Below are positions 1-64,000 of a stretch of DNA of 64,000 bases, one piece after another. The notes under the pieces were generated by a model. It was not told the origin of the DNA. It saw nothing but the letters and a program-made list of their open reading frames with translations, and did no database searches. A program made the position numbers and the translations under genes. Positions within the stretch are counted from its first letter, which is position 1, and the number at the start of each line of letters is the position of its first letter. The stretch spans positions 124,001-188,000 of the forward strand of contig CAIRCN010000074.1 of the NCBI GenBank assembly GCA_903877135.1, read 5' to 3'. The stretch comes from an uncultured Opitutia bacterium. GTDB taxonomy: Bacteria > Verrucomicrobiota > Verrucomicrobiia > Opitutales > Opitutaceae.

Positions 1-2
1 AC

Positions 3-134
3 CGGCTGGCCGCAGAGGGCCTCGCTGTGCGGGAGGGCGCGCAGGTGCGGCTGACGAACCGCGGGCGGTTGCTGGCGGATTCGGTGGGTGCGGAAGTGAT
101 GGTGGCGTTTGACCGCGCGGAGGCACCGGTATGA
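3..134 (+). CDS. hemW: HemW-like radical SAM heme chaperone, C-terminal end only
   Basis: Only the last 43 codons are present; the gene starts before the window. The tail, with RLAAEGLAVREG then VRLTNRGRLLADSV, matches the winged-helix-like C-terminus of HemW/HemN-type coproporphyrinogen oxidase-like proteins, where an L/LT-RG-LLAD motif is typical. HemW delivers heme to membrane respiratory enzymes, which would suit a region rich in heme-copper oxidases. The radical SAM domain is out of view, so a HemN-like paralogue cannot be excluded. The following lipoprotein gene begins 22 bases after the stop. Confidence 0.6.
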   Translation, partial: RLAAEGLAVREGAQVRLTNRGRLLADSVGAEVMVAFDRAEAPV

Positions 135-156
135 ACTGCTGTGGCAGAGCATTGTC

Positions 157-615
157 ATGAAATTCTCTTCACCGTTATTTTTCTCCCTTGGCCTATTGGT
201 TGCGGGCTGTCAGTCACCGCCACCAATGGATTACTCGCCGACCTTGGCGCGTTTCTTCATCGAAACGCCGGCCGGGACGGTCGGCATGACACTGCCGCAA
301 AGCGGCGTGCAGTTGGCGGTGTCTGCAAAACCCATGATCACCGAGTTCGATTTTGTTGATGTGGCGGTGGCGCAGGTCGAGCTGGGCCGCTGTCTGATGT
401 TCCGGCTGACGCCGGCGGCCGCGCGCGATCTTTACCGGTTGTCCGTGACGAACCAGGGCCGCCGGCTGGTGCTCGTTGTCAACGGCGTGCCGCTCGGCGC
501 ACGGCGCATCGACCGGCCGCTCGACAACGGCACGGTGCTGGTGTTTGCGGAAGTCGCAGATGATGCGTTGCCCGCCTTGGCGAACAATCTGCGGAAAACC
601 TCGGCCGAATTGTAG
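157..615 (+). CDS. Small exported lipoprotein of unknown function
   Basis: A 152-residue protein. I chose ATG 157 because it gives a clean lipoprotein signal: Met-Lys start, a hydrophobic stretch, then LLVAGC with the lipobox Cys at residue 18. An upstream in-frame ATG at 109 would overlap the hemW end and put 16 non-signal residues in front. The mature part is a compact mixed alpha/beta sequence of about 135 residues with no motif I recognise. It ends 17 bases before the M23 peptidase gene, so the two are probably co-transcribed and both act in the envelope. Function unknown. Confidence 0.7.
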   Translation: MKFSSPLFFSLGLLVAGCQSPPPMDYSPTLARFFIETPAGTVGMTLPQSGVQLAVSAKPMITEFDFVDVAVAQVELGRCLMFRLTPAAARDLYRLSVTNQGRRLVLVVNGVPLGARRIDRPLDNGTVLVFAEVADDALPALANNLRKTSAEL

Positions 616-632
616 CGCACGTTGCGAAAATC

Positions 633-1646
633 ATGAGAGGCTTTCGGATCGCACTGCTTCTGTCGTTGTTCTGGGCCGCGGCGCACGCTGCGGAACGCGT
701 CGATATCGTCTGGCCGACGCCTGCCACCGCATGGAGCGAGGGACGGCCGCCGGCGGACTTTCTGCAGCATACCGGGTCGGGCGACCCGGAGTCGGGCGGA
801 TACGGCGGCGTGCGAAGCGGCGGACGGCAATTTCACGAAGGCATTGACATCAAGGCCGCCTCCCGTGACCACCGCGGCGAACCCGCCGACAGCATTTTCG
901 CCGCGATGGCGGGTGTAGTGCGGCACATCAGCCGGAGTGCGGGCGACAGCAACTACGGCCGCTACATCGTGCTGGAGCACCCTGAGGTCACGCCCGCCGT
1001 TTATACACTATACGCACACCTGAGCCGCATCGCGCCCGGGCTGAAGGAGGGCGACAAGGTTGTCCGCGGCCAGGTCATTGCGACGATGGGGCACAGCTCG
1101 GGCAGCCATGTGATTCCGCGCGACCGGGCGCACCTGCATTTCGAGATCGGCCTTATGGTCACTCGCGATTTCCAATGGTGGTATAGTTTCCGAAAGTTCG
1201 GCAGCAACAACGACCATGGCCTGTGGAACGGGATGAACCTGATGGGCTTCGACCCGCTCGATTTCTTCAACCAGTGGCGCGCGCGGCGAATAAACACTTT
1301 TCAGGATTATTTAGCGCGGATGGAGCCAGCGGTGCGCGTGCGGATCGCGACCCGGCGCGTGCCGGATTTTGTGCTGCGCTATCCGTCGTTGCTGACGAAA
1401 CCGCTCCCGGCGCTCGTGGGCGGCTGGGAGATCAAGTGCAACTGGACCGGTATCCCGTTCGCGTGGACGCCGCTGACGCCAATGGAGATCATGGGCCTGC
1501 CACCCGAGCAGCCGATGCTGAGCGACGTCAATGTTGCCATCGAGCGGCGGGAGCGAAGTAAGACGCTGGTCGTGGCCCGCCGCGGGAGCTGGACCGTCGG
1601 TCGGGATCTGCAAACGGTGTTGCAGCAGCTTTTCGGGCTGCGCTGA
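633..1646 (+). CDS. M23 family metallopeptidase (LytM/peptidoglycan endopeptidase-like)
   Basis: A 337-residue secreted protein with a signal peptide at residues 1-20 (cleavage near AHA-AE). The M23 zinc site is complete: HEGID gives His68 and Asp72, and HLHFE gives His167 and His169. The YTLYAHLS and GQVIATMGHSSGS segments between them are typical of the LytM fold. These enzymes cut peptide cross-links of peptidoglycan, or act as envelope regulators. About 160 residues follow the catalytic core with no recognised domain. The gene is convergent with the TPR gene at 1654, only 7 bases away. Confidence 0.85.
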   Translation: MRGFRIALLLSLFWAAAHAAERVDIVWPTPATAWSEGRPPADFLQHTGSGDPESGGYGGVRSGGRQFHEGIDIKAASRDHRGEPADSIFAAMAGVVRHISRSAGDSNYGRYIVLEHPEVTPAVYTLYAHLSRIAPGLKEGDKVVRGQVIATMGHSSGSHVIPRDRAHLHFEIGLMVTRDFQWWYSFRKFGSNNDHGLWNGMNLMGFDPLDFFNQWRARRINTFQDYLARMEPAVRVRIATRRVPDFVLRYPSLLTKPLPALVGGWEIKCNWTGIPFAWTPLTPMEIMGLPPEQPMLSDVNVAIERRERSKTLVVARRGSWTVGRDLQTVLQQLFGLR

Positions 1647-1653
1647 ACGAAGG

Positions 1654-2022
1654 TCAACTCTGCGGCTTGAGTTGTTCGATCAATCCAAGGAAGTCGGCCC
1701 GGTGTTTGAGTCCCTCGAGGTCGGGGTCCTGCTGCATCCAGTCGAAATCGCGGTAGCCTAGTTCGATGGCCTGCCGGAGCGAGCGCAGCGCTTCAGCCGC
1801 GCGTTTCGAAAGGGCGAGGCTGCACGCGAGATTGTAGTGCGCGGTCGCGTTGACGGGGAGGAGTTTCACGAGTCTGCGGTCCATTCGGAGGCCGTCGGCG
1901 ATCCGCCCGTGCTTGGTGTAAAGGCCGCCGAGGATCTCCACGACGTCCGTGTAGCGGGGGTCGCGCCGCAGCACCGACTCGAAGAAGGTGATCTCGAACT
2001 CGTGATCGGTCGTCTTGGCCAT
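1654..2022 (-). CDS. Small tetratricopeptide-repeat-like protein
   Basis: A 122-residue protein read from ATG 2022 (MAKTTDHEFEITFFESVLRR). It holds about two TPR-like helical hairpins: a VVEILGGLYTKHGR helix pair and NATAHYNLACSLALSKR followed by AEALRSLRQAIELGY. The final part, DPDLEGLKHRADFLGLIEQL, is the usual closing of short bacterial TPR proteins. It lies 8 bases downstream of the Fur-family gene and is likely co-transcribed with it. TPRs mediate protein contacts; the partner is unknown. A longer in-frame start would overlap the Fur gene and is not needed. Confidence 0.75.
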   Translation of the reverse strand: MAKTTDHEFEITFFESVLRRDPRYTDVVEILGGLYTKHGRIADGLRMDRRLVKLLPVNATAHYNLACSLALSKRAAEALRSLRQAIELGYRDFDWMQQDPDLEGLKHRADFLGLIEQLKPQS

Positions 2023-2030
2023 GGCGCGGT

Positions 2031-2495
2031 TCAGCTGCGGCGGGGGCACTTCCCGGTCAGCCGCCAACTGTCGCAATGCGCGCTCACCTGGAGCCGCTGC
2101 GACACCGGCGTGAGGCCGAGTTTTGACGACACCGTGCTGCCATACCATTCCATAAACGGCGCGCTGATCTCGAAAATCTTGTCGCAATCGACACAGACCA
2201 CCTGCGCCACCTGGGTCGAGCCGCCGGATTGGTTAGGATAGTAATATTTCTCGCCGGTGCCAATGTCGACTTCGCGTAGCAGCGCGCTCTCCGTCATGAT
2301 TGGCAGTGTGCGATAAACGGTGGCGCGCGAAACCGAGTCATCTATCGCCCGTGCCGAATCCAACAGTTCTTCGGCGGTAAAATGTTCCTTCTGCGCGAAC
2401 GCCGCGTCAAAAATCGCCAGCCTCTGGTTGGTCACGCGCAGGCTTTTTTGCGCAAGAAATTTTCTGAATTTTTCGCGGATTGCAGTGAGACTCAC
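2031..2495 (-). CDS. Fur family transcriptional regulator (Fur/PerR/Zur type)
   Basis: A 154-residue protein from a GTG start at 2495; codons further upstream are Pro/Arg-rich and unlike any Fur N-terminus. The winged helix is clear ([39 protein letters not shown]). It is followed by the dimerisation domain with KYYYPN and the metal-site pair CVDC. The second zinc pair normally found at the C-terminus is incomplete: the protein ends GKCPRRS, one Cys where CxxC is usual, though the preceding His is kept. It regulates metal or peroxide genes, but which metal cannot be decided here. It lies between the M61 peptidase and the TPR gene on one strand. Confidence 0.85.
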
Positions 2496-2553
2496 GCCGG
2501 CACTGTTTGAAGGCCGCCGCGGCCTGTCAATGCGATCGTGGGCGCCGCGCAGC

Positions 2554-4416
2554 CTAGGGCGCGTTCGCCTGCGGCGCGGGGTGCGGTGCGGCGCCCAGCC
2601 AGGCGTTGAGGTGGGCGGTCTGCGCGGGGGTGGCATCCTTCCGGATGGTTAACTTCCAGCGGTTGGCCGGCTCTGAGCCCAGGGTCGTCTCCAGTCGCAC
2701 CAGATGATCGAGGCGCGCGATGAGCACCGACACTTTGTCGCCCGGGTGATAGGCGGCAAGACGGCCGGGCAGCTGGTCGGGGCCCACGCGGTAGTCATCG
2801 AGGGCAAGAATCTCGTCATCGGCGCTGAGGCCTGCGTCATAGGCCGGGGTGCCCGTTCGCACCAGGGTCACGACAAGGCGGCCTGCGTCGTTCCTCGTCT
2901 CCGCACCGAGCCAACTTTGGACCGGCTTGGCTGGCTCGGCACTCTTGGCTTCGTCGGGTTTCTCACGATAAACTTCAAACGTCAGTCCGAACCAGTTCAG
3001 CATGGGCAGGTAGTCGAAATCTCCCGTGCGGTTGATCGTGCGCGTGAGCCAACCGGATAAATCGGCGCCGGCAACTTCGCTCGCGACGGCAACGAACTCG
3101 CTTTCGGTATAACCGTGTGCCCCGCTGAAGCGCGCGTAGGCGAGCCGCATCACGTCATCAAGCGACTTTGCGTTGTGACTGGAACGGCGGATCTCCGCAT
3201 CGAGGAGCAGGGCCGCCACAGTGCCGTTGGTGTAGTAGTTAACGGTGGTGTTCGGCGTGTTTTCGTCGGGCCGGTAAGCCTTGATCCAGGTGTCGAAGGA
3301 GGCATCGGCGAGGGATTGGACAAAGCGCCCCGGGGTGTTTTGCGCGGCGGCGATACTCCCGCTGAGTGACTCAAGGAGTTCGGTGCGGTTGATGAGGGCG
3401 GCCCGGTGCCGCATGATATGCTGGTAATAACTGGTGATGCCCTCCACGACCCACAGCGACCTGGTGTAGGCTTCGTGTTCGTAGTCGAACGGCCCGAGTT
3501 CGACTGGGCGCAGCCGCTTGCCATTCCACGTATGGAAATATTCGTGGCTAGCGAGCGAGAGCCAGGAATTGATGCCACTCGGAGTGCGCGACAGCCAGCG
3601 GTCGGCGGAGAGAACGAAGCCCTGGCGGTGCTCGATGCCGCTGCGGCCACCGTTGAGCAGATTGAAGACGTAATACGGCTGCTTGCCGGGCAGCGAGCCC
3701 CAGAAGTCGCGTTGGGTTTGCACCACTTTGGCCAAGCCCTGCGCGGTCCGGGCGTTGTCCCAGACGCCGGTTCCACCCACGGTAACGAGAAAGTGCGGCG
3801 CGCCGTCGACCTCGAAGGAGTCGACCTGGGGCGAGCCGGCGAGGATCGGACTGTCGGCGAGCGTGTCGTAGTCGGGTGCGGTGAACCGCGTGGGCTCCGC
3901 CGTGGGTGTCAGTGCGGTGTAAACGCTGCGCCAGCCGGCCGGCAGCAAGATTTTAACCTCGTAAGGGCGCTGGGCATGTTCGACGGAAGTGATGAAGAGC
4001 GCGCCGCCGTTCAGGAATGCGAAGTCCGGCTCAATCCAGTTGCCCCGGATATTCACCTCGTGGCCGTAGAGCCGGTAACAGAGGCGCACGCGCGAGTGCT
4101 GGCCGCAGGCGATGCTCCAGCGGTTCTTGGTCGTCTTCACCGTGGAGAGCGCGGTGCCGTCTTCGGCGGTGGCGGTGACTTGATCGACATGGCGCGAGTA
4201 TTCGCGGAGTAGGTAGGAGCCCGGGGTCCAGACCGGCATAAAAACTTCGAGCCGCGTCTGCCCATCGGTGGGCACGATGGCCTCGACCTCGACGTAGTGC
4301 GCCTTGGCCTCCGGCAGCCGGACGGTGTAGCGGACGGGCTCAAGGGCTGCGCCATGACTGACGCCGATAACGGCGGCCAGGGCGAACAGAAGGACGAAAG
4401 GTCGAATCGACATCAT
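2554..4416 (-). CDS. M61 family glycyl-aminopeptidase with C-terminal PDZ domain
   Basis: A 620-residue exported peptidase from ATG 4416 (a second ATG follows at 4413) with a signal peptide [17 protein letters not shown]. An N-terminal beta domain ([17 protein letters not shown]) is followed by the gluzincin core. Zinc motif HEYFHTWN at about residues 291-298 is followed by [14 protein letters not shown], and [12 protein letters not shown] supplies the third ligand Glu. A PDZ domain (residues about 525-600, with [20 protein letters not shown]) closes the protein. M61 enzymes are aminopeptidases acting on N-terminal Gly/Ala in the periplasm. The Rsm22-like gene ends 52 bases upstream and the Fur gene starts 58 bases downstream. 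Confidence 0.92.
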
Positions 4417-4468
4417 GATTAATGGAACGGGAAATGCCGCATGTGGCGAGGCCGAGTGTGCCGAATTA

Positions 4469-5497
4469 TCATTCGCTGGAGGTCGGCGCGGACGCTTCGG
4501 CGGTGCCGACGTCAAATGCGGCGCCCGCGGTGATCTTGTCGCCGTCGCGCGTCCAGCGGTAGAGGAGCGGCGCCTTGGTGCGATCGAGCTGTTTGAAGAG
4601 AGCGTGGTCAGTGCGCTTGGGCAGCGTGAGCTCGGCGAGACCGGTGGCGTCGCAGTTTAGGAGGCGGGCGTAGGGTTTGAAATGCACCGGGCGGCCGATG
4701 ACGTGCGACAACCCGGGCGGAGCGGTGCTGGCCCGTTCGCGGTCCAGAACAGAAAAACAATACGGCAGGCTGCGCAGATCGATGCCTGCCCGCTGGCCGA
4801 AGCGCACCCAGTTCGGGTTTGCGAAAATCTCGCCCGGCGGCGGCGCGAAGTGATGGCACCAGTCACGCTCGCGGCCCGGCGCGAGGACAGGACAGGCGTT
4901 GCGGTGCGTGCAGGGTGCGATGACATGGAAGCCGGGCAGGAACTCTTCGCGCAGCGCCGCGAGCGCGCGGCTCACCTCGCGCGTGCCGGGCTCGACCCAG
5001 ATCACTTCGGCGGCGCGACCGACGAGCGCGCGGAGTGCGGCCAGCGCCGCGGGTGGGAGCTCGTTGAGAACGTGGCTGATCAGCAGGAGGCCGAGCGGCT
5101 CGTTCGACGCAAGCAAGCCGGGCGTGGCTGCGGCCACGTCGAGCGCCGGAAAGGCCGTGGCCGCCGCATCGGCGGCGAAGTCGCAGGCGGCGGGCGAGTG
5201 GTCCCAGACAGTCAGCGAGTCGAAGTGCTCGGCACCGAAAAACGATATTGCGCGGCGCGCGGCGATGCCGCTACCGCAGCCCCAGTCGAGAACGTGGCGC
5301 GAGGCGGGGCGCCAGCCGCGCTGCCGCAGCTCGCGCAAAACCTGGTCCCATTTCCATCCGATGCGTTCGCCGTAGGTGAAATCGTAGCTCGCGAGGTCGG
5401 AGGCGGATTGCCAGTAGGGACCTTTCGCGGCGGCACCGTGCAGAAACCCGTCGCGCAACCGGTCAAGTGCCGGCCAGTCGAGTTCTTCCCAGATCAT
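4469..5497 (-). CDS. Rsm22/METTL17-like ribosome-associated methyltransferase homologue
   Basis: A 342-residue class I SAM methyltransferase. HVLDWGCGSGIAARRA is the SAM-binding loop, and a region with LISHVLNELPPAAL follows. The distinguishing part is a cysteine set: Cys196 and Cys202 in APCTHRNACP, Cys214 in DWCHHF and Cys282 in LLNCDATG. This pattern marks the Rsm22 family (mitochondrial small-subunit assembly factors and METTL17), whose cysteines bind an Fe-S cluster. The start codon overlaps the stop of the preceding methyltransferase as ATGA, so the two are translationally coupled. Role in ribosome assembly is inferred from family. Confidence 0.8.
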   Translation of the reverse strand: MIWEELDWPALDRLRDGFLHGAAAKGPYWQSASDLASYDFTYGERIGWKWDQVLRELRQRGWRPASRHVLDWGCGSGIAARRAISFFGAEHFDSLTVWDHSPAACDFAADAAATAFPALDVAAATPGLLASNEPLGLLLISHVLNELPPAALAALRALVGRAAEVIWVEPGTREVSRALAALREEFLPGFHVIAPCTHRNACPVLAPGRERDWCHHFAPPPGEIFANPNWVRFGQRAGIDLRSLPYCFSVLDRERASTAPPGLSHVIGRPVHFKPYARLLNCDATGLAELTLPKRTDHALFKQLDRTKAPLLYRWTRDGDKITAGAAFDVGTAEASAPTSSE

Positions 5498-6687
5498 GGC
5501 GTGAGTGGGAGGCTGAGGTGTGCCGCGAGGCGCTGGGTGCGGATGCCGTAGAAGGTGGCGAACTCGCGCAGGCGCTCGGCGCGTGCGGCGTCGCCGGGGG
5601 CGTGGGATTTGATGGCGGCGATCATCAGGTTTTTTGCCGTGTGCTCGGTGGAGATGAACTCGAAGGCCTTGGTGCGGTAACCGGCCCATTCGAGGAGTTG
5701 GGCGCGCAGCGCGTCGGTGACGAACTCGGCCTGGCGTTCCTGAAAAATACCGTGACGCAGGGCGTCGGTGAGCACGGGCGGCGCGGTGAGCTGCGCGCGC
5801 AGTTCCTTCTGACAGCAGGGCGACACGACGAGGAGGCGCGCTCCGGCGGCGATGCCCTGCGCGAGCGCGTCGTCGGTCGCGGTGTCGCAGGCATGGAGTG
5901 CGAGGAGAACGTCGGGAGGATTTTCGATTTTGGATTTCGGATTTTCGATTTCGGGCGGGAGAATCTGGCCGGCTGTGAAGTCGAGGTTGGCGAAACCGCA
6001 TTCGCGGGCGACGCGGTTGCAGAGGTCCACGAGTTCGGGGCGCTGCTCGATGCCGCGGACGGTGGCGCGCGGGCCGAGGAGCGCGGCGATGGCGAAGGTG
6101 AGGTAGCCTTTGCCGCTGCCCATGTCGGTGACGTGGAGCGGGCGGTCGGCGGGGAGAGCGACTTCGGCGATCAGGTGCGAGAGCAGCTCGGCGAATTTCT
6201 GGATCTGGCGGAATTTGTCCGCCATGCCTTCGCGCGGCCGGCCGTGGTCGTTGGTGACGCCGAGGGCGCGGAGCCAGGGGGCGTCGGCGGGGAGGGTGTA
6301 TTCCTTGGGCCGGTTGTGGGCGGCGGATTGCAGCGGGGGCGCTGCAGCCCCAGTGATGTGTAGCCGCGCGGTGCCGTCGGGCCGGCCGTCTAACTGGGCG
6401 GTCTTGGTCGTGGTGAACAGATGGGCGTCGAGGAAAGTGCGGCCGATGAGTGTCGCCAACTCGGCGAGGGCGGCGTCGGGTTGGTGGTTTTTCGTGATGT
6501 CTCGCGTGGCATGGCGCCAGACGAAGGTGAGGTGGGGGCCGGCCTTGAGCGTGACGGGACGGACGAAGAGGTTTTTTAGCGTGGCGTCGGGGCCGTAGGG
6601 CTTGCCGAGGGTGAGTTTGACCAAGGTGCCCGCGGTGACGGCGGCGCGCAGGAGTGCGAGAAATTGTTCGCGCTGAGGAGAGGTCAT
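5494..6687 (-). CDS. SAM-dependent methyltransferase of the Methyltransf_32 type
   Basis: A 397-residue protein. The C-terminal half carries the SAM loop VTDMGSGKGYLTFAIAALL, then GIEQRPELVDLCN, then LLALHACDTATDDAL and VVSPCCQKEL, which together identify the Methyltransf_32 family of putative RNA/protein methyltransferases. The N-terminal half is about 170 residues with little similarity to known domains. Two starts are possible: ATG 6687, or GTG 6714, which overlaps the stop of the upstream ABC gene as GTGA. An AT-rich repeat (5918-5955) is translated in frame as about 13 residues near the active site. The stop overlaps the Rsm22-like start. Confidence 0.8.
   Translation of the reverse strand: MTSPQREQFLALLRAAVTAGTLVKLTLGKPYGPDATLKNLFVRPVTLKAGPHLTFVWRHATRDITKNHQPDAALAELATLIGRTFLDAHLFTTTKTAQLDGRPDGTARLHITGAAAPPLQSAAHNRPKEYTLPADAPWLRALGVTNDHGRPREGMADKFRQIQKFAELLSHLIAEVALPADRPLHVTDMGSGKGYLTFAIAALLGPRATVRGIEQRPELVDLCNRVARECGFANLDFTAGQILPPEIENPKSKIENPPDVLLALHACDTATDDALAQGIAAGARLLVVSPCCQKELRAQLTAPPVLTDALRHGIFQERQAEFVTDALRAQLLEWAGYRTKAFEFISTEHTAKNLMIAAIKSHAPGDAARAERLREFATFYGIRTQRLAAHLSLPLTP
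5918..5955 (-). repeat. AT-rich short tandem repeat read in frame inside the methyltransferase
   Basis: Two near-identical units, GGATTTTCGATTTTGG then GGATTTTCGATTTC (plus-strand reading), form a 38-base island of low GC in a very GC-rich gene. On the coding strand it reads about EIENPKSKIENP. Strings of this kind (NPKSKIQNP, NRKSEIQNRK) are a familiar translation of dispersed intergenic repeats in several bacterial genomes. Here it lies between LDFTAGQIL and DVLLALHACD without breaking the frame. Confidence 0.65.
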
Positions 6688-6710
6688 GGGCGGGGTCGGC
6701 GGGAGGTTCG

Positions 6711-7673
6711 TCACGGCAGGAAATCGGTCGTCATCGCCTGGTGGGCGGTGACGGTGCCGGGTTTCAGGATACCCAGTTCCTCGAGCTGCCGGATCTGCAT
6801 GGCGTAGCGTGCGGGGTCGAGCCGGCCGATCTGGGCGGGGCCGGCGGACGCGCCGCGGCCGGTGACGAGCTGGGCGGCGATGATCATCTGGCGTGAGAAG
6901 GCCATGAAGTCGTCGGTGTTGTTCGGGTTGACCAGCTTTAGCGCGGCGTGGGCAGGCGCGGGGTCGCCCTCGAGGTAGTCGCGCCAGCCGTGGATGTAGG
7001 CGCGCAGGAAGGCGCGCAGCTCGGCGGGGTGCTCGCGGGCGAACCGGCGGCTGGTCACGAGCACGGCGTAGGCGCGGAAACCGGCATCCCATGTCGTGAG
7101 GAAGCGCGGCATCTGGCCGCCGGCCTTCACGATGTGGTAGGGCTCGGCGATGGAATAGCCCTGTTGGATCGCCTCACGGTTGCCGAGAAACGCGGCGATG
7201 GAAAAGTTCTGCGGCACGACCGTGACGTTCAGACCGTATCTTTTCTGGAGAAACTTGAGGAAGGCCCACTCGGGCCGAGCGATGATCGTCTTGCCCTGCA
7301 GATCGGCGAAGGTCTTCACCGGGCTGCCGGCGTTAACGAGCAGGCCGGATGGGTCGTCCTGAAACACGGCGCCGAACTGCACGACGGGCAGGCCTTCGGC
7401 TTGCTGGAGGAGAGTGTTGGTGCTGTCGGCCTGTCCGATGTCGGCCTGCCCCGTTGCGATTTTGGGCATGACGAAGGCGTTGGGCCCGCCGGGCACGATG
7501 GTGACGTCGAGGCCTTCGACGGCGAAAAACCTGCGGGCTTGCGCCTGATAAAAGCCGCCGTGCTCGGGCTCGGCGACCCAGTCGAGTTGCACGGTGAGCT
7601 TGAAAGGCGGTTTGTCCGCTGCAACCGCGGTCGCGGCGGCAGCGAGGGTGAGAAGGAGGTGAAGCGTCTTCAT
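6711..7673 (-). CDS. ABC transporter substrate-binding protein, NMT1/THI5-like (ThiY/SsuA type)
   Basis: A 320-residue exported protein with a signal peptide (MKTLHLLLTLAAAATAVAA). The mature protein starts with VQLDWVAEPEHGGFYQAQ, the hallmark of the NMT1/ThiY family. GPNAFVMPKIATGQADIGQAD and ADLQGKTIIARPEWAFL follow in the right order. Members bind pyrimidine thiamine precursors, riboflavin or sulfonates. The next two upstream genes encode the permease and ATPase of the same importer. No TPP riboswitch is visible upstream, so a thiamine role is possible but unproven. Confidence 0.87.
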   Translation of the reverse strand: MKTLHLLLTLAAAATAVAADKPPFKLTVQLDWVAEPEHGGFYQAQARRFFAVEGLDVTIVPGGPNAFVMPKIATGQADIGQADSTNTLLQQAEGLPVVQFGAVFQDDPSGLLVNAGSPVKTFADLQGKTIIARPEWAFLKFLQKRYGLNVTVVPQNFSIAAFLGNREAIQQGYSIAEPYHIVKAGGQMPRFLTTWDAGFRAYAVLVTSRRFAREHPAELRAFLRAYIHGWRDYLEGDPAPAHAALKLVNPNNTDDFMAFSRQMIIAAQLVTGRGASAGPAQIGRLDPARYAMQIRQLEELGILKPGTVTAHQAMTTDFLP

Positions 7674-7697
7674 GGCGTGGTGGGCAAACGGAAAATA

Positions 7698-8489
7698 TCA
7701 GGTGTCGTGGCGCTCGTAGGAGTCGTGCCACCGGTGCAGCGCGAGCCAGCTCAGGCCGAGGACGACGGCGACAAAGACGAAACCGAGCGCGCAGGTGACG
7801 GCGGCGGTGGCAAAGAGCGCGGGGTATTGGGCCTGGCTCGAGTAGATGATGGTTTGAAAACCGAGCCCGCCGCCGTCGCCCGCCGAGCTGCCGGCGGTGT
7901 AGTCGCCGACGAGCGCGCCGATCGGCGCGAGCGTCGCGGCGATGCGGAGCCCGGTGAAGAAATATGGCAGCGCAGCGGGGACGCGCAGCAGGAACAGTTG
8001 TTGCAGCCGGCTCGCGCGCCACATGGCGAAAAGCTCGACGAGGTTGCGGTCGGTCGAGATCAGACCCTGCGTGGTGTTCACCACGAGCGGGAAAAAACAG
8101 ATGAGAAACGTGATGACGGCCACGCTTTTCAGACCCGGGCCGACCCAGAGCACGAGGATCGGCGCCACGACGATGACGGGCGTCATCTGCAGCACCATCA
8201 GGTAGGGATACAGGCTCACGCGCACGAGCGCCGAGAGCGAGAGGCCGAGGGCCAGGAGGCTGCTGACGGCGATGGCGAGGCCGAAGCCGAGTAGCGCGCC
8301 TTCCGTGGTGTTGAGCGTGGCGCGAACGAGGGGGGCGGCGTTGTCGCGCAACGCGCCCAGCACGGCGCCGGGTGTCGGCAGCAGGAAACGCAGATCCTCC
8401 GACAGCCAGAGGTGTAGGCCATGCCAGAGCGCGATGAAGAGCGCGCCGGTGACCGCGGGGAGCAGGAAATGGGTGGGTTTACTCGGCAT
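7698..8489 (-). CDS. ABC transporter permease (SsuC/ThiX-type, BPD_transp_1)
   Basis: A 263-residue inner-membrane protein with about six hydrophobic segments, starting LPAVTGALFIALWHGLHLWL. The cytoplasmic coupling loop has the family form: FAMWRASRLQQLFLLRVPAALPYFFTGLRIAATLAPIGALVGDY corresponds to the EAA loop that docks on the ATPase. This is the permease type paired with NMT1-like binding proteins. It starts 9 bases after the ATPase gene and ends 24 bases before the binding-protein gene. Confidence 0.88.
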   Translation of the reverse strand: MPSKPTHFLLPAVTGALFIALWHGLHLWLSEDLRFLLPTPGAVLGALRDNAAPLVRATLNTTEGALLGFGLAIAVSSLLALGLSLSALVRVSLYPYLMVLQMTPVIVVAPILVLWVGPGLKSVAVITFLICFFPLVVNTTQGLISTDRNLVELFAMWRASRLQQLFLLRVPAALPYFFTGLRIAATLAPIGALVGDYTAGSSAGDGGGLGFQTIIYSSQAQYPALFATAAVTCALGFVFVAVVLGLSWLALHRWHDSYERHDT

Positions 8490-8498
8490 GCGCGGGGC

Positions 8499-9269
8499 TC
8501 AGGCGGCGGCGTGTTCGACGGAGCGCAGCAGGCGCGAGACGTCGGTGACGAGGCCGTGGTAGGCGCGCGAGAGGCGGGTCTCCTCGGTGCGCGGTTGGGG
8601 CAGATCGATCGGCACGACCGAGTGGACGCGGCCGGGATGGGGCGCGAGCACCACGATGCGGTCGGAAAGAAACACGGCCTCGGCGACGGAGTGCGTCACG
8701 AAAAACGCCGTCCACGCCTGCTGCGCGCGGATGGCGAGGAGTTCCTCGTTGAGGTGCTCGCGGGTCATCTCGTCGAGGGCGCCGAAAGGTTCGTCGAGCA
8801 AGAGAATTTTCGGGATGAGCGCGAGGGCGCGGGCGAGGGACACGCGCATTTTCTGGCCGCCGGAGAGCTGGCGTGGGTAGGCGTCGGCCCGGTCGCCGAG
8901 GCGGACGAGGTCGAGCACCTGCCGGCGCGTGGCGCGGCGCTCCGCTGCGGGGATGCCACGGAGCTGGAGGGCGAGTTCGACGTTGCGGCCTGCGGTGATC
9001 CAGGGGAGCAGCGTCGGCTCTTGAAACACGAAGGCGAGATCGGCCGCGGCGTCGTCGGGCGTGCGGCCGGCGACGCGGAGCGAGCCGCCGGAGAGCGGGC
9101 TGAGGCCGGCGATGAGGCGGAGGAGGGTGGATTTGCCGCAGCCGCTGGGGCCGATGAGGCTAAGGAACTCGCCGGGCTGCGCCGCAAACGAGAGCCGGTC
9201 GAGGACGAGCGGGCCGGCGCTGAAGCGCTTGGAGACGTCGCGGAGTTCTACGATGGGCGGCGGGGCCAT
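8499..9269 (-). CDS. ABC transporter ATP-binding protein (SsuB/TauB/ThiZ type)
   Basis: A 256-residue ATPase, first gene of the importer operon. Walker A is GPSGCGKST, the Q-loop is VFQEPTLLPW, the signature is LSGGQKMRVSLARAL, Walker B is [12 protein letters not shown], and the switch His lies in FFVTHSVAEA. The VFQEPTLLPWITAGRNVELAL form is typical of taurine/sulfonate/thiamine-precursor ATPases. It diverges from the UroD-like gene with 144 bases between starts. The substrate is undecided. Confidence 0.9.
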   Translation of the reverse strand: MAPPPIVELRDVSKRFSAGPLVLDRLSFAAQPGEFLSLIGPSGCGKSTLLRLIAGLSPLSGGSLRVAGRTPDDAAADLAFVFQEPTLLPWITAGRNVELALQLRGIPAAERRATRRQVLDLVRLGDRADAYPRQLSGGQKMRVSLARALALIPKILLLDEPFGALDEMTREHLNEELLAIRAQQAWTAFFVTHSVAEAVFLSDRIVVLAPHPGRVHSVVPIDLPQPRTEETRLSRAYHGLVTDVSRLLRSVEHAAA

Positions 9270-9306
9270 TAGCGCGCGAACTTACCTGCTACCGGTGCGA
9301 GCGCAA

Positions 9307-9331
9307 CCGCTCACTTTAATTTTGCGAGCGG
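9307..9331. promoter_or_regulatory. Inverted repeat in the divergent intergenic region
   Basis: CCGCTC (9307-9312) and GAGCGG (9326-9331) are separated by 13 bases, and the arms can be extended outwards with one bulge (GCAA against ATTGC). It is placed between the divergent ABC importer and the UroD-like gene. It could be an operator for both or a hairpin. It does not resemble a TPP riboswitch. Confidence 0.3.
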
Positions 9332-9413
9332 ATTGCCGAAGGAATGGACATTCTGCCGCCGGGGAACAGGCTGCGATGCGCGTGGCCTGCACGGGCCAGA
9401 CACGCACACAGCC

Positions 9414-10553
9414 ATGCCCAAACCCTCCATGACCGGACGTGAACGCATTCTGGCAGCTATCCGCCACGAGGAACCCGACTGCGTGCCCATTGCGCCGCGC
9501 GTCTGGGCCTGGCTGATGGCAGAGCACGGCTCGCAGGATCTGGCCACGCACCTGCGCGTGTTTCCCGACCTGGACCAAATGTTTCCCGTCGAGGATGGCA
9601 CCTTCAACACACTGGACGTCTATCCCGACACCTATGCGCTGCCCGGGGTCAGGGTGGAGCAGCGCAAATATCGCGAGGGCGATTTCATCGCGGTTGAGCG
9701 CACCTTTCATACGCCTGCGGGCCGGCTGTCCGACCGCATTTTGATTCCGCCTGACGGACGGGAGTTCGGGGTGACGCCCAATCCAGTCCGGACGGAGCAT
9801 CTCGTGAAGGGCCCCGAAGATCTCGCCGCGCTCCGCTACGTGTTGGCCCCGATCAACACCAATTTAGATTTTCTGGTGCCGCTTCACCGCGAACTGGGCG
9901 CGCGCGGTGTGCTGATGGTGGTTGTTCGCTGCGCGCTCGATCACAATGCTGGCCACGCCCGGGACATGGCGGACCTGATGGTGGATTTTTACGACAACCG
10001 TCTGTTCTTCGATGAGTTGATCGACATTTTCCACCAACGTTCGATAGCGCAAATCAGAGCGGCCCTGGAGGGTGGGGCGGAGTTCATCTTCGGCACGTGG
10101 TATTTCACGTCGTTGTCGGCCGGCTGGTCGCCGGCGATCTTTGCCGAGGTGTTTGCGCCGCTCATTCGCGAGCAGGTCGAGCTCACTCACCGTTACGGTG
10201 CGCTCTACGATTACTATGACGACGGGCGGCTGGCGGGTTCGATGGAACTGATCGCCGCCACCGGTGTGGACGTGCTGGAGACCTGCACGCCGCCACCCAC
10301 AGGCGATTTCGACCTCGCCCACGCCAAGCGGACCATAGGTCACAAAACCACGCTGAAGGGCTACATCGACCTCCTGCACGTGGTGCAGAACGGCACGCCC
10401 GCGACGATCGAGGAGGCGGTGCGGGCGGCCATGGAAACCGCCAAGCCCGGCGGCGGCTTCATCATCGGCAGCTCCGACAGTTTCCGCGAGGGCACGCCAC
10501 AGGCCAACCTCGATGCCTACTTTGCCGCTTGCAAACGGCACGGTCGCTATTGA
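9414..10553 (+). CDS. Uroporphyrinogen decarboxylase (URO-D)-like protein, not HemE
   Basis: A 379-residue protein from ATG 9414 (ATG 9429 is an alternative). The N-terminus MTGRERILAAIRHEEPDCVPI and the C-terminal FIIGSSDSFREGTPQANLDAYF are typical of the broad URO-D/MtaA superfamily, not of true HemE. The middle contains an aromatic GTWYFTSLSAGWSP segment and DYYDDGRLAGSMELIAATGVDVLE. Relatives include corrinoid methyltransferases and proteins of unknown substrate. It is divergent from the ABC importer, suggesting linked regulation but not proving a linked function. Confidence 0.75.
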   Translation: MPKPSMTGRERILAAIRHEEPDCVPIAPRVWAWLMAEHGSQDLATHLRVFPDLDQMFPVEDGTFNTLDVYPDTYALPGVRVEQRKYREGDFIAVERTFHTPAGRLSDRILIPPDGREFGVTPNPVRTEHLVKGPEDLAALRYVLAPINTNLDFLVPLHRELGARGVLMVVVRCALDHNAGHARDMADLMVDFYDNRLFFDELIDIFHQRSIAQIRAALEGGAEFIFGTWYFTSLSAGWSPAIFAEVFAPLIREQVELTHRYGALYDYYDDGRLAGSMELIAATGVDVLETCTPPPTGDFDLAHAKRTIGHKTTLKGYIDLLHVVQNGTPATIEEAVRAAMETAKPGGGFIIGSSDSFREGTPQANLDAYFAACKRHGRY

Positions 10554-10635
10554 TGCGGAAAGCCCAACGCAGTCGATTATCCTGCGCGGGCCTGCTGTGC
10601 GGATCGTCCGCGCTGGAAATTTCCGTTCAAATTGA

Positions 10636-11247
10636 TCACGGTTTCGGGGCGAGGTGGCCGGCATCGACGGCGGTCTGCACCATCTTGACGACATATTCCC
10701 AGAGGGGCCGGCAGCCCTCGGCGACCGCGGCGTTGCGGGCGAGGACGCGGTCTTGTGTCACGCCGTGGCGCCGCCAGGCCGCGCCTTCGGTGTGGCAGTT
10801 CAACAGCATCGGCTGAAACCGATCCGCGGCCAGGGCGAACCTGGCCTCGGGCGTCTGTTGGGCCTCAAACTCGTCCCACAGCGCACGGAACTCGCGCGTC
10901 TGGTCGGGTGGTAGCAGGCCGAAGATGCGGTCGGCGGCGAGCGCCTCGCGGGCGTGCTGGTCGGCCATGCGCGCGGCGTCATAGGCGAAGGTGTCGCCGG
11001 CGTCGATTTCGACAAGGTCGTGGAGGATGAGCATCTTCAGGACGCGAAGGACGTCGAGCTGTTGGAAGTTGGCGTGCTCGGCGAGGACGATGACGCAGAG
11101 GCAAAGGTGCCAGGAGTGCTCGGCGTCGTTTTCGGCGCGGCGGCTTTGGGTGTTGATGGTCTGGCGGAATATTTCCTTCAACTTGTCCACTTCGAGGATG
11201 AACTGGACCTGACGGGCGAGGCGGTCGGCGGCGGTGAGGGAATCCAT
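10636..11247 (-). CDS. HD-domain phosphohydrolase (YfbR-like 5'-deoxynucleotidase family)
   Basis: A 203-residue cytosolic protein of the HD_3 family. RRAENDAEHSWHLCLC supplies the first His pair, MLILHDLVEIDAGDTFAYD the central HD pair and downstream acidic residues, and AADRFQPMLLN the terminal Asp. These metal ligands match YfbR-type enzymes, which dephosphorylate deoxynucleoside monophosphates. The gene is convergent with the UroD-like gene and divergent from serA, so it appears to be a single transcript. Confidence 0.85.
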   Translation of the reverse strand: MDSLTAADRLARQVQFILEVDKLKEIFRQTINTQSRRAENDAEHSWHLCLCVIVLAEHANFQQLDVLRVLKMLILHDLVEIDAGDTFAYDAARMADQHAREALAADRIFGLLPPDQTREFRALWDEFEAQQTPEARFALAADRFQPMLLNCHTEGAAWRRHGVTQDRVLARNAAVAEGCRPLWEYVVKMVQTAVDAGHLAPKP

Positions 11248-11348
11248 ACCCGAAGAAAACGGGTGGCGTGGCGCATGGCAATCCGCGCCGCGCGCCCGTC
11301 ATAACCCGCACGTTTTCCTTGCTAGGCGGAGACGGCGAGATTTCCCTC

Positions 11349-11365
11349 GGAGGCATTTTGCCTCC
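11349..11365 (+). promoter_or_regulatory. Hairpin that would sequester the serA ribosome binding site
   Basis: GGAGGC (11349-11354), loop ATTTT, GCCTCC (11360-11365) form a perfect 6-bp stem ending at the base before the serA ATG. The left arm contains GGAGG, the best Shine-Dalgarno match, 12 bases from the start. The pairing would hide it. Confidence 0.5.
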
Positions 11366-12955
11366 ATGAAAGTCCTCGTCGCCGATAAAATCTCACCCAA
11401 GGGCGTCGCCCACCTGCGCCAGCAGCCGGGTTTCGAGGTCGTGGAGGCCTATGGCTCTTCGCCGGCCAGGATGCTAGAACTGGTCCGCGAGGTCCACGCC
11501 ATCGCCGTGCGTTCGGAGACGAAGATCACCGCCGAGGTGTTTGCTGCCGCGCCGCTACTCAAGGTCGTGGGCCGCGCCGGGGTGGGGGTGGATAATGTCG
11601 ATGTCGAGGCCGCCACCGAGCGCGGGGTGATCGTGATGAACACGCCCTCGGGGAACACCGTCGCCACTGCCGAGCTGACGTTTACGCATTTGCTCTGCGG
11701 CGCGCGCCCTGTGGCCCAGGCTGCCGCGTCGATGCGCGCCGGGGAGTGGAACCGGAAGCACTTCTCCGGCATCGAACTGTTTCGGAAAACCCTCGGCATC
11801 GTCGGGCTCGGCCGGATCGGCTCGGAGGTCGCGAAGCGCGCGCAGGCGTTCGGCATGCGCGTGGTCGCCTACGATCCCTATCTCGCCCTGAGCCGGGCCA
11901 AGGCCATGCAGATCGAGGCGCTGACGCTTGACGAACTGTTGGCCCAGTCCGACTACATCACTGTGCACATGCCGCTGACCGATGGCACGCGCTACATGAT
12001 CGACGAGGCGGCGTTCGCGAAGTGCAAGAAGGGCCTGCGCATCTTCAACTGCGCCCGCGGCGGCATCATCAAGGAGGCCGCGCTGCTCGCCGCGCTTAAT
12101 TCCGGTCAGGTCGCCGCCGCCGGGCTCGATGTGTTCGAGGACGAGCCGCTGGCGGCCGAGAGCGAATTTCGCCGGCTGCCGAACGTCGTGCTCACACCCC
12201 ACCTCGGCGCCTCGACCGCCGAGGCGCAGGAGACGGTCGGCCTCGAGGTCGCCGAGCAGATCGTGGAGGTGCTCAGCGGGGGCGTGATCCGTAACGCCGT
12301 CAACATGCCCTCGATCGACGCCGCCGCGCTCAAGATTCTCGGGCCCTACCTCGACCTCGGCACCCGGCTCGGCACGCTCGTCCAGCAGATCGCCCCGGCG
12401 CAAATCGCTACGCTCCGCATCACCTATTGGGGCAAGATCGTCGATCTCGACGCCAACTCGGTCACACGCGCCATTCAGCGCGGCTGGCTGCGCCGCATCA
12501 GCGGCGAGGGCGTTAATTTCGTTAACGCGCCCGTGCTGCTGGAGCGGCTCGGCGTGAAGCTCGAGGTCACCAAGTCCACCGACGAGGTGGACTACACCGA
12601 GCTGATCTCCGTCGAGGCCGTCGCGGCGGACGGCAGCGTGCACTCCGCCGAGGGCACGCTTATGGGCAAGGCGGCCAAGCCCCGGATCGTCGAGCTCAAC
12701 AGGCGCGAGGTTGAGGCCGAGGCCGCGGGCAAACTCCTAATGATCGAGAACCACGATGAGCCCGGCATGATCGGCTACGTCGGCACGCTTCTCGGTCGCG
12801 ACGGCGTGAACATCGCCAACATGTCCCTCAGCCGCCAACAGCCCGGCGAGACGGCGTTGATGGTGATCAACCTCGACAGCGAGCCGAGCGAGACGGTGCG
12901 GCGCGAATTAAAGTCGCACCGCGCTATCAAGCTGGCGAAGTTCGTGCAACTCTAG
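11366..12955 (+). CDS. serA: D-3-phosphoglycerate dehydrogenase
   Basis: A 529-residue enzyme of the long (type I) SerA class, catalysing the first step of serine synthesis. It shows the catalytic N-domain (VGRAGVGVDNVDVEAATERG), the NAD-binding loop GIVGLGRIGSEVAKRAQAFG, NCARGGIIKE and the His-containing LTPHLGASTAEAQ. An ASB domain (VNMPSIDAAALKILGPYLDLG) and a C-terminal ACT domain (MIENHDEPGMIGYVGTLLG) follow. ATG 11366 is chosen over an upstream frame start because homology begins at MKVLVADKIS. It is the first gene of an amino-acid cluster; hom starts 5 bases after its stop. Confidence 0.96.
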   Translation: MKVLVADKISPKGVAHLRQQPGFEVVEAYGSSPARMLELVREVHAIAVRSETKITAEVFAAAPLLKVVGRAGVGVDNVDVEAATERGVIVMNTPSGNTVATAELTFTHLLCGARPVAQAAASMRAGEWNRKHFSGIELFRKTLGIVGLGRIGSEVAKRAQAFGMRVVAYDPYLALSRAKAMQIEALTLDELLAQSDYITVHMPLTDGTRYMIDEAAFAKCKKGLRIFNCARGGIIKEAALLAALNSGQVAAAGLDVFEDEPLAAESEFRRLPNVVLTPHLGASTAEAQETVGLEVAEQIVEVLSGGVIRNAVNMPSIDAAALKILGPYLDLGTRLGTLVQQIAPAQIATLRITYWGKIVDLDANSVTRAIQRGWLRRISGEGVNFVNAPVLLERLGVKLEVTKSTDEVDYTELISVEAVAADGSVHSAEGTLMGKAAKPRIVELNRREVEAEAAGKLLMIENHDEPGMIGYVGTLLGRDGVNIANMSLSRQQPGETALMVINLDSEPSETVRRELKSHRAIKLAKFVQL

Positions 12956-12960
12956 CCTGC

Positions 12961-14292
12961 ATGAGCGCACCCAACGTCATTCGCATCGGTCTCTGCGGTC
13001 TCGGCACCGTCGGCCAGGGCGTGTGGAAACACATCGACCGGGCGCGGCACGAACTCGAATCGCGCCTCGGCGTGCGGCTCGAACTCGCCGTCGCCGCGGT
13101 GCGCGACACCAGCAAGCAGCGCACCGTCCGCATTCCGGCCGCGAAGCTCACCGACGACCCCATCGCCGTCGCCTCCGATCCCTCGATCGACATTGTGTGT
13201 GAACTGATCGGCGGGACCGACGTGGCGCGCGACGTCACGCTTACCGCGCTCGCGCTGGGCAAGATTGTCGTCTCGGCGAACAAGGCGCTCATCTGCAAGC
13301 ACGGCGCGGAGATTTTTGAGATGGCGCGGCGCCACGGCGGGCATTTTCTCTTCGAGGCGAGTGTGGCGGGTGGCATCCCCATCATCAAGGCGCTGCGCGA
13401 GGGCCTCGTGGCGAACCGCTTTCCGCTCATCTACGGCATCCTTAACGGCACCTGCAATTACATCCTAACCCAGATGGAGGATCTGGATGTGCCCTACGCC
13501 ACGGTGCTCGGCGACGCGAAGCGGCTCGGCTACGCCGAGGCGGACGAGTCGCTCGACGTGCACGGCTGGGACACCGCGCACAAGGCCGCTGTCCTCACCT
13601 ATTTGGCCCACGGCGTCTGGGTGCCGACCGACCGGATGGTGGTCGAGGGCATCGACCGGCTCACACCCGCCGACTTCCAGCACGCGGCGACGTTCGGCTA
13701 CGGCATCAAGCTCCTCGCGATTATCTCCCGCGATTTTGCGAAGAACGAGCTGAGCGTGCGCGTGCATCCCACGCTGCTGCCCGAGAGCCATGTCGTCGCC
13801 AAGGTCAGCGGCGTCTTCAACGCCGTCTCGATCAAGGGCGACGTGGTCGGCACCACCCTCTACATTGGTCGCGGCGCCGGGCAGGACGCCACCTCGAGCG
13901 CGGTCATCAGCGACATCGTCGATGCGGTTTCGATTCTGAAGAACGACCGTCGCGCCTTCATCACCGCGCGCAAGGAACCGGCCGCGGCCGTCTCGTCCAC
14001 ACCCTGCCGGCTTGCTCCGCCGGAGCGCATCCACGGCCGCTACTATATCCGCCTCACCGTCAAGGACCGGCCCGGCGTGCTCGCCCGGGTGGCCACTGTG
14101 ATGGCCGACCAGCGTGTGAGCATCGCGAGCGTGATCCAGAACCGCGCCGAGCGCCCCGACGCCGCGTCGCTCGTGCTCACCACCCATGACAGCAACGAAC
14201 GCGCCATTCAGGCCACGCTGACGCGGCTCGCGCGGCTCGCCAGTGTGCTGGAACCACCGCTGCTCCTGCGCATCGGTGATTTTCCCGAATAA
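12961..14292 (+). CDS. hom: Homoserine dehydrogenase
   Basis: A 443-residue enzyme reducing aspartate semialdehyde to homoserine. The NAD(P) motif GLCGLGTVGQGVWKHI is at the N-terminus, VCELIGGTDVARD and SANKALICKHG follow, and the catalytic stretch FEASVAGGIPIIKALREGL plus GILNGTCNYILTQM is diagnostic. A C-terminal ACT domain (YYIRLTVKDRPGVLARVATVM) gives likely threonine feedback control. It sits between serA and lysC with gaps of only 5 and 6 bases. Confidence 0.96.
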   Translation: MSAPNVIRIGLCGLGTVGQGVWKHIDRARHELESRLGVRLELAVAAVRDTSKQRTVRIPAAKLTDDPIAVASDPSIDIVCELIGGTDVARDVTLTALALGKIVVSANKALICKHGAEIFEMARRHGGHFLFEASVAGGIPIIKALREGLVANRFPLIYGILNGTCNYILTQMEDLDVPYATVLGDAKRLGYAEADESLDVHGWDTAHKAAVLTYLAHGVWVPTDRMVVEGIDRLTPADFQHAATFGYGIKLLAIISRDFAKNELSVRVHPTLLPESHVVAKVSGVFNAVSIKGDVVGTTLYIGRGAGQDATSSAVISDIVDAVSILKNDRRAFITARKEPAAAVSSTPCRLAPPERIHGRYYIRLTVKDRPGVLARVATVMADQRVSIASVIQNRAERPDAASLVLTTHDSNERAIQATLTRLARLASVLEPPLLLRIGDFPE

Positions 14293-14298
14293 TTCACC

Positions 14299-15516
14299 AT
14301 GGCACGCATCGTCCAAAAATACGGCGGCACCTCCGTGGGTGACGTGGAGCGCATCAAAAAAGTCGCGGAACGGATCAAGGCAATCCGCGATGAAGGCAAT
14401 GAACTCGTCGTGGTCGTGTCGGCCCGCGCCGGCGTGACCAACGAACTTATCGCCCGCGCCAAATCGGTTTGCGAAAATCCCAGTGAGCGGGAACTCGATC
14501 AACTCCTCTCCATCGGCGAACAGGAGACGATCGCGCTCACGGCGATGGCCTTGCAAGGGGTCGGCGTGGCGGCCGTCAGTTACACCGGTGCCCAGGCCGG
14601 CATCGTCACCGACCGGTCGCACACGAAGGCCCGAATCCACACAATCGACCCCAAGTCGATCAACCGCGATTTGAAGGCGGGTAAAGTGGTTATCGTCGCC
14701 GGCTTTCAGGGCATCAACGACGAAGGACAGACTACCACACTCGGCCGTGGCGGCTCCGACCTCACGGCCATCGCCCTCGCCGCGGCGCTGAAGGCCGACA
14801 AGTGCGAAATTTACACCGACGTCGATGGCGTTTACACTGCCGACCCGCGCGTCGTTAAGACGGCGAAAAAACTCGATGAGATTAGCTACGACGAGATGCT
14901 CGAGCTCGCCTCGTCTGGCTCGAAGGTCATGCAGTCACGCTCGGTCGAGTTCGCCAAGAAATATGGCGTCGTGTTCGAAGTCCGCTCAAGTTTCAACCAC
15001 AACCCAGGAACCATCGTGAAAGAAGAAGTCGCCTATATGGAACGCGTCGTTGTCCGCGGTGTCGCCGTCGATAAGGATCAGGCCAAGGTCATCGTCAGTA
15101 ACATTGTCGACAAGCCCGGCTCGGCGGCGAAAGTTTTCCGCTGCCTGGCCGACGCCAACATCATCGTCGACATGATCGTGCAGAACGTTGGCCGTCACGG
15201 AGTCGCGAACCTCACCTTCACCGTGCCGCAGACCGACACGCACAAGGCGGTTAAGGCGCTCGAGCCGGCGCTCGCCACCATCGGTGGCGGGCAGGTGGCC
15301 GTGCATGAGCACATCGCCAAACTCTCGGTGGTTGGGGTGGGCATGAAGACGCACTCGGGCGTCGCTGCCACGCTGTTCCAGACGCTCGCCGACGCCGGTA
15401 TCAACATCGAGTTGATCAGCACGTCGGAAATAAAAATTTCGATCGTCATCGACCAGGATCGCGCTGACGAGGCTGCGCGCCTCGCGCATGCAGCGTTCGG
15501 GCTGGAGAATCTCTGA
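14299..15516 (+). CDS. lysC: Aspartate kinase
   Basis: A 405-residue monofunctional aspartokinase. It starts MARIVQKYGGTSVGD, the family substrate motif, and continues with SIGEQETIALTAMAL, GFQGINDEGQTTTLGRGGSDLTA and EIYTDVDGVYTADPRVV. Two ACT domains occupy about residues 265-405 (KVIVSNIVDKPGSAAKVF; KLSVVGVGMKTHSGVAATLF, then ISTSEIKISIVID). This single-chain form is typically inhibited by lysine plus threonine. It is the committed step for the cluster, directly between hom and thrC. Confidence 0.96.
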   Translation: MARIVQKYGGTSVGDVERIKKVAERIKAIRDEGNELVVVVSARAGVTNELIARAKSVCENPSERELDQLLSIGEQETIALTAMALQGVGVAAVSYTGAQAGIVTDRSHTKARIHTIDPKSINRDLKAGKVVIVAGFQGINDEGQTTTLGRGGSDLTAIALAAALKADKCEIYTDVDGVYTADPRVVKTAKKLDEISYDEMLELASSGSKVMQSRSVEFAKKYGVVFEVRSSFNHNPGTIVKEEVAYMERVVVRGVAVDKDQAKVIVSNIVDKPGSAAKVFRCLADANIIVDMIVQNVGRHGVANLTFTVPQTDTHKAVKALEPALATIGGGQVAVHEHIAKLSVVGVGMKTHSGVAATLFQTLADAGINIELISTSEIKISIVIDQDRADEAARLAHAAFGLENL

Positions 15517-15542
15517 GTCCGCATCGGCGGCCGGTCGCCACG

Positions 15543-16901
15543 ATGCGCTACATCTCCACCCGCGGTCAGACCGCGCCGCTCGGTTTTTCCGACGCGGTGG
15601 CGACGGGGCTCGCGCCCGACGGCGGGCTGTTTCTGCCGGAGACGCTGCCGGATTTCTCCAGCGAACTCAGGCGCTTCGCGGGGCTCGGCTACGTGGAACT
15701 GTGCTTCGAGTTTTTGCGCGTTTTCGCCACTGACATTCCGGCGGAAACGCTCCGCAGCATCGTCGCTGCCTCCTACGCTGGTTTCCCGCAGGCCGACATC
15801 GCGCCGCTGCGCCGGCTCGGCCCGCGGCTGCTGGTGCTGGAGCTGTTTCATGGCCCGACGCTCGCGTTCAAGGACTTCGCCCTCCAACTACTCGGCAACC
15901 TCTACGCGCACCAGTGCCGCGAGCGCCGCGAGACGATCAACGTCCTCGGCGCGACCTCCGGTGACACTGGCGCGGCGGCGATCCACGGGCTCCTCGGCAA
16001 GCCCGGCACGGGCATCTTCATCCTTTATCCCGACGGCCGTGTGTCACCGCTCCAAGAGCGGCAGATGGCATGCACGGGCGCGGTCAACGTGTTCGCGCTG
16101 GCGATCGGCGGCACGTTCGACGAAGCGCAGGCGGCGCTGAAGGAGATTTTTGGGGACCAGGAGTTTCGCACCCGGCACCGGCTCTCCGCCGTCAACTCGA
16201 TCAACCTCGTGCGGGTGCTGGCGCAGTGTGTCTATTACCTGCACGCTTGGCTGCGGCTGTCTGCGGCCGAGCAGAGCGAGGTGGAGTTCGTCGTTCCGAC
16301 GGGAAATTTCGGCAACGTCCTCGCCGGATGGCTGCTCCAGCAAATGGGCGTGCCGATCCGCGGCTTCAAGGTGGCGACGAACCAGAACGACATCCTCTAC
16401 CGCCTGTTGACGACTGGCGAATACCGGGTCTGCGCGGTGCAGCCGAGCCTCGCGCCGTCGATGGACATCCAGGTGGCGTCGAACTTCGAGCGGTTCCTCT
16501 ATTACAGCCTCGGCCGCGATCCGGCTCGTGTCCGTGCGGCGATGGAAGCCTTCAAGGCGACCGGGGTCTGCGTGTTTCCGGATTTCGACCGCAACGCGTT
16601 TTCGGCCTCACGTTGCACGGACGCGGAGATTCTGGCGATCATCGGCCGCGTTTACCGCGAGCATGGTTACGTCGTCGATCCGCACACGGCCTGTGCCTTC
16701 AAGGCGCTCGATCCTGACCGCGTCAGCGTCGTCCTTGCCACGGCCAGTCCGGCGAAGTTCCCCGAGACCATCCGCGCCGCCACCGACCTCGAGCCGACCG
16801 ACCCGAGCCTCGAGGCGCTGAAGGGGCGCCCGGTCGTGAAGCACAAAATAAAGGCTGACGCCGCGGCGATCCGCGCCTTCATCGAAGCACACTCGGTCTG
16901 A
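15543..16901 (+). CDS. thrC: Threonine synthase
   Basis: A 452-residue PLP enzyme converting O-phosphohomoserine to threonine. It begins MRYISTRGQTAPLGFSDAV, the N-terminal motif of the yeast/proteobacterial type. The PLP lysine is in HGPTLAFKDFALQLLGNL, and GATSGDTGAAAIHGL and FVVPTGNFGNVLAGW bind the cofactor phosphate. The length fits this class. It follows lysC by 26 bases and ends 6 bases before the cimA ATG. Confidence 0.95.
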   Translation: MRYISTRGQTAPLGFSDAVATGLAPDGGLFLPETLPDFSSELRRFAGLGYVELCFEFLRVFATDIPAETLRSIVAASYAGFPQADIAPLRRLGPRLLVLELFHGPTLAFKDFALQLLGNLYAHQCRERRETINVLGATSGDTGAAAIHGLLGKPGTGIFILYPDGRVSPLQERQMACTGAVNVFALAIGGTFDEAQAALKEIFGDQEFRTRHRLSAVNSINLVRVLAQCVYYLHAWLRLSAAEQSEVEFVVPTGNFGNVLAGWLLQQMGVPIRGFKVATNQNDILYRLLTTGEYRVCAVQPSLAPSMDIQVASNFERFLYYSLGRDPARVRAAMEAFKATGVCVFPDFDRNAFSASRCTDAEILAIIGRVYREHGYVVDPHTACAFKALDPDRVSVVLATASPAKFPETIRAATDLEPTDPSLEALKGRPVVKHKIKADAAAIRAFIEAHSV

Positions 16902-16907
16902 TTGCCT

Positions 16908-18470
16908 ATGCACACCACCATCAAAATCTACGACACGACGCTGCGCGACGGCACGCAGGGCGAAGGCATCAGTTTCTCCGTCACCGACAAGCTTCTGATC
17001 GCGCAGAAGCTGGACCACTTTGGCGTGGACTACATCGAGGGCGGCTTCCCCGGCTCCAATCCGCGCGACATCGCGTTTTTCGCCGAGGCCCAGACGCTCC
17101 AACTGAAACATGCGCGGCTGACCGCGTTTGGCTCCACCCGCCGGGCAGGCGTGGCCGCATCTGATGACGCGCAACTTCGCACTCTGCTCGACAGCGGCAT
17201 GCCGGTGCTGACGATCGTCGGCAAAACGTGGCTGCTGCACGTCGCCGAGATCCTGCGCACGACGCCGGAGGAAAATCTGGCGATGATCGAGGATTCCGTG
17301 CGCTACTTCGTCGCCCAAGGCCGGGAGGTGATCTACGACGCGGAGCATTTTTTTGACGGCTATCTCGACAACCCCGACTATGCCATGCGCACGCTCGAGG
17401 CCGCGGCGCGGGGCGGGGCGAGCAACCTTACGCTCTGTGAGACCAACGGCGGCAAACTGGTTCCGGAGGTGGCGCGCATTACGGCGGCCGCGGTGGCGCG
17501 CTTCGGCGGCGGTCTGATCGGCGTGCACTGCCACAACGACAGCGGCCTGGGCGTAGCAGTTTCGCTCGCCGGGATCGAAGCGGGCGCGACGCTGGTGCAG
17601 GGGACGATGAACGGCTACGGCGAACGTGTGGGCAACGCCAACCTCACGACGATCCTACCCAACCTCGTGCTAAAGATGGGCCGCACCGCGCACTGTGCAC
17701 CCCGGCTCGCGGAGCTGCGCGACTTGTCGCTGTTCTTCGACGAGCTGGCGAATATGCGGCCGGACCCGAAGGCACCGTTTGTGGGCCAGTCGGCCTTCGC
17801 GCACAAGGGCGGGCTGCACGCCAACGCTGCGCAGAAGGTTGCGCGCAGCTACGAGCACATCGACCCGGCGCTCGTGGGCAACCGCACCCGGGTGCTGGTT
17901 TCCGACATGGCCGGGCGCAGCAGCCTCGCACTGAAGGCGAGAGAAATGGGCCTTGAACTCGACGAGAAACGTCCCGAGATGAAGGCGCTGATCGAGGAAC
18001 TAAAGGAGCGTGAGTTCCGCGGTTACGAATACGAGGCTGCCGACGCATCGTTCAAGTTGCTCGTCATGAATTCGCTCGGACAGCGACGCACGTTTTTCGA
18101 GGTCGAAAACTACCGGGTCATCATCGAGCGGCACGGCGAGGAGCTTTGGGCGGAGGCGACGGTTAAGCTCACGGTCAACGGCGAGTCCGTCCACACCGTG
18201 GCCGAGGAGACGGGCCCGGTCAGCGCGCTCGACAAAGCGCTGCGGCTCGCGCTGGAGAAGGCTTACCCGCAACTGCGCGAGATGACGCTACGCGACTACA
18301 AGGTGCGCATCCTCGAGAGCAACCTCGGCGCCGGCTCGCGGACCCGCGTGCTGATTGAGAGCGGCGACGGGCACCGGATCTGGGGCACGGTGGGAGTGAG
18401 CGACAACATCATCGACGCCAGCTGGGAGGCACTACGCGAGGCGGTGGAATTTAAACTGGCGCAAAGTTAG
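16908..18470 (+). CDS. cimA: (R)-citramalate synthase
   Basis: A 520-residue enzyme of the LeuA/CimA family. The HMGL-like barrel starts IKIYDTTLRDGTQGEGISFS, with metal ligands in GVHCHNDSGLGVAVS, and VGQSAFAHKGGLHANA is the domain junction. The DTTLRDGTQGEGISFSV form and length around 520 indicate citramalate synthase rather than isopropylmalate synthase, giving a threonine-independent route to isoleucine from pyruvate and acetyl-CoA. A C-terminal regulatory domain follows (residues about 385-520). ATG 16908 is preferred to an in-frame TTG at 16902. Confidence 0.9.
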   Translation: MHTTIKIYDTTLRDGTQGEGISFSVTDKLLIAQKLDHFGVDYIEGGFPGSNPRDIAFFAEAQTLQLKHARLTAFGSTRRAGVAASDDAQLRTLLDSGMPVLTIVGKTWLLHVAEILRTTPEENLAMIEDSVRYFVAQGREVIYDAEHFFDGYLDNPDYAMRTLEAAARGGASNLTLCETNGGKLVPEVARITAAAVARFGGGLIGVHCHNDSGLGVAVSLAGIEAGATLVQGTMNGYGERVGNANLTTILPNLVLKMGRTAHCAPRLAELRDLSLFFDELANMRPDPKAPFVGQSAFAHKGGLHANAAQKVARSYEHIDPALVGNRTRVLVSDMAGRSSLALKAREMGLELDEKRPEMKALIEELKEREFRGYEYEAADASFKLLVMNSLGQRRTFFEVENYRVIIERHGEELWAEATVKLTVNGESVHTVAEETGPVSALDKALRLALEKAYPQLREMTLRDYKVRILESNLGAGSRTRVLIESGDGHRIWGTVGVSDNIIDASWEALREAVEFKLAQS

Positions 18471-18557
18471 TTCTGGCACAGCCCGCCGGAGAAATTTACG
18501 GAAACAGCGGCGATTGCGCTCGCGCTGGCCGGGCCGCGGCACAGGCTCAATGGCACC

Positions 18558-19706
18558 GTGCCGTTCCGCCTTCCTTCCGCCCGCATCAATTGGACCAATA
18601 GTTCGTTCCTCATCGGCGTCGCTGTCGCGACGTGCACCGCCGTCCCGTTCTATCTCTGGCACTACGGGATCGACGGGTTTCAGGTCGCGCTGTTTCTCGC
18701 GTTTTTCAGTGCGACCGGCCTGAGCATCACGCTCGGTTACCATCGCCTGCTGGCGCATATGACGTTCCATGCGCGCTGGCCGGTGCGGCTGTTTACGCTG
18801 CTGTTCGGCGCCGCGGCATTCGAAAATGCGGCGCTCAACTGGGTCTCTGATCACCGGCGTCACCACAAGAATGTAGACAGCGACAACGACCCCTATGACA
18901 TCACGAAAGGTTTCTGGCACGCGCACATCGGCTGGATCCTGTTCAAGCTCGAGCCCGAGCCGCCCCTCGACAATGTCTCCGACCTGCGCAAGGACCGATT
19001 GGTCATGTTGCAGGAGCGGTTCTATGTGCCGGTGGCGGTGGGCGTCGGCTTTGTGCTGCCCGCGCTGCTGGGCTGGCTGCATGCCGGCTGGCCGGGGGCG
19101 CTTGGCGGGTTTCTGCTCGCCGGCGTGGCCCGCGTGACGGCGGTGCAGCACATGACGTTTTTTATCAACTCGCTTTGCCACACCATCGGCCGCCAGCCTT
19201 ATTCGGACAAGTGCAGCGCGCGCGACAGCTGGATCATGGCGCTGTTCACGTTTGGCGAAGGCTACCACAACTATCACCACGAGTTTCAACATGACTACCG
19301 GAACGGCGTGAAATGGTGGCAGTGGGACCCGACGAAGTGGTCCATCTGGGTGCTGGAGAAAATCCGCCTTGTGCGCGGTCTGCGTCGCGTGCCCGAGGAG
19401 AAAGTTCTGCTTTCGCAACTCGCGGACACTCGCCGCCGGCTGAACGAGCGGCTCGCCATCGGGAAGACCGAGCTCAATGCCCGGCTCCGTGAACTCCTGC
19501 AGTCATCCGATGCGAAGCTGCGCGAGTTGGGGGATCGCTGGACGGCACTCAAGACCAGCTATGCGGATCGCGCCGAGGCGCTGAAAGCCGAGTATTCTGA
19601 GAGAGCGGGCCAGCAGGTGGACGATGCTCGGACGGCACTGGCCGAGATCCGGCGTGAAGTGCGCCAGGCGTTGAACTTGCTGGAGATGGCCGGCGCGCCC
19701 GCCTGA
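18558..19706 (+). CDS. Acyl-CoA delta-9 desaturase with a C-terminal coiled-coil extension
   Basis: A 382-residue membrane di-iron desaturase from a GTG start. Histidine boxes are HRLLAH, HRRHHKN and HNYHHEF, in the order and spacing of acyl-CoA/acyl-lipid desaturases, with hydrophobic pairs between them. The catalytic part ends near residue 270 (GVKWWQWDPTKWSIWVLE). The last 110 residues are highly charged and helical with heptad-like Leu/Ala spacing (LADTRRRLNERLAIG to AEIRREVRQALNLLEM). This tail is not part of the usual enzyme, suggesting membrane-surface binding or oligomerisation. It is convergent with the cardiolipin synthase gene. Confidence 0.85.
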   Translation: MPFRLPSARINWTNSSFLIGVAVATCTAVPFYLWHYGIDGFQVALFLAFFSATGLSITLGYHRLLAHMTFHARWPVRLFTLLFGAAAFENAALNWVSDHRRHHKNVDSDNDPYDITKGFWHAHIGWILFKLEPEPPLDNVSDLRKDRLVMLQERFYVPVAVGVGFVLPALLGWLHAGWPGALGGFLLAGVARVTAVQHMTFFINSLCHTIGRQPYSDKCSARDSWIMALFTFGEGYHNYHHEFQHDYRNGVKWWQWDPTKWSIWVLEKIRLVRGLRRVPEEKVLLSQLADTRRRLNERLAIGKTELNARLRELLQSSDAKLRELGDRWTALKTSYADRAEALKAEYSERAGQQVDDARTALAEIRREVRQALNLLEMAGAPA

Positions 19707-19720
19707 CGCGCACCGCGAAT

Positions 19721-21172
19721 TCAGAGCAGCGGGGCCAGCAGGCGGCTAAGATCCTCAAGGATGTTCCCGATCACCCGGTGGCGGTTAGCCCGCTCGGGTT
19801 TGGGCTCGTGGCAGTGGGCGAGGAGACGTTCCGCCCAGGCTTTCATCGTCAGCACGTCCGCCGCGGAGTGCACCAGCACGCCGATTTCGAAATTCACGAA
19901 CAGGCTGCGCAGGTCGAAATTCGCCGAGCCGAGGAGCGCGACACAGTCGTCGGCAATCATGGCCTTGCTGTGCATCATGCCGGCCTCGAAGACGCGCACA
20001 CGCACGCCAGCCCGGCGCAGGAGCCGCAGGTAGTGGCGGCGCGCGAAGTCGGTCACGGGATGGTTGGAGTGCGCCGGCAGGATCAGCGTGATGGCGCAAC
20101 CGGCATGGGCCTTGACCAGAAGCGAGCGCAACAGCACCTCGTCCGGCAAAAAATAGGGAGTAACGATCCACAGGCTGTGCTTGGCTTCCTGAATCATCGC
20201 GAGAATGCCCTCGTAAAGCGGATCGCCGGGCACGTCAGGGCCGCTCGCTACGACCTGCAGTTCGCTCGCGCCGCGGGCCTGAACGACGGCGGCGCCGTCG
20301 ATCTCCGCTTGCAGCTTCTTGACCGATTGCCGGCTGGCGAAGCACCAGTCGGCGATGAACACCTCGTTGAGCAGCGCAGCGGCGGGGCCCTCGAGCACAG
20401 CGCCGAAATCGCGCCAGCGCCGGCGAAACGGTGTAGGCCCCATGTATTCTCGGGCGAGGTTATGACCGCCGACGATTGCGGCACAGTGGTCGAACACGGC
20501 AATTTTGCGGTGATTGCGGAGGTTGGCCGAGCCGCGGGAAGTGAACAGCCACACCGGCATGAACCACACCACCTCGCCGCCGGCCTGCCGAATGGAGCGG
20601 ACAAAGGCCCTGCTCAGGAACATGCAACCAACTGAATCAAGCAGCAGGCGGACCTTGACGCCTTCCCTCGCCCGGTCAGCGAGAAGCTCCACGAGGCGCC
20701 GCCCGGTGTCATCACGGCCCAGAATAAACGTGGCGATATGGATGGTGTGATGGGCGGACCGGATGCGCCGCTCAAGCTCCGCGTAGGTGTCTTCGCCGGT
20801 GGTCAGGAGCCGCAGACTGTTGCCGGCGACGGGTGCGCCGGCGCCGCTGGCCATGACGGTGTGCGCGATAGGCGCGGTGGCAAACGCTGAAGGGCTGGTG
20901 GGGCGGGCAGGAAGCGCGGGGCGTAGGTGCGACTTGCGTTCGGCGAGCCGGCGGAGTTTGCGGCCGCCGAGCAAGAGGTAGAGCGGCACGCCGACATAGG
21001 GCACGAGCACGATGAGGAGCAGCCAGGCAAAGGTGTTGGCTGGCGCACGTTTCTCGCTCATGAGCCGCGCAATCAGAAACAGCGCGAGGACGAATCCGGC
21101 GATCGTAAAGAGGTCCGGCAGCAGGCCATGGGCGAGAAACCGCTCGAAGAGTTCGCGCAATGTGTCGGACAT
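19721..21172 (-). CDS. cls: Cardiolipin synthase (phospholipase D superfamily)
   Basis: A 483-residue membrane enzyme joining two phosphatidylglycerols, or phosphatidylglycerol with another lipid, into cardiolipin. Two N-terminal transmembrane helices (LFTIAGFVLALFLIARLM; TFAWLLLIVLVPYVGVPLYL) precede two HKD motifs: NHRKIAVFD with GGHN, and MHSKAMIADD with GSANFD. ATG 21172 is chosen since an upstream frame start adds only an Arg-rich tail. Next to the desaturase it forms a small membrane-lipid pair, but the two are convergent, not an operon. Confidence 0.93.
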   Translation of the reverse strand: MSDTLRELFERFLAHGLLPDLFTIAGFVLALFLIARLMSEKRAPANTFAWLLLIVLVPYVGVPLYLLLGGRKLRRLAERKSHLRPALPARPTSPSAFATAPIAHTVMASGAGAPVAGNSLRLLTTGEDTYAELERRIRSAHHTIHIATFILGRDDTGRRLVELLADRAREGVKVRLLLDSVGCMFLSRAFVRSIRQAGGEVVWFMPVWLFTSRGSANLRNHRKIAVFDHCAAIVGGHNLAREYMGPTPFRRRWRDFGAVLEGPAAALLNEVFIADWCFASRQSVKKLQAEIDGAAVVQARGASELQVVASGPDVPGDPLYEGILAMIQEAKHSLWIVTPYFLPDEVLLRSLLVKAHAGCAITLILPAHSNHPVTDFARRHYLRLLRRAGVRVRVFEAGMMHSKAMIADDCVALLGSANFDLRSLFVNFEIGVLVHSAADVLTMKAWAERLLAHCHEPKPERANRHRVIGNILEDLSRLLAPLL

Positions 21173-21273
21173 AGGAGGGCACAAGAGAAGTCTCCTAGCC
21201 GACGGACGCAAGGGAGTGCTAAAAAAACCTTGCCGTCAGCGGTCGCAGCCGAGAACTTCCGCGCTCCCTTCGT

Positions 21274-21359
<86 letters not shown>

Positions 21360-21495
21360 TAGCCCCGACGCGGTAAGCTGCGATTGCTGGAACATTCGTC
21401 TTCACGCCCCGTCATATCCTCGCTCTTAGTGAAGTTCCGGGTTATTTATCGGTTATCTGCCAGCGTCCTGATACATCAATTCCCAGCCATATTTT

Positions 21496-23097
21496 ATGAA
21501 ACTATTCGGTTTCCCCGCGGCCCTTCTCGTCCTGTCAACGCTGGTGGGTATTGCGGTGCCATCTAGTTTCGCGACATGTGGTGGAGGCGGCGGTGGAGGC
21601 CGGGGTGGCGCGGTGCCTCGAGCCAACATGGGCGAATCAATGCCGCCTATGAGCACGGCGGAGACGCGGCCCACCGGCATCAGCATGGACAACGGATCTG
21701 GCAATGTTTACCGGGTGCCGTGGACGCTAGCCTCGGCCAGTAATAATTGGAGCGCTAGCGAAGATACCGCCTTGATGGTGATTTGGTTTCCCTCGAGTGT
21801 GGAAGTGGCGCGCGATTCGCGGTTACACGGCTCGAAAGTCCTGACCGCCGCCAACGAACGCTGCGTGACACCGGTCATGGTCTCACTTGAAAATGAAATT
21901 CTGCGCAAACGCTACCATGTGGCGCCCGGAGAGCAGGTGGTGCTTTTGGCTGCATCCGATGGCTCCGAAGTGCAGCGGATAACCCCTAATGCCGAGGGCA
22001 TGCTAGAGTCCCGCGTGGTGGAAAAAGCGCTGCAGGCCGAGATCAACCGCCGCGAAAAAGAAATGAGCGGCTTGCTGGATATTGCGCAGAAACGGGTAAA
22101 GGCAGGCGACCAGACGGTGGCCGCTGACCTACAGAAAGTCTGGGCCCTGCGCTGCATGTTCCCCAATCTGGGCAAGAAAGCCGCCAAGGCGCTCAAGAAA
22201 CTCGGCGTGGAGGTCAGCGCGACCGACCTCGCCCACCTCGGTGCCGACACCCTGGCAGATGCCGATGTCGGCAATGCCCACCCCGCCGTCGAACGCCTGC
22301 TTACCCGTGGCCTCGACGCGGAGCTGGCCGGCAATTATCGCGTGGCGGAAGGTTTTTATAGGGAAGCGTGCGAGAACGATCCGGCTGACACCACGGCGCT
22401 CCGCTATCTGGGCGAACTTTACCGCCATCAGACGGGCGAGTGGGACAAGGCGGGCCGCACCTTCCGCCAAATCCTCATGCAGCCCTCCGACAAGATTGCG
22501 CGCGCCGTCGCACTCCATGGACTGGGCAAAATGACGATCCATGCCGGGAGCTACACGGCTGGCCTGCGACTGTTTGAGCAGTCCATTGCCACCTATCCGC
22601 TGCCAATCACCTACCGCAATCTCGCCGTATATTGGTTTTCCGAGGGCCAGCAGGAGAAGGCGGCCGGATTCATGCGCAAGGCTTTAGCGCTCGATCCGAA
22701 CGACGCCTACAACCAGATCTTTGCGGCCGTATATCTAGCGGCCTCGCGCCACAAGGAGGAGGCGATCAAGGTGGCGCAGGCGAATGCGTCGGTGTTGGAG
22801 GCGAGCTACAATCTGGCCGCCATCTGGACCCAGGTGGGCGACCAAGCAAAAGCAATGGAATACCTGCGCCGCCATTTCACCGAATACGAGCGCTACTCCG
22901 CCGTCCGCTCGATGGAGATGAAGGAGGCGCGTGAGGATTACATGTTCGCCAATCTGCACCGCGATCCGGAGTTTCTCGCCCTCACCGAGCTGGCCCGCTC
23001 CGCGTATCTGATCGGAGCCGAGTGGTGCACGCCCGATCAACTCAGCAACCAGCCCGTCGTGCCCGTGCGGATGCCGGGGGCCACCGGTCCCAACTGA
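21496..23097 (+). CDS. Exported TPR protein with a thioredoxin-like N-terminal domain
   Basis: A 533-residue protein with a signal peptide (MKLFGFPAALLVLSTLVGIAV) followed by a poly-Gly tract after Cys28. Residues about 80-160 (ALMVIWFPSSVEVARDSR, then ERCVTPVMVSLENEIL) look like a thioredoxin-type fold without a CxxC pair. A charged helical linker follows, and then at least five TPR-like repeats from residue about 265 (NYRVAEGFYREACENDPAD, ALHGLGKMTIHAGSYTAGL, EKAAGFMRKALALDPND). It is likely periplasmic. No enzyme activity can be assigned. It stands alone after tRNA-Tyr. Confidence 0.75.
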   Translation: MKLFGFPAALLVLSTLVGIAVPSSFATCGGGGGGGRGGAVPRANMGESMPPMSTAETRPTGISMDNGSGNVYRVPWTLASASNNWSASEDTALMVIWFPSSVEVARDSRLHGSKVLTAANERCVTPVMVSLENEILRKRYHVAPGEQVVLLAASDGSEVQRITPNAEGMLESRVVEKALQAEINRREKEMSGLLDIAQKRVKAGDQTVAADLQKVWALRCMFPNLGKKAAKALKKLGVEVSATDLAHLGADTLADADVGNAHPAVERLLTRGLDAELAGNYRVAEGFYREACENDPADTTALRYLGELYRHQTGEWDKAGRTFRQILMQPSDKIARAVALHGLGKMTIHAGSYTAGLRLFEQSIATYPLPITYRNLAVYWFSEGQQEKAAGFMRKALALDPNDAYNQIFAAVYLAASRHKEEAIKVAQANASVLEASYNLAAIWTQVGDQAKAMEYLRRHFTEYERYSAVRSMEMKEAREDYMFANLHRDPEFLALTELARSAYLIGAEWCTPDQLSNQPVVPVRMPGATGPN

Positions 23098-23173
23098 CCG
23101 GAGCTGCGATCAAGTTCGGGTCAGGGCACCCGGGTTTCTTTCTCTCTCCCGCGGGGCAAGCCTGCTCCGGCGC

Positions 23174-23199
23174 ACCGGCAAGAACTGCGGTTTGCCGGT
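23174..23199. repeat. Inverted repeat downstream of the TPR gene
   Basis: ACCGGCAA (23174-23181) and TTGCCGGT (23192-23199) form an 8-bp stem with a 10-base loop, between the TPR gene and the UspA gene. There is no T-run right after the stem, so it is either a weak terminator or part of the uspA leader. Confidence 0.35.
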
Positions 23200-23244
23200 C
23201 AATTTCTGCACAGACAGAAAGCTTGAGTTGTGCTACCGTGTGCC

Positions 23245-23709
23245 ATGAAAACGATATTAGCCCCGGTCGATTTCTCCGGCGTGACTGAGTCGGTTCTCGC
23301 TCAGGCTAGCGCCCTTGCCCGCACGTTCAACGGCCGCGTCGTCCTCCTGCACGTCATGCAGCCGCCCATCATTACCAGTGAATATGCGCCTTTTCTCGAA
23401 AACATCGGCGAGATTGTCGCGGTGGGCGAGAAGGCCGCGGCCAAGCAACTCGCCCGCTTGCAGGAGCAACTCCAGGCTGCCGGTGTGCCATCCGATACGC
23501 TGCAATATACCGGCGCGCCGGTGACATACATTTTGCAGCAGGCCGAGAAGACGCAGGCGGACTACATCGTGATGGGTTCACACGGGCACACCGCGTTCTA
23601 CGATCTCCTCGTGGGCAGCACCACGCACGGCGTGCTCAACAAATCTCCCTGTCCGGTCGTGGTCGTGCCAGACTTGCGGCGGCAGAAGAAAGCCAAGGCG
23701 CCGCTGTAG
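23245..23709 (+). CDS. Universal stress protein, UspA family
   Basis: A 154-residue cytosolic protein from ATG 23245, where homology begins (MKTILAPVDFSG). The ATP-binding type signature is present near the C-terminus: VMGSHGHTAFYDLLVGSTTHGVLNKSPCPVVVVP is split here as MGSHGH, then GSTTHGV, then CPVVVV. Such proteins respond to stress and often bind ATP. It is convergent with ccoI at a distance of 12 bases. Confidence 0.92.
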   Translation: MKTILAPVDFSGVTESVLAQASALARTFNGRVVLLHVMQPPIITSEYAPFLENIGEIVAVGEKAAAKQLARLQEQLQAAGVPSDTLQYTGAPVTYILQQAEKTQADYIVMGSHGHTAFYDLLVGSTTHGVLNKSPCPVVVVPDLRRQKKAKAPL

Positions 23710-23721
23710 CCGCGGGACAGG

Positions 23722-26103
23722 TCAGGGCCGGAAGGCCGACCGCATGCCGCCTGTCACCAGCGCTAGCGTGAGGAGGGAATTGACCGGCATGAGCACGGCG
23801 GCCACGAGCGGATTCATGCGGCCTGCGACAGCGAGCCCGACGGCGAGCACGTTGTAGGCGACTGAGAAAATCAAAATCGCCGTCTGTGTGCGGTGTCGCA
23901 CCGCATTGACGCGGAAGAGCGCGCGCAGGCCGCCGATGCCTCGACCGAGGTAGTAAAAATCGGCCTTCTGTTCGAGCACTCCGCGGTGGATTACCGGTGT
24001 GCCGCGGCACAGCGCCCGGTCGAAGGCGAGGCTGTCGTTGGCGCCGTCGCCGAGCATCAGCGTGTCGTCTGCGCCGTGGGTTTCGAGCCAGGCGGCCTTT
24101 GCGCCCGGGGAAAGGTCGCCGTGCGCGCAGTGCGGTGGCAGCCCGAGCTCGGCGGCGAGGGTCGCGACTTTTACCCGGGAATCGCCGCTGAGGATGTAGG
24201 TTTCGAAGCCGTGGCCTGCCAGTGCGGCCAGCTCGGTGCGCGCGTCGGGTCGCGCCGTGTCGGTGAAGCGGAAGCGCGCGAGCACGGTGCCGTCGCTCGC
24301 GAATTCCACCGCGGGCGCCGCCGGGGAAGTGTCACCCATTGGGTGACACTTTTCGGGGGCGGAAGCGCGCCAGCCGGGGCGGCCGAGCGACCAGGGACCG
24401 AGCTCCACGCCGTAGCCGACGGTCTCGCGGACGTCGCCGGCGAGCGGTTCACCCGGGCCGGCGGCCAGCATGTTCTCCAGCAGGCACTGACTGACGGGGT
24501 GTGGGTTGTCACGCACGAGGGCGAGAAGGGCGGAGCGGGCGGCATCGTCGAGGGACTGGAGGGCTTCGGGGTTTTGCAGCACGGGCGTCTCCAGCGTGAG
24601 CGTGCCGGTTTTGTCGAAGACGAGTTTCCGGACGCGGCCGAGCCGGGCCCAGAGATCGCCGGCGCGCACGAAGACGCCGCGGCGGCGCAGCGCGACCGTC
24701 GCCATCTCGTCGGCCAGCGGAAACGCCAGCCCGATAGCGCAGGGACAGGAGACGATGAGGACGGCGGTGACCACCGACCAGGTGCGGAGTGCGTCACGGC
24801 TGGCCAGCCACCAGCCGGCGCCAGCGAGCACGGCGACGACCAAAATGCCGAGCAGGTAGCCGCGGATGATTTTTTCGAGAAACAAGTGTCGGGCGTCGGT
24901 GCGTTCGGCGGGCTGGAGGAGTTGGGCGAGGAGCGATTCGGGCCAGGCCTGCAGGGCCGTGAGCTGGATTTCTCCGCGGCCCACGCTGATCGCGCCGGCG
25001 GGCACGCGTTGGCCGGCGCGAAAGGCGCGCGGCTCGGCCTCGCCGTTGATCGAGGCGAGCGAAAACACCGCCTCGGCCGTGGAAAGCCGCGCCTCCACCG
25101 GCACGGTCTGGCCGGCGACAAGGCAGAAACCCATCCAGGCGTGCAGTTGCTCCGGCGGCAGCTCGCCGCCGGCGGCGAGGCGCACGCGCCGGGGTTTAGG
25201 CTGCTGGCGGAGGAGCTGGCGTTGGTTGCGTTCGACGGCGACGACCTGCGCCCAGCGGCCGACCAGCATCAGGAAAATGAAGGTGCCGACGAAGTCGAAA
25301 TACACGAAGCGCTCCTCGCCGGCGAGCCAGCCGTAGAGCGAGCCGAGGTAGGCGCCGAGGATGCCGATCGAGATGGGCAGGTCGATGTGCATCGCGCCTT
25401 CGCGCAGCGCCCGCAGCGCGCGGCCGACGAAATACATGCCGCCGACGAGAAAGCTCAGGGTGCCGAAGACAAAGGCGAGGAGCCGGAACAGTGGCGCATA
25501 CTCGAACGAGGGCGCCATGCCGAAGTAGGCGGGAAACGCGAAGAGCATGATGTTCATCGCGAATGCCGCGCAGAGGCCGACGCGGCGGAGCAGGCCGCGG
25601 CTTTCCCCCTCGGTCGAGATCGCGCCGGCGGGCCCGGCGAGGTAGCCGAAGGCTTGGAGTTTGCGGGCGAAGCCGGCGGCGGAGAATTCGCCGGGAATCC
25701 ACCGCAGGCGCATCTGGCCGAGCTGGGCGTTGGCCTGGATGTCGCGCGCGCCGGGCTGCTGCAGGAAGACTCGCTCGATCAGCCAGACGCAGCCGGCGCA
25801 GGATATGCCCTGCACGTCGAGTGTGAGTTCCGGGGGGCGTGGACCGGCGGTCTGCTCGGCCTCGTGTTGGGCGGCATCGAGCCAGGAAAAATCGCGCGTC
25901 TGAAACACCGCGGCGTCGGCGGGCGGGGTGACGTCATCCTTGATGCGGTAGTAGCCGGCGAGGCCGTGCTCGTGCACGAGGCGGTAAACGTAGGAGCAGC
26001 CGGCGCAACAGAAGCCCGAGGCGAGCATGCGTTCATCGATGAGCGGCGCACCGCAGTGACAGCAGGCTGGTGGGCGGCGCGAGGCGGCGGGAGCTAGGCT
26101 CAT
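23722..26103 (-). CDS. ccoI: Heavy-metal P-type ATPase, CcoI-type copper transporter
   Basis: A 793-residue P1B-ATPase, last gene of the cbb3 operon. The N-terminus has a Cys-rich metal-binding domain (ACCHCGAPL, then GFCCAGCSYVY) typical of CcoI/FixI. An HMA domain with Cys102 and Cys105 in GISCAGCVWLIE follows, then transmembrane helices, the ion site SCPCAIGLAFPL, the phosphorylation site DKTGTLTLE and GDGANDSLAF. ATG 26103 follows the stop of the upstream gene by one base. CcoI exports copper to the periplasm for the binuclear centre of the cbb3 oxidase. Confidence 0.92.
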   Translation of the reverse strand: MSLAPAASRRPPACCHCGAPLIDERMLASGFCCAGCSYVYRLVHEHGLAGYYRIKDDVTPPADAAVFQTRDFSWLDAAQHEAEQTAGPRPPELTLDVQGISCAGCVWLIERVFLQQPGARDIQANAQLGQMRLRWIPGEFSAAGFARKLQAFGYLAGPAGAISTEGESRGLLRRVGLCAAFAMNIMLFAFPAYFGMAPSFEYAPLFRLLAFVFGTLSFLVGGMYFVGRALRALREGAMHIDLPISIGILGAYLGSLYGWLAGEERFVYFDFVGTFIFLMLVGRWAQVVAVERNQRQLLRQQPKPRRVRLAAGGELPPEQLHAWMGFCLVAGQTVPVEARLSTAEAVFSLASINGEAEPRAFRAGQRVPAGAISVGRGEIQLTALQAWPESLLAQLLQPAERTDARHLFLEKIIRGYLLGILVVAVLAGAGWWLASRDALRTWSVVTAVLIVSCPCAIGLAFPLADEMATVALRRRGVFVRAGDLWARLGRVRKLVFDKTGTLTLETPVLQNPEALQSLDDAARSALLALVRDNPHPVSQCLLENMLAAGPGEPLAGDVRETVGYGVELGPWSLGRPGWRASAPEKCHPMGDTSPAAPAVEFASDGTVLARFRFTDTARPDARTELAALAGHGFETYILSGDSRVKVATLAAELGLPPHCAHGDLSPGAKAAWLETHGADDTLMLGDGANDSLAFDRALCRGTPVIHRGVLEQKADFYYLGRGIGGLRALFRVNAVRHRTQTAILIFSVAYNVLAVGLAVAGRMNPLVAAVLMPVNSLLTLALVTGGMRSAFRP

Positions 26104-26104
26104 C

Positions 26105-26800
26105 TCAATGGCAGAGGAACGCGGCCGGGTCGGGGCCGGGAAAGCCGAGGGTCGCACGGAGCCGCCAGGCGATGACCGCGGCCGTGACGAGCGCGAGGGT
26201 GAGCCGCAGGCGGCCGAGGGCGGCGGGCGAGAACCGACTTCGCACCCAGCCAAACTGCGACTGCGCGAGCCAGAGCAGCGGCACGGTGCCGAGACCGAAT
26301 GCGAGCATGAATTCGACGCCGCGCAGGGCCGAGCCCGAGAGGAGCGCCAGCGCGAGCAGGAAATACAGCGGCCCGCAGGGCAGCAGGGGCGTCGCCAAGC
26401 CCAGGGCGGTGGCGGCCTCGAGGCGCGAGCGGCGGCGCAACCAGCCGCTCAGCCGGAGGGCAGCGCCGCCGAGGGCGGCGGGTTTAGGAAGGAAGCTGTC
26501 CCACCGAAATGCCATCGCGATGAAAAACAGCACGAGCACCCACGGCAGCCAGCGCAGGGCGGAGGTGGAAATCCACGTGAGCGGCAGCCGGCCGAGCCCG
26601 CCGGCGAGGGCGCCGAGGAGGGCGTAGCTGAAGAGGCGCGTCAGGTGATAGGCGGTACGGACCGCCTGCGGGTCGTCGGTGTCGCCGCGCACCGGCATGA
26701 GCGAGCAGGCCAGCGGGCCGCACATGCCGACGCAGTGCAGGCTGGTGATGAGCCCGGCGACGAAGGCGGTCGCGGGTGAATTGACGGCGGCAAGCTCCAT
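26105..26800 (-). CDS. UreH/SafE-like multispanning membrane protein of the cbb3 operon
   Basis: A 231-residue membrane protein with six hydrophobic segments, starting at ATG 26800. FVAGLITSLHCVGMCGPLACSL is the signature of the UreH_2/sulfite exporter-like family, widely found between ccoG/ccoH and ccoI. A second conserved block is LLPCGPLYFLLALALLSGSALRGVEFMLAFGLGTVPLL. The Cys and His in SLHCVGMCG and LPCGP suggest copper handling, but this is inferred from context. It is one base from the ccoI start and 2 bases after the small protein upstream. Confidence 0.85.
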   Translation of the reverse strand: MELAAVNSPATAFVAGLITSLHCVGMCGPLACSLMPVRGDTDDPQAVRTAYHLTRLFSYALLGALAGGLGRLPLTWISTSALRWLPWVLVLFFIAMAFRWDSFLPKPAALGGAALRLSGWLRRRSRLEAATALGLATPLLPCGPLYFLLALALLSGSALRGVEFMLAFGLGTVPLLWLAQSQFGWVRSRFSPAALGRLRLTLALVTAAVIAWRLRATLGFPGPDPAAFLCH

Positions 26801-26947
26801 GGTCACCGGTGAGCTTGGGGCGCAAGCGGGACTTCGGCAACCTTGTGGTGCGAGGCGACGACGAGCCACACCGTCCAGACGGCCAGTTGCAGCAGCAGCG
26901 CGGCGACAATCAACCACCACACCCGGCTGGGGCGACCAGGCGGGGGC

Positions 26948-28393
<1,446 letters not shown>

Positions 28394-28396
28394 GCG

Positions 28397-28978
28397 TTAT
28401 TTCGGAGGCGGCGGCACCCAGGCGTCCTGCTTGAGGATGGGTTCGCCCTCGGTGTGGTAGCTCAGGACGTAGGCGACGGCCTCGGTGATTTTCTTCGCGC
28501 CGAGGACGGGACCCCACGGGGGCATGCCTTTGGCGAGCACGCCGTTGGTGACGGTGTTGTAGATTTCCGTGGGGCGGCCGCCGTGAATCCACAGATGGTC
28601 GATGAGGTTGGGGCCGATGGCGCCGGTGAGTTCCTTGGTGTGGCAACTGGCGCAGATGGTGTTGAAGGTGGTGCGGCCGGCCTCGACGAAGGTGGCGTTG
28701 CGGCTCATTTTCCAGAGGCTGGCGTCGTCAAGCGAGGGGGCGGCGGCGAGACGGACGGCCTCGATGGCGGCGAGTTGCTGCTCGACGGCATGGGCGTTGT
28801 CGGGGCCGAGGTGGGCGCGTTCATAGTAGAACCAATAGCCGACCCAGAAGATGATTGTGGCGTAGAAGGTCACCAGCCACCAGTTGGGTAGGCGCTTGTC
28901 GTATTCCTGAATGCCATCGAAGGTATGCGGCCGGAGGGCCTCTTCGGCGTTTTGGGGCTGGTCAGACTTTGGGGTCAT
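28397..28978 (-). CDS. ccoP: cbb3 oxidase diheme-subunit homologue CcoP, with one heme c site
   Basis: A 193-residue membrane-anchored cytochrome c. The N-terminal cytosolic part with HTFDGIQEYDKRLPNWW and the helix LVTFYATIIFWVGYWFYYE are typical CcoP features. Only one heme site is present, CASCH, with a methionine in the GMPPWG ligand motif. Standard CcoP (about 300 residues) carries two hemes. The shortened form would make the electron path in this oxidase simpler. The start overlaps the CcoQ-like gene by 17 bases and the stop is 3 bases from ccoG. Confidence 0.88.
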   Translation of the reverse strand: MTPKSDQPQNAEEALRPHTFDGIQEYDKRLPNWWLVTFYATIIFWVGYWFYYERAHLGPDNAHAVEQQLAAIEAVRLAAAPSLDDASLWKMSRNATFVEAGRTTFNTICASCHTKELTGAIGPNLIDHLWIHGGRPTEIYNTVTNGVLAKGMPPWGPVLGAKKITEAVAYVLSYHTEGEPILKQDAWVPPPPK

Positions 28979-29150
28979 GGTGAACGGCGGCGGATTCGGA
29001 GTTGAAGGGAAGGTGGGCAAAGCGGTCGATCTGCGGGCGGGGCATGCGCAGCGCCCGCCAAGCGAAGGCGACGAAAATAGTGGCGACGGTGACGAAGGCC
29101 ACGAGGGCGCAAAGCGCGGTCGTGTCTTCGAGCAGGAGGCGGCGGAACAT
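28962..29150 (-). CDS. ccoQ: Small CcoQ-like subunit of the cbb3 oxidase
   Basis: A 62-residue protein with one transmembrane helix (ALCALVAFVTVATIFVAFAW) followed by a short charged tail. It lies between ccoNO and ccoP, the fixed position of ccoQ, and overlaps the ccoP start by 17 bases. CcoQ stabilises the oxidase complex. Sequence conservation in this family is low, so the call rests on position, size and topology. Confidence 0.7.
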   Translation of the reverse strand: MFRRLLLEDTTALCALVAFVTVATIFVAFAWRALRMPRPQIDRFAHLPFNSESAAVHHDPKV

Positions 29151-29192
29151 CGGGAGTTTTGGTTTGAGAATTTCGCGTTTCGGTTTCGTCCC

Positions 29193-31502
<2,310 letters not shown>

Positions 31503-31581
31503 GGGCGCAGTTGGGCTGGAATGGGGGTGGCGTAACAGGGCCTAAACTAAATTAGCCGTAGAAAGTGGCTGTCCAGACGGA

Positions 31582-31767
31582 TTATTTTCCGCTGCGGCTC
31601 TGCTCGCGGGAGATCGGCCCGACCGTCCGAGGTGTCTCTTCCGCGAGCGGCAGCAGTGACTCGCGTTCGGCGCTGCTGAAACGGCGCGAATTTTCCCGCA
31701 GGAAAAAAACGATGAAGGTGAAGACGAGACAAAGGCTGACCGTGAGGGTGAGGGGGATAACGGACAT
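31582..31767 (-). CDS. ccoS: cbb3-type oxidase assembly protein CcoS
   Basis: A 61-residue protein with one N-terminal transmembrane helix (VIPLTLTVSLCLVFTFIVFFL) and a short cytosolic Arg/Ser-rich tail, the CcoS pattern. CcoS is needed for heme b and copper insertion into CcoN. It is the first gene on the minus strand of the cco run. The gap of 79 bases to ccoNO could hold its own promoter. Confidence 0.8.
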   Translation of the reverse strand: MSVIPLTLTVSLCLVFTFIVFFLRENSRRFSSAERESLLPLAEETPRTVGPISREQSRSGK

Positions 31768-32135
31768 GGGAAAATTGGTTGTTGGTTTATGATTACGAGG
31801 TCACTGGTGCCGATGCGAACGGGGAAAGTTTTCAGGCTGCAAGCCGATGGTTAAATTCGTGGCCAGATATGCATCTGCTCTAGAGATGATTGGTTAAAGC
31901 GGGGTTATTGAATCTCGGGCACGGTTGGCGTGGGTTATTCGATGGGTCATGGTGGGGGAGGCCTCCAGGCAAATGATGCGCGTATGCTAAGGGAAGGCAC
32001 CGGATTCCGCTCCGCACGGGTTGACTAAGTCTGTGCAGCAATTGCTTTCGGCACAAAATTCACCGCGCAAGAAATGCCTATGCTTGGCCAATCGATGCAA
32101 TGCGCCCGAGTCCATTAGCTGCTAATTTAGTCATC
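31768..32135. other. 368-base intergenic region between ccoS and the unknown gene
   Basis: This region must hold the divergent promoters for the cco operon and the gene at 32136. It contains a 10-base palindrome GGAGGCCTCC at 31957-31966. I looked for an FNR/Anr-type TTGAT-N4-ATCAA box, which would be expected for a cbb3 operon, and did not find one. A TTGACT at 32021-32026 could be a -35 element for the plus-strand gene, but no good -10 follows. Confidence 0.4.
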
Positions 32136-32597
32136 ATGCACGAGAGTTTTTTGCACGACCTGCGTGTCCGGCGGCGAGAAATCCATATCCGATGGGAGGC
32201 GTTGCTGCGCACGGAACGGGTCAATACTCCGTTGGCGAATCCCGACGCCCTCGTGCATCTGATTGACTGGACGCTGGATCAGGTGTTTGCCGAGCTGCGA
32301 CACGCCTGCAATCAGCCCCGGCACGAAGTGAGGCCTGCGGTGGCCGAGGCCCGTCCGGAATGCTCCTGTGGCCGCAATCCGCTGTTGGCATTTTTTCTCG
32401 CGGGAGAGCAGGCATTGCTGGAGAGTCTGGTCTTACTGCAAGCGTCGGCGAGCAAGCTCGACCCGGTGGAGCGGGACGAGGAGTTGGCGGAACTTTACCG
32501 CGTGATTCGCGAAATCTCGCGACGTGAAATCGAGTCGTTTTGTGCCGTCTGCCAACACCGCCACGAACCTCAGGCCGCTGCTGTGCACCGGGCTTGA
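32136..32597 (+). CDS. Unknown cytosolic protein with two cysteine pairs
   Basis: A 153-residue, mostly helical protein from ATG 32136. Two cysteine pairs stand out: Cys76-Ser-Cys78-Gly in RPECSCGRNPLLAFFLAGEQ, and Cys136/Cys139 with His141/His143 in ESFCAVCQHRHE. A zinc or Fe-S site, or a redox switch, is plausible. I do not recognise the family. It is convergent with the PocR/AraC regulator with only 7 bases between stops. Codon use is like its neighbours. Confidence 0.6.
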   Translation: MHESFLHDLRVRRREIHIRWEALLRTERVNTPLANPDALVHLIDWTLDQVFAELRHACNQPRHEVRPAVAEARPECSCGRNPLLAFFLAGEQALLESLVLLQASASKLDPVERDEELAELYRVIREISRREIESFCAVCQHRHEPQAAAVHRA

Positions 32598-32604
32598 AGC
32601 ATGA

Positions 32605-33516
32605 TCAGAAATATTTGTTGCCGTGCAAACGCTCACGGTAGCGCGTGGGCGATTCACCTGCGATTTTGCGAAATACCCGGTTGAACTGGGACAGCGACTG
32701 AAATCCGGCCTCGTAGGCAGCCTCGCTCACGCGTTTGTGCGGATTGAGGAGTAAATTCTTGACCTTCTCGATCCGAACCCGCGCGAGATAATCAGTGAAG
32801 GTGATGCCGGTGGCCTTCTTGAATGTTTTACAGAAATAGAAAGCGCTCATGTTCACCGACTGCGCCACTTGCGCGAGCGAGATGTCCTGGCTCTGGTGCT
32901 CGGCAATGAATGTCCGCGCCCGTGTGATCACCGGCGACTCGGCAGTCTCCTTTTTTACAAGCAGTTGGTTGCTGAGCGAAGCGAGGTGCTGGGCGAAGAT
33001 GGTCAGCAGGCGCAGGATCGATTCATACTGTTTCTTGGAAACAACCCGGGTCTGAAAATATGCCTCCTCCAAACTTTTCAGGTCGACCTCGGAGCCCCAC
33101 TTCAAGAGCTGCTGCGTTGTGTTGGTAAACTGTTTCTGCGAAGGCTGATGCTGAAAGATCTGACCGGTTTGGAGGAACGCGATCAGGTTTTCTCCTACTC
33201 GCACCGGCACAGCTGAGTCACAGAGGCCGGCAAAGCATTTTAAGGTTCTGGCCTTCAACTGGGCTTCGACCTCCACTCTTTTTTGCAGTTGGAGGCAGGC
33301 GGCGCAGCTATGGTTGGTCGTGGCGAGCAGCGCGCAAAACGGATTTTCCTTCGGATCGTTGTGATGGGGCAAATCAAAGGCCTCGATCGGCCTGAGATTG
33401 ATGGGCAGGCCGGTCGTCTCACGAAAAGCCTGCTCGTAATCGCGATAAATGCGCGACCCACGGAGCTGCTCCACGATGTTGCGGCTTTCGTTGGCGGTAA
33501 TGCCGGAAGACTCCAT
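32605..33516 (-). CDS. AraC family transcriptional regulator with PocR sensory domain
   Basis: A 303-residue regulator. The N-terminal PocR domain (residues about 15-170) shows its cysteine set: CALLATTNHSCAACLQLQKR and LKCFAGLCDSAVPV. The C-terminal AraC domain has two helix-turn-helix units: DISLAQVAQSVNMSAFYFCKTFKKA and VSEAAYEAGFQSLSQFNRVFRK. PocR domains bind small organic ligands such as diols in enteric pdu control; others are unknown. A pduS-pduT pair lies about 4.6 kb away, but a heat-shock block lies between and no direct link is shown. Confidence 0.88.
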   Translation of the reverse strand: MESSGITANESRNIVEQLRGSRIYRDYEQAFRETTGLPINLRPIEAFDLPHHNDPKENPFCALLATTNHSCAACLQLQKRVEVEAQLKARTLKCFAGLCDSAVPVRVGENLIAFLQTGQIFQHQPSQKQFTNTTQQLLKWGSEVDLKSLEEAYFQTRVVSKKQYESILRLLTIFAQHLASLSNQLLVKKETAESPVITRARTFIAEHQSQDISLAQVAQSVNMSAFYFCKTFKKATGITFTDYLARVRIEKVKNLLLNPHKRVSEAAYEAGFQSLSQFNRVFRKIAGESPTRYRERLHGNKYF

Positions 33517-33923
33517 GCCACGACGTTAGTTCTCGTGTCTTGTCACGCAATGCCGAACCGAGCAAAATATGCGCAGCACGCACAAAGAAGATAAAATTCG
33601 CGCACAAGTGAAAACAATACTGACCTCCTGCGCAGATGTCGTCGTCTTGCACTCTCAGCCTCGTCAAGTGGAAGGCTCATCGCACTCAATTTGCGTGCGT
33701 CGCAAGCAGTTTGGGTTGATGTCGCGATACGCAACTGTGGTGCACCTTTAGACGTGTGTGTGACACAGAGCAGTATGAGGTCGGCAAAATAGTGACAGGA
33801 TGGCATGATTTAGGTCGCGTATAAAAACAGTGATTCAAAGCCAATTTATTTTAATTAATTATGTTTCAGTGAGTAACAGCAGAGTTAAGTCTTCGGCATA
33901 TCCACTGCTAATTGGATAGGACC
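33517..33923. promoter_or_regulatory. 407-base intergenic region upstream of dnaK and the AraC gene
   Basis: The region has several AT-rich blocks, the strongest at 33841-33862 (TTTATTTTAATTAATTATG core), about 60-80 bases before dnaK. That is a good place for the dnaK promoter. No CIRCE element (TTAGCACTC and its inverted copy) is present. A small minus-strand reading frame inside (33543-33806) has no start context or recognisable sequence and is not called. Confidence 0.45.
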
Positions 33924-35870
33924 ATGAGTAAGATTTTAGGCATTGATCTCGGCACTACCAACTCCTGCATGGCCATCATGGAGGGTGGCGAACCGGTGGT
34001 CATCCCCAACGCTGAGGGTGCGCGCACGACGCCCTCCGTAGTGGCGTTCACCAAGAACGGCGAGCGCTTGGTTGGTCAGGCAGCCAAACGCCAAGCCGTT
34101 ACCAATTCCCGCAATACCGTTTTCTCGGCCAAGCGTCTGATTGGTCGCAAATTTACCGAGGTTAGTGTCGAGGCGAAGAACATGCCCTTCAAGGTCGTGG
34201 AAGGTAAGAACGGCGACGCTTACATCGAAGTGCAGGTTGGTGATAAAGCCGAGCAGTTCGCGCCTCAGCAAATCGCGGCTTTCGTGCTCGGAAAAATGAA
34301 GGCCGACGCCGAGGCCTATCTCGGCGAGAAGGTCACGCAGGCCGTCATCACAGTCCCGGCCTACTTTAACGACTCGCAACGGCAGGCCACCAAGGACGCT
34401 GGCAAGATCGCCGGACTTGATGTGCTTCGCATCATCAACGAGCCGACCGCCGCCTCGCTCGCCTATGGCCTCGACAAGAAAAAGGACGAAAAAATTGCGG
34501 TTTATGATCTCGGTGGCGGCACGTTCGACGTGTCGGTGCTCGAGATTGGTGACGGCGTTTTTGAGGTGAAGGCGACCAACGGCGACACTCACCTTGGCGG
34601 CGACAATTGGGACGACGCCATCATCGGCTGGCTGGTGGACACATTTAAGAAGGAAAATGGTATTGACCTCCGCAAGGATCCGATGGCCCTCCAGCGCCTG
34701 AAAGAAGAGGCTGAGAAGGCCAAGATCGCACTATCGTCCACGCAATCGGTGGATATCAATCTGCCATTCATCACTGCCGATGCCTCGGGACCGAAGCACC
34801 TCAATGTGCAGCTTTCCCGCGCAAAGATGGAGCAGATATGCGACTCATTGTTCGAGCGATGTGTGCAGCCATTCAAGAGCTGCATGCGAGATGCAGATCT
34901 GACTTCTGCCCAGATCGACGAACTCGTGCTCGTCGGTGGCATGACACGTATGCCAAAAGTCGTGGACATCGCCCACAAGCTTGGCGGCAAGCCGCCGCAC
35001 CAAGGCGTCAATCCCGACGAGGTGGTCGCCGTCGGCGCCGCAATTCAGGGTGGCGTGCTCAAGGGCGAGGTGCGCGACGTGCTCTTGCTCGACGTGACTC
35101 CGCTCACGCTCGGCATCGAGACCGCGGGCCAGGTGGCCACGGCGATGATTCCGCGCAACACCACCATTCCTTCAAAAAAGACCCAGACATTCTCGACTTA
35201 CAGCGACAATCAGCCCTCCGTCGAAATCGTCGTTCTCCAAGGCGAGCGCCCGATGTCGCGCGACAACAAGGTGCTTGGCACCTTCCGCCTCGACGGCATC
35301 CCGCCCGCCCCGCGTGGCGCACCACAGATCGAGGTCACTTTTGACATTGATGCCAATGGCATCCTTCACGTTTCCGCCAAAGACCTCGGCACCGGCAAAG
35401 ATCAAAAAATCACCATTCAGGGTTCGTCGGGTCTCTCCAAGGAGGAGGTCGATAAGATGACCAAGGAGGCCGAACTCCACGCCGCGGAAGACCAGAAACG
35501 CAAAGACGCCGTCGAGACCAAGAACCAGCTCGACTCTACGATCTATCAACTCGAAAAGACGCTCAAGGACGCTGGCGACAAAATCCCGGAAGACATGAAA
35601 TCGAAATTCGGGGCCGCCATCGCCGACGCGAAAAAGGATCTCGAGAGCAACGACGCCGCGCGTATGAAGGCCGCAATGGAGAAACTTACCGCCATTGGTG
35701 GTGAGCTTTACGCCGAGGCCCAGAAAGTGGCGCAGGCTGCGGGCGCCCCAGCCGACGCCGGTGCTTCCGCCGGGAGTGCACCGTCCGAAGGCTCCGCGAA
35801 GAAAACCGAAAAAAAAGCCGACGTTGTCGATGCCGATTTCGAGGTCGTGGACGACGACAAAAAGAAATAA
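33924..35870 (+). CDS. dnaK: Molecular chaperone DnaK (Hsp70)
   Basis: A 648-residue Hsp70. The nucleotide-binding domain starts [18 protein letters not shown] and carries [37 protein letters not shown] and [12 protein letters not shown]. The substrate-binding domain follows, and the C-terminal lid ends in an acidic tail ([13 protein letters not shown]). ATG 33924 is preferred to an in-frame TTG at 33912; GGATAGGA just before gives a ribosome binding site. The downstream groES starts 98 bases later. grpE and dnaJ are not in the window. Confidence 0.98.
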
Positions 35871-35968
35871 TTTTCACCCTTTGCGCGCTGACGGCGTTTC
35901 ACGCGGTCGGTGCGCTTTGCTGAATAACTAGAAACAAAAACCACCCTTCAACCCAAACCCAACCATAT

Positions 35969-36265
35969 ATGGCCAACGTTAAAATCAAGCCCATCGGTGA
36001 TCGTGTTCTCGTCGAACACATCGAAGAAAAAGAGCAGGTCCGCGGCGGAATTATCATCCCGGACAGCGCCAAAGAAAAGCCCCAGGAGGCCAAGGTCATC
36101 GCCCTTGGCACCGGCAAGCGCGAAGAAGACGGCAAGCTCCGTCCCTTCGAAGTCAAAGTCGGCGATCGCGTGCTCATCAGCAAATATGGTGGCACCGAAG
36201 TGAAGCTCGAAGAAAAGAAATACACGCTCGTCCGAGAGGACGACATCCTCGGCGTGATCGCCTGA
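35969..36265 (+). CDS. groES: Co-chaperonin GroES
   Basis: A 98-residue Hsp10 that caps the GroEL ring. It contains [18 protein letters not shown], the mobile loop [22 protein letters not shown] and the final [11 protein letters not shown]. It precedes groEL by 47 bases, an operon arrangement. No CIRCE element is present in the 98 bases upstream, so control is not the HrcA type as far as can be seen here. Confidence 0.98.
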
Positions 36266-36312
36266 GCCCGGCGCATCCCACCACTCAATCATTCAACCCA
36301 AAATTTATCACT

Positions 36313-37959
<1,647 letters not shown>

Positions 37960-37988
37960 GTCCGGCGACTAACCCTTCGCATCACTTC

Positions 37989-38018
37989 AAGGCGCGCTCT
38001 TCGGAGCGCGCCTTTTTT
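37989..38018 (+). terminator. Rho-independent terminator after groEL
   Basis: A GC-rich perfect 9-bp stem, GGCGCGCTC (37991-37999) with GAGCGCGCC (38004-38012), closed by a TTCG tetraloop and followed by TTTTTT. Two A bases before the stem could pair with the first two T. It ends the groES-groEL transcript and separates it from pduS. Confidence 0.93.
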
Positions 38019-38100
38019 GTCATAGCCTGCCGCCCATGGCCGGTTCGCGCGCTTTGTATTGTGCAACGCCCCGCGACCGCCCATAAACCCGTATTTCCCG

Positions 38101-39417
38101 ATGAATCTCGTTGAACAGGTCCGGCAGGCCGGGGTGGTGGGCGCGGGCGGGGGCGGTTTCCCGACCCACGTCAAACTTGCGGCCAAGGCGGACACCGTCA
38201 TCGCCAACGGCGCCGAGTGCGAGCCGCTGCTCCACAAGGATGCCGCGCTGTTGGAGGGTCAGGCCGCCGCGGTGGTCGAAGGCCTGCGGCTCGCCATGGA
38301 AGCCGTCGGCGCGACGACCGGCATCGTCGGTATCAAGGCTAAAAACAAGCACGCCGTCGAGGCGGTGCAGGCGGCGTGCGCCGGCAGCCCGGTCCGCGTT
38401 CACCTGCTCGGCGACTATTATCCGGCGGGCGACGAATACGACTTGGTCCACGAAACCACCGGCCGGCTGATTCCGCCGGGCGGGATTCCGCTGCAGATCG
38501 GCGCGGTGGTCGCCAACGTCGAGACGCTGATCAACATCGCAGCCGCCGCCGCTGGCCGGCCCGTGACGCACAAGACCCTCACTGTCGCCGGCGCAGTTCG
38601 CTCGCCGAAGACCATCGTCGTGCCGCTCGGCACGAACCTGAGTGAGTGCGTGGCCGCCGCGGGCGGTGCGACTGTGCCCGATCCCGTTTTCGCCATCGGG
38701 GGCATGATGATGGGCGAAACGAGGGAGAGCATCGACCGGCCGGTCACCAAGACGACGGGCGGCATCATCGTGCTGCCGCGCAGCCACCGCATCATGGAGC
38801 GCAAGCTCAAGCCGGCCGTGCAACAGAACGCCATCGGCAAGTCCGCCTGCGACCAATGCCGCTATTGCACGGAGTTTTGCCCGCGCTACTTGCTCGGCTA
38901 CGCGGTCGAGCCGCACCAGGTCATGCGCAGCCTCGCGTTTACCGGCACGGGCGCGGCGCACTGGAACCAGTGGGCGACGATGTGCTGCGCCTGCGGGCTC
39001 TGCACGCTGTTTGCGTGTCCCGAGGAGCTGTTTCCCAAGGAGGCCTGCGACCAATCCAAGGCCGAGATGAAGCGCGCAGGCGTTAAATGGTGCGGTCCCA
39101 CCACCGTGAAGCCGCACCCCATGCGCGACGGTCGCCGCGTGCCGATCCAGTCGCTGATGCGCAGACTGCACCTCGGACAATACGCACATCCGGCCCCACT
39201 GGATCCGGCCCCGCTCGAGCCACTCTCGGTCATTCTGCTCCTGAAGCAGCACGCCGGTGTGCCCGCCTTTGCGCTGGTGAAAACCGGCGACCGCGTATCC
39301 GCCGGCCAGCCGGTGGCGGGTGTGCCCGAAGGTGCGCTCGCCGCTGCTTTGCATGCGCCGTTTGCCGCCGCCGTCGCCGACGTGAGCGACCGCGCGATCA
39401 CACTCAACCGTAACTAG
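38101..39417 (+). CDS. pduS: PduS-like SLBB/4Fe-4S flavoprotein (microcompartment redox protein)
   Basis: A 438-residue protein of the RnfC-like PduS family, reported as a cobalamin reductase in diol-using microcompartments. The N-terminal glycine-rich stretch VGAGGGGFPTHVKLAAKADTVIANGAECEPLL binds flavin/NADH, an SLBB domain follows, and two [4Fe-4S] sites are clear: Cys250/253/256/260 in CDQCRYCTEFCP and Cys295/298/301/306 in MCCACGLCTLFACP. A terminal barrel-sandwich domain (residues about 375-438) closes it. It is 9 bases before pduT. None of the usual diol dehydratase or shell genes flank it. Confidence 0.85.
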   Translation: MNLVEQVRQAGVVGAGGGGFPTHVKLAAKADTVIANGAECEPLLHKDAALLEGQAAAVVEGLRLAMEAVGATTGIVGIKAKNKHAVEAVQAACAGSPVRVHLLGDYYPAGDEYDLVHETTGRLIPPGGIPLQIGAVVANVETLINIAAAAAGRPVTHKTLTVAGAVRSPKTIVVPLGTNLSECVAAAGGATVPDPVFAIGGMMMGETRESIDRPVTKTTGGIIVLPRSHRIMERKLKPAVQQNAIGKSACDQCRYCTEFCPRYLLGYAVEPHQVMRSLAFTGTGAAHWNQWATMCCACGLCTLFACPEELFPKEACDQSKAEMKRAGVKWCGPTTVKPHPMRDGRRVPIQSLMRRLHLGQYAHPAPLDPAPLEPLSVILLLKQHAGVPAFALVKTGDRVSAGQPVAGVPEGALAAALHAPFAAAVADVSDRAITLNRN

Positions 39418-39426
39418 TCCGCTGCC

Positions 39427-39978
39427 ATGAACGACAAATCCGTGGGCCTTCTCGAACTCTCCAGCGTTGCCGCCGGCTTTGTGGTCGCCGACACCGTGCT
39501 GAAGGCCGGCAACGTTCGGCTCATGCTCTCGCGCTCGATCTGCTCGGGAAAATACATGGTGCTGATCGCAGGCGAGACGGCCTCGGTCCAGAGCGCCGTG
39601 GATGCCGGTGTCGCCGCGGCCAACGGCTGCCTGATCGACAACTTTGTCATTCCCAACATTCACCCCGATGTGATCACTGCGCTCGGCCGCACACAGATGA
39701 CGCCGCCGGAAGGCGCGCTCGGCATCCTCGAATCCTTCAACGTCGCCACGCTGATTCTCGCGGCGGACCACGTCGTGAAGACCGCCGATGTGCAATTGCT
39801 CGAAGTGCGGCTGGCGATGGCGCTCGGCGGCAAGGCGTTTCTCACGCTGACAGGCACCGTTTCGTCCGTGCAAGAGGCCATAGCAGCAGGCCGCGCGCTG
39901 ATCGCCGATTCCGGCACCCTTGTGAACGCGGTCGTCATCTCGCGCCCGCATCCCGACATCTACCGCGAACTCGTTTGA
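39427..39978 (+). CDS. pduT: Tandem BMC-domain shell protein, PduT-like
   Basis: A 183-residue trimeric-type (BMC-T) shell protein with two BMC repeats: residues about 5-90 (VGLLELSSVAAGFVVADTVLKAG) and 95-180 (LGILESFNVATLILAADHVVKTA). The pore-loop cysteine of PduT, in the Salmonella ICPGK motif, is kept here as Cys39 in SRSICSGKYM. In PduT this Cys from three subunits holds a 4Fe-4S cluster in the central pore. Together with PduS it would form an electron conduit across a shell. No hexameric or pentameric shell genes are in the window. Confidence 0.87.
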   Translation: MNDKSVGLLELSSVAAGFVVADTVLKAGNVRLMLSRSICSGKYMVLIAGETASVQSAVDAGVAAANGCLIDNFVIPNIHPDVITALGRTQMTPPEGALGILESFNVATLILAADHVVKTADVQLLEVRLAMALGGKAFLTLTGTVSSVQEAIAAGRALIADSGTLVNAVVISRPHPDIYRELV

Positions 39979-40045
39979 GCGGCGGGGAGCGGCACGGCGG
40001 GCAGGTTTTGCTTTTGTTCGGGCCGGCGGCGTGTTTCGCTGCGGC

Positions 40046-40825
40046 ATGGAAGTGATTTTCCTCGGAACCGGCACATCGCAGGGCGTGCCCATGATCGCTT
40101 GCGATTGCGCTGTCTGCGCCTCGCCCGACCCGCGCAACCGCCGCACGCGCGCCTCGATTCACGTCGTCATGGACGGGCTCCATGTGCAGGTGGACGCCGC
40201 GCCGGAGTTCCGCCTCCAATGTCTCCGTGAGAAGATCGCGCAGCTTGATGTTTTCATCCTGACGCATGGCCATGCCGACCACATCGCGGGAATGGATGAC
40301 CTGCGGCGGTTTTGTGACCTGCTTGGCGGTCAGGCGCTCACCGTCTACACGACCGACGAGGGGATGAGCCGTGTGCTTTCGATGTTTCCCTACGCGATCG
40401 CCGAGCGTCCGATTGCGAAGGGCTACGCAGCCTTCAAGCTGGTGGACATGCCGCCGCTGCTCGATCTGCCGCAGGGCACGATCCAGTCCACGCTACTTCC
40501 CCACGGCGGCGTGAACACCCTCGGCCTGATTTTCACGGAGCGCAGCAGCCAGAAGAAATTCGCCTATTACACCGACTGCAAACGTCTGCCGCATGAAGCA
40601 GTCGATCTGGCCCGTGGCGCCGCAGCGGTCGTGCTCGATGGTTTGCGGCCAACGCCACATACGTCGCATATGTCGATTGCCGAGGCCATCGCGGGCGCCC
40701 GGGAGATCGGAGCAGACCAGGCTTGGCTCACGCACCTCACGCACCTGACTGACCATGGCCCGGATGAGGCGAAGTTGGCCCCCGGCGTCAGGTTCGCCTA
40801 CGACGGGCTAAAATTGCAGGTCTGA
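40046..40825 (+). CDS. PhnP-like metallo-beta-lactamase-fold phosphodiesterase
   Basis: A 259-residue MBL-fold hydrolase from ATG 40046 (MEVIFLGTGTSQGVP). Metal motif HGHADHIAGMDDLR gives the HxHxDH ligands. AYYTDCKRLP and VVLDGLRPTPHTSHMSI fit the PhnP/YcbJ-type family, which cuts cyclic phosphate esters. The early CDCAVCAS cysteines (CxCxxC), followed by RNRRTRAS, are the PhnP structural zinc feature. It follows pduT by 67 bases and has no clear link to it. Confidence 0.8.
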   Translation: MEVIFLGTGTSQGVPMIACDCAVCASPDPRNRRTRASIHVVMDGLHVQVDAAPEFRLQCLREKIAQLDVFILTHGHADHIAGMDDLRRFCDLLGGQALTVYTTDEGMSRVLSMFPYAIAERPIAKGYAAFKLVDMPPLLDLPQGTIQSTLLPHGGVNTLGLIFTERSSQKKFAYYTDCKRLPHEAVDLARGAAAVVLDGLRPTPHTSHMSIAEAIAGAREIGADQAWLTHLTHLTDHGPDEAKLAPGVRFAYDGLKLQV

Positions 40826-40870
40826 ACGTCAGTTCCCGCGTCATAAACGCAAACAACAGTGAATCTGGGC

Positions 40871-40904
40871 TTGATTTAATTCCTATGTAATCAATGTAGA
40901 TTGA
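40871..40904 (+). promoter_or_regulatory. Overlapping inverted repeats before the Rrf2 gene (candidate operator)
   Basis: TTGATT (40871-40876) and AATCAA (40889-40894) are inverted with a 12-base spacer. TCAAT (40891-40895) and ATTGA (40900-40904) form a second inverted pair with a 4-base spacer. The AT-rich block lies 13-46 bases before the Rrf2 start, where autoregulatory Rrf2 operators usually are. Confidence 0.45.
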
Positions 40905-40916
40905 AATAGTATCCGA

Positions 40917-41516
40917 ATGAAGCTCTCGAAAAAAGGCGAATACGCCATCCGCTCCCTTATCAACCTCGGTATCGCCGCCGAGGTGGGGCGTTCGCTTGTG
41001 CAGGTGTCCGAACTGGCCGACAACGAGCAGCTGCCCATCAAGTTTCTTGAGCAAATTATGCAGGCGCTCAAGGAGGCCGGTCTCGTCGTGAGCGTGCGCG
41101 GCAAATTCGGTGGCTATCGGCTGGCGAAGCCCGCAGCCAAGATTCCAATTGGTGAAGTTGTTCGGCTGATCGACGGCCCGCTTGCACCCATTGGTTGCGT
41201 GAGTCAGACCGCCTACGCGAAGTGCACCTGCCCCGATGAGGCACACTGTGGCTTGCGGATGCTCATGCTCGATGTGCGCAATGCTATCGCGGGAATCCTC
41301 GACCGTTACACGCTTGCCGACGTCGTCGAGGTCACCCTCCGCAAGCTTCGCCGCGACAACATACCGCTGCCGTTTTCTCCTGAAGCAGACGCTGCGGCCT
41401 CGCCCGCGCGCATTCCCGCAGGCCACGCCCGCAAGCTCGCACGCCGTGCGGGCAAGTCGCACATCGATGAAAGCGAGGGCGTCCTCCACCAACTCCTCGG
41501 CGATTACGCCATCTGA
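40917..41516 (+). CDS. Rrf2 family transcriptional regulator (CymR/IscR-like)
   Basis: A 199-residue regulator. The winged helix is standard Rrf2 (MKLSKKGEYAIRSLINL; LPIKFLEQIMQALKEAGLV; VRGKFGGYRLAKPA). A cysteine cluster follows: Cys94, Cys103, Cys105 and Cys111 in IGCVSQTAYAKCTCPDEAHC, consistent with an Fe-S or cysteine-sensing switch. The C-terminal 60 residues beyond the core are charged and unusual. The next genes, yezD-like through cysK, are all sulfur assimilation, so a sulfur/cysteine role like CymR is likely. Confidence 0.87.
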   Translation: MKLSKKGEYAIRSLINLGIAAEVGRSLVQVSELADNEQLPIKFLEQIMQALKEAGLVVSVRGKFGGYRLAKPAAKIPIGEVVRLIDGPLAPIGCVSQTAYAKCTCPDEAHCGLRMLMLDVRNAIAGILDRYTLADVVEVTLRKLRRDNIPLPFSPEADAAASPARIPAGHARKLARRAGKSHIDESEGVLHQLLGDYAI

Positions 41517-41532
41517 ACTACCCGAACACGCC

Positions 41533-41727
41533 ATGGACTCCTCTACTCCCATCCCGTCCGCGCGCATCCTGGCCACCCCCGACTGGCTAAACCTCGTGCG
41601 CGAAAAAGTCGAAAGTCTGCGCTTTGGCGTCGTCCAGCTTGTCGTGCACGACGGCAAGGTGACCCAGATCGAACGCACCGAAAAGACCCGCATCGTCACC
41701 ATGCGCGGATCGCAGCCCCAGGACTGA
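41533..41727 (+). CDS. YezD-like DUF2292 small protein
   Basis: A 64-residue protein. The WLNLVREKVESLRFGVVQLV segment and DGKVTQIERTEKTRI match DUF2292/YezD, a family found near sulfate and cysteine genes, such as Bacillus yezD and the cysteine operon of several phyla. No enzymatic motif is seen. It follows the Rrf2 gene by 16 bases and precedes the porin by 113 bases, in line with the first gene of a sulfur regulon. Confidence 0.85.
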   Translation: MDSSTPIPSARILATPDWLNLVREKVESLRFGVVQLVVHDGKVTQIERTEKTRIVTMRGSQPQD

Positions 41728-41840
41728 TTTTCTGCCCAGCGGCACACGCCGCCGGCCTCCACTGCTCATCATAAAACGAATTGTGGCCTCCACCCGACCA
41801 CGGGAAGTCTGATCCCTAGATCACATTCATCTCTGTTCCC

Positions 41841-43223
41841 ATGAAGACCATCTCCCGAATCAGCACCGCGCTCCTTGCCGCGACTGCTGTTGCCAATTTC
41901 CTGCCCGCCACCCCGGTGGACAGCTCCGAGCTTCAGGCGCTGCGCGACCAAGTGCAGGCGTTGGCGCAGCAAGTCAAAGTGCTTGCCCGCCAGCTCGAGA
42001 TCAAGGAGGAGGCCGCCGCCGCAGCTGCCCCGACCACGCCTAAGATCACTATCAACGACAAAGGCTTCACGCTCGCGTCGGCCGACGGCGCCAACTCGAT
42101 CAAGCTGCGCGGCCTCGTGCAGCTCGACTCGCGCCTCTTCTTCGGTGACGGCGGCGGCGTGGTGAACAACGCCTTCGTGCTGCGCCGAGCGCGTATCATC
42201 ACCGAGGGCACGTTCGCCAAAAACTACTCGTTCCAACTCGTGCCTGAGTTTGGCGGCAGCAGCATCAGCATCCTCGACGCCAACTTCGGCGTCACCCTCG
42301 ACAAGTCGCTTCAGTTTAAGTTCGGCAAGTTCAAGTCGCCCGTCGGTCTCGAACTGCTCCAGTCCGACTCGTGGACTTTTTTCAACGAACGCTCCCTCGT
42401 GACCAACTTCGTGCCCAACCGCGATCTTGGCGTGCAGGCCTCGGGCGATCTGTTTGATGGCACGCTTAACTACGCGCTCGGCGTCTTCGGCGGCGTCAGT
42501 GATGGCGCCAGCAGCACCAACGCCGACTTTGACAACGAGAAGGACGTGGTGGCGCGCCTCTTCGCCACACCCTTCAAGAACGACGCCGGTTCGGCTCTGC
42601 AAGGGTTGTCGTTCGGCGTCTCGGCGAGCCAGGGCCGCGAGAAAACCGCCTCCGGCCGCACTGCGGGTTACAAAACCGACGGCCAGCAGACGTTCTTCGC
42701 CTACAACGCTGCCACCGTGGCCGACGGGCAGAACTGGCGCTTCTCGCCGCAGTTCGACTACCGCAATGGCTCGTTCGGCGCGATCGGGGAATATGTCGCC
42801 TCGACCATCAACGTCCGACCCAGCGCCACCGGAGCCAAAGTCGCCCTGAAAAACAAAGGCTGGCAGCTCGCGGCCGGCTACGTGCTGACCGGCGAAGACT
42901 CGTCCTTCACCGGCGTGACCCCGGCGACCAATTTCAACTACGAGAGCGGCACTTGGGGTGCCTTCGAAATCGTCGCCCGCTATGCCGACCTCCGGGTCGA
43001 TGACGCCGCCTTCCCACTGTTCGCCTCCGCCGCGGCCAACGCCAACGAAGCCTCCTCCGTCGGGCTCGGCCTGAACTGGTATCTCAGCAAGGTCGTCGCA
43101 TTCAAAATCGACTACTACCAGACCAAATTCGGCTTCAACGTCGCGGCCCCCGCCGTGCCGACGACGCAGATTCTCCGCCAGGATGAACAGGCCTTCATCA
43201 GCCGTTTCCAAATCTCGTTCTGA
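41841..43223 (+). CDS. Outer-membrane porin, OprP/OprO-like, probably for sulfate uptake
   Basis: A 460-residue outer-membrane protein with a signal peptide ([23 protein letters not shown]) and a short N-terminal coiled coil ([23 protein letters not shown]). A beta-barrel with alternating aromatic strands follows, in the style of phosphate-selective porins [28 protein letters not shown] and [26 protein letters not shown] are typical landmarks. The C-terminus ends [10 protein letters not shown], a barrel-closing Phe. It lies 26 bases before the sulfate-binding protein, which supports a role in sulfate or thiosulfate passage. Confidence 0.85.
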
Positions 43224-43249
43224 TCCACCCACAGTTTATTTGCACGATC

Positions 43250-44245
43250 ATGAAAATCAAAACTCTCATTCTCGCCACGCTCGCGCTCGGTATCACTGCT
43301 GCCGCCTCCGCGAAATCGGTTGAACTCCTCAACGTCTCCTACGATCCCACGCGTGAACTCTACCAGGAGTTCAATTCCGCCTTTATCAAATACTGGAAGG
43401 CGAAGACCGGCGATGACGTCATCATCAAGCAGTCTCACGGTGGCTCGGGTAAACAGGCCCGCTCGGTGATCGACGGCCTCCCAGCCGACGTCGTCACCCT
43501 CGCGCTGTCTGCCGACATCGATGCGCTCTACACAAACGGCCGCCTGCTCCCGCAGGACTGGCAGAAACGGCTGCCACAAAACTCCACGCCCTACACGAGC
43601 ACGATCGTGTTTCTCGTCCGCAAGGGCAATCCCAAGGGCGTCCGCGACTGGGACGACTTGGTGAAACCGGGCGTCAGTGTCATTACGCCCAATCCGAAAA
43701 CCTCCGGCGGCGCGCGCTGGAACTACCTTGCGGCGTGGGGCTACGCCCGGCACAAGTCCGGCACCGAGGAGGCCGCGCAGAAGTTTGTCGCCGCGCTCTA
43801 CAAGAACGTGCCCGTGCTCGACAGCGGGGCCCGCGGCGCCACGACGACCTTCGTGCAACGCGGCATCGGCGACGTGGCGATCACCTGGGAGAACGAGGCC
43901 TTCCTCGCGCTGAAGGAGTTTGGCGCCGGCCAGTTTGAGATCGTCGTCCCGTCGCTCAGCATCCTCGCCGAGCCCCCGGTTGCGGTCGTCGACAAGGTCG
44001 TGAAGAAAAAGGGCACGGCGGGCGTCGCGAAGGCCTATCTCGAATATCTCTACTCCGACGAAGGCCAGGACATCGCCGGCCGCAATTTCTACCGTCCGCG
44101 CAACCCTGCGGTCGCGGCGAAATATGCCAGTGTGTTTCCTCAGCTTCAACTCGTGACGATCGACGCAGAGTTTGGCGGCTGGACCAAGGCGCAGAAGACG
44201 CACTTCGCCGACGGCGGCGTGTTCGACCAAATCTACGCCAAATAA
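43250..44245 (+). CDS. sbp: Sulfate/thiosulfate ABC transporter substrate-binding protein
   Basis: A 331-residue periplasmic protein with a signal peptide ([21 protein letters not shown]). [46 protein letters not shown] and [18 protein letters not shown] are the sulfate-binding motifs of Sbp/CysP. It is the first gene of the importer; the permeases and ATPase follow after two M14-like genes. Sbp and CysP cannot be told apart from sequence alone. Confidence 0.93.
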
Positions 44246-44317
44246 CTCAACCTTATCCGTCGTCGGCGCGCGCTACCGGGCGACAGGCGCGCGCACCGCC
44301 CTGCGGATTTCCACCCC

Positions 44318-45142
44318 ATGCCTACCGTCATGCCCCCCGATTTTCCCCGTCTTGCCCCGGGCGCCGGGACTTTTTTCCCGCAGCCCTCGTTGTCGTTGTC
44401 CGCCGCCTTTGGCGAGCAGTTGTCTTCGCTTTATGGCCTCGTGCAGCGTTCGGGCCATGTCTTTGGCTCGCCCCTCGGTCCGTTCAAAGGCCAGGCGCGT
44501 AGCCTTCACCTGCCGCGCTTCGTGTATTTCGGCCCCGAGGCGTCGGACGCGTCGGTGCGGCTCGCGTTTCTTGCCGGTTTCGATCACCGCGACCTGCGCG
44601 GCACACTCTCGTTGCTACATTTCGTCGAGCAACTCGCGCTCAAACCCGACCTCGGCCAGCGGCTCAACCTTTCGGTGTTTCCCCTAATTGACGTGCTCGG
44701 TCTTGCTAGTCTCGCGGGCGAACGTGGACTTGCCAGCCGGAGTTGGGTGCGCACTGACGCACCCGAGCTTCAATTGCTGGAGAAGGACGCACGCCTCAGC
44801 GGCTATCACGGTTTCATCCGGCTTGAGACCGTTTCAGGTGACGACGCCGTCACAGCGCGGCTCCGCTCTTCGTCGCACGTCGAAAACCCGACCCCGGGTG
44901 TCGAGCTGATCAACTCGGAGGATTTTACGCCGTTCGCCGTGCGCTGGGAGACGGTGCCAACCGCCGAACCCGAGGATGGGCCGCTCACGGTCTCTGCAGA
45001 TTTGCCATTTCAGCCGTTCGAACTCACCCTGCGGCTGCCCGCTGCGTGGTCTCCGGATTTGCATCGCAGAGCGACCGCTTCGATCTTGAAGCGCTTCGTC
45101 CTGCGTTACCGCGGATTCATCGCTTACGGACAACACCTCTAA
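44318..45142 (+). CDS. M14-like (aspartoacylase-type) protein with lost zinc ligands
   Basis: A 274-residue protein that is a diverged paralogue of the next gene. RFVYFGPEASDASVRLAFLAG aligns with [21 protein letters not shown], and both end YRGFIAYxQxL. At the zinc site the active partner reads VHGDEPAG; here FDHRDLRG aligns, so His becomes Asp and Glu becomes Asp. The third ligand His becomes Glu (GFIRLETVSG against [10 protein letters not shown]), and the NRAGRDLNR and ETP motifs are gone. This looks like a pseudoenzyme. It lies between sbp and the intact M14 gene in the sulfate operon. Confidence 0.7.
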   Translation: MPTVMPPDFPRLAPGAGTFFPQPSLSLSAAFGEQLSSLYGLVQRSGHVFGSPLGPFKGQARSLHLPRFVYFGPEASDASVRLAFLAGFDHRDLRGTLSLLHFVEQLALKPDLGQRLNLSVFPLIDVLGLASLAGERGLASRSWVRTDAPELQLLEKDARLSGYHGFIRLETVSGDDAVTARLRSSSHVENPTPGVELINSEDFTPFAVRWETVPTAEPEDGPLTVSADLPFQPFELTLRLPAAWSPDLHRRATASILKRFVLRYRGFIAYGQHL

Positions 45143-45148
45143 ACGGCC

Positions 45149-45955
45149 ATGGTTATGCTGAACCAAACCAATCTCGGGTATCCGCACAAGCTGCGGCGCC
45201 TCTACTGGCCGTTCTTAGCCCTGGCCGAGGACTGTCGCCGGATCATTGGCACTGTGGCGGGGGCCTTCGAGTCAGAGGGGAAGCGCTACACAATTCCCCG
45301 TTTCGTCTTTCTCGGCCCCGACAAGGGCGCGCCGCCGCTGCGGGTTGGGTTTTTCGCCCTCGTGCATGGCGACGAACCTGCCGGTGCCCTTGCCCTGCAA
45401 TATCTGCTGACCGAATTGTCGGATCACCCCGAGCTCGCCGTTGGCTACGAGTTGGTCGTCTACCCGCTGTGCAATCCCACCGGCTACGAGGACAGCACCC
45501 GCCACAACCGCGCCGGCCGCGACCTTAACCGCGAGTTCTGGAGCGACTCGACCCATCCAGAAGTGCGGATTATGGAGGAGGAGCTCTGCACGCAGCACTT
45601 CGACGGTGTCGTGGCGCTCCATGCTGACGACACCAGCGACGGACTCTACGGTTATTCGCAGGGCCGCTTGCTGAACGAGCAGTTGTTGTGGCCCGCGCTC
45701 CGCGCCTCGGCCAGCGTGCTCCCATTGAATGAGCAGCAAGTCATCGACGGTTTCGCGGGACACGAAGGCGTCATTTGCGATTGCTATCGGGGCATTCTCG
45801 CCCCACCTCCACACCTACAACCGCGGCCGTTTGAAATCATTTTTGAAACCCCGGCGCGGGTGTCCCTCGCGCAACAGGCAGAGGCAACCTGTTGCGCATT
45901 GCGCTCACTGCTGGCAGACTACCGCGGCTTCATCGCCTACGCCCAAAATCTGTAA
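45149..45955 (+). CDS. Intact M14-family carboxypeptidase/aspartoacylase-like zinc hydrolase
   Basis: A 268-residue protein of the succinylglutamate desuccinylase/aspartoacylase branch of M14. The zinc ligands are His73 and Glu76 in VHGDEPAG and His158 in VALHADD. The substrate-binding segment [13 protein letters not shown] (residues 119-131) and the late FETPARVSL give the usual Arg/Asn and catalytic Glu. It starts 6 bases after the degenerate paralogue and its stop overlaps the cysT start as TAATG. The position inside a sulfate importer operon suggests it releases a sulfur amino acid from an acyl or amide conjugate, but this is speculative. Confidence 0.8.
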
Positions 45956-46851
45956 TGTTGCTCGCCCGCACCCAACGCTCCGTCCTGCCCGGCTTCGGGC
46001 TCTCGCTCGGCTTCACACTGGCCTACCTCGGGCTCATCGTGCTGGTGCCGCTAGCGGCGGCGTTTCTGAAGACGGCCGGCATGAGCTGGCCGGACTTTTG
46101 GGCCGTCGCGAGTTCGCCGCGGGTGGTGGCGTCGTTCAAGGTGAGCTTTGGTATCTCCCTGTTTGCAGCCTTGGTGAATGCCGTCTTCGGCCTCATTCTG
46201 GCCTGGGTGCTGGTGCGCTACAGCTTTCCCGGGCGGCGGTTAGTCGACGGTCTCGTCGATCTGCCGTTTGCCCTGCCCACCGCGGTGGCTGGCATCGCCC
46301 TCACGGCGATCTACGCGCAGAACGGTTGGGTGGGGCAGTGGCTTGATCCGCTCTGGGCTCGGGGTATCCAGCGTTTGAGCAATCTGATCCCGTGGGTTAA
46401 CTGGCCGGAGTTTCTCGGCGTCAAGCTGGCCTTCGACCGGCCGGGCATTTTCATCGCTCTCACCTTTATCGGCCTGCCGTTTGTTGTGCGGACTTTGCAG
46501 CCGGTGCTCAATGAATTGGAACCCGAACTCGAGGAGGTGGCGGCGACACTCGGCGCCAATCGCTGGCAGACGATGACGCGGGTCGTCTTCCCCGAACTGA
46601 TGCCTGCGCTGATCACCGGCTTCGCCTTGGCATTTGCCCGCGCGGTTGGCGAATACGGTTCGGTCGTGTTTATTGCCGGCAACATGCCGATGCATTCGGA
46701 AATCACGCCGCTGCTCATCATCACGAAGCTGGAGCAATACGACTATCAGGGCGCGACGGCCATCGCCGTCGTCATGCTGGTCGCCTCGTTTGTCCTGCTG
46801 CTGTGCATCAACCTGCTCCAGAAATGGAGCCGCCGTTACTACCGCTTCTGA
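45955..46851 (+). CDS. cysT: Sulfate/thiosulfate ABC transporter permease CysT
   Basis: A 298-residue inner-membrane protein with about six helices ([22 protein letters not shown] at the start). The coupling loop is [53 protein letters not shown], with the GEYGS signature of sulfate permeases. ATG 45955 overlaps the M14 stop by one base. With CysW it forms the channel dimer. The stop is one base before the cysW ATG. Confidence 0.94.
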
Positions 46852-46852
46852 C

Positions 46853-47770
46853 ATGGCTGCCCTCGCTGCCACATCCAGCCTGGCCGTCAAACCCTCCCCC
46901 CACGGGGCCGGGCCCCGCGTCATTCGCAATCCCTGGTGGGTCCGAGCGTTTTTCATGACGGTTGCGCTGCTGTTCGTTTTGTGTTTTCTCGTGCTGCCAC
47001 TTGTGGCGGTGTTCACTGAGGCCTTACGCAAGGGCATGAGCGCCTACTTCCACTCGTTCACCGATCCCGACGTGCTCAGTGCGCTCCGGCTCACGCTGCT
47101 GACGGCGGCCATCGCGGTGCCGGCCAATCTGGTGTTCGGTGTGGCTGCGGCCTGGTGCATTGCCAAGTTCGATTTTTACGGCAAGAGCCTGCTCACGACG
47201 CTCATCGACCTGCCCTTCGCCGTTTCTCCCGTCATCTCGGGTCTGATTTACGTGCTGGTCTTTGGCCTGCAGGGCTGGTTCGGCCCTTATCTCGGAGCCG
47301 GCGACCATCCGTGGTTTGGCGCGTGGTTCAACGCACAGGACATCCGGATCATCTTCGCTGTGCCGGGCATCGTGCTGGCGACCATTTTCGTGACCTTTCC
47401 CTTTGTGGCCCGAGAACTGATCCCGCTCATGCAGGCACAGGGCAACGACGAGGAATATGCGGCGCTCACTCTTGGGGCGAGCGGCTGGCAGACTTTCTGG
47501 CGCGTGACGGTGCCCAACATCAAATGGGGCCTCTTCTACGGCGTCATCCTCTGCAACGCCCGGGCGATGGGCGAGTTCGGCGCCGTCTCGGTCGTGAGCG
47601 GTCACATCCGCGGCGAGACCAACACCCTGCCGCTGCATGTTGAAATTCTCTATAACGAATACAACTTTGTTGCCGCCTTCGCTGTTTCTTCGCTTCTGGC
47701 GCTGCTCGCCTTGCTGACTCTGCTACTCAAGAGCTTGGTGGAATGGCGGGCGAAGAAAGGAGGCGCCTGA
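46853..47770 (+). CDS. cysW: Sulfate/thiosulfate ABC transporter permease CysW
   Basis: A 305-residue membrane protein. After a cytosolic N-terminus it has six hydrophobic segments and the loop [53 protein letters not shown]. The [11 protein letters not shown] motif is characteristic of CysW. It starts one base after cysT and ends 5 bases before the cysA ATG at 47776, so the importer is one operon. Confidence 0.94.
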
Positions 47771-47775
47771 TTTCC

Positions 47776-48825
47776 ATGAGCGTCCAAGTCCATAACATCC
47801 GCAAGACCTTTGGTCACTACACCGCGCTCGCCGACGTGAGCTTGGCGGTGAAGAGCGGTAAGCTTACCGCTCTGCTCGGTCCGTCCGGTTCCGGCAAGAC
47901 GACGCTGCTCCGGATCATCGCCGGGCTGGAGTATGCCGACCCTGGCAGCGGTCAGATTCAATTCCATGGCGAGGATGTGACCAACGTGCCCGCCGGCAAA
48001 CGCAAGGTAGGCTTTGTGTTTCAGCATTACGCGCTCTTCCGGCACATGACCGTATTCGCGAACATCGCCTTCGGCCTGCGGGTGCGCCGTCACAACCGCC
48101 CGCCGCAGGCCGAGATCACCGACCGCGTTCATAAGCTCCTCAAGCTCGTCCAGCTCGAAAACCTGGCGGAGCGTTTTCCACATCAGCTTTCCGGCGGCCA
48201 GCGCCAGCGCATAGCGCTCGCCCGGGCGCTCGCGGTCGAGCCCAAGGTTCTTTTGCTCGACGAGCCTTTTGGCGCGCTCGACGCCAAGGTCCGCAAGGAA
48301 CTACGGAGGTGGTTGCGGCAGTTCCACGAAGGGATTCATCTGACCACTTTGTTTGTCACCCACGACCAGGAGGAAGCTCTGGAAATCGCTGATGAAGTGG
48401 TGGTGATGAACCAGGCCAAAATCGAGCAGGTCGGCTCCCCGCAGGAGGTCTACGACCGGCCGGCTACGCCGTTCGTTTACGAATTTCTCGGCAACGTCAA
48501 CGTGCTCCAGGCAAAGTCTCTCGCCAACAGTGGAACTCCATCCAGTCTGTCGGCCCTGCAGGCGGGCGGGCACATCTATGTCCGACCCCACGATATCGAG
48601 GTCGTCCCGCATGAGACCGGAGCCCCCGGCATCCCCGCTGTGCTGCGCTACATTCATGCCGCCGGTCCGCAGGCGCGGCTCACGCTGGAGCAGGTGGAAA
48701 ATCGCGCGACCGTCGACGCCGAGATCTCGCGCGCCGAACTCGTCCGGCTGGACTTGCGGATCAACAGCCTCGTGCTTCTCCGTCCACGCCAAATCCGCTG
48801 CTTCGCCGAGGACTACGCGATCTGA
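47776..48825 (+). CDS. cysA: Sulfate/thiosulfate ABC transporter ATP-binding protein CysA
   Basis: A 349-residue ATPase. Walker [18 protein letters not shown]-loop [21 protein letters not shown], signature [15 protein letters not shown], Walker [13 protein letters not shown] and switch His in [11 protein letters not shown] are intact. The C-terminal regulatory TOBE-like domain (residues about 240-349) is present. ATG 47776 is chosen, since an earlier in-frame ATG lies inside cysW. cysK follows after 71 bases. Confidence 0.95.
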
Positions 48826-48896
48826 ATTTTTTTGATCCGCGGTTTCCCACCGCGTTCGACCCGTTCAACCAGTCAAACTCAAACCCACGAAATAAC

Positions 48897-49883
48897 ATGG
48901 CTAAAATCCATAACGACATCACTGAAACCATCGGCAACACGCCGCTCGTGCGCCTCAACCGCACCGCGGCCGCCCACGGCGCGCAGGCGGAGATCCTGCT
49001 CAAACTGGAGTTCTTCAACCCGCTTTCGAGCGTCAAGGACCGCATCGGGTTCGCGATGATCGACGACGCCATCAAGAGCGGCAAGATCAACGCTTCGACC
49101 GTCCTCATCGAGCCGACAAGCGGCAACACCGGCATCGCGCTGGCCTTCGTCGCCGCCGCGAAGGGCCTCAAGCTCATCCTCACCATGCCGGAGACGATGA
49201 GCACCGAGCGCCGCAAGCTCCTCAAGGTGCTCGGCGCTCGTCTCGTCCTCACCGAGGGGCCGAAGGGCATGAAGGGCGCGATTGCCAAGGCTGAGGAGCT
49301 ACAGAAGCAGATCCCGAACAGCATCATTCTGCAGCAGTTCACGAATCCCGCCAATCCCGCCATCCACCGCAAGACGACCGCCGAGGAAATCTGGCGCGAT
49401 ACCGACGGCAAGGTGGACTTCGTCGTCTCTGGCATCGGCACCGGCGGCACTATCACCGGCGTTGGCGAAGTGCTTAAGGCCAAGAAGCCCGGCGTGAAGA
49501 TTATCGCGGTCGAGCCCGACGCCTCGCCCGTCCTCTCCGGCGGCGCGCCAGGTCCGCACAAGCTGCAGGGCATCGGCGCCGGCTTTATCCCCGGCGTGCT
49601 GAACACGAAAATTTACGATGAAGTCATCCGCGTGAAGGAAGCAGATTCCGGCCCTATCTCGAAACAGGTCAACCAGCTCGACGGCATTCCGATCGGCATC
49701 TCCTCCGGTGCCGCTGTCTGGGCTGCGATCCAGCTCGCGAAACGTCCCGAAAACAAAGGCAAGCAGATCGTCGCGATCATTCCCTCCAGTAGCGAACGCT
49801 ACCTCTCGACTTGGCTCTTTGCCGACGTCGGCACGGAAACCGACCGGCTGGATGACTTGATTCCAGCGGCCCCGGTGCAATAG
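48897..49883 (+). CDS. cysK: Cysteine synthase A (O-acetylserine sulfhydrylase)
   Basis: A 328-residue PLP enzyme joining O-acetylserine and sulfide to cysteine. The lysine that binds PLP is in [17 protein letters not shown], the phosphate loop is [11 protein letters not shown], and [15 protein letters not shown] follows. Length and motifs match CysK. It lies just after the sulfate importer and probably belongs to the same regulon. Serine from serA upstream in the window is its likely precursor. Confidence 0.96.
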
Positions 49884-50010
49884 TTAAGGCACATCTGCTG
49901 CTATGCGCGACGGGGTGCGGCCCATGGTCGCACTCCTTCTGTGTTTTAGCGCGCTCGTTCGTTGACTCGGCGGGAATGTTGGGTGTCTTTGACCGCCGTT
50001 TATCCGCGCT

Positions 50011-51288
50011 ATGACCGACAAGTCCCTGCCTTTCACCCAAGCCCAGTTGGAAACTATCGTCGCCGCCGTGCCGACGCCCTTCCACCTCTACGACGAGGCG
50101 GCGATGCGCCGCAACGCCCGCGAGTTTTACTCGGCGTTTTCGTGGGTGCCGGGCGGCTTCAAAAACTACTTCGCGGTCAAGGCGCTGCCCAACCCGCACA
50201 TTCTCAACCTCCTTCGCGAGGAAGGACTCGGCGGCGATTGCTCGTCGATGGCGGAGCTGCTCCTGTGCAAAGCGACGGGCATCACGGGCGAGAACATCAT
50301 GTTCACGTCGAATGACACGCCCGCCAACGAATTCCGGGCCGCATGCGAACTGGGCGCCATCATCAATCTCGACGACATCCGCCACCTGCCATTTCTCGAG
50401 CAAGCGCTGGGAGGGCGGCTGCCGTCGGTCCTCTGCTTTCGGTTCAATCCCGGTCTGCTCAAGGCGGGCAACGCCATCATCGGCAAACCAGAGGAGGCCA
50501 AATACGGATTCACCCGACTGCAACTCTTCGAGGGTTACCGCCTTGCCCGCGACCGCGGGGTGAAGCGCTTCGGCCTGCACACGATGGTCGCCTCCAACGA
50601 ACTCAGCCCCGCCTATTTCTTGGAGACGGCGCAGATGCTCTTTGACCTCGCCGTGGAACTGCACCGCGAACTCGGCATCCACCTCGAATTCGTCAACCTC
50701 GGCGGTGGCATCGGCATTCCCTATCGGCCCGACCAGACCGTCGTCGATCTGGTGAACCTGAGTGCCAGCATCCGCGGCGCCTACGAGCGGACAATCCGTC
50801 CGGCGGGGCTCGACCCGCTGCGCATCACGATGGAGTGCGGCCGTATGATCACCGGGCCCTACGGCTACCTCGTCAGCCGCGTCCTCCACAAGAAGGCGAC
50901 TTACAAGGACTATGTTGGCCTCGACGCGTGCATGGCCAACCTCATGCGCCCGGGCATGTATGGTTCCTACCATCATATCACCGTTCCTGCCCGCGAAGGC
51001 GGTCCGCGAAAAACCTACGATGTCACCGGCTCGCTCTGTGAAAACAACGACAAGTTCGCCATCGACCGTGAAATCGCCGACCCCGCCGTCGGCGACTTGG
51101 TCGTGATCCACGACACCGGGGCCCACGGCCATGCCATGGGTTTCAATTACAACGGCAAGCTGCGCTCGGCCGAAGTTCTCTGGTCGGGCGGCACGCAGTT
51201 CCGGATCATCCGCCGCGCGGAGAACTACGCGGACCACTTCGCGACGCTCGACTATCCCGGCCTGCAGACATCGGTTTGCGCGCCTTGA
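50011..51288 (+). CDS. lysA: Diaminopimelate decarboxylase
   Basis: A 425-residue PLP enzyme for the last step of lysine synthesis. The PLP lysine is in FKNYFAVKALPNPHIL, HTMVASNEL follows, GGGIGIPYRPDQ is the phosphate-binding loop, and ECGRMITGPYGYLVSRV and GSLCENNDKFA close the active site. Long for LysA but with all key parts. The 127 bases upstream contain no lysine riboswitch signature that I can see. It is convergent with ctaG. Confidence 0.92.
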   Translation: MTDKSLPFTQAQLETIVAAVPTPFHLYDEAAMRRNAREFYSAFSWVPGGFKNYFAVKALPNPHILNLLREEGLGGDCSSMAELLLCKATGITGENIMFTSNDTPANEFRAACELGAIINLDDIRHLPFLEQALGGRLPSVLCFRFNPGLLKAGNAIIGKPEEAKYGFTRLQLFEGYRLARDRGVKRFGLHTMVASNELSPAYFLETAQMLFDLAVELHRELGIHLEFVNLGGGIGIPYRPDQTVVDLVNLSASIRGAYERTIRPAGLDPLRITMECGRMITGPYGYLVSRVLHKKATYKDYVGLDACMANLMRPGMYGSYHHITVPAREGGPRKTYDVTGSLCENNDKFAIDREIADPAVGDLVVIHDTGAHGHAMGFNYNGKLRSAEVLWSGGTQFRIIRRAENYADHFATLDYPGLQTSVCAP

Positions 51289-51303
51289 GGACTCCTTCAC
51301 CAT

Positions 51304-52098
51304 TCACTTCACGCCGTCGGCCTGCTGGCCGGCCTGAAACCAGCGGAAAAACGCCACGCCGAAAGCGGAAATCGCCACGAGCATCCCTGTGATCTTCATC
51401 CCCACGCCTGCCAGCAACTGGTCGTCGGCAGGCGAGAAACCCGCGAACAGCCTCGGCGCATATTCATAGGTCGGATAGAGGATGTCGTCGGAAAACGTGA
51501 TATAGGCGAACACCGGCGTCATCGCGATCAGTATGAGGAAAAAATAGATCATCTGGCCGGCATAACTGATCGGCGGGAGTGCCCGCGAGGGGCTGAGCAT
51601 CGGCCACCAGTAGAACAGCGCCGCGCCGAAAAACATCAGATGCTCGAGCACATGCACCAGTTTGTCCTGCAGCGCCCAGTCGTAGAGATACGGCATGTGC
51701 CAGAGGGAGATGACGAGCGTATAGACCAGTCCGCACCCCAGCGGGCGAAAAAGCCGCCGCAGGAGCCCTTGCTTCGCCACGGGCGCCAGCGCGGGTTCAA
51801 CCATCCAGTCCGGCAGCCCCAGCAGAAACAGAATCGCTGCGGGATAGACCAGAATTAGGTGCTGGAGCATGTGCACGCTGAACAGGAACCGCTCGCCGAT
51901 CTGGTCCAGCGGTGAGCCGACCGCGAGGTAGAAGATCACCAGCGACGAGTAAAACCGCCACGCATGCCCGCGGGGGAAAGGCTGATCTGGAGCAAGTCTC
52001 CCGCGCATGGGACCGGCGAGGATCGCCCACAGCCAGCCGAGGAGGACAAGCCCGCCGATGAGGAAGGGTTCGTTGTGCCAGTGCCGCCAGTCGATCAT
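51304..52098 (-). CDS. ctaG: Cytochrome c oxidase assembly protein, CtaG/caa3 family
   Basis: A 264-residue membrane protein with about seven hydrophobic segments. The family pattern of histidines is present: FSVHMLQHLILVY, SLWHMPYLYDWAL and HVLEHLMFFGAALFYWWPML. This is the caa3_CtaG type (Bacillus CtaG-like), needed for copper loading. It is the last gene of ctaC-D-E-F-G. 63 bases separate it from subunit IV. Confidence 0.88.
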   Translation of the reverse strand: MIDWRHWHNEPFLIGGLVLLGWLWAILAGPMRGRLAPDQPFPRGHAWRFYSSLVIFYLAVGSPLDQIGERFLFSVHMLQHLILVYPAAILFLLGLPDWMVEPALAPVAKQGLLRRLFRPLGCGLVYTLVISLWHMPYLYDWALQDKLVHVLEHLMFFGAALFYWWPMLSPSRALPPISYAGQMIYFFLILIAMTPVFAYITFSDDILYPTYEYAPRLFAGFSPADDQLLAGVGMKITGMLVAISAFGVAFFRWFQAGQQADGVK

Positions 52099-52161
52099 GG
52101 GATAAGAAAACGGCGGCCTGCTGACCGTCGTGTCAAGCGCAAGGACCTTGGCTATGCCTGC

Positions 52162-52533
52162 TCAGGCCGGCAGGGTGAGAGCGGGTGGGGAGTCGTTGCG
52201 CGCGGCGGTGAGAGGGCGGCTAGCATCGGCGCCGAAGAGTTTGAGCAGGGCCCACATCGTGCCGCCGGCCAGAATGAGCCCGATGAAAAACAGGATCGTG
52301 CAGAAGGCTTTGTCCCACCGCAGATGCATGAAGATGAAAATGACGAATAGGAACTTCACGGCCGAGAGGACGATGAGGGAGGTGACGATGAGAGTCTTCG
52401 CGAAGGGCAGGTAGACGCCGACGATCTCGACGCCGGTGATGACGGCGAGGAGCATAGCAATTTGCACGTAGATCCAGAACTTGCTTTCCTCGAGTCCGTG
52501 CTCGTGGGCCGGCGTGATAGGGGAGTCGCTCAT
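52162..52533 (-). CDS. ctaF: Cytochrome c oxidase subunit IV-like protein (CtaF type)
   Basis: A 123-residue protein with three transmembrane segments (IAMLLAVITGVEIVGVYLPF; TLIVTSLIVLSAVKFLFVIFIFMHL; CTILFFIGLILAGGTMWALL). This is the CtaF/CoxIV pattern in bacterial caa3 operons, with FVIFIFMHLRWD typical. It stabilises the oxidase complex. It begins 6 bases after ctaE. Confidence 0.88.
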   Translation of the reverse strand: MSDSPITPAHEHGLEESKFWIYVQIAMLLAVITGVEIVGVYLPFAKTLIVTSLIVLSAVKFLFVIFIFMHLRWDKAFCTILFFIGLILAGGTMWALLKLFGADASRPLTAARNDSPPALTLPA

Positions 52534-52539
52534 GGGAGG

Positions 52540-53391
52540 TCAGACGTATTCGAGGAGGTAAACGGCGGTGAAGATGACGATCCAGACGATGTCAACGAAG
52601 TGCCAGTAGAGGCCCATGGACTCGACGTCGATGGCGTTGCGTTCGCCGAAGTCGACAGTGCCGGCCGGGCGGGCGAACCAGAAGCAGCCGCCGAGGCACA
52701 CCAAGGTGCCGGCAAGGGTGAGAAACTCGCGGCCGTAGAAGCTGGCCATCGCATAGCCGTTGAAGCCCTGGAGCGACCAGACGAGTTCGATCACGAATTT
52801 CACGACGAGCACGAGGGTGCCGACAAGGGCGGCGACGTGGAGGAGGTTGTTTGCCCAGGGATGGCCGCCTACAGAGGAGCCGGTGGGCTTGTAGGAGCGC
52901 ACATACATGAGCCCGAGCCACAGGACGCCAATGGCCACATGCGTGCCGTGCGTGCCGGTGAGTGTGAAGAAGGTCGTGCCGAGGATACTGTTCGTGATCG
53001 TGAGGTGTTTCTCGAAGACGAAGTTGTTGAACTCGTAAACCTGGCAGCCGAGGAAGATCGCGCCGAAGAACATCGTCATGAGCAGCGAGAGGCGAAGGCT
53101 CTTGAGGTTGCCCTTCTGGATGGCGTTGACGGCGAGCGCCATCATCAGCGACGACATCAGGAGTATGAACGTCGAGAATGAGGTCAGCGGGATGTCGAAT
53201 ACAGCTTTAGGCGAGAGGGAGTCGGACGGCGGGTGAAGCCGGTAGATGAGGTGCGTGGAGATCAGCGCGCCGAAGAACATGCAGTCCGACGCGAGGAAAG
53301 CCCACATGAGGAGCTTCTTGTTCGGGATGCCCGTCGAGGTGGAGGGATCGTGGTGGTGATCGATGGTGCCGGTGGCGGCGTGGCTGCTCAT
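52540..53391 (-). CDS. ctaE: Cytochrome c oxidase subunit III
   Basis: A 283-residue subunit III with about seven hydrophobic segments. ASDCMFFGALISTHLIYRLH, FFTLTGTHGTHVAIGVLWLGLMY and LYWHFVDIVWIVIFTAVYLL, including the family HG-HV and WHFVD-W patterns, are clear. It starts 24 bases downstream of ctaD and is followed by subunit IV. Confidence 0.94.
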   Translation of the reverse strand: MSSHAATGTIDHHHDPSTSTGIPNKKLLMWAFLASDCMFFGALISTHLIYRLHPPSDSLSPKAVFDIPLTSFSTFILLMSSLMMALAVNAIQKGNLKSLRLSLLMTMFFGAIFLGCQVYEFNNFVFEKHLTITNSILGTTFFTLTGTHGTHVAIGVLWLGLMYVRSYKPTGSSVGGHPWANNLLHVAALVGTLVLVVKFVIELVWSLQGFNGYAMASFYGREFLTLAGTLVCLGGCFWFARPAGTVDFGERNAIDVESMGLYWHFVDIVWIVIFTAVYLLEYV

Positions 53392-53415
53392 GATGGAGGG
53401 AAAAGGGGCGGGGGA

Positions 53416-55353
53416 TCAGTGGTGGGCAGACGGGTCTTCGACAGGATTGCCATCGGCGTCGAGGTGCAGGTGGTAGCCATCGACGCCTTCGAGGGACCAG
53501 AGGTAAATGCCGGCGAGCAAGACCACGCCGCCGACTAGGGCCACGGGCAAATTATGATAGACTGCGCCAAAGGCGCCGATGAGCGCGCCGAGACTGGCGA
53601 TCAGCGGCCAGATCGACTGGTGCGGCATGTGGATGCCGCCGTGCGCAGACTCGGCCTGGGCGTGCGCGGTCTTTTCCTGTGCGATCTCGGCCTGGTGGTG
53701 TTTTTCATACCAGAAGGCGTCGCGTGCGTGGATGGTGGGAGTGACGAGAAAATTATACTCGGGCGGCGGATTCGGTATCGACCACTCAAGGGTGCGCGCA
53801 TCCCATGGATCGCGGCCGACCGTCTTGCCCTTGATGTAGGTGTAAATGACCACCGCAAAGTAGAGCGCAATGCCGACGCCAAGGGTGAAGGCGCCGACGG
53901 TGGAGATGAGGTTGGCGGTGTTCCAGCCCATGTTGGAATCGTAGGTGAAGGTGCGGCGGGGCATGCCGTTCAGGCCGAGGAAATGCATCGGGAAGAACGT
54001 GACGTTGAAGCCGACGAAGATGATCCAGAAGGAGAGCTTGCCCCAGAATTCGCTGACTTGGCGGCCGAACATGAGCGGGAACCAGTAGTGGATGCCGGCG
54101 AGCAGGGCGAAGATCGAACCGCCGATCAGCACGTAGTGAAAATGGGCGACGACGAAATAGCTGTCCTGCTGCTGGGCGTCGGCCGGCGCGGCGGAATGCA
54201 TGACGCCGGAGAAGCCGCCGATCATGAACATCCAGATAAAGCCGAGGGCGAACATCATGGGGGTGCGCATCTGGAGGTGGCCGCCCCAGAGGGTGCCGAT
54301 CCAGTTGAAGATTTTTACGCCGGTGGGGACCGCGATGGCCATGGTGGCGAGGGCGAAGGCGGCGGTCGCAACCGTGCCCATGCCGGTGGTGAACATGTGG
54401 TGGCTCCACACGGCGAAGCCGAGGAAGCCGATGCTCGCGCCCGAGAAGACGACGATTGGGTAGCCGAAGAGTGGCTTGCGCGAGAAGGTGGGGAGAATTT
54501 CGGAAACGATGCCCATCGCGGGCAAAATCAGGATGTAAACTTCGGGATGACCGAAGATCCAAAAGAGGTGCTGCCAGAGGATCGGCATGCCACCGTTGGA
54601 CACCTCAAAGAAGTTGGTGCCAAAGGTGCGGTCCATCAGCAGCTCGACGAGCGCAATAGTGATGGCCGGGAAGGAGAGGATGATGAGGAACGAGGTGATG
54701 AGGGTCATCCAGGTGAAGACCGGGAGGCGCATCATCGTCATGCCGGGGGCGCGGAGGTTGATGATGGTGACGATGAAGTTAAGGGCGGCGGCGATGGAGG
54801 CGGCGCCGAGGAGCTGGAGGCCGAGCACCCAGAAATCGACGGAGTGGCCGGGCATGAAAGTGCGCGAGGTGAGGGGGGCGTAGCCGACCCAGGTGGCGTT
54901 GGGCGGGCCATCGGGGAGAAACCAGCCGACGTTGAGGATGATAGCGCCGGCGACGAAGGTCCAAAGCGAGAAGGCGTTGAGGCGCGGGAAGGCGACATCG
55001 CGCGCGCCGATCTGGAGCGGCATGATGAAGTTGAAGAAAGCGGCGCCAAGCGGCATAACGGCGAGGAAGATCATCGTAGTGCCGTGCATGGTGAACATCG
55101 CGCTGTATTCGTGCGCGCTGAGGACGTTGTTGTTGGGCACGGCGAGCTGGAGGCGGATCAGCAAGGCCTCGCAACCGCCGACGAGGAAGAAGAACAGCGC
55201 GAAGAGACCGTAGAGAAACCCGATGCGCTTGTGGTCCACCGTCGTGAGCCAGCTCATGAGGCCGGTCTTGGCGGTGGGGCGCCAGAGCACATAGGGCTGG
55301 TGTGGCGCGGAGGCGCCGGGGGTGAGATCAGAGGAATGGGCCGAGGCGTCCAT
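53416..55353 (-). CDS. ctaD: Cytochrome c oxidase subunit I, caa3 type
   Basis: A 645-residue subunit with heme a and a3-CuB ligands. HEYSAMFTMHGTTMIFLAVMP binds low-spin heme; WIFGHPEVYILILPAMG carries the CuB His linked to Tyr. VWSHHMFTTGM supplies the other two CuB His, and VVAHFHYVLIGG the heme a3/a His. Two extra helices at the C-terminus (WPLIASLGALIGAFG, VALVGGVVLLAGIYLW) extend it beyond the usual length. It follows ctaC by 9 bases. Confidence 0.96.
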   Translation of the reverse strand: MDASAHSSDLTPGASAPHQPYVLWRPTAKTGLMSWLTTVDHKRIGFLYGLFALFFFLVGGCEALLIRLQLAVPNNNVLSAHEYSAMFTMHGTTMIFLAVMPLGAAFFNFIMPLQIGARDVAFPRLNAFSLWTFVAGAIILNVGWFLPDGPPNATWVGYAPLTSRTFMPGHSVDFWVLGLQLLGAASIAAALNFIVTIINLRAPGMTMMRLPVFTWMTLITSFLIILSFPAITIALVELLMDRTFGTNFFEVSNGGMPILWQHLFWIFGHPEVYILILPAMGIVSEILPTFSRKPLFGYPIVVFSGASIGFLGFAVWSHHMFTTGMGTVATAAFALATMAIAVPTGVKIFNWIGTLWGGHLQMRTPMMFALGFIWMFMIGGFSGVMHSAAPADAQQQDSYFVVAHFHYVLIGGSIFALLAGIHYWFPLMFGRQVSEFWGKLSFWIIFVGFNVTFFPMHFLGLNGMPRRTFTYDSNMGWNTANLISTVGAFTLGVGIALYFAVVIYTYIKGKTVGRDPWDARTLEWSIPNPPPEYNFLVTPTIHARDAFWYEKHHQAEIAQEKTAHAQAESAHGGIHMPHQSIWPLIASLGALIGAFGAVYHNLPVALVGGVVLLAGIYLWSLEGVDGYHLHLDADGNPVEDPSAHH

Positions 55354-55362
55354 GAGAGGGAT

Positions 55363-56643
55363 TTATTTCAGGCTTTGGAGGTAGGCGACGAGGGCTGTCT
55401 CGTCGTCGGCGGTGAGGGTGATGTTTGGCACCCAGGCGCCTTGGTCGTCCTTCTTCAGGTAGCCCGGCATGCCGCCGAGGCCGAGATACATCTTGTTGCC
55501 TGGTTTCACGGAGTCGGGGTTGTGAATCCAGCGGCGGAGCTGGTCGGTGTTGTTTTCGAGCAGGCCGGCGACAATTGTTGTGCGGGAGCCGACGTGCGTG
55601 AGATCAGGCGCGACGGCGCCGGTTCCCTCGTGGCCGCGGATGGTGTGGCAGGTGATGCACGTCTTCGACTGGAAGAGGCGGCGGCCTTGGGCGATGAGCG
55701 CGGGGTTTTCGCCGGGCTCGGGCTCCTGTTTTTCGCGCCAGGATTGGAGCGGGTCGGCGTCATATTTGCCGGTGTAGCCGTATTGGTTGCGCATCCAATC
55801 GGTCTTGAAGGTGTGGGTGGTAAACGGCGCGGTAGAGGCGGACGGGACGACTTGGCGGGCGGGGGCAAGCTCGCGGTTGACCCAGTCGTAGAATTCCTGA
55901 GGCCCGAGTGCGATCACGCGGAAGCGCATGATGGCATGCGGGTCTCCGCAGAATTCGGCGCACTGGCCCCAGAAATAGCCGGGAGCGTCGGCTTCGAGCC
56001 AGATGGCGTTGCCGCGGTTCGGGATCATGTCGACTTTGCCCGCGAGCTTGGGAATCCAGAAGCTGTGGATCACGTCCATCGTGCGGAGGTCGATGCGCAC
56101 GGGGCGGCCGGCGGGTATGACCAGTTCGTTGCTGGCGGTGAGCGGGCCGACGCCGGCGATTTGTTCGGAAGGGTAGTCGAACTTGAACCACCATTGATAG
56201 GCGGTGGCATTGACCGTGTAGGTGTTGGCTTTTTCCTCGGCGGGCACATCATAGGTGAACCAGATGGCCTTGAGGGTGGGCACGGCGATGATGACAAGGG
56301 CGAACACGGAGGCGCCGATGAGGCCGAGTTCGATCAGGGGATTGCCATGGGACTGCGCCGGGGGCTCGGCGTGAGCGTCGGCTTCGCTGCGGGCTTTGAA
56401 CTTCAGCGTCGCGTAGGCGAGCACGGAGGCGACGATAACGAAAATCGCTAGCGTCACCCAGCAGGTGACGTAGAATACTTGGAGCTGGGAGCGCGCGACG
56501 GGGCCGGCGACGTTGATGGTAGACTGGGGGCCATCCATCTTCCAGAAATTGAGGTTGCAGCCCGAGGAGATGGCGACGGTGCCAAACGCCATCGCGGCGC
56601 GCGCCCAGTGGGCGATCGTGGTGGGAAGGAAGGTCAAACGCAT
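55363..56643 (-). CDS. ctaC: Cytochrome c oxidase subunit II with fused cytochrome c (caa3)
   Basis: A 426-residue subunit. A signal region with a lipobox-like SSGCNL is followed by two transmembrane helices. The CuA site is GQCAEFCGDPHAIMRF, with the upstream aromatic YQWWFKFDY and VIHSFWIP. The fused heme c domain at the C-terminus has CITCHTIRGHEG and a Met in GGMPGYL, which makes it caa3 type. It is the first gene of ctaC-D-E-F-G. Its promoter must lie within 56644-56881. Confidence 0.95.
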   Translation of the reverse strand: MRLTFLPTTIAHWARAAMAFGTVAISSGCNLNFWKMDGPQSTINVAGPVARSQLQVFYVTCWVTLAIFVIVASVLAYATLKFKARSEADAHAEPPAQSHGNPLIELGLIGASVFALVIIAVPTLKAIWFTYDVPAEEKANTYTVNATAYQWWFKFDYPSEQIAGVGPLTASNELVIPAGRPVRIDLRTMDVIHSFWIPKLAGKVDMIPNRGNAIWLEADAPGYFWGQCAEFCGDPHAIMRFRVIALGPQEFYDWVNRELAPARQVVPSASTAPFTTHTFKTDWMRNQYGYTGKYDADPLQSWREKQEPEPGENPALIAQGRRLFQSKTCITCHTIRGHEGTGAVAPDLTHVGSRTTIVAGLLENNTDQLRRWIHNPDSVKPGNKMYLGLGGMPGYLKKDDQGAWVPNITLTADDETALVAYLQSLK

Positions 56644-56676
56644 TGGTGCAGTCTGTGGAAAAAAAAGGAGGCCGCG

Positions 56677-56712
56677 ATGTCCGCGAGCGTTCCGCCGTCA
56701 GAGTCCGGGTAA
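56677..56712 (+). CDS. Possible 11-codon leader peptide upstream of the azurin gene
   Basis: ATG 56677 is preceded by AAGGAGG at a spacing of 5 bases, one of the best ribosome sites seen in the window. The frame is 11 codons (MSASVPPSESG) and stops at 56712. It lies 170 bases before the azurin start and might be a leader, a small protein, or chance. Nothing else supports it. Confidence 0.25.
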   Translation: MSASVPPSESG

Positions 56713-56881
56713 GTCCCGGTATTTCAAGTCAGAATCCGCGTTTTTTGCCGGAAAGTGCGCATCTATTGCCAGTGTTTGGGCGGCGAAAGGCAGTTTCGCG
56801 CGGTGGCGAAGGCCTGAGGGCAGGAGAAATCATGGCTTTGCGTTTGCCCGACGCAGAGGTTGTGCCAAGAATATTAGACGT

Positions 56882-57373
56882 ATGAAATCCAGTCTCCGCC
56901 TCACTCTCGCACTTTTTGCGCTCATTACTGCTGGTTGCGGCCAGAAGGGGGATTTGTCCACCGCCGTGGCCACGACTGCGCCCCAAGCTGGGACGCGCAC
57001 CGTGGAAATCACCGCGGGCGACAACATGAAATTCAGTCTGTCCACGATCGAGGCCAAGCCTGGCGAAGAGATCAAAGTCATCCTGACCAACATCGGCACA
57101 CAGCCGAAGGAGGTCATGGGGCACAACTGGATTCTCCTCAAGGGCGGGGTCGATGCGGCGGGCTATTCTGCGGCGGCGATACTTGCCAAGGACACCGATT
57201 ATTTCCCGGCCGACCGGGCGGGCGACGTGCTCGCGCACATTCCGTTGCAGGGGCCGCGGAAGTCGGGTGAAATCACGTTCAAGGCGCCGATGCAGCCGGG
57301 TGAATATTTGTTTCTGTGCAGCTTCCCGGCACACTTCCAGGTTGGGATGAAGGGCGTGCTCGTCGTCAAGTAA
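56882..57373 (+). CDS. Azurin-like blue copper lipoprotein
   Basis: A 163-residue cupredoxin. The signal has a lipobox LITAGC with Cys19. The copper ligands are all present: His81 in EVMGHNW, Cys146, His151 and Met156 in LFLCSFPAHFQVGM. The mature part follows the azurin fold and carries KFSLSTIEAKPGEEIKVILTN at the start. It could donate electrons to the caa3 oxidase, whose ctaC gene diverges from it, or serve as an alternative to cytochrome c. Confidence 0.93.
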   Translation: MKSSLRLTLALFALITAGCGQKGDLSTAVATTAPQAGTRTVEITAGDNMKFSLSTIEAKPGEEIKVILTNIGTQPKEVMGHNWILLKGGVDAAGYSAAAILAKDTDYFPADRAGDVLAHIPLQGPRKSGEITFKAPMQPGEYLFLCSFPAHFQVGMKGVLVVK

Positions 57374-57424
57374 TCCCACGCGCCGGGATAGGTTTCAAGG
57401 CAAGCCGGGCCGAGCACCCGGCTA

Positions 57425-57859
57425 CTATTTGGCCGCCGGCCACCAGCGGTAGAGGAAGAAATACACCAGCACGCCGGTCACGGACACGTAATACCAGATG
57501 GGAAATGTCCACCGGGCCCAAGCCCTGTGGCGCTCGATGTTGCCGCGGATGGCAAAGAGAAACGTCCGCGGCACGAGGTAGGCGATGCTCATCGCGAGGA
57601 TGATGTGCGAGACAAGCATGGTGAAATATACGGGGCGGATCGCGCCGGTGCCGCCGAAGGGCGTGTGCATACCGTGAACGAGGATCTTGTGCGTCACGTA
57701 GCCGACAAGGAACACCGCCGAGACCGCGGTGGCGGAGAGCATGACTTTGCGGTGCGCCTCCTTGCGGCCAGTTTTGACGAGGATGAAGCCCGCGGTAATC
57801 AGCGCGGTGGCGAAAGCGTTGAGCGCGGCGTTAATCGAGGGAATGTCTTGGATGGTCAT
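57425..57859 (-). CDS. DUF420 membrane protein of the oxidase locus
   Basis: A 144-residue protein from ATG 57859 with four hydrophobic segments: ALNAFATALITAGFILV, MLSATAVSAVFLVGYVTHKI, YFTMLVSHIILAMSIAYLV and WTFPIWYYVSVTGVLVYFF. This matches DUF420, often found with ctaA/ctaB and SCO. THKILVHG and MLVSHIILA contain His that may bind heme or copper. Its start overlaps the ctaB stop (ATGA). Function is unproven. Confidence 0.85.
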   Translation of the reverse strand: MTIQDIPSINAALNAFATALITAGFILVKTGRKEAHRKVMLSATAVSAVFLVGYVTHKILVHGMHTPFGGTGAIRPVYFTMLVSHIILAMSIAYLVPRTFLFAIRGNIERHRAWARWTFPIWYYVSVTGVLVYFFLYRWWPAAK

Positions 57860-58746
57860 GGGGCGAAAACAAGCCGGTCGGCGACGAGGGCGCCGAGCAC
57901 TAGGGGCAGATAGCCGATCGAAGTGAAAAAGAGCTGGCGCGCTGCCTTGTCGCGACCCTCGGTGCGCAGAAACCGCGCCGCGCGCCAGAGAAACCAACCG
58001 CCTCCAGCCGCTGCGACGCCGAAATAATACCAGCTCGCGAGCCCCAGCCAGGCCGGGAGGAACGTGACGAGCACGAGGGCGGCGGTGTTGACGAGCGACC
58101 AGCCGGAGACCCACGCACCCGACTGGTCAAGGACAGAGAGCATGGGAAAATTCACGCCGGCGTAGTCGGCGCGGTAGGTCCAGGCCACCGCCATGAAATG
58201 CGGCACCTGCCAGAAAAACAGCACGGCGAAGAGGATCCAGCCCAGCGCCGACACGCGGCCTTCGCCCGCCGCCCAGCCGATGAGTGGGGGAAACGCACCG
58301 GCAATGGCGCCGATCTCCGTGCTCCAGCGCGACCAGCGTTTGGCGGGAGTATACCAGCAGAGATAGGAGATGATCGTGAGCAGGGTGAAGAGGGCGGCGA
58401 GGGGGTTGACCCGCGCAAACAGCAAAAAGAGCGCCGCGATGCACAGCAACATGCCGAGCACGAAAGCGGAGCCGGTCGGAACCTTGCCGGTCGGAATGGG
58501 TCGCTGCGCGGTGCGTTTCATCAGCGCGTCGGTGTCCTGCTCCAGCCACTGGTTCAACGTGGCGACACCGGCGGCAGCGAGGGAAGTGCCGACGACGAGG
58601 CAGAACAATTTCAACGGGTCGCCTGGCGGACGCGCCGCAGCATAGCCGACCAAGGCCGTGAGCACGGACAGGAGGCTGAGCCTCGGCTTTGTGAGTTCGA
58701 GGTAGTCACCAAAACGAGGGGGCGCGACGGGAGCGGGATCGTTCAT
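57856..58746 (-). CDS. ctaB: Protoheme IX farnesyltransferase (heme O synthase)
   Basis: A 296-residue UbiA-type prenyltransferase with about nine helices. It carries LTKPRLSLLSVLTALVGY and the two Asp-rich motifs NQWLEQDTDALMKRTAQRPIPTG and YRADYAGVNFPMLSV. It converts heme B to heme O, the precursor for heme A in CtaD. Its start overlaps the stop of ctaA by 4 bases, and its stop overlaps DUF420 by 4 bases. Confidence 0.95.
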   Translation of the reverse strand: MNDPAPVAPPRFGDYLELTKPRLSLLSVLTALVGYAAARPPGDPLKLFCLVVGTSLAAAGVATLNQWLEQDTDALMKRTAQRPIPTGKVPTGSAFVLGMLLCIAALFLLFARVNPLAALFTLLTIISYLCWYTPAKRWSRWSTEIGAIAGAFPPLIGWAAGEGRVSALGWILFAVLFFWQVPHFMAVAWTYRADYAGVNFPMLSVLDQSGAWVSGWSLVNTAALVLVTFLPAWLGLASWYYFGVAAAGGGWFLWRAARFLRTEGRDKAARQLFFTSIGYLPLVLGALVADRLVFAP

Positions 58747-59723
58747 GCGGTGAATTTTGCCTCAATCTCATCCCGGTGCGCGACCCAAGTGAGCCAGAAT
58801 GCAGCGGCGAGCGTGAAGGCGCTGATCAGCACATGCCCGGTCGTCATTTCGGCCGAGCGGTAGGTCCAGATGATTTTCGCACCGAGAAAAATCTGAAGCG
58901 CGAGCAGGGTGACCAGCGCGGATGCGCCCAAGCGCAGGCCCAGCGAGGCGTGGCGGTCGAGGTAGATGCGGACGGCAAACCAGAGCAGCGCTCCGGCGAG
59001 CACGGCAGCCATCACGCGGTGGGCGAAGTGAATAGTCACAGGAAAACTCCAGATGGCGGGCAACAGTCCGCCCTCGGGAGTCGAGAAGGGAAACGTGGGG
59101 ATGGCGAGGCCGGCGAAGCTGTGCCGCATAACGGCGGCGATGGCGAGCTGGAGGAAAAGCAGGTTGCAGCAAATCACGCCGGCGCGGCGCACCCCGTCGC
59201 CGACGCTCGGGCCGCCCTTGATCCAGCCCCGTGTGCAGGACACTGCGATGGCGATCAGCGTGCAGGCGAACAATTGCGCGAGGCAGGCGTGGAGCATTGC
59301 AAAGAGCCGGCCGAGACTGGTGTTGACCATCTCTACTTGCAGGTGATCGAAGAGCACGCGCAGCCCCCCGACAAGCGCCTGTGCCAGGACGAGCGCCACG
59401 GCGAAAATTGCCAGCCGCCGCAGCCAACGGCGCGACTCGGTGCGCCACAACCACACGGCGAGGATAATGGTCACCGTGCTCATTATTCCAGCGCTAAGCC
59501 GGTGTGAGTGCTCGGCAAACATGGCGAGGTTGTCCAGCCAGCCCTTGGGGTTAAGGGAGCCGTTGGAAAGTGGCCAGTCGGGGAACGCCATGCCCGCACC
59601 GATGCTGGTGGTGAAGGCGCCGAGCGTCACGAGCAGGAAAACCCAGGCGGCGCCGAACGCGGCGAAGAGCGCGAGCGCGGGTTTGTGATTGGAAGTCCGG
59701 TCGGAGGTGGAAAGAAGACTCAT
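58743..59723 (-). CDS. ctaA: Heme A synthase (COX15/CtaA family)
   Basis: A 326-residue membrane protein with eight hydrophobic segments. Four heme-ligand His are expected: EHSHRLSAGIMS, MLHACLAQLFACTLI, ATVIHFAHRVMA-like FPVTIHFAHRVMAAVL, and the final GHVLISAFTLAA. TSIGAGMAFPDWPLSNGSL marks the N-terminal loop. ATG 59723 gives the natural start. It is the first gene of ctaA-ctaB-DUF420, divergent from the SCO gene with 85 bases between starts. Confidence 0.92.
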   Translation of the reverse strand: MSLLSTSDRTSNHKPALALFAAFGAAWVFLLVTLGAFTTSIGAGMAFPDWPLSNGSLNPKGWLDNLAMFAEHSHRLSAGIMSTVTIILAVWLWRTESRRWLRRLAIFAVALVLAQALVGGLRVLFDHLQVEMVNTSLGRLFAMLHACLAQLFACTLIAIAVSCTRGWIKGGPSVGDGVRRAGVICCNLLFLQLAIAAVMRHSFAGLAIPTFPFSTPEGGLLPAIWSFPVTIHFAHRVMAAVLAGALLWFAVRIYLDRHASLGLRLGASALVTLLALQIFLGAKIIWTYRSAEMTTGHVLISAFTLAAAFWLTWVAHRDEIEAKFTA

Positions 59724-59808
59724 GAAGACAAGGCTCGGCAGAAGTAGCGGGCTTGCTGCCATCCGCAAACCCTTTGACAATTTTTTCCAGCGGCGAATCC
59801 GTAGTGCG

Positions 59809-60699
59809 ATGAAATCTTATGTCTTCGCTCTTTTGGTGGGCGCCGCCCTGTTGCTGGCGATGGCCGCCTGTGGGCGGGCAGATCGCACAGCCAGCCGCCA
59901 GGAGCCGATGGAGAAACACTACTCTCTGACGGGCGAAGTGATTTCGGCAGATGCTGCGCGCCACATGCTAGTTGTCCGCCATGATCCGATTCCGAATCTG
60001 ATGCCGGCGATGACAATGGAATTTGCCGTGTCAGCGGGCGACGCCGCGCTGGCCAAGCCAGGGCAGCGCATCCGTGCCGAGCTTATTCCTTCCGACAAAA
60101 GCGACTGGCGGCTGGAGAAAATCTGGCCCGACGACCGCGCCACTGCAGCGGCCATCGCGGCCCAGGCCAAGGCGCTCCGGCAGGACACCATTATCCGTGG
60201 CAAATCCGCCTACCGCGAGGTGGGCGAACAGATTCCCAACTTCGCGCTGTTTGACCAGGAAGGGCGGATGGTTGCGAGTGCGCGGTTTCAGGGGAAGCAG
60301 GTCATGCTCAATTTCATTTTCTCGCGCTGCCCGGTGGCGACGATGTGTCCGCTTTCGACGGCGAAGATGATGGCCACGCAGAAACTCGCCCGAGAGTCCG
60401 GCGTGAAGAACCTCGAACTGGTGTCCATCACGCTCGACCCGACTTACGACACGCCGGGAGTGTTGAAGGATTACGCCGCCGCTCGCGGGATCGATACCAG
60501 CAATTTCTCGTTTCTTACCGGCCCTGAGAGCGCCATCAAAGACTTGCTGGCACAGTTCGGCGTGATCGCCGAATTCGACGGTGGCATTCTGAAACACACG
60601 TTGACCACCCTGTTGATCGACGAAAGCGGCCGCATTATCCATCGCGCCGACGGCAGCGCGTGGGAGCCAGCGGACTTCGTGGAGAAAATGAGGCGATGA
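59809..60699 (+). CDS. CusF-like and SCO1/SenC fusion lipoprotein (copper chaperone)
   Basis: A 296-residue lipoprotein with lipobox LLAMAACG (Cys21). Residues about 36-100 form a CusF-type copper domain with NLMPAMTMEFAV. Residues about 140-296 form the SCO/SenC thioredoxin-like domain: Cys174 and Cys180 in SRCPVATMCPLS and His263 in GGILKHTLTT. The cysteine spacing is C-x5-C rather than the C-x3-C of classical Sco1. SCO proteins load CuA. The next gene overlaps its stop (ATGA), suggesting coupled production. Confidence 0.9.
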   Translation: MKSYVFALLVGAALLLAMAACGRADRTASRQEPMEKHYSLTGEVISADAARHMLVVRHDPIPNLMPAMTMEFAVSAGDAALAKPGQRIRAELIPSDKSDWRLEKIWPDDRATAAAIAAQAKALRQDTIIRGKSAYREVGEQIPNFALFDQEGRMVASARFQGKQVMLNFIFSRCPVATMCPLSTAKMMATQKLARESGVKNLELVSITLDPTYDTPGVLKDYAAARGIDTSNFSFLTGPESAIKDLLAQFGVIAEFDGGILKHTLTTLLIDESGRIIHRADGSAWEPADFVEKMRR

Positions 60700-61622
60700 A
60701 GCCGGCGGACGCATCCCAACGTAGGCAGATCGCTTTCATTACCGTCGTCGCCGTCGGCATCTTTACGCTGCTGCGCTGGCTGCCGACGGGCACGAACCTG
60801 AGCCACATGGATTTTCGGGTGACGGCGAAAACGCCGATCGATCTCTGCGACCCGCTGAGCCCGCAGTTCATCCCGGTTGTCGCCGTAGCCTCGCCGGTCG
60901 CCATGACCCTCGCCAGTGACGGTGGCGCGGGGCGCGTGAATGTCCCGGCTCAAATTACGCTCCGGTTGCGGACATCGAGCGGCAAGAACGTCGCGCCCGA
61001 GGATCTGCTGGTCACGCATACCCGGAAACTGCACCTCCTGCTCATCGATCCGTGGCTCGACGATTACCAGCATGTCCATCCCGAGCCGGGTCACAGTCCG
61101 GGCGAATGGACGTTTTCCTTCACGCCGCATCGCGAGGGGACCTACAGGATTTTCGCGGACTTCACGCCAGTGGCGACGGCCCGCGGGCTCTACGCGTCGG
61201 CTGACTGGCAGGTCGGTCCGCCGGGTCTGCCGGCGGGTCACACGATGGTAATGGAACACGAAACTTCGTGGGTCGTGGAGCGCGACGGGTTTCGTTTCGC
61301 GCTGACGCCCGCCGTGCTCCCGGTGTCAGCGAGCTGTCCGACTTATCTGAAACTGTCTATCGCGCGGGCCGATAGCGGCATGGTGTCGCTGGCGCCGGTG
61401 ATGGGCGCCTACGCGCATCTGGTGGCGTTTGACGATGCGCGCAGTGGTTTTGCCCATCTGCACCCGATGGAGACCGATCTCAGCCAGCCGCCGGACGCGA
61501 AGCGGTGGGAGTTGAATTTCAAGGTCATGATTCCGCGGGCCGGTCGCTACGTGATCTGGGCGCAGGTCAACCTCGGCGGCCGCGAGACGTTCGTGCCGTT
61601 CTGGTTCGATGTGAGGCCGTGA
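60696..61622 (+). CDS. Membrane-anchored protein with two His-rich HxHP repeats
   Basis: A 308-residue protein with one N-terminal helix (IAFITVVAVGIFTLLRW) and a long periplasmic part. Two related beta domains are visible. The first (residues about 75-160) reads KLHLLLIDPWLDDYQHVHPEP then GTYRIFADFTP. The second (about 200-308) reads YAHLVAFDDARSGFAHLHPME then GRYVIWAQVNLGG. Both carry an HxHP motif at the same place, so an internal duplication is likely. It is translationally coupled to SCO, so a copper role is plausible. I cannot name the family. Confidence 0.65.
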   Translation: MKPADASQRRQIAFITVVAVGIFTLLRWLPTGTNLSHMDFRVTAKTPIDLCDPLSPQFIPVVAVASPVAMTLASDGGAGRVNVPAQITLRLRTSSGKNVAPEDLLVTHTRKLHLLLIDPWLDDYQHVHPEPGHSPGEWTFSFTPHREGTYRIFADFTPVATARGLYASADWQVGPPGLPAGHTMVMEHETSWVVERDGFRFALTPAVLPVSASCPTYLKLSIARADSGMVSLAPVMGAYAHLVAFDDARSGFAHLHPMETDLSQPPDAKRWELNFKVMIPRAGRYVIWAQVNLGGRETFVPFWFDVRP

Positions 61623-61690
61623 TTTCCGGCGCGAGCGCGGCGCCGTCGAGTCGTCCTTTGTTGCCCACTGGTGTGTCCTACATGGAGCCG

Positions 61691-61708
61691 AGCGTCAGCG
61701 TTGACGCT
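61691..61708. promoter_or_regulatory. Palindrome upstream of the HUMPS operon (candidate operator)
   Basis: AGCGTCA (61691-61697), GCGT, TGACGCT (61702-61708) is a perfect 7-bp inverted repeat with a 4-base centre, ending 35 bases before the ATG at 61744. It is a fitting size for a LacI- or GntR-type site controlling a sugar catabolic operon. Confidence 0.45.
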
Positions 61709-61743
61709 GGTGCCGCCTCACCCAACAGTGGGGCACTTTCCCC

Positions 61744-62457
61744 ATGCGCCCGGTCGTTCAGATTTCTCTGGATCTCACTGACATCAACGAAGCCCTGACC
61801 ACTGCTACCCTCGCCCGGCGCGCGGGCGTCGACTGGCTGGAGGCGGGCACGCCGTTCATCATCGCGGAGGGAATGCATGGCGTGCGGGCGCTGCGCGAGC
61901 GGTTTCCCGGCGTGTCGATCGTGGCGGATTTGAAAACGATGGACGGCGGCTACCTCGAGGCGGAGATGATGGCGAAGGCCGGCGCAACGCACGTGGTCGT
62001 GATGGCGCGGGCCCACGAGGAGACGCTCAAGTGCGTCGTCAAGGCTGGTCGCGACTACGGCGTGAAGGTGATGGGCGACAACCTGGGCTGTCCCGACATG
62101 GTGGCCGGCGCGTGTTTCATCGAGGACCTCGGTTGCGATTTCGTAATCCACCACATCGGCTACGACGAGCGCCGCGGGATTGCGGCGAGTGGTCGGCGGA
62201 TGCCGAGTCCGCTCGACCAGTTGCGCGAGGTGGTCGCAGCTGTGAAAGTGCCGGTGCAGGCGGTCGGCGGCCTGACGCTCGAGCAGGCGGTGCGGACGCC
62301 CGAGTATGGCGCGCCACTCGTGGTGATCGGCGCACCACTGGCGGTGGATGCGGATTCGTTCCGCACGGCGGACGGCAACCTCGAGGGCACGCTGCGCCTC
62401 ATCTGTGAGTGCGTGCACGGCTACGGCGACGTGCCGGTCGGGAAATCTTCCCCATGA
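61744..62457 (+). CDS. HUMPS-family enzyme (3-keto-L-gulonate 6-phosphate decarboxylase or hexulose-6-phosphate synthase-like)
   Basis: A 237-residue TIM barrel of the orotidine-decarboxylase superfamily. VADLKTMDGGYLEAEMMAKAG holds the D-x-K-x-x-D triad Asp62/Lys64/Asp67, diagnostic of HPS/KGPDC enzymes. DFVIHHIGYDERR and VPVQAVGGLTLEQAV follow. Neighbours are dehydrogenases rather than a hexulose-phosphate isomerase, which favours KGPDC-type sugar-acid catabolism. The product is uncertain. The stop overlaps the next start (ATGA). Confidence 0.82.
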   Translation: MRPVVQISLDLTDINEALTTATLARRAGVDWLEAGTPFIIAEGMHGVRALRERFPGVSIVADLKTMDGGYLEAEMMAKAGATHVVVMARAHEETLKCVVKAGRDYGVKVMGDNLGCPDMVAGACFIEDLGCDFVIHHIGYDERRGIAASGRRMPSPLDQLREVVAAVKVPVQAVGGLTLEQAVRTPEYGAPLVVIGAPLAVDADSFRTADGNLEGTLRLICECVHGYGDVPVGKSSP

Positions 62458-63479
62458 AAAATCCTGCGGTCGTCAACTATGCCCCCGAGCCCCACAGCGT
62501 CGAGCTGCGTGAATTCGCCCGGCCCGAGCCAGGTCCGGAGGACGTGATTCTCGCGGTCGAGGCCGTCGGTGTGTGCGGCAGCGACCTGCACCAGTGGACG
62601 AGTTCGCACAGTTGGAAGGTGAACTATCCCGTCGTGCTCGGCCACGAATTTGGCGGACGCATCGCGACGCTTGGCAGCGCGGTGAAAAACTGGTCCGAGG
62701 GCGACCGCGTAGTGAGCGAGACGGCGGCGGTGATCGACCCAAACAGCCCGCTCAGCCGCGCGGGACTCTACAATCTCGATCCGACGCGAAAGGGTTTCGG
62801 CTACGGTGTCGATGGCGCGATGACACGCTTCGTGCGCGTGCCGGCGCGCTGCCTGCACCGCGTGCCGGACGGACTGGCAATAGAGCACGCGGCGCTGACC
62901 GAGCCGTGTTGCGTGGCCTACAACGCCGTGGTCAACAACGCCCACATTCATCCTGGTGACCGCGTGATCGTGCTCGGGCCGGGGCCGATTGGAATTCTCT
63001 GCGCGGCGATGGCGCGGCTCGCCGGGGCGCAGGTGGCGTTAGTCGGACTCGAACGTGACCGCGCACGGCTAGAGATCGCGAAAGCCTACGGTTGCGAGGT
63101 GATCATTGGTGATGCGTCCGGGTGGGCGAGGCAACGCGACGGGCTTGGCGCGGACAGCGTGATCGACGCCGCGGGCGTCTCGGCCGCGCTGAAAATTGCG
63201 CTGGAACTGGTGCGGCCGGCCGGTTGGATCACCAAGGTGGGCTGGGGCCCGCAGCCGCTGAATTTCTCCCTCGATCCGCTCGTGCAGAAGAACATCACGC
63301 TACAGGGCAGCTTCAGCCACAACTGGTCGGTGTGGGAGCGCGTGCTCGCGCTGCTCGCCTCGGGCCAGCTTGACGTGCGCCCGATCACGGGTGGCGTCTG
63401 GGGACTGGAGGCGTGGCACGAGGCGTTCGAGAAAATGCACAGCGGCGAGATTGTGAAAGCTGTGTTGAAGCCGATTTGA
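62454..63479 (+). CDS. Zinc-type alcohol/polyol dehydrogenase lacking structural-zinc cysteines
   Basis: A 341-residue MDR-family dehydrogenase. The catalytic zinc ligands are intact: Cys41 in VGVCGSDLHQW, His64 and Glu65 in GHEFGG. The NAD(P) motif is VIVLGPGPIGILCAAMARLAG. In relatives the segment after ETAA has four Cys spaced C-x2-C-x2-C-x7-C; here the same positions are Asp95, Ser98, Ser101 and Asp109 (AVIDPNSPLSRAGLYNLD), while flanking RKGFGYGVDGAMT is kept. The gene is coupled to the HUMPS gene (ATGA) and followed by an SDR gene after 15 bases. Confidence 0.88.
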   Translation: MKNPAVVNYAPEPHSVELREFARPEPGPEDVILAVEAVGVCGSDLHQWTSSHSWKVNYPVVLGHEFGGRIATLGSAVKNWSEGDRVVSETAAVIDPNSPLSRAGLYNLDPTRKGFGYGVDGAMTRFVRVPARCLHRVPDGLAIEHAALTEPCCVAYNAVVNNAHIHPGDRVIVLGPGPIGILCAAMARLAGAQVALVGLERDRARLEIAKAYGCEVIIGDASGWARQRDGLGADSVIDAAGVSAALKIALELVRPAGWITKVGWGPQPLNFSLDPLVQKNITLQGSFSHNWSVWERVLALLASGQLDVRPITGGVWGLEAWHEAFEKMHSGEIVKAVLKPI

Positions 63480-63494
63480 ACCGGAGGCTTTCCC

Positions 63495-64000
63495 ATGAGA
63501 CTGCGCGACAAAGTCATCATCGTCACTGGCAGCACGACAGGGATCGGGCGTGCGATCGCCGAACGCTGCGTCACCGAGGGCGCGCGCGTCCTCGTCCACG
63601 GGCGCGACCGGGCACACGGCGAGGCCGTGGTGGCGAAACTTGGCTCCGCGGCCGTGTTGCACCTCGACGATTTGTCGGACCCGGCCAGCCCCGCGAGGAT
63701 CGTGGAGGCCACGATGAAGGCGTTCGGGCGGATCGACTGCATTGTGAATAATGCCGCGATCGTCCCGCGCACGACCCTTCACACGGCCACGGTGGAGGCG
63801 TTTGACTACACGATGGCCGTCAACGTGCGCGCACCGTTGTTTCTCATTCAGGCGGCGTTTTCGCAGTTGAAAGCCAACGAGGGCTGCGTGCTGAACATCG
63901 GCTCGATCAACGCGCACAGCGGCGAGCCCACGTTTCTGCATTACGCCACCTCGAAGGGCGCGCTCCAGACGCTCTCGCGCAACCTCGCCAACGCTCACGC
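63495..64000 (+). CDS. Short-chain dehydrogenase/reductase, N-terminal part (runs off the window)
   Basis: 168 codons are visible before the sequence ends. The Rossmann motif is VTGSTTGIGRAIAERC (TGxxxGIG), NNAAIVPRTTL gives the NNAG-like motif, and NIGSINAHSG with YATSKG gives the catalytic Ser, Tyr and Lys. It is a classical SDR using NAD(P). It is the third gene of the operon with the HUMPS and MDR genes, likely oxidising a sugar or polyol intermediate. Confidence 0.9.
   Translation, partial: MRLRDKVIIVTGSTTGIGRAIAERCVTEGARVLVHGRDRAHGEAVVAKLGSAAVLHLDDLSDPASPARIVEATMKAFGRIDCIVNNAAIVPRTTLHTATVEAFDYTMAVNVRAPLFLIQAAFSQLKANEGCVLNIGSINAHSGEPTFLHYATSKGALQTLSRNLANAH

Follow-up and report, generated by a model that had tools for sequence, protein, structure and literature searches.

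A pduS–pduT pair beside groEL in an Opitutia genome is a probable satellite locus of a PVM-type bacterial microcompartment

The window analyzed here (the whole stretch of 64,000 nucleotides) contains two adjacent genes, pduS and pduT, separated by exactly 9 bases and located downstream of groEL. The features of this region are the following:

36313–37959 (+): groEL, flanking gene outside the module
37989–38014 (+): hairpin resembling an intrinsic terminator, 3' of groEL (11-bp stem, then T-run)
38019–38100 (+): 5' region of pduS, without a copy of the operator-like motif TTTTGG(A/T)AGA(T/A)
38101–39417 (+): pduS (ATG at 38101, stop ending at 39417), predicted FMN/2x[4Fe-4S] NADH oxidoreductase of 438 aa, assigned by Pfam domains and identity to Salmonella PduS
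38848–38880 (+): codons of PduS C250xxC253xxC256xxxC260, first 4Fe-4S motif (82/82 sequences including the window)
38983–39018 (+): codons of PduS C295xxC298xxC301xxxxC306, second 4Fe-4S motif (82/82 sequences including the window)
39427–39978 (+): pduT (ATG at 39427, stop ending at 39978), tandem-BMC (BMC-T) shell protein of 183 aa, assigned by two PF00936 domains, TIGR02526 and PDB relatives
39541–39543 (+): codon of PduT Cys39, position of the pore Fe-S ligand (84/84 other PduT sequences)

The domains of PduS follow the order Complex1_51K, SLBB, Fer4_17, RnfC_N (Pfam), in agreement with the domain list given for PduS in PMC6325248. The protein is 41.7% identical to annotated Salmonella PduS at 99% coverage, and its best relatives in the PDB are RnfC proteins. 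Residues C250–C260 and C295–C306 form the motifs CX2CX2CX3C and CX2CX2CX4C, with the same cysteine spacing as PduS from Citrobacter freundii (PMC2982820). NADH oxidation and FMN binding are predicted for the window protein. PduT consists of two BMC domains and matches the solved PduT structures 3nwg, 3pac and 3n79 over its full length. It also aligns in full with the NCBIfam model TIGR02526 (eut_PduT), with a score of 130.8 bits that lies below the cut-off of 250.3 bits, and by this model would be classed as a divergent PduT homologue rather than an equivalog. The sequence around its pore cysteine, C39-S-G-K-Y, fits the pore motif of a cysteine followed by P/S/A-G-K-Y/F (PMC6325248). The Fe-S cysteines and Cys39 are invariant among the 82 PduS and 85 PduT sequences compared, so chance is not an issue. 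The preliminary description had recognized a PduS-like protein with both 4Fe-4S sites and a PduT-like tandem-BMC protein with pore Cys39 in a two-gene unit, and all of this is borne out; loss of the cluster site in close relatives, which would have spoken against that description, was not found.

The domain order, both 4Fe-4S motifs, the tandem BMC protein with its pore cysteine and the gene order are the same as in the PDU microcompartments of Salmonella and Citrobacter. Unlike these systems, the window pair lies outside any pdu operon, and its apparent partner is a locus without B12-dependent diol dehydratase. A further difference is a second cysteine of PduT, Cys68 (39628–39630), which is kept in 82/84 relatives and is missing from the aligned PduT sequences of the PDB.

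Upstream, the pair is flanked by groEL, and downstream by a protein of the metallo-beta-lactamase (MBL) fold; a regulator of the Rrf2 family is encoded two genes downstream. The earlier assignment of the flanks was thus correct for groEL and for the MBL fold; the label PhnP-like is weak, because other MBL families score much higher. The hairpin with T-run also occurs 3' of groEL in those relatives where the groEL–pduS gap is readable to the groEL stop, which makes read-through from groEL unlikely. By this signal, the hairpin at 37989–38014 is predicted to separate groEL from pduST transcription and to leave the pair as its own transcription unit.

The host genome (G000), 97% complete, is available as a draft in 87 contigs. 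Apart from the pair, BMC-H and BMC-P are each encoded three times on another contig (C42), and a further tandem BMC protein is encoded on contig C53. The locus on C42 (L008) reads PduL, BMC-H, BMC-H, AckA, BMC-H, BMC-P, acylating aldehyde dehydrogenase (AldDH), BMC-P, BMC-P, class II aldolase and a member of the lactate/malate dehydrogenase (LDH/MDH) family. With BMC-H, BMC-P, AldDH, PduL, AckA and class II aldolase together, this is the gene set of the PVM-type (Planctomycetes-Verrucomicrobia) microcompartment as set out in PMC4207490. The triple BMC-P and the LDH/MDH-family enzyme also agree with PMC4207490, PMC8217296 and PMC8857213, as does DeoR, which is present in relatives of the window genome. 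At the PVM locus of the host itself no deoR gene was found, and the best match elsewhere in this genome is 44%. The PVM locus on C42 contains neither pduS nor pduT, and a genome-wide search for a second pduS gave just weak partial matches. The pair had been described as standing alone, without other microcompartment genes; this view finds no support, since the genome search proposed at the time found BMC-H, BMC-P and AldDH genes in a complete PVM locus. In contrast, the suggestion that a microcompartment is encoded elsewhere and that the pair is its satellite redox module agrees with the PVM locus on C42, and with relatives in which pduST lies next to such a locus. A BMC locus with its own second pduS–pduT pair, which would have argued against this suggestion, was looked for in G000 and not found.

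With regard to the substrate, a search of the host genome for the isomerases RhaA and FucI gave no match, while controls did. A RhaI-type isomerase is present (TIGR02635, 492.9 bits, cut-off 531.35), for which reason rhamnose is the likely substrate. The gene for this isomerase lies on C53, about 25 kb from a second satellite (L009:8154-8795, minus strand) that codes for a 213-aa tandem BMC protein distinct from PduT. Beside the gene for this protein are those for an aldolase of the HpcH type, a 2-hydroxyacid dehydrogenase and an SDR, together with a sugar isomerase-like gene. The same BMC-T and HpcH genes recur in three relatives (L182, L189 and L190), there next to a compact locus that combines three BMC-H and three BMC-P genes with an aldolase. 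This locus lacks AldDH, PduL and AckA; it represents a variant made of shell and aldolase in which aldehyde oxidation is not evident. Yet another arrangement, with the order BMC domain gene, BMC-P, AldDH, BMC-T, BMC-P, was seen in L055, L056, L214, L215, L216, L217, L219 and L220; its BMC-T is 25–29% like PduT, and no PduS was seen there.

Scanning 84,980 species genomes gave 80 loci that were kept, nearly all of them titled Verrucomicrobiota or just bacteria. PduS adjoins PduT in every relative as far as the contig reaches. The preliminary description had called for a comparison of pduST locations among Verrucomicrobiota. Among the 84 loci with complete PduS, PVM genes lie beside the pair in 31, including those of the same-family genomes G066, G302 and G312. 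In 13 loci, all from Opitutia, groEL and/or the downstream MBL gene are near the pair, in the dnaK–groESL vicinity as in the window. Neither neighborhood was seen in the stretch read of the remaining 40, several of which end at contig ends. The PVM-adjacent pairs occur in two arrangements: either deoR-pduS-pduT is divergent from pduL, with a deoR–pduS gap of 18 bases in L047, or pduST is found directly 3' of the aldolase. In about 22 of the PVM-adjacent loci, pduS and the divergent pduL have a DeoR gene between them, and deoR is often retained upstream of pduL at the PVM locus of groEL-type genomes. No third partner of pduST is conserved among the loci other than DeoR, which is confined to the PVM-linked ones. 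One genome, G084, contains a divergent pduST (L052:8517-10400) of 46–50% identity, on a long branch and far from its own PVM locus.

The vicinity of groEL in 13 loci and the nearby Rrf2-family regulator could suggest that the pair is co-transcribed or stress-induced with groESL and aids an Fe-S or redox stress response. We regard this as very improbable, given the terminator 3' of groEL in the window and in relatives, a groEL–pduS gap that ranges from 118 to 5242 bases among relatives, and the location of pduST elsewhere in most of them. In the closed genome G241 the pair adjoins groESL, and a distance of 1.04 Mb lies between it and the PVM locus of the same chromosome; the separation is therefore no artefact of assembly. 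Here, as in G000, a shell gene is found distant from the main BMC-H and BMC-P locus of the same genome. In this respect the pair resembles satellite BMC loci such as ccmK3/K4 of beta-carboxysomes, with the difference that the window locus carries a redox enzyme together with its pore protein instead of shell parts alone.

The link to a shell extends across the phylum. A whole-genome search of 50 genomes with PduT away from a PVM locus found BMC-P (PF03319) in all 50, in 49 above the cut-off, the one case below it being a fragmentary match. In 36 of these genomes the surroundings of BMC-P were read; within the reach of the contigs, the genes there follow the PVM order. In an even sample of the phylum, PF03319 occurs in 65/388 genomes and PduS (E < 1e-60) in 6/388; all six are among the 65, although they belong to one family, so that kinship inflates the association. 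Within this family, BMC-P is present in 15 genomes and absent in at least 20. Since four candidates were scored per genome in this sample, divergent PduS may have escaped the search. Most PVM genomes of the sample are without pduST, and therefore the pair is dispensable. Its coupling to a PVM shell is well supported. The alternative that the pair functions in the absence of a complete shell, raised in the preliminary description, would require a free flavo-Fe-S oxidoreductase on small cytosolic assemblies of PduT. Physical distance from other shell genes and a transcription unit of its own after a terminator are what this idea would predict, but BMC-P accompanies the pair in each of the 50 unlinked genomes and wherever the pair occurs in the phylum sample, and its address alternates between groEL and PVM loci inside one clade. 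We therefore consider such a role quite unlikely.

A tree built from joined PduS and PduT places the 13 groEL-type pairs in one Opitutia clade of 21 (13 groEL, 7 PVM, 1 other; SH-aLRT 99), and the groEL label requires 3 changes on this tree compared to a shuffled mean of 12.4. Because both addresses interchange inside one clade, the pair has moved between them; since this is a quick tree with many open forks, no direction of the move is claimed. By this reconstruction, pduST appears to be a satellite locus that relocated while its PVM partner remained constant. Decay of the pair after relocation, which its distance from its locus and the missing deoR of the G000 PVM locus might suggest, is contradicted by two intact reading frames and by the retention of every cofactor cysteine and of the tight spacing across the clade, and has a negligible probability in our view. 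Relocation may also have uncoupled pduST regulation from the PVM operon. The motif TTTTGG(A/T)AGA(T/A) is found upstream of pduL with 9–11 of 11 positions in 11/12 genomes; upstream of satellite pduS just 7–9 of 11 positions match and no operator shared with pduL was found, in a contrast that is biased by derivation of the motif from pduL regions. We treat this uncoupling as a lead. Most of the genomes examined have operator-like repeats, possibly DeoR sites, upstream of their PVM operon, for example at L008:2976-3091.

Taken together, we consider it likely that the pair forms a satellite locus to a PVM-type microcompartment, in which PduS and PduT export electrons from lumenal NADH. Most likely the organelle of this host degrades rhamnose- or fucose-type sugars, and the pair is a displaced part of it. 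In the PVM shell, PduT would make up a minority of the trimers and bind an Fe-S cluster at its pore through Cys39, with PduS docked at the lumenal face of PduT. The class II aldolase would release L-lactaldehyde from 6-deoxyhexulose phosphate, and the acylating AldDH would convert lactaldehyde to lactyl-CoA, producing NADH in the lumen. PduS could then pass electrons from NADH via FMN and its two 4Fe-4S clusters to the cluster of PduT and on to a putative cytosolic acceptor, so that lumenal NAD+ would be recycled without reduction of lactaldehyde to propanediol. Insertion into the shell, the direction of electron flow and the cytosolic acceptor are, like export through PduT itself, what we infer from this arrangement. 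A precedent exists in C. freundii: its PduS, an FMN/2x[4Fe-4S] protein dependent on NADH, binds PduT, and an exit of electrons from the compartment has been proposed (PMC2982820). Known PduS proteins have oxygen-labile clusters (PMC2982820), which counts against our model and is at odds with the aerobic breakdown described for PVM compartments in PMC4207490.

Electrons might instead flow inward or to a partner in the lumen, with PduS in the PVM shell as reductase for an encapsulated flavodoxin-type or cobalamin partner. Proposals of this kind exist for microcompartments of the PDU and glycyl-radical types; the PduS known so far acts as a corrin reductase, and in glycyl-radical compartments PduS has been proposed as NADH:flavodoxin oxidoreductase (PMC6325248). 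However, the PVM locus on C42 encodes no radical enzyme and no B12 enzyme, and a search of G000 for diol dehydratase (PF02286), for which no control genome carries the family as a positive control, gave no match. We thus judge this direction to be unlikely, if clearly the most probable of the alternatives. A close parallel to electron export in a PVM compartment is offered by the GRM5 fucose/rhamnose glycyl-radical microcompartments, since PduS/PduT are part of all 57 GRM5 loci in a review of these systems (PMC6325248). The GRM5 loci share with our case the adjacent pduS–pduT, independence from B12 and a class II aldolase (PMC6325248, PMC4207490). They differ in that the PVM locus is without glycyl radical enzyme and the window pair is a distant satellite.

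For PVM compartments, the in-locus LDH/MDH-family enzyme has been proposed to recycle lumenal NADH (PMC4207490), and PduS–PduT fits as a second NADH exit beside it. G000 keeps the in-locus LDH as well as pduST, and therefore NAD+ recycling by the pair may be redundant. In-locus LDH is rarer together with PduST (10/43 PVM loci of PduST genomes versus 14/28; Fisher p 0.024, kinship ignored). Replacement of LDH by pduST was considered and rejected, as this is a trend alone and G000 has both. PduS and PduT are not among the PVM parts in the main texts of PMC4207490, PMC8217296 and PMC8857213, and text searches of open-access papers gave no description of the two proteins in PVM compartments.

The passage of electrons across a shell by way of PduT is still an open issue, and in PDU it is complicated by the involvement of PduS with B12. 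A PVM locus without B12 or radical enzyme would make PduS–PduT a cleaner test of electron export. This question bears on redox balance in the Verrucomicrobiota, which are major consumers of fucose and rhamnose polymers. As a tentative view, which we hold as a real possibility rather than an expectation, the PVM organelle would be redox-open in a large part of this phylum, with PduS–PduT wiring lumenal NADH to a cytosolic acceptor. Oxidation of lactaldehyde to lactate could then be complete, in place of a split between lactate and propanediol. In Opitutia, this wire would have moved out of the organelle operon and free of its regulator, and may be expressed independently.
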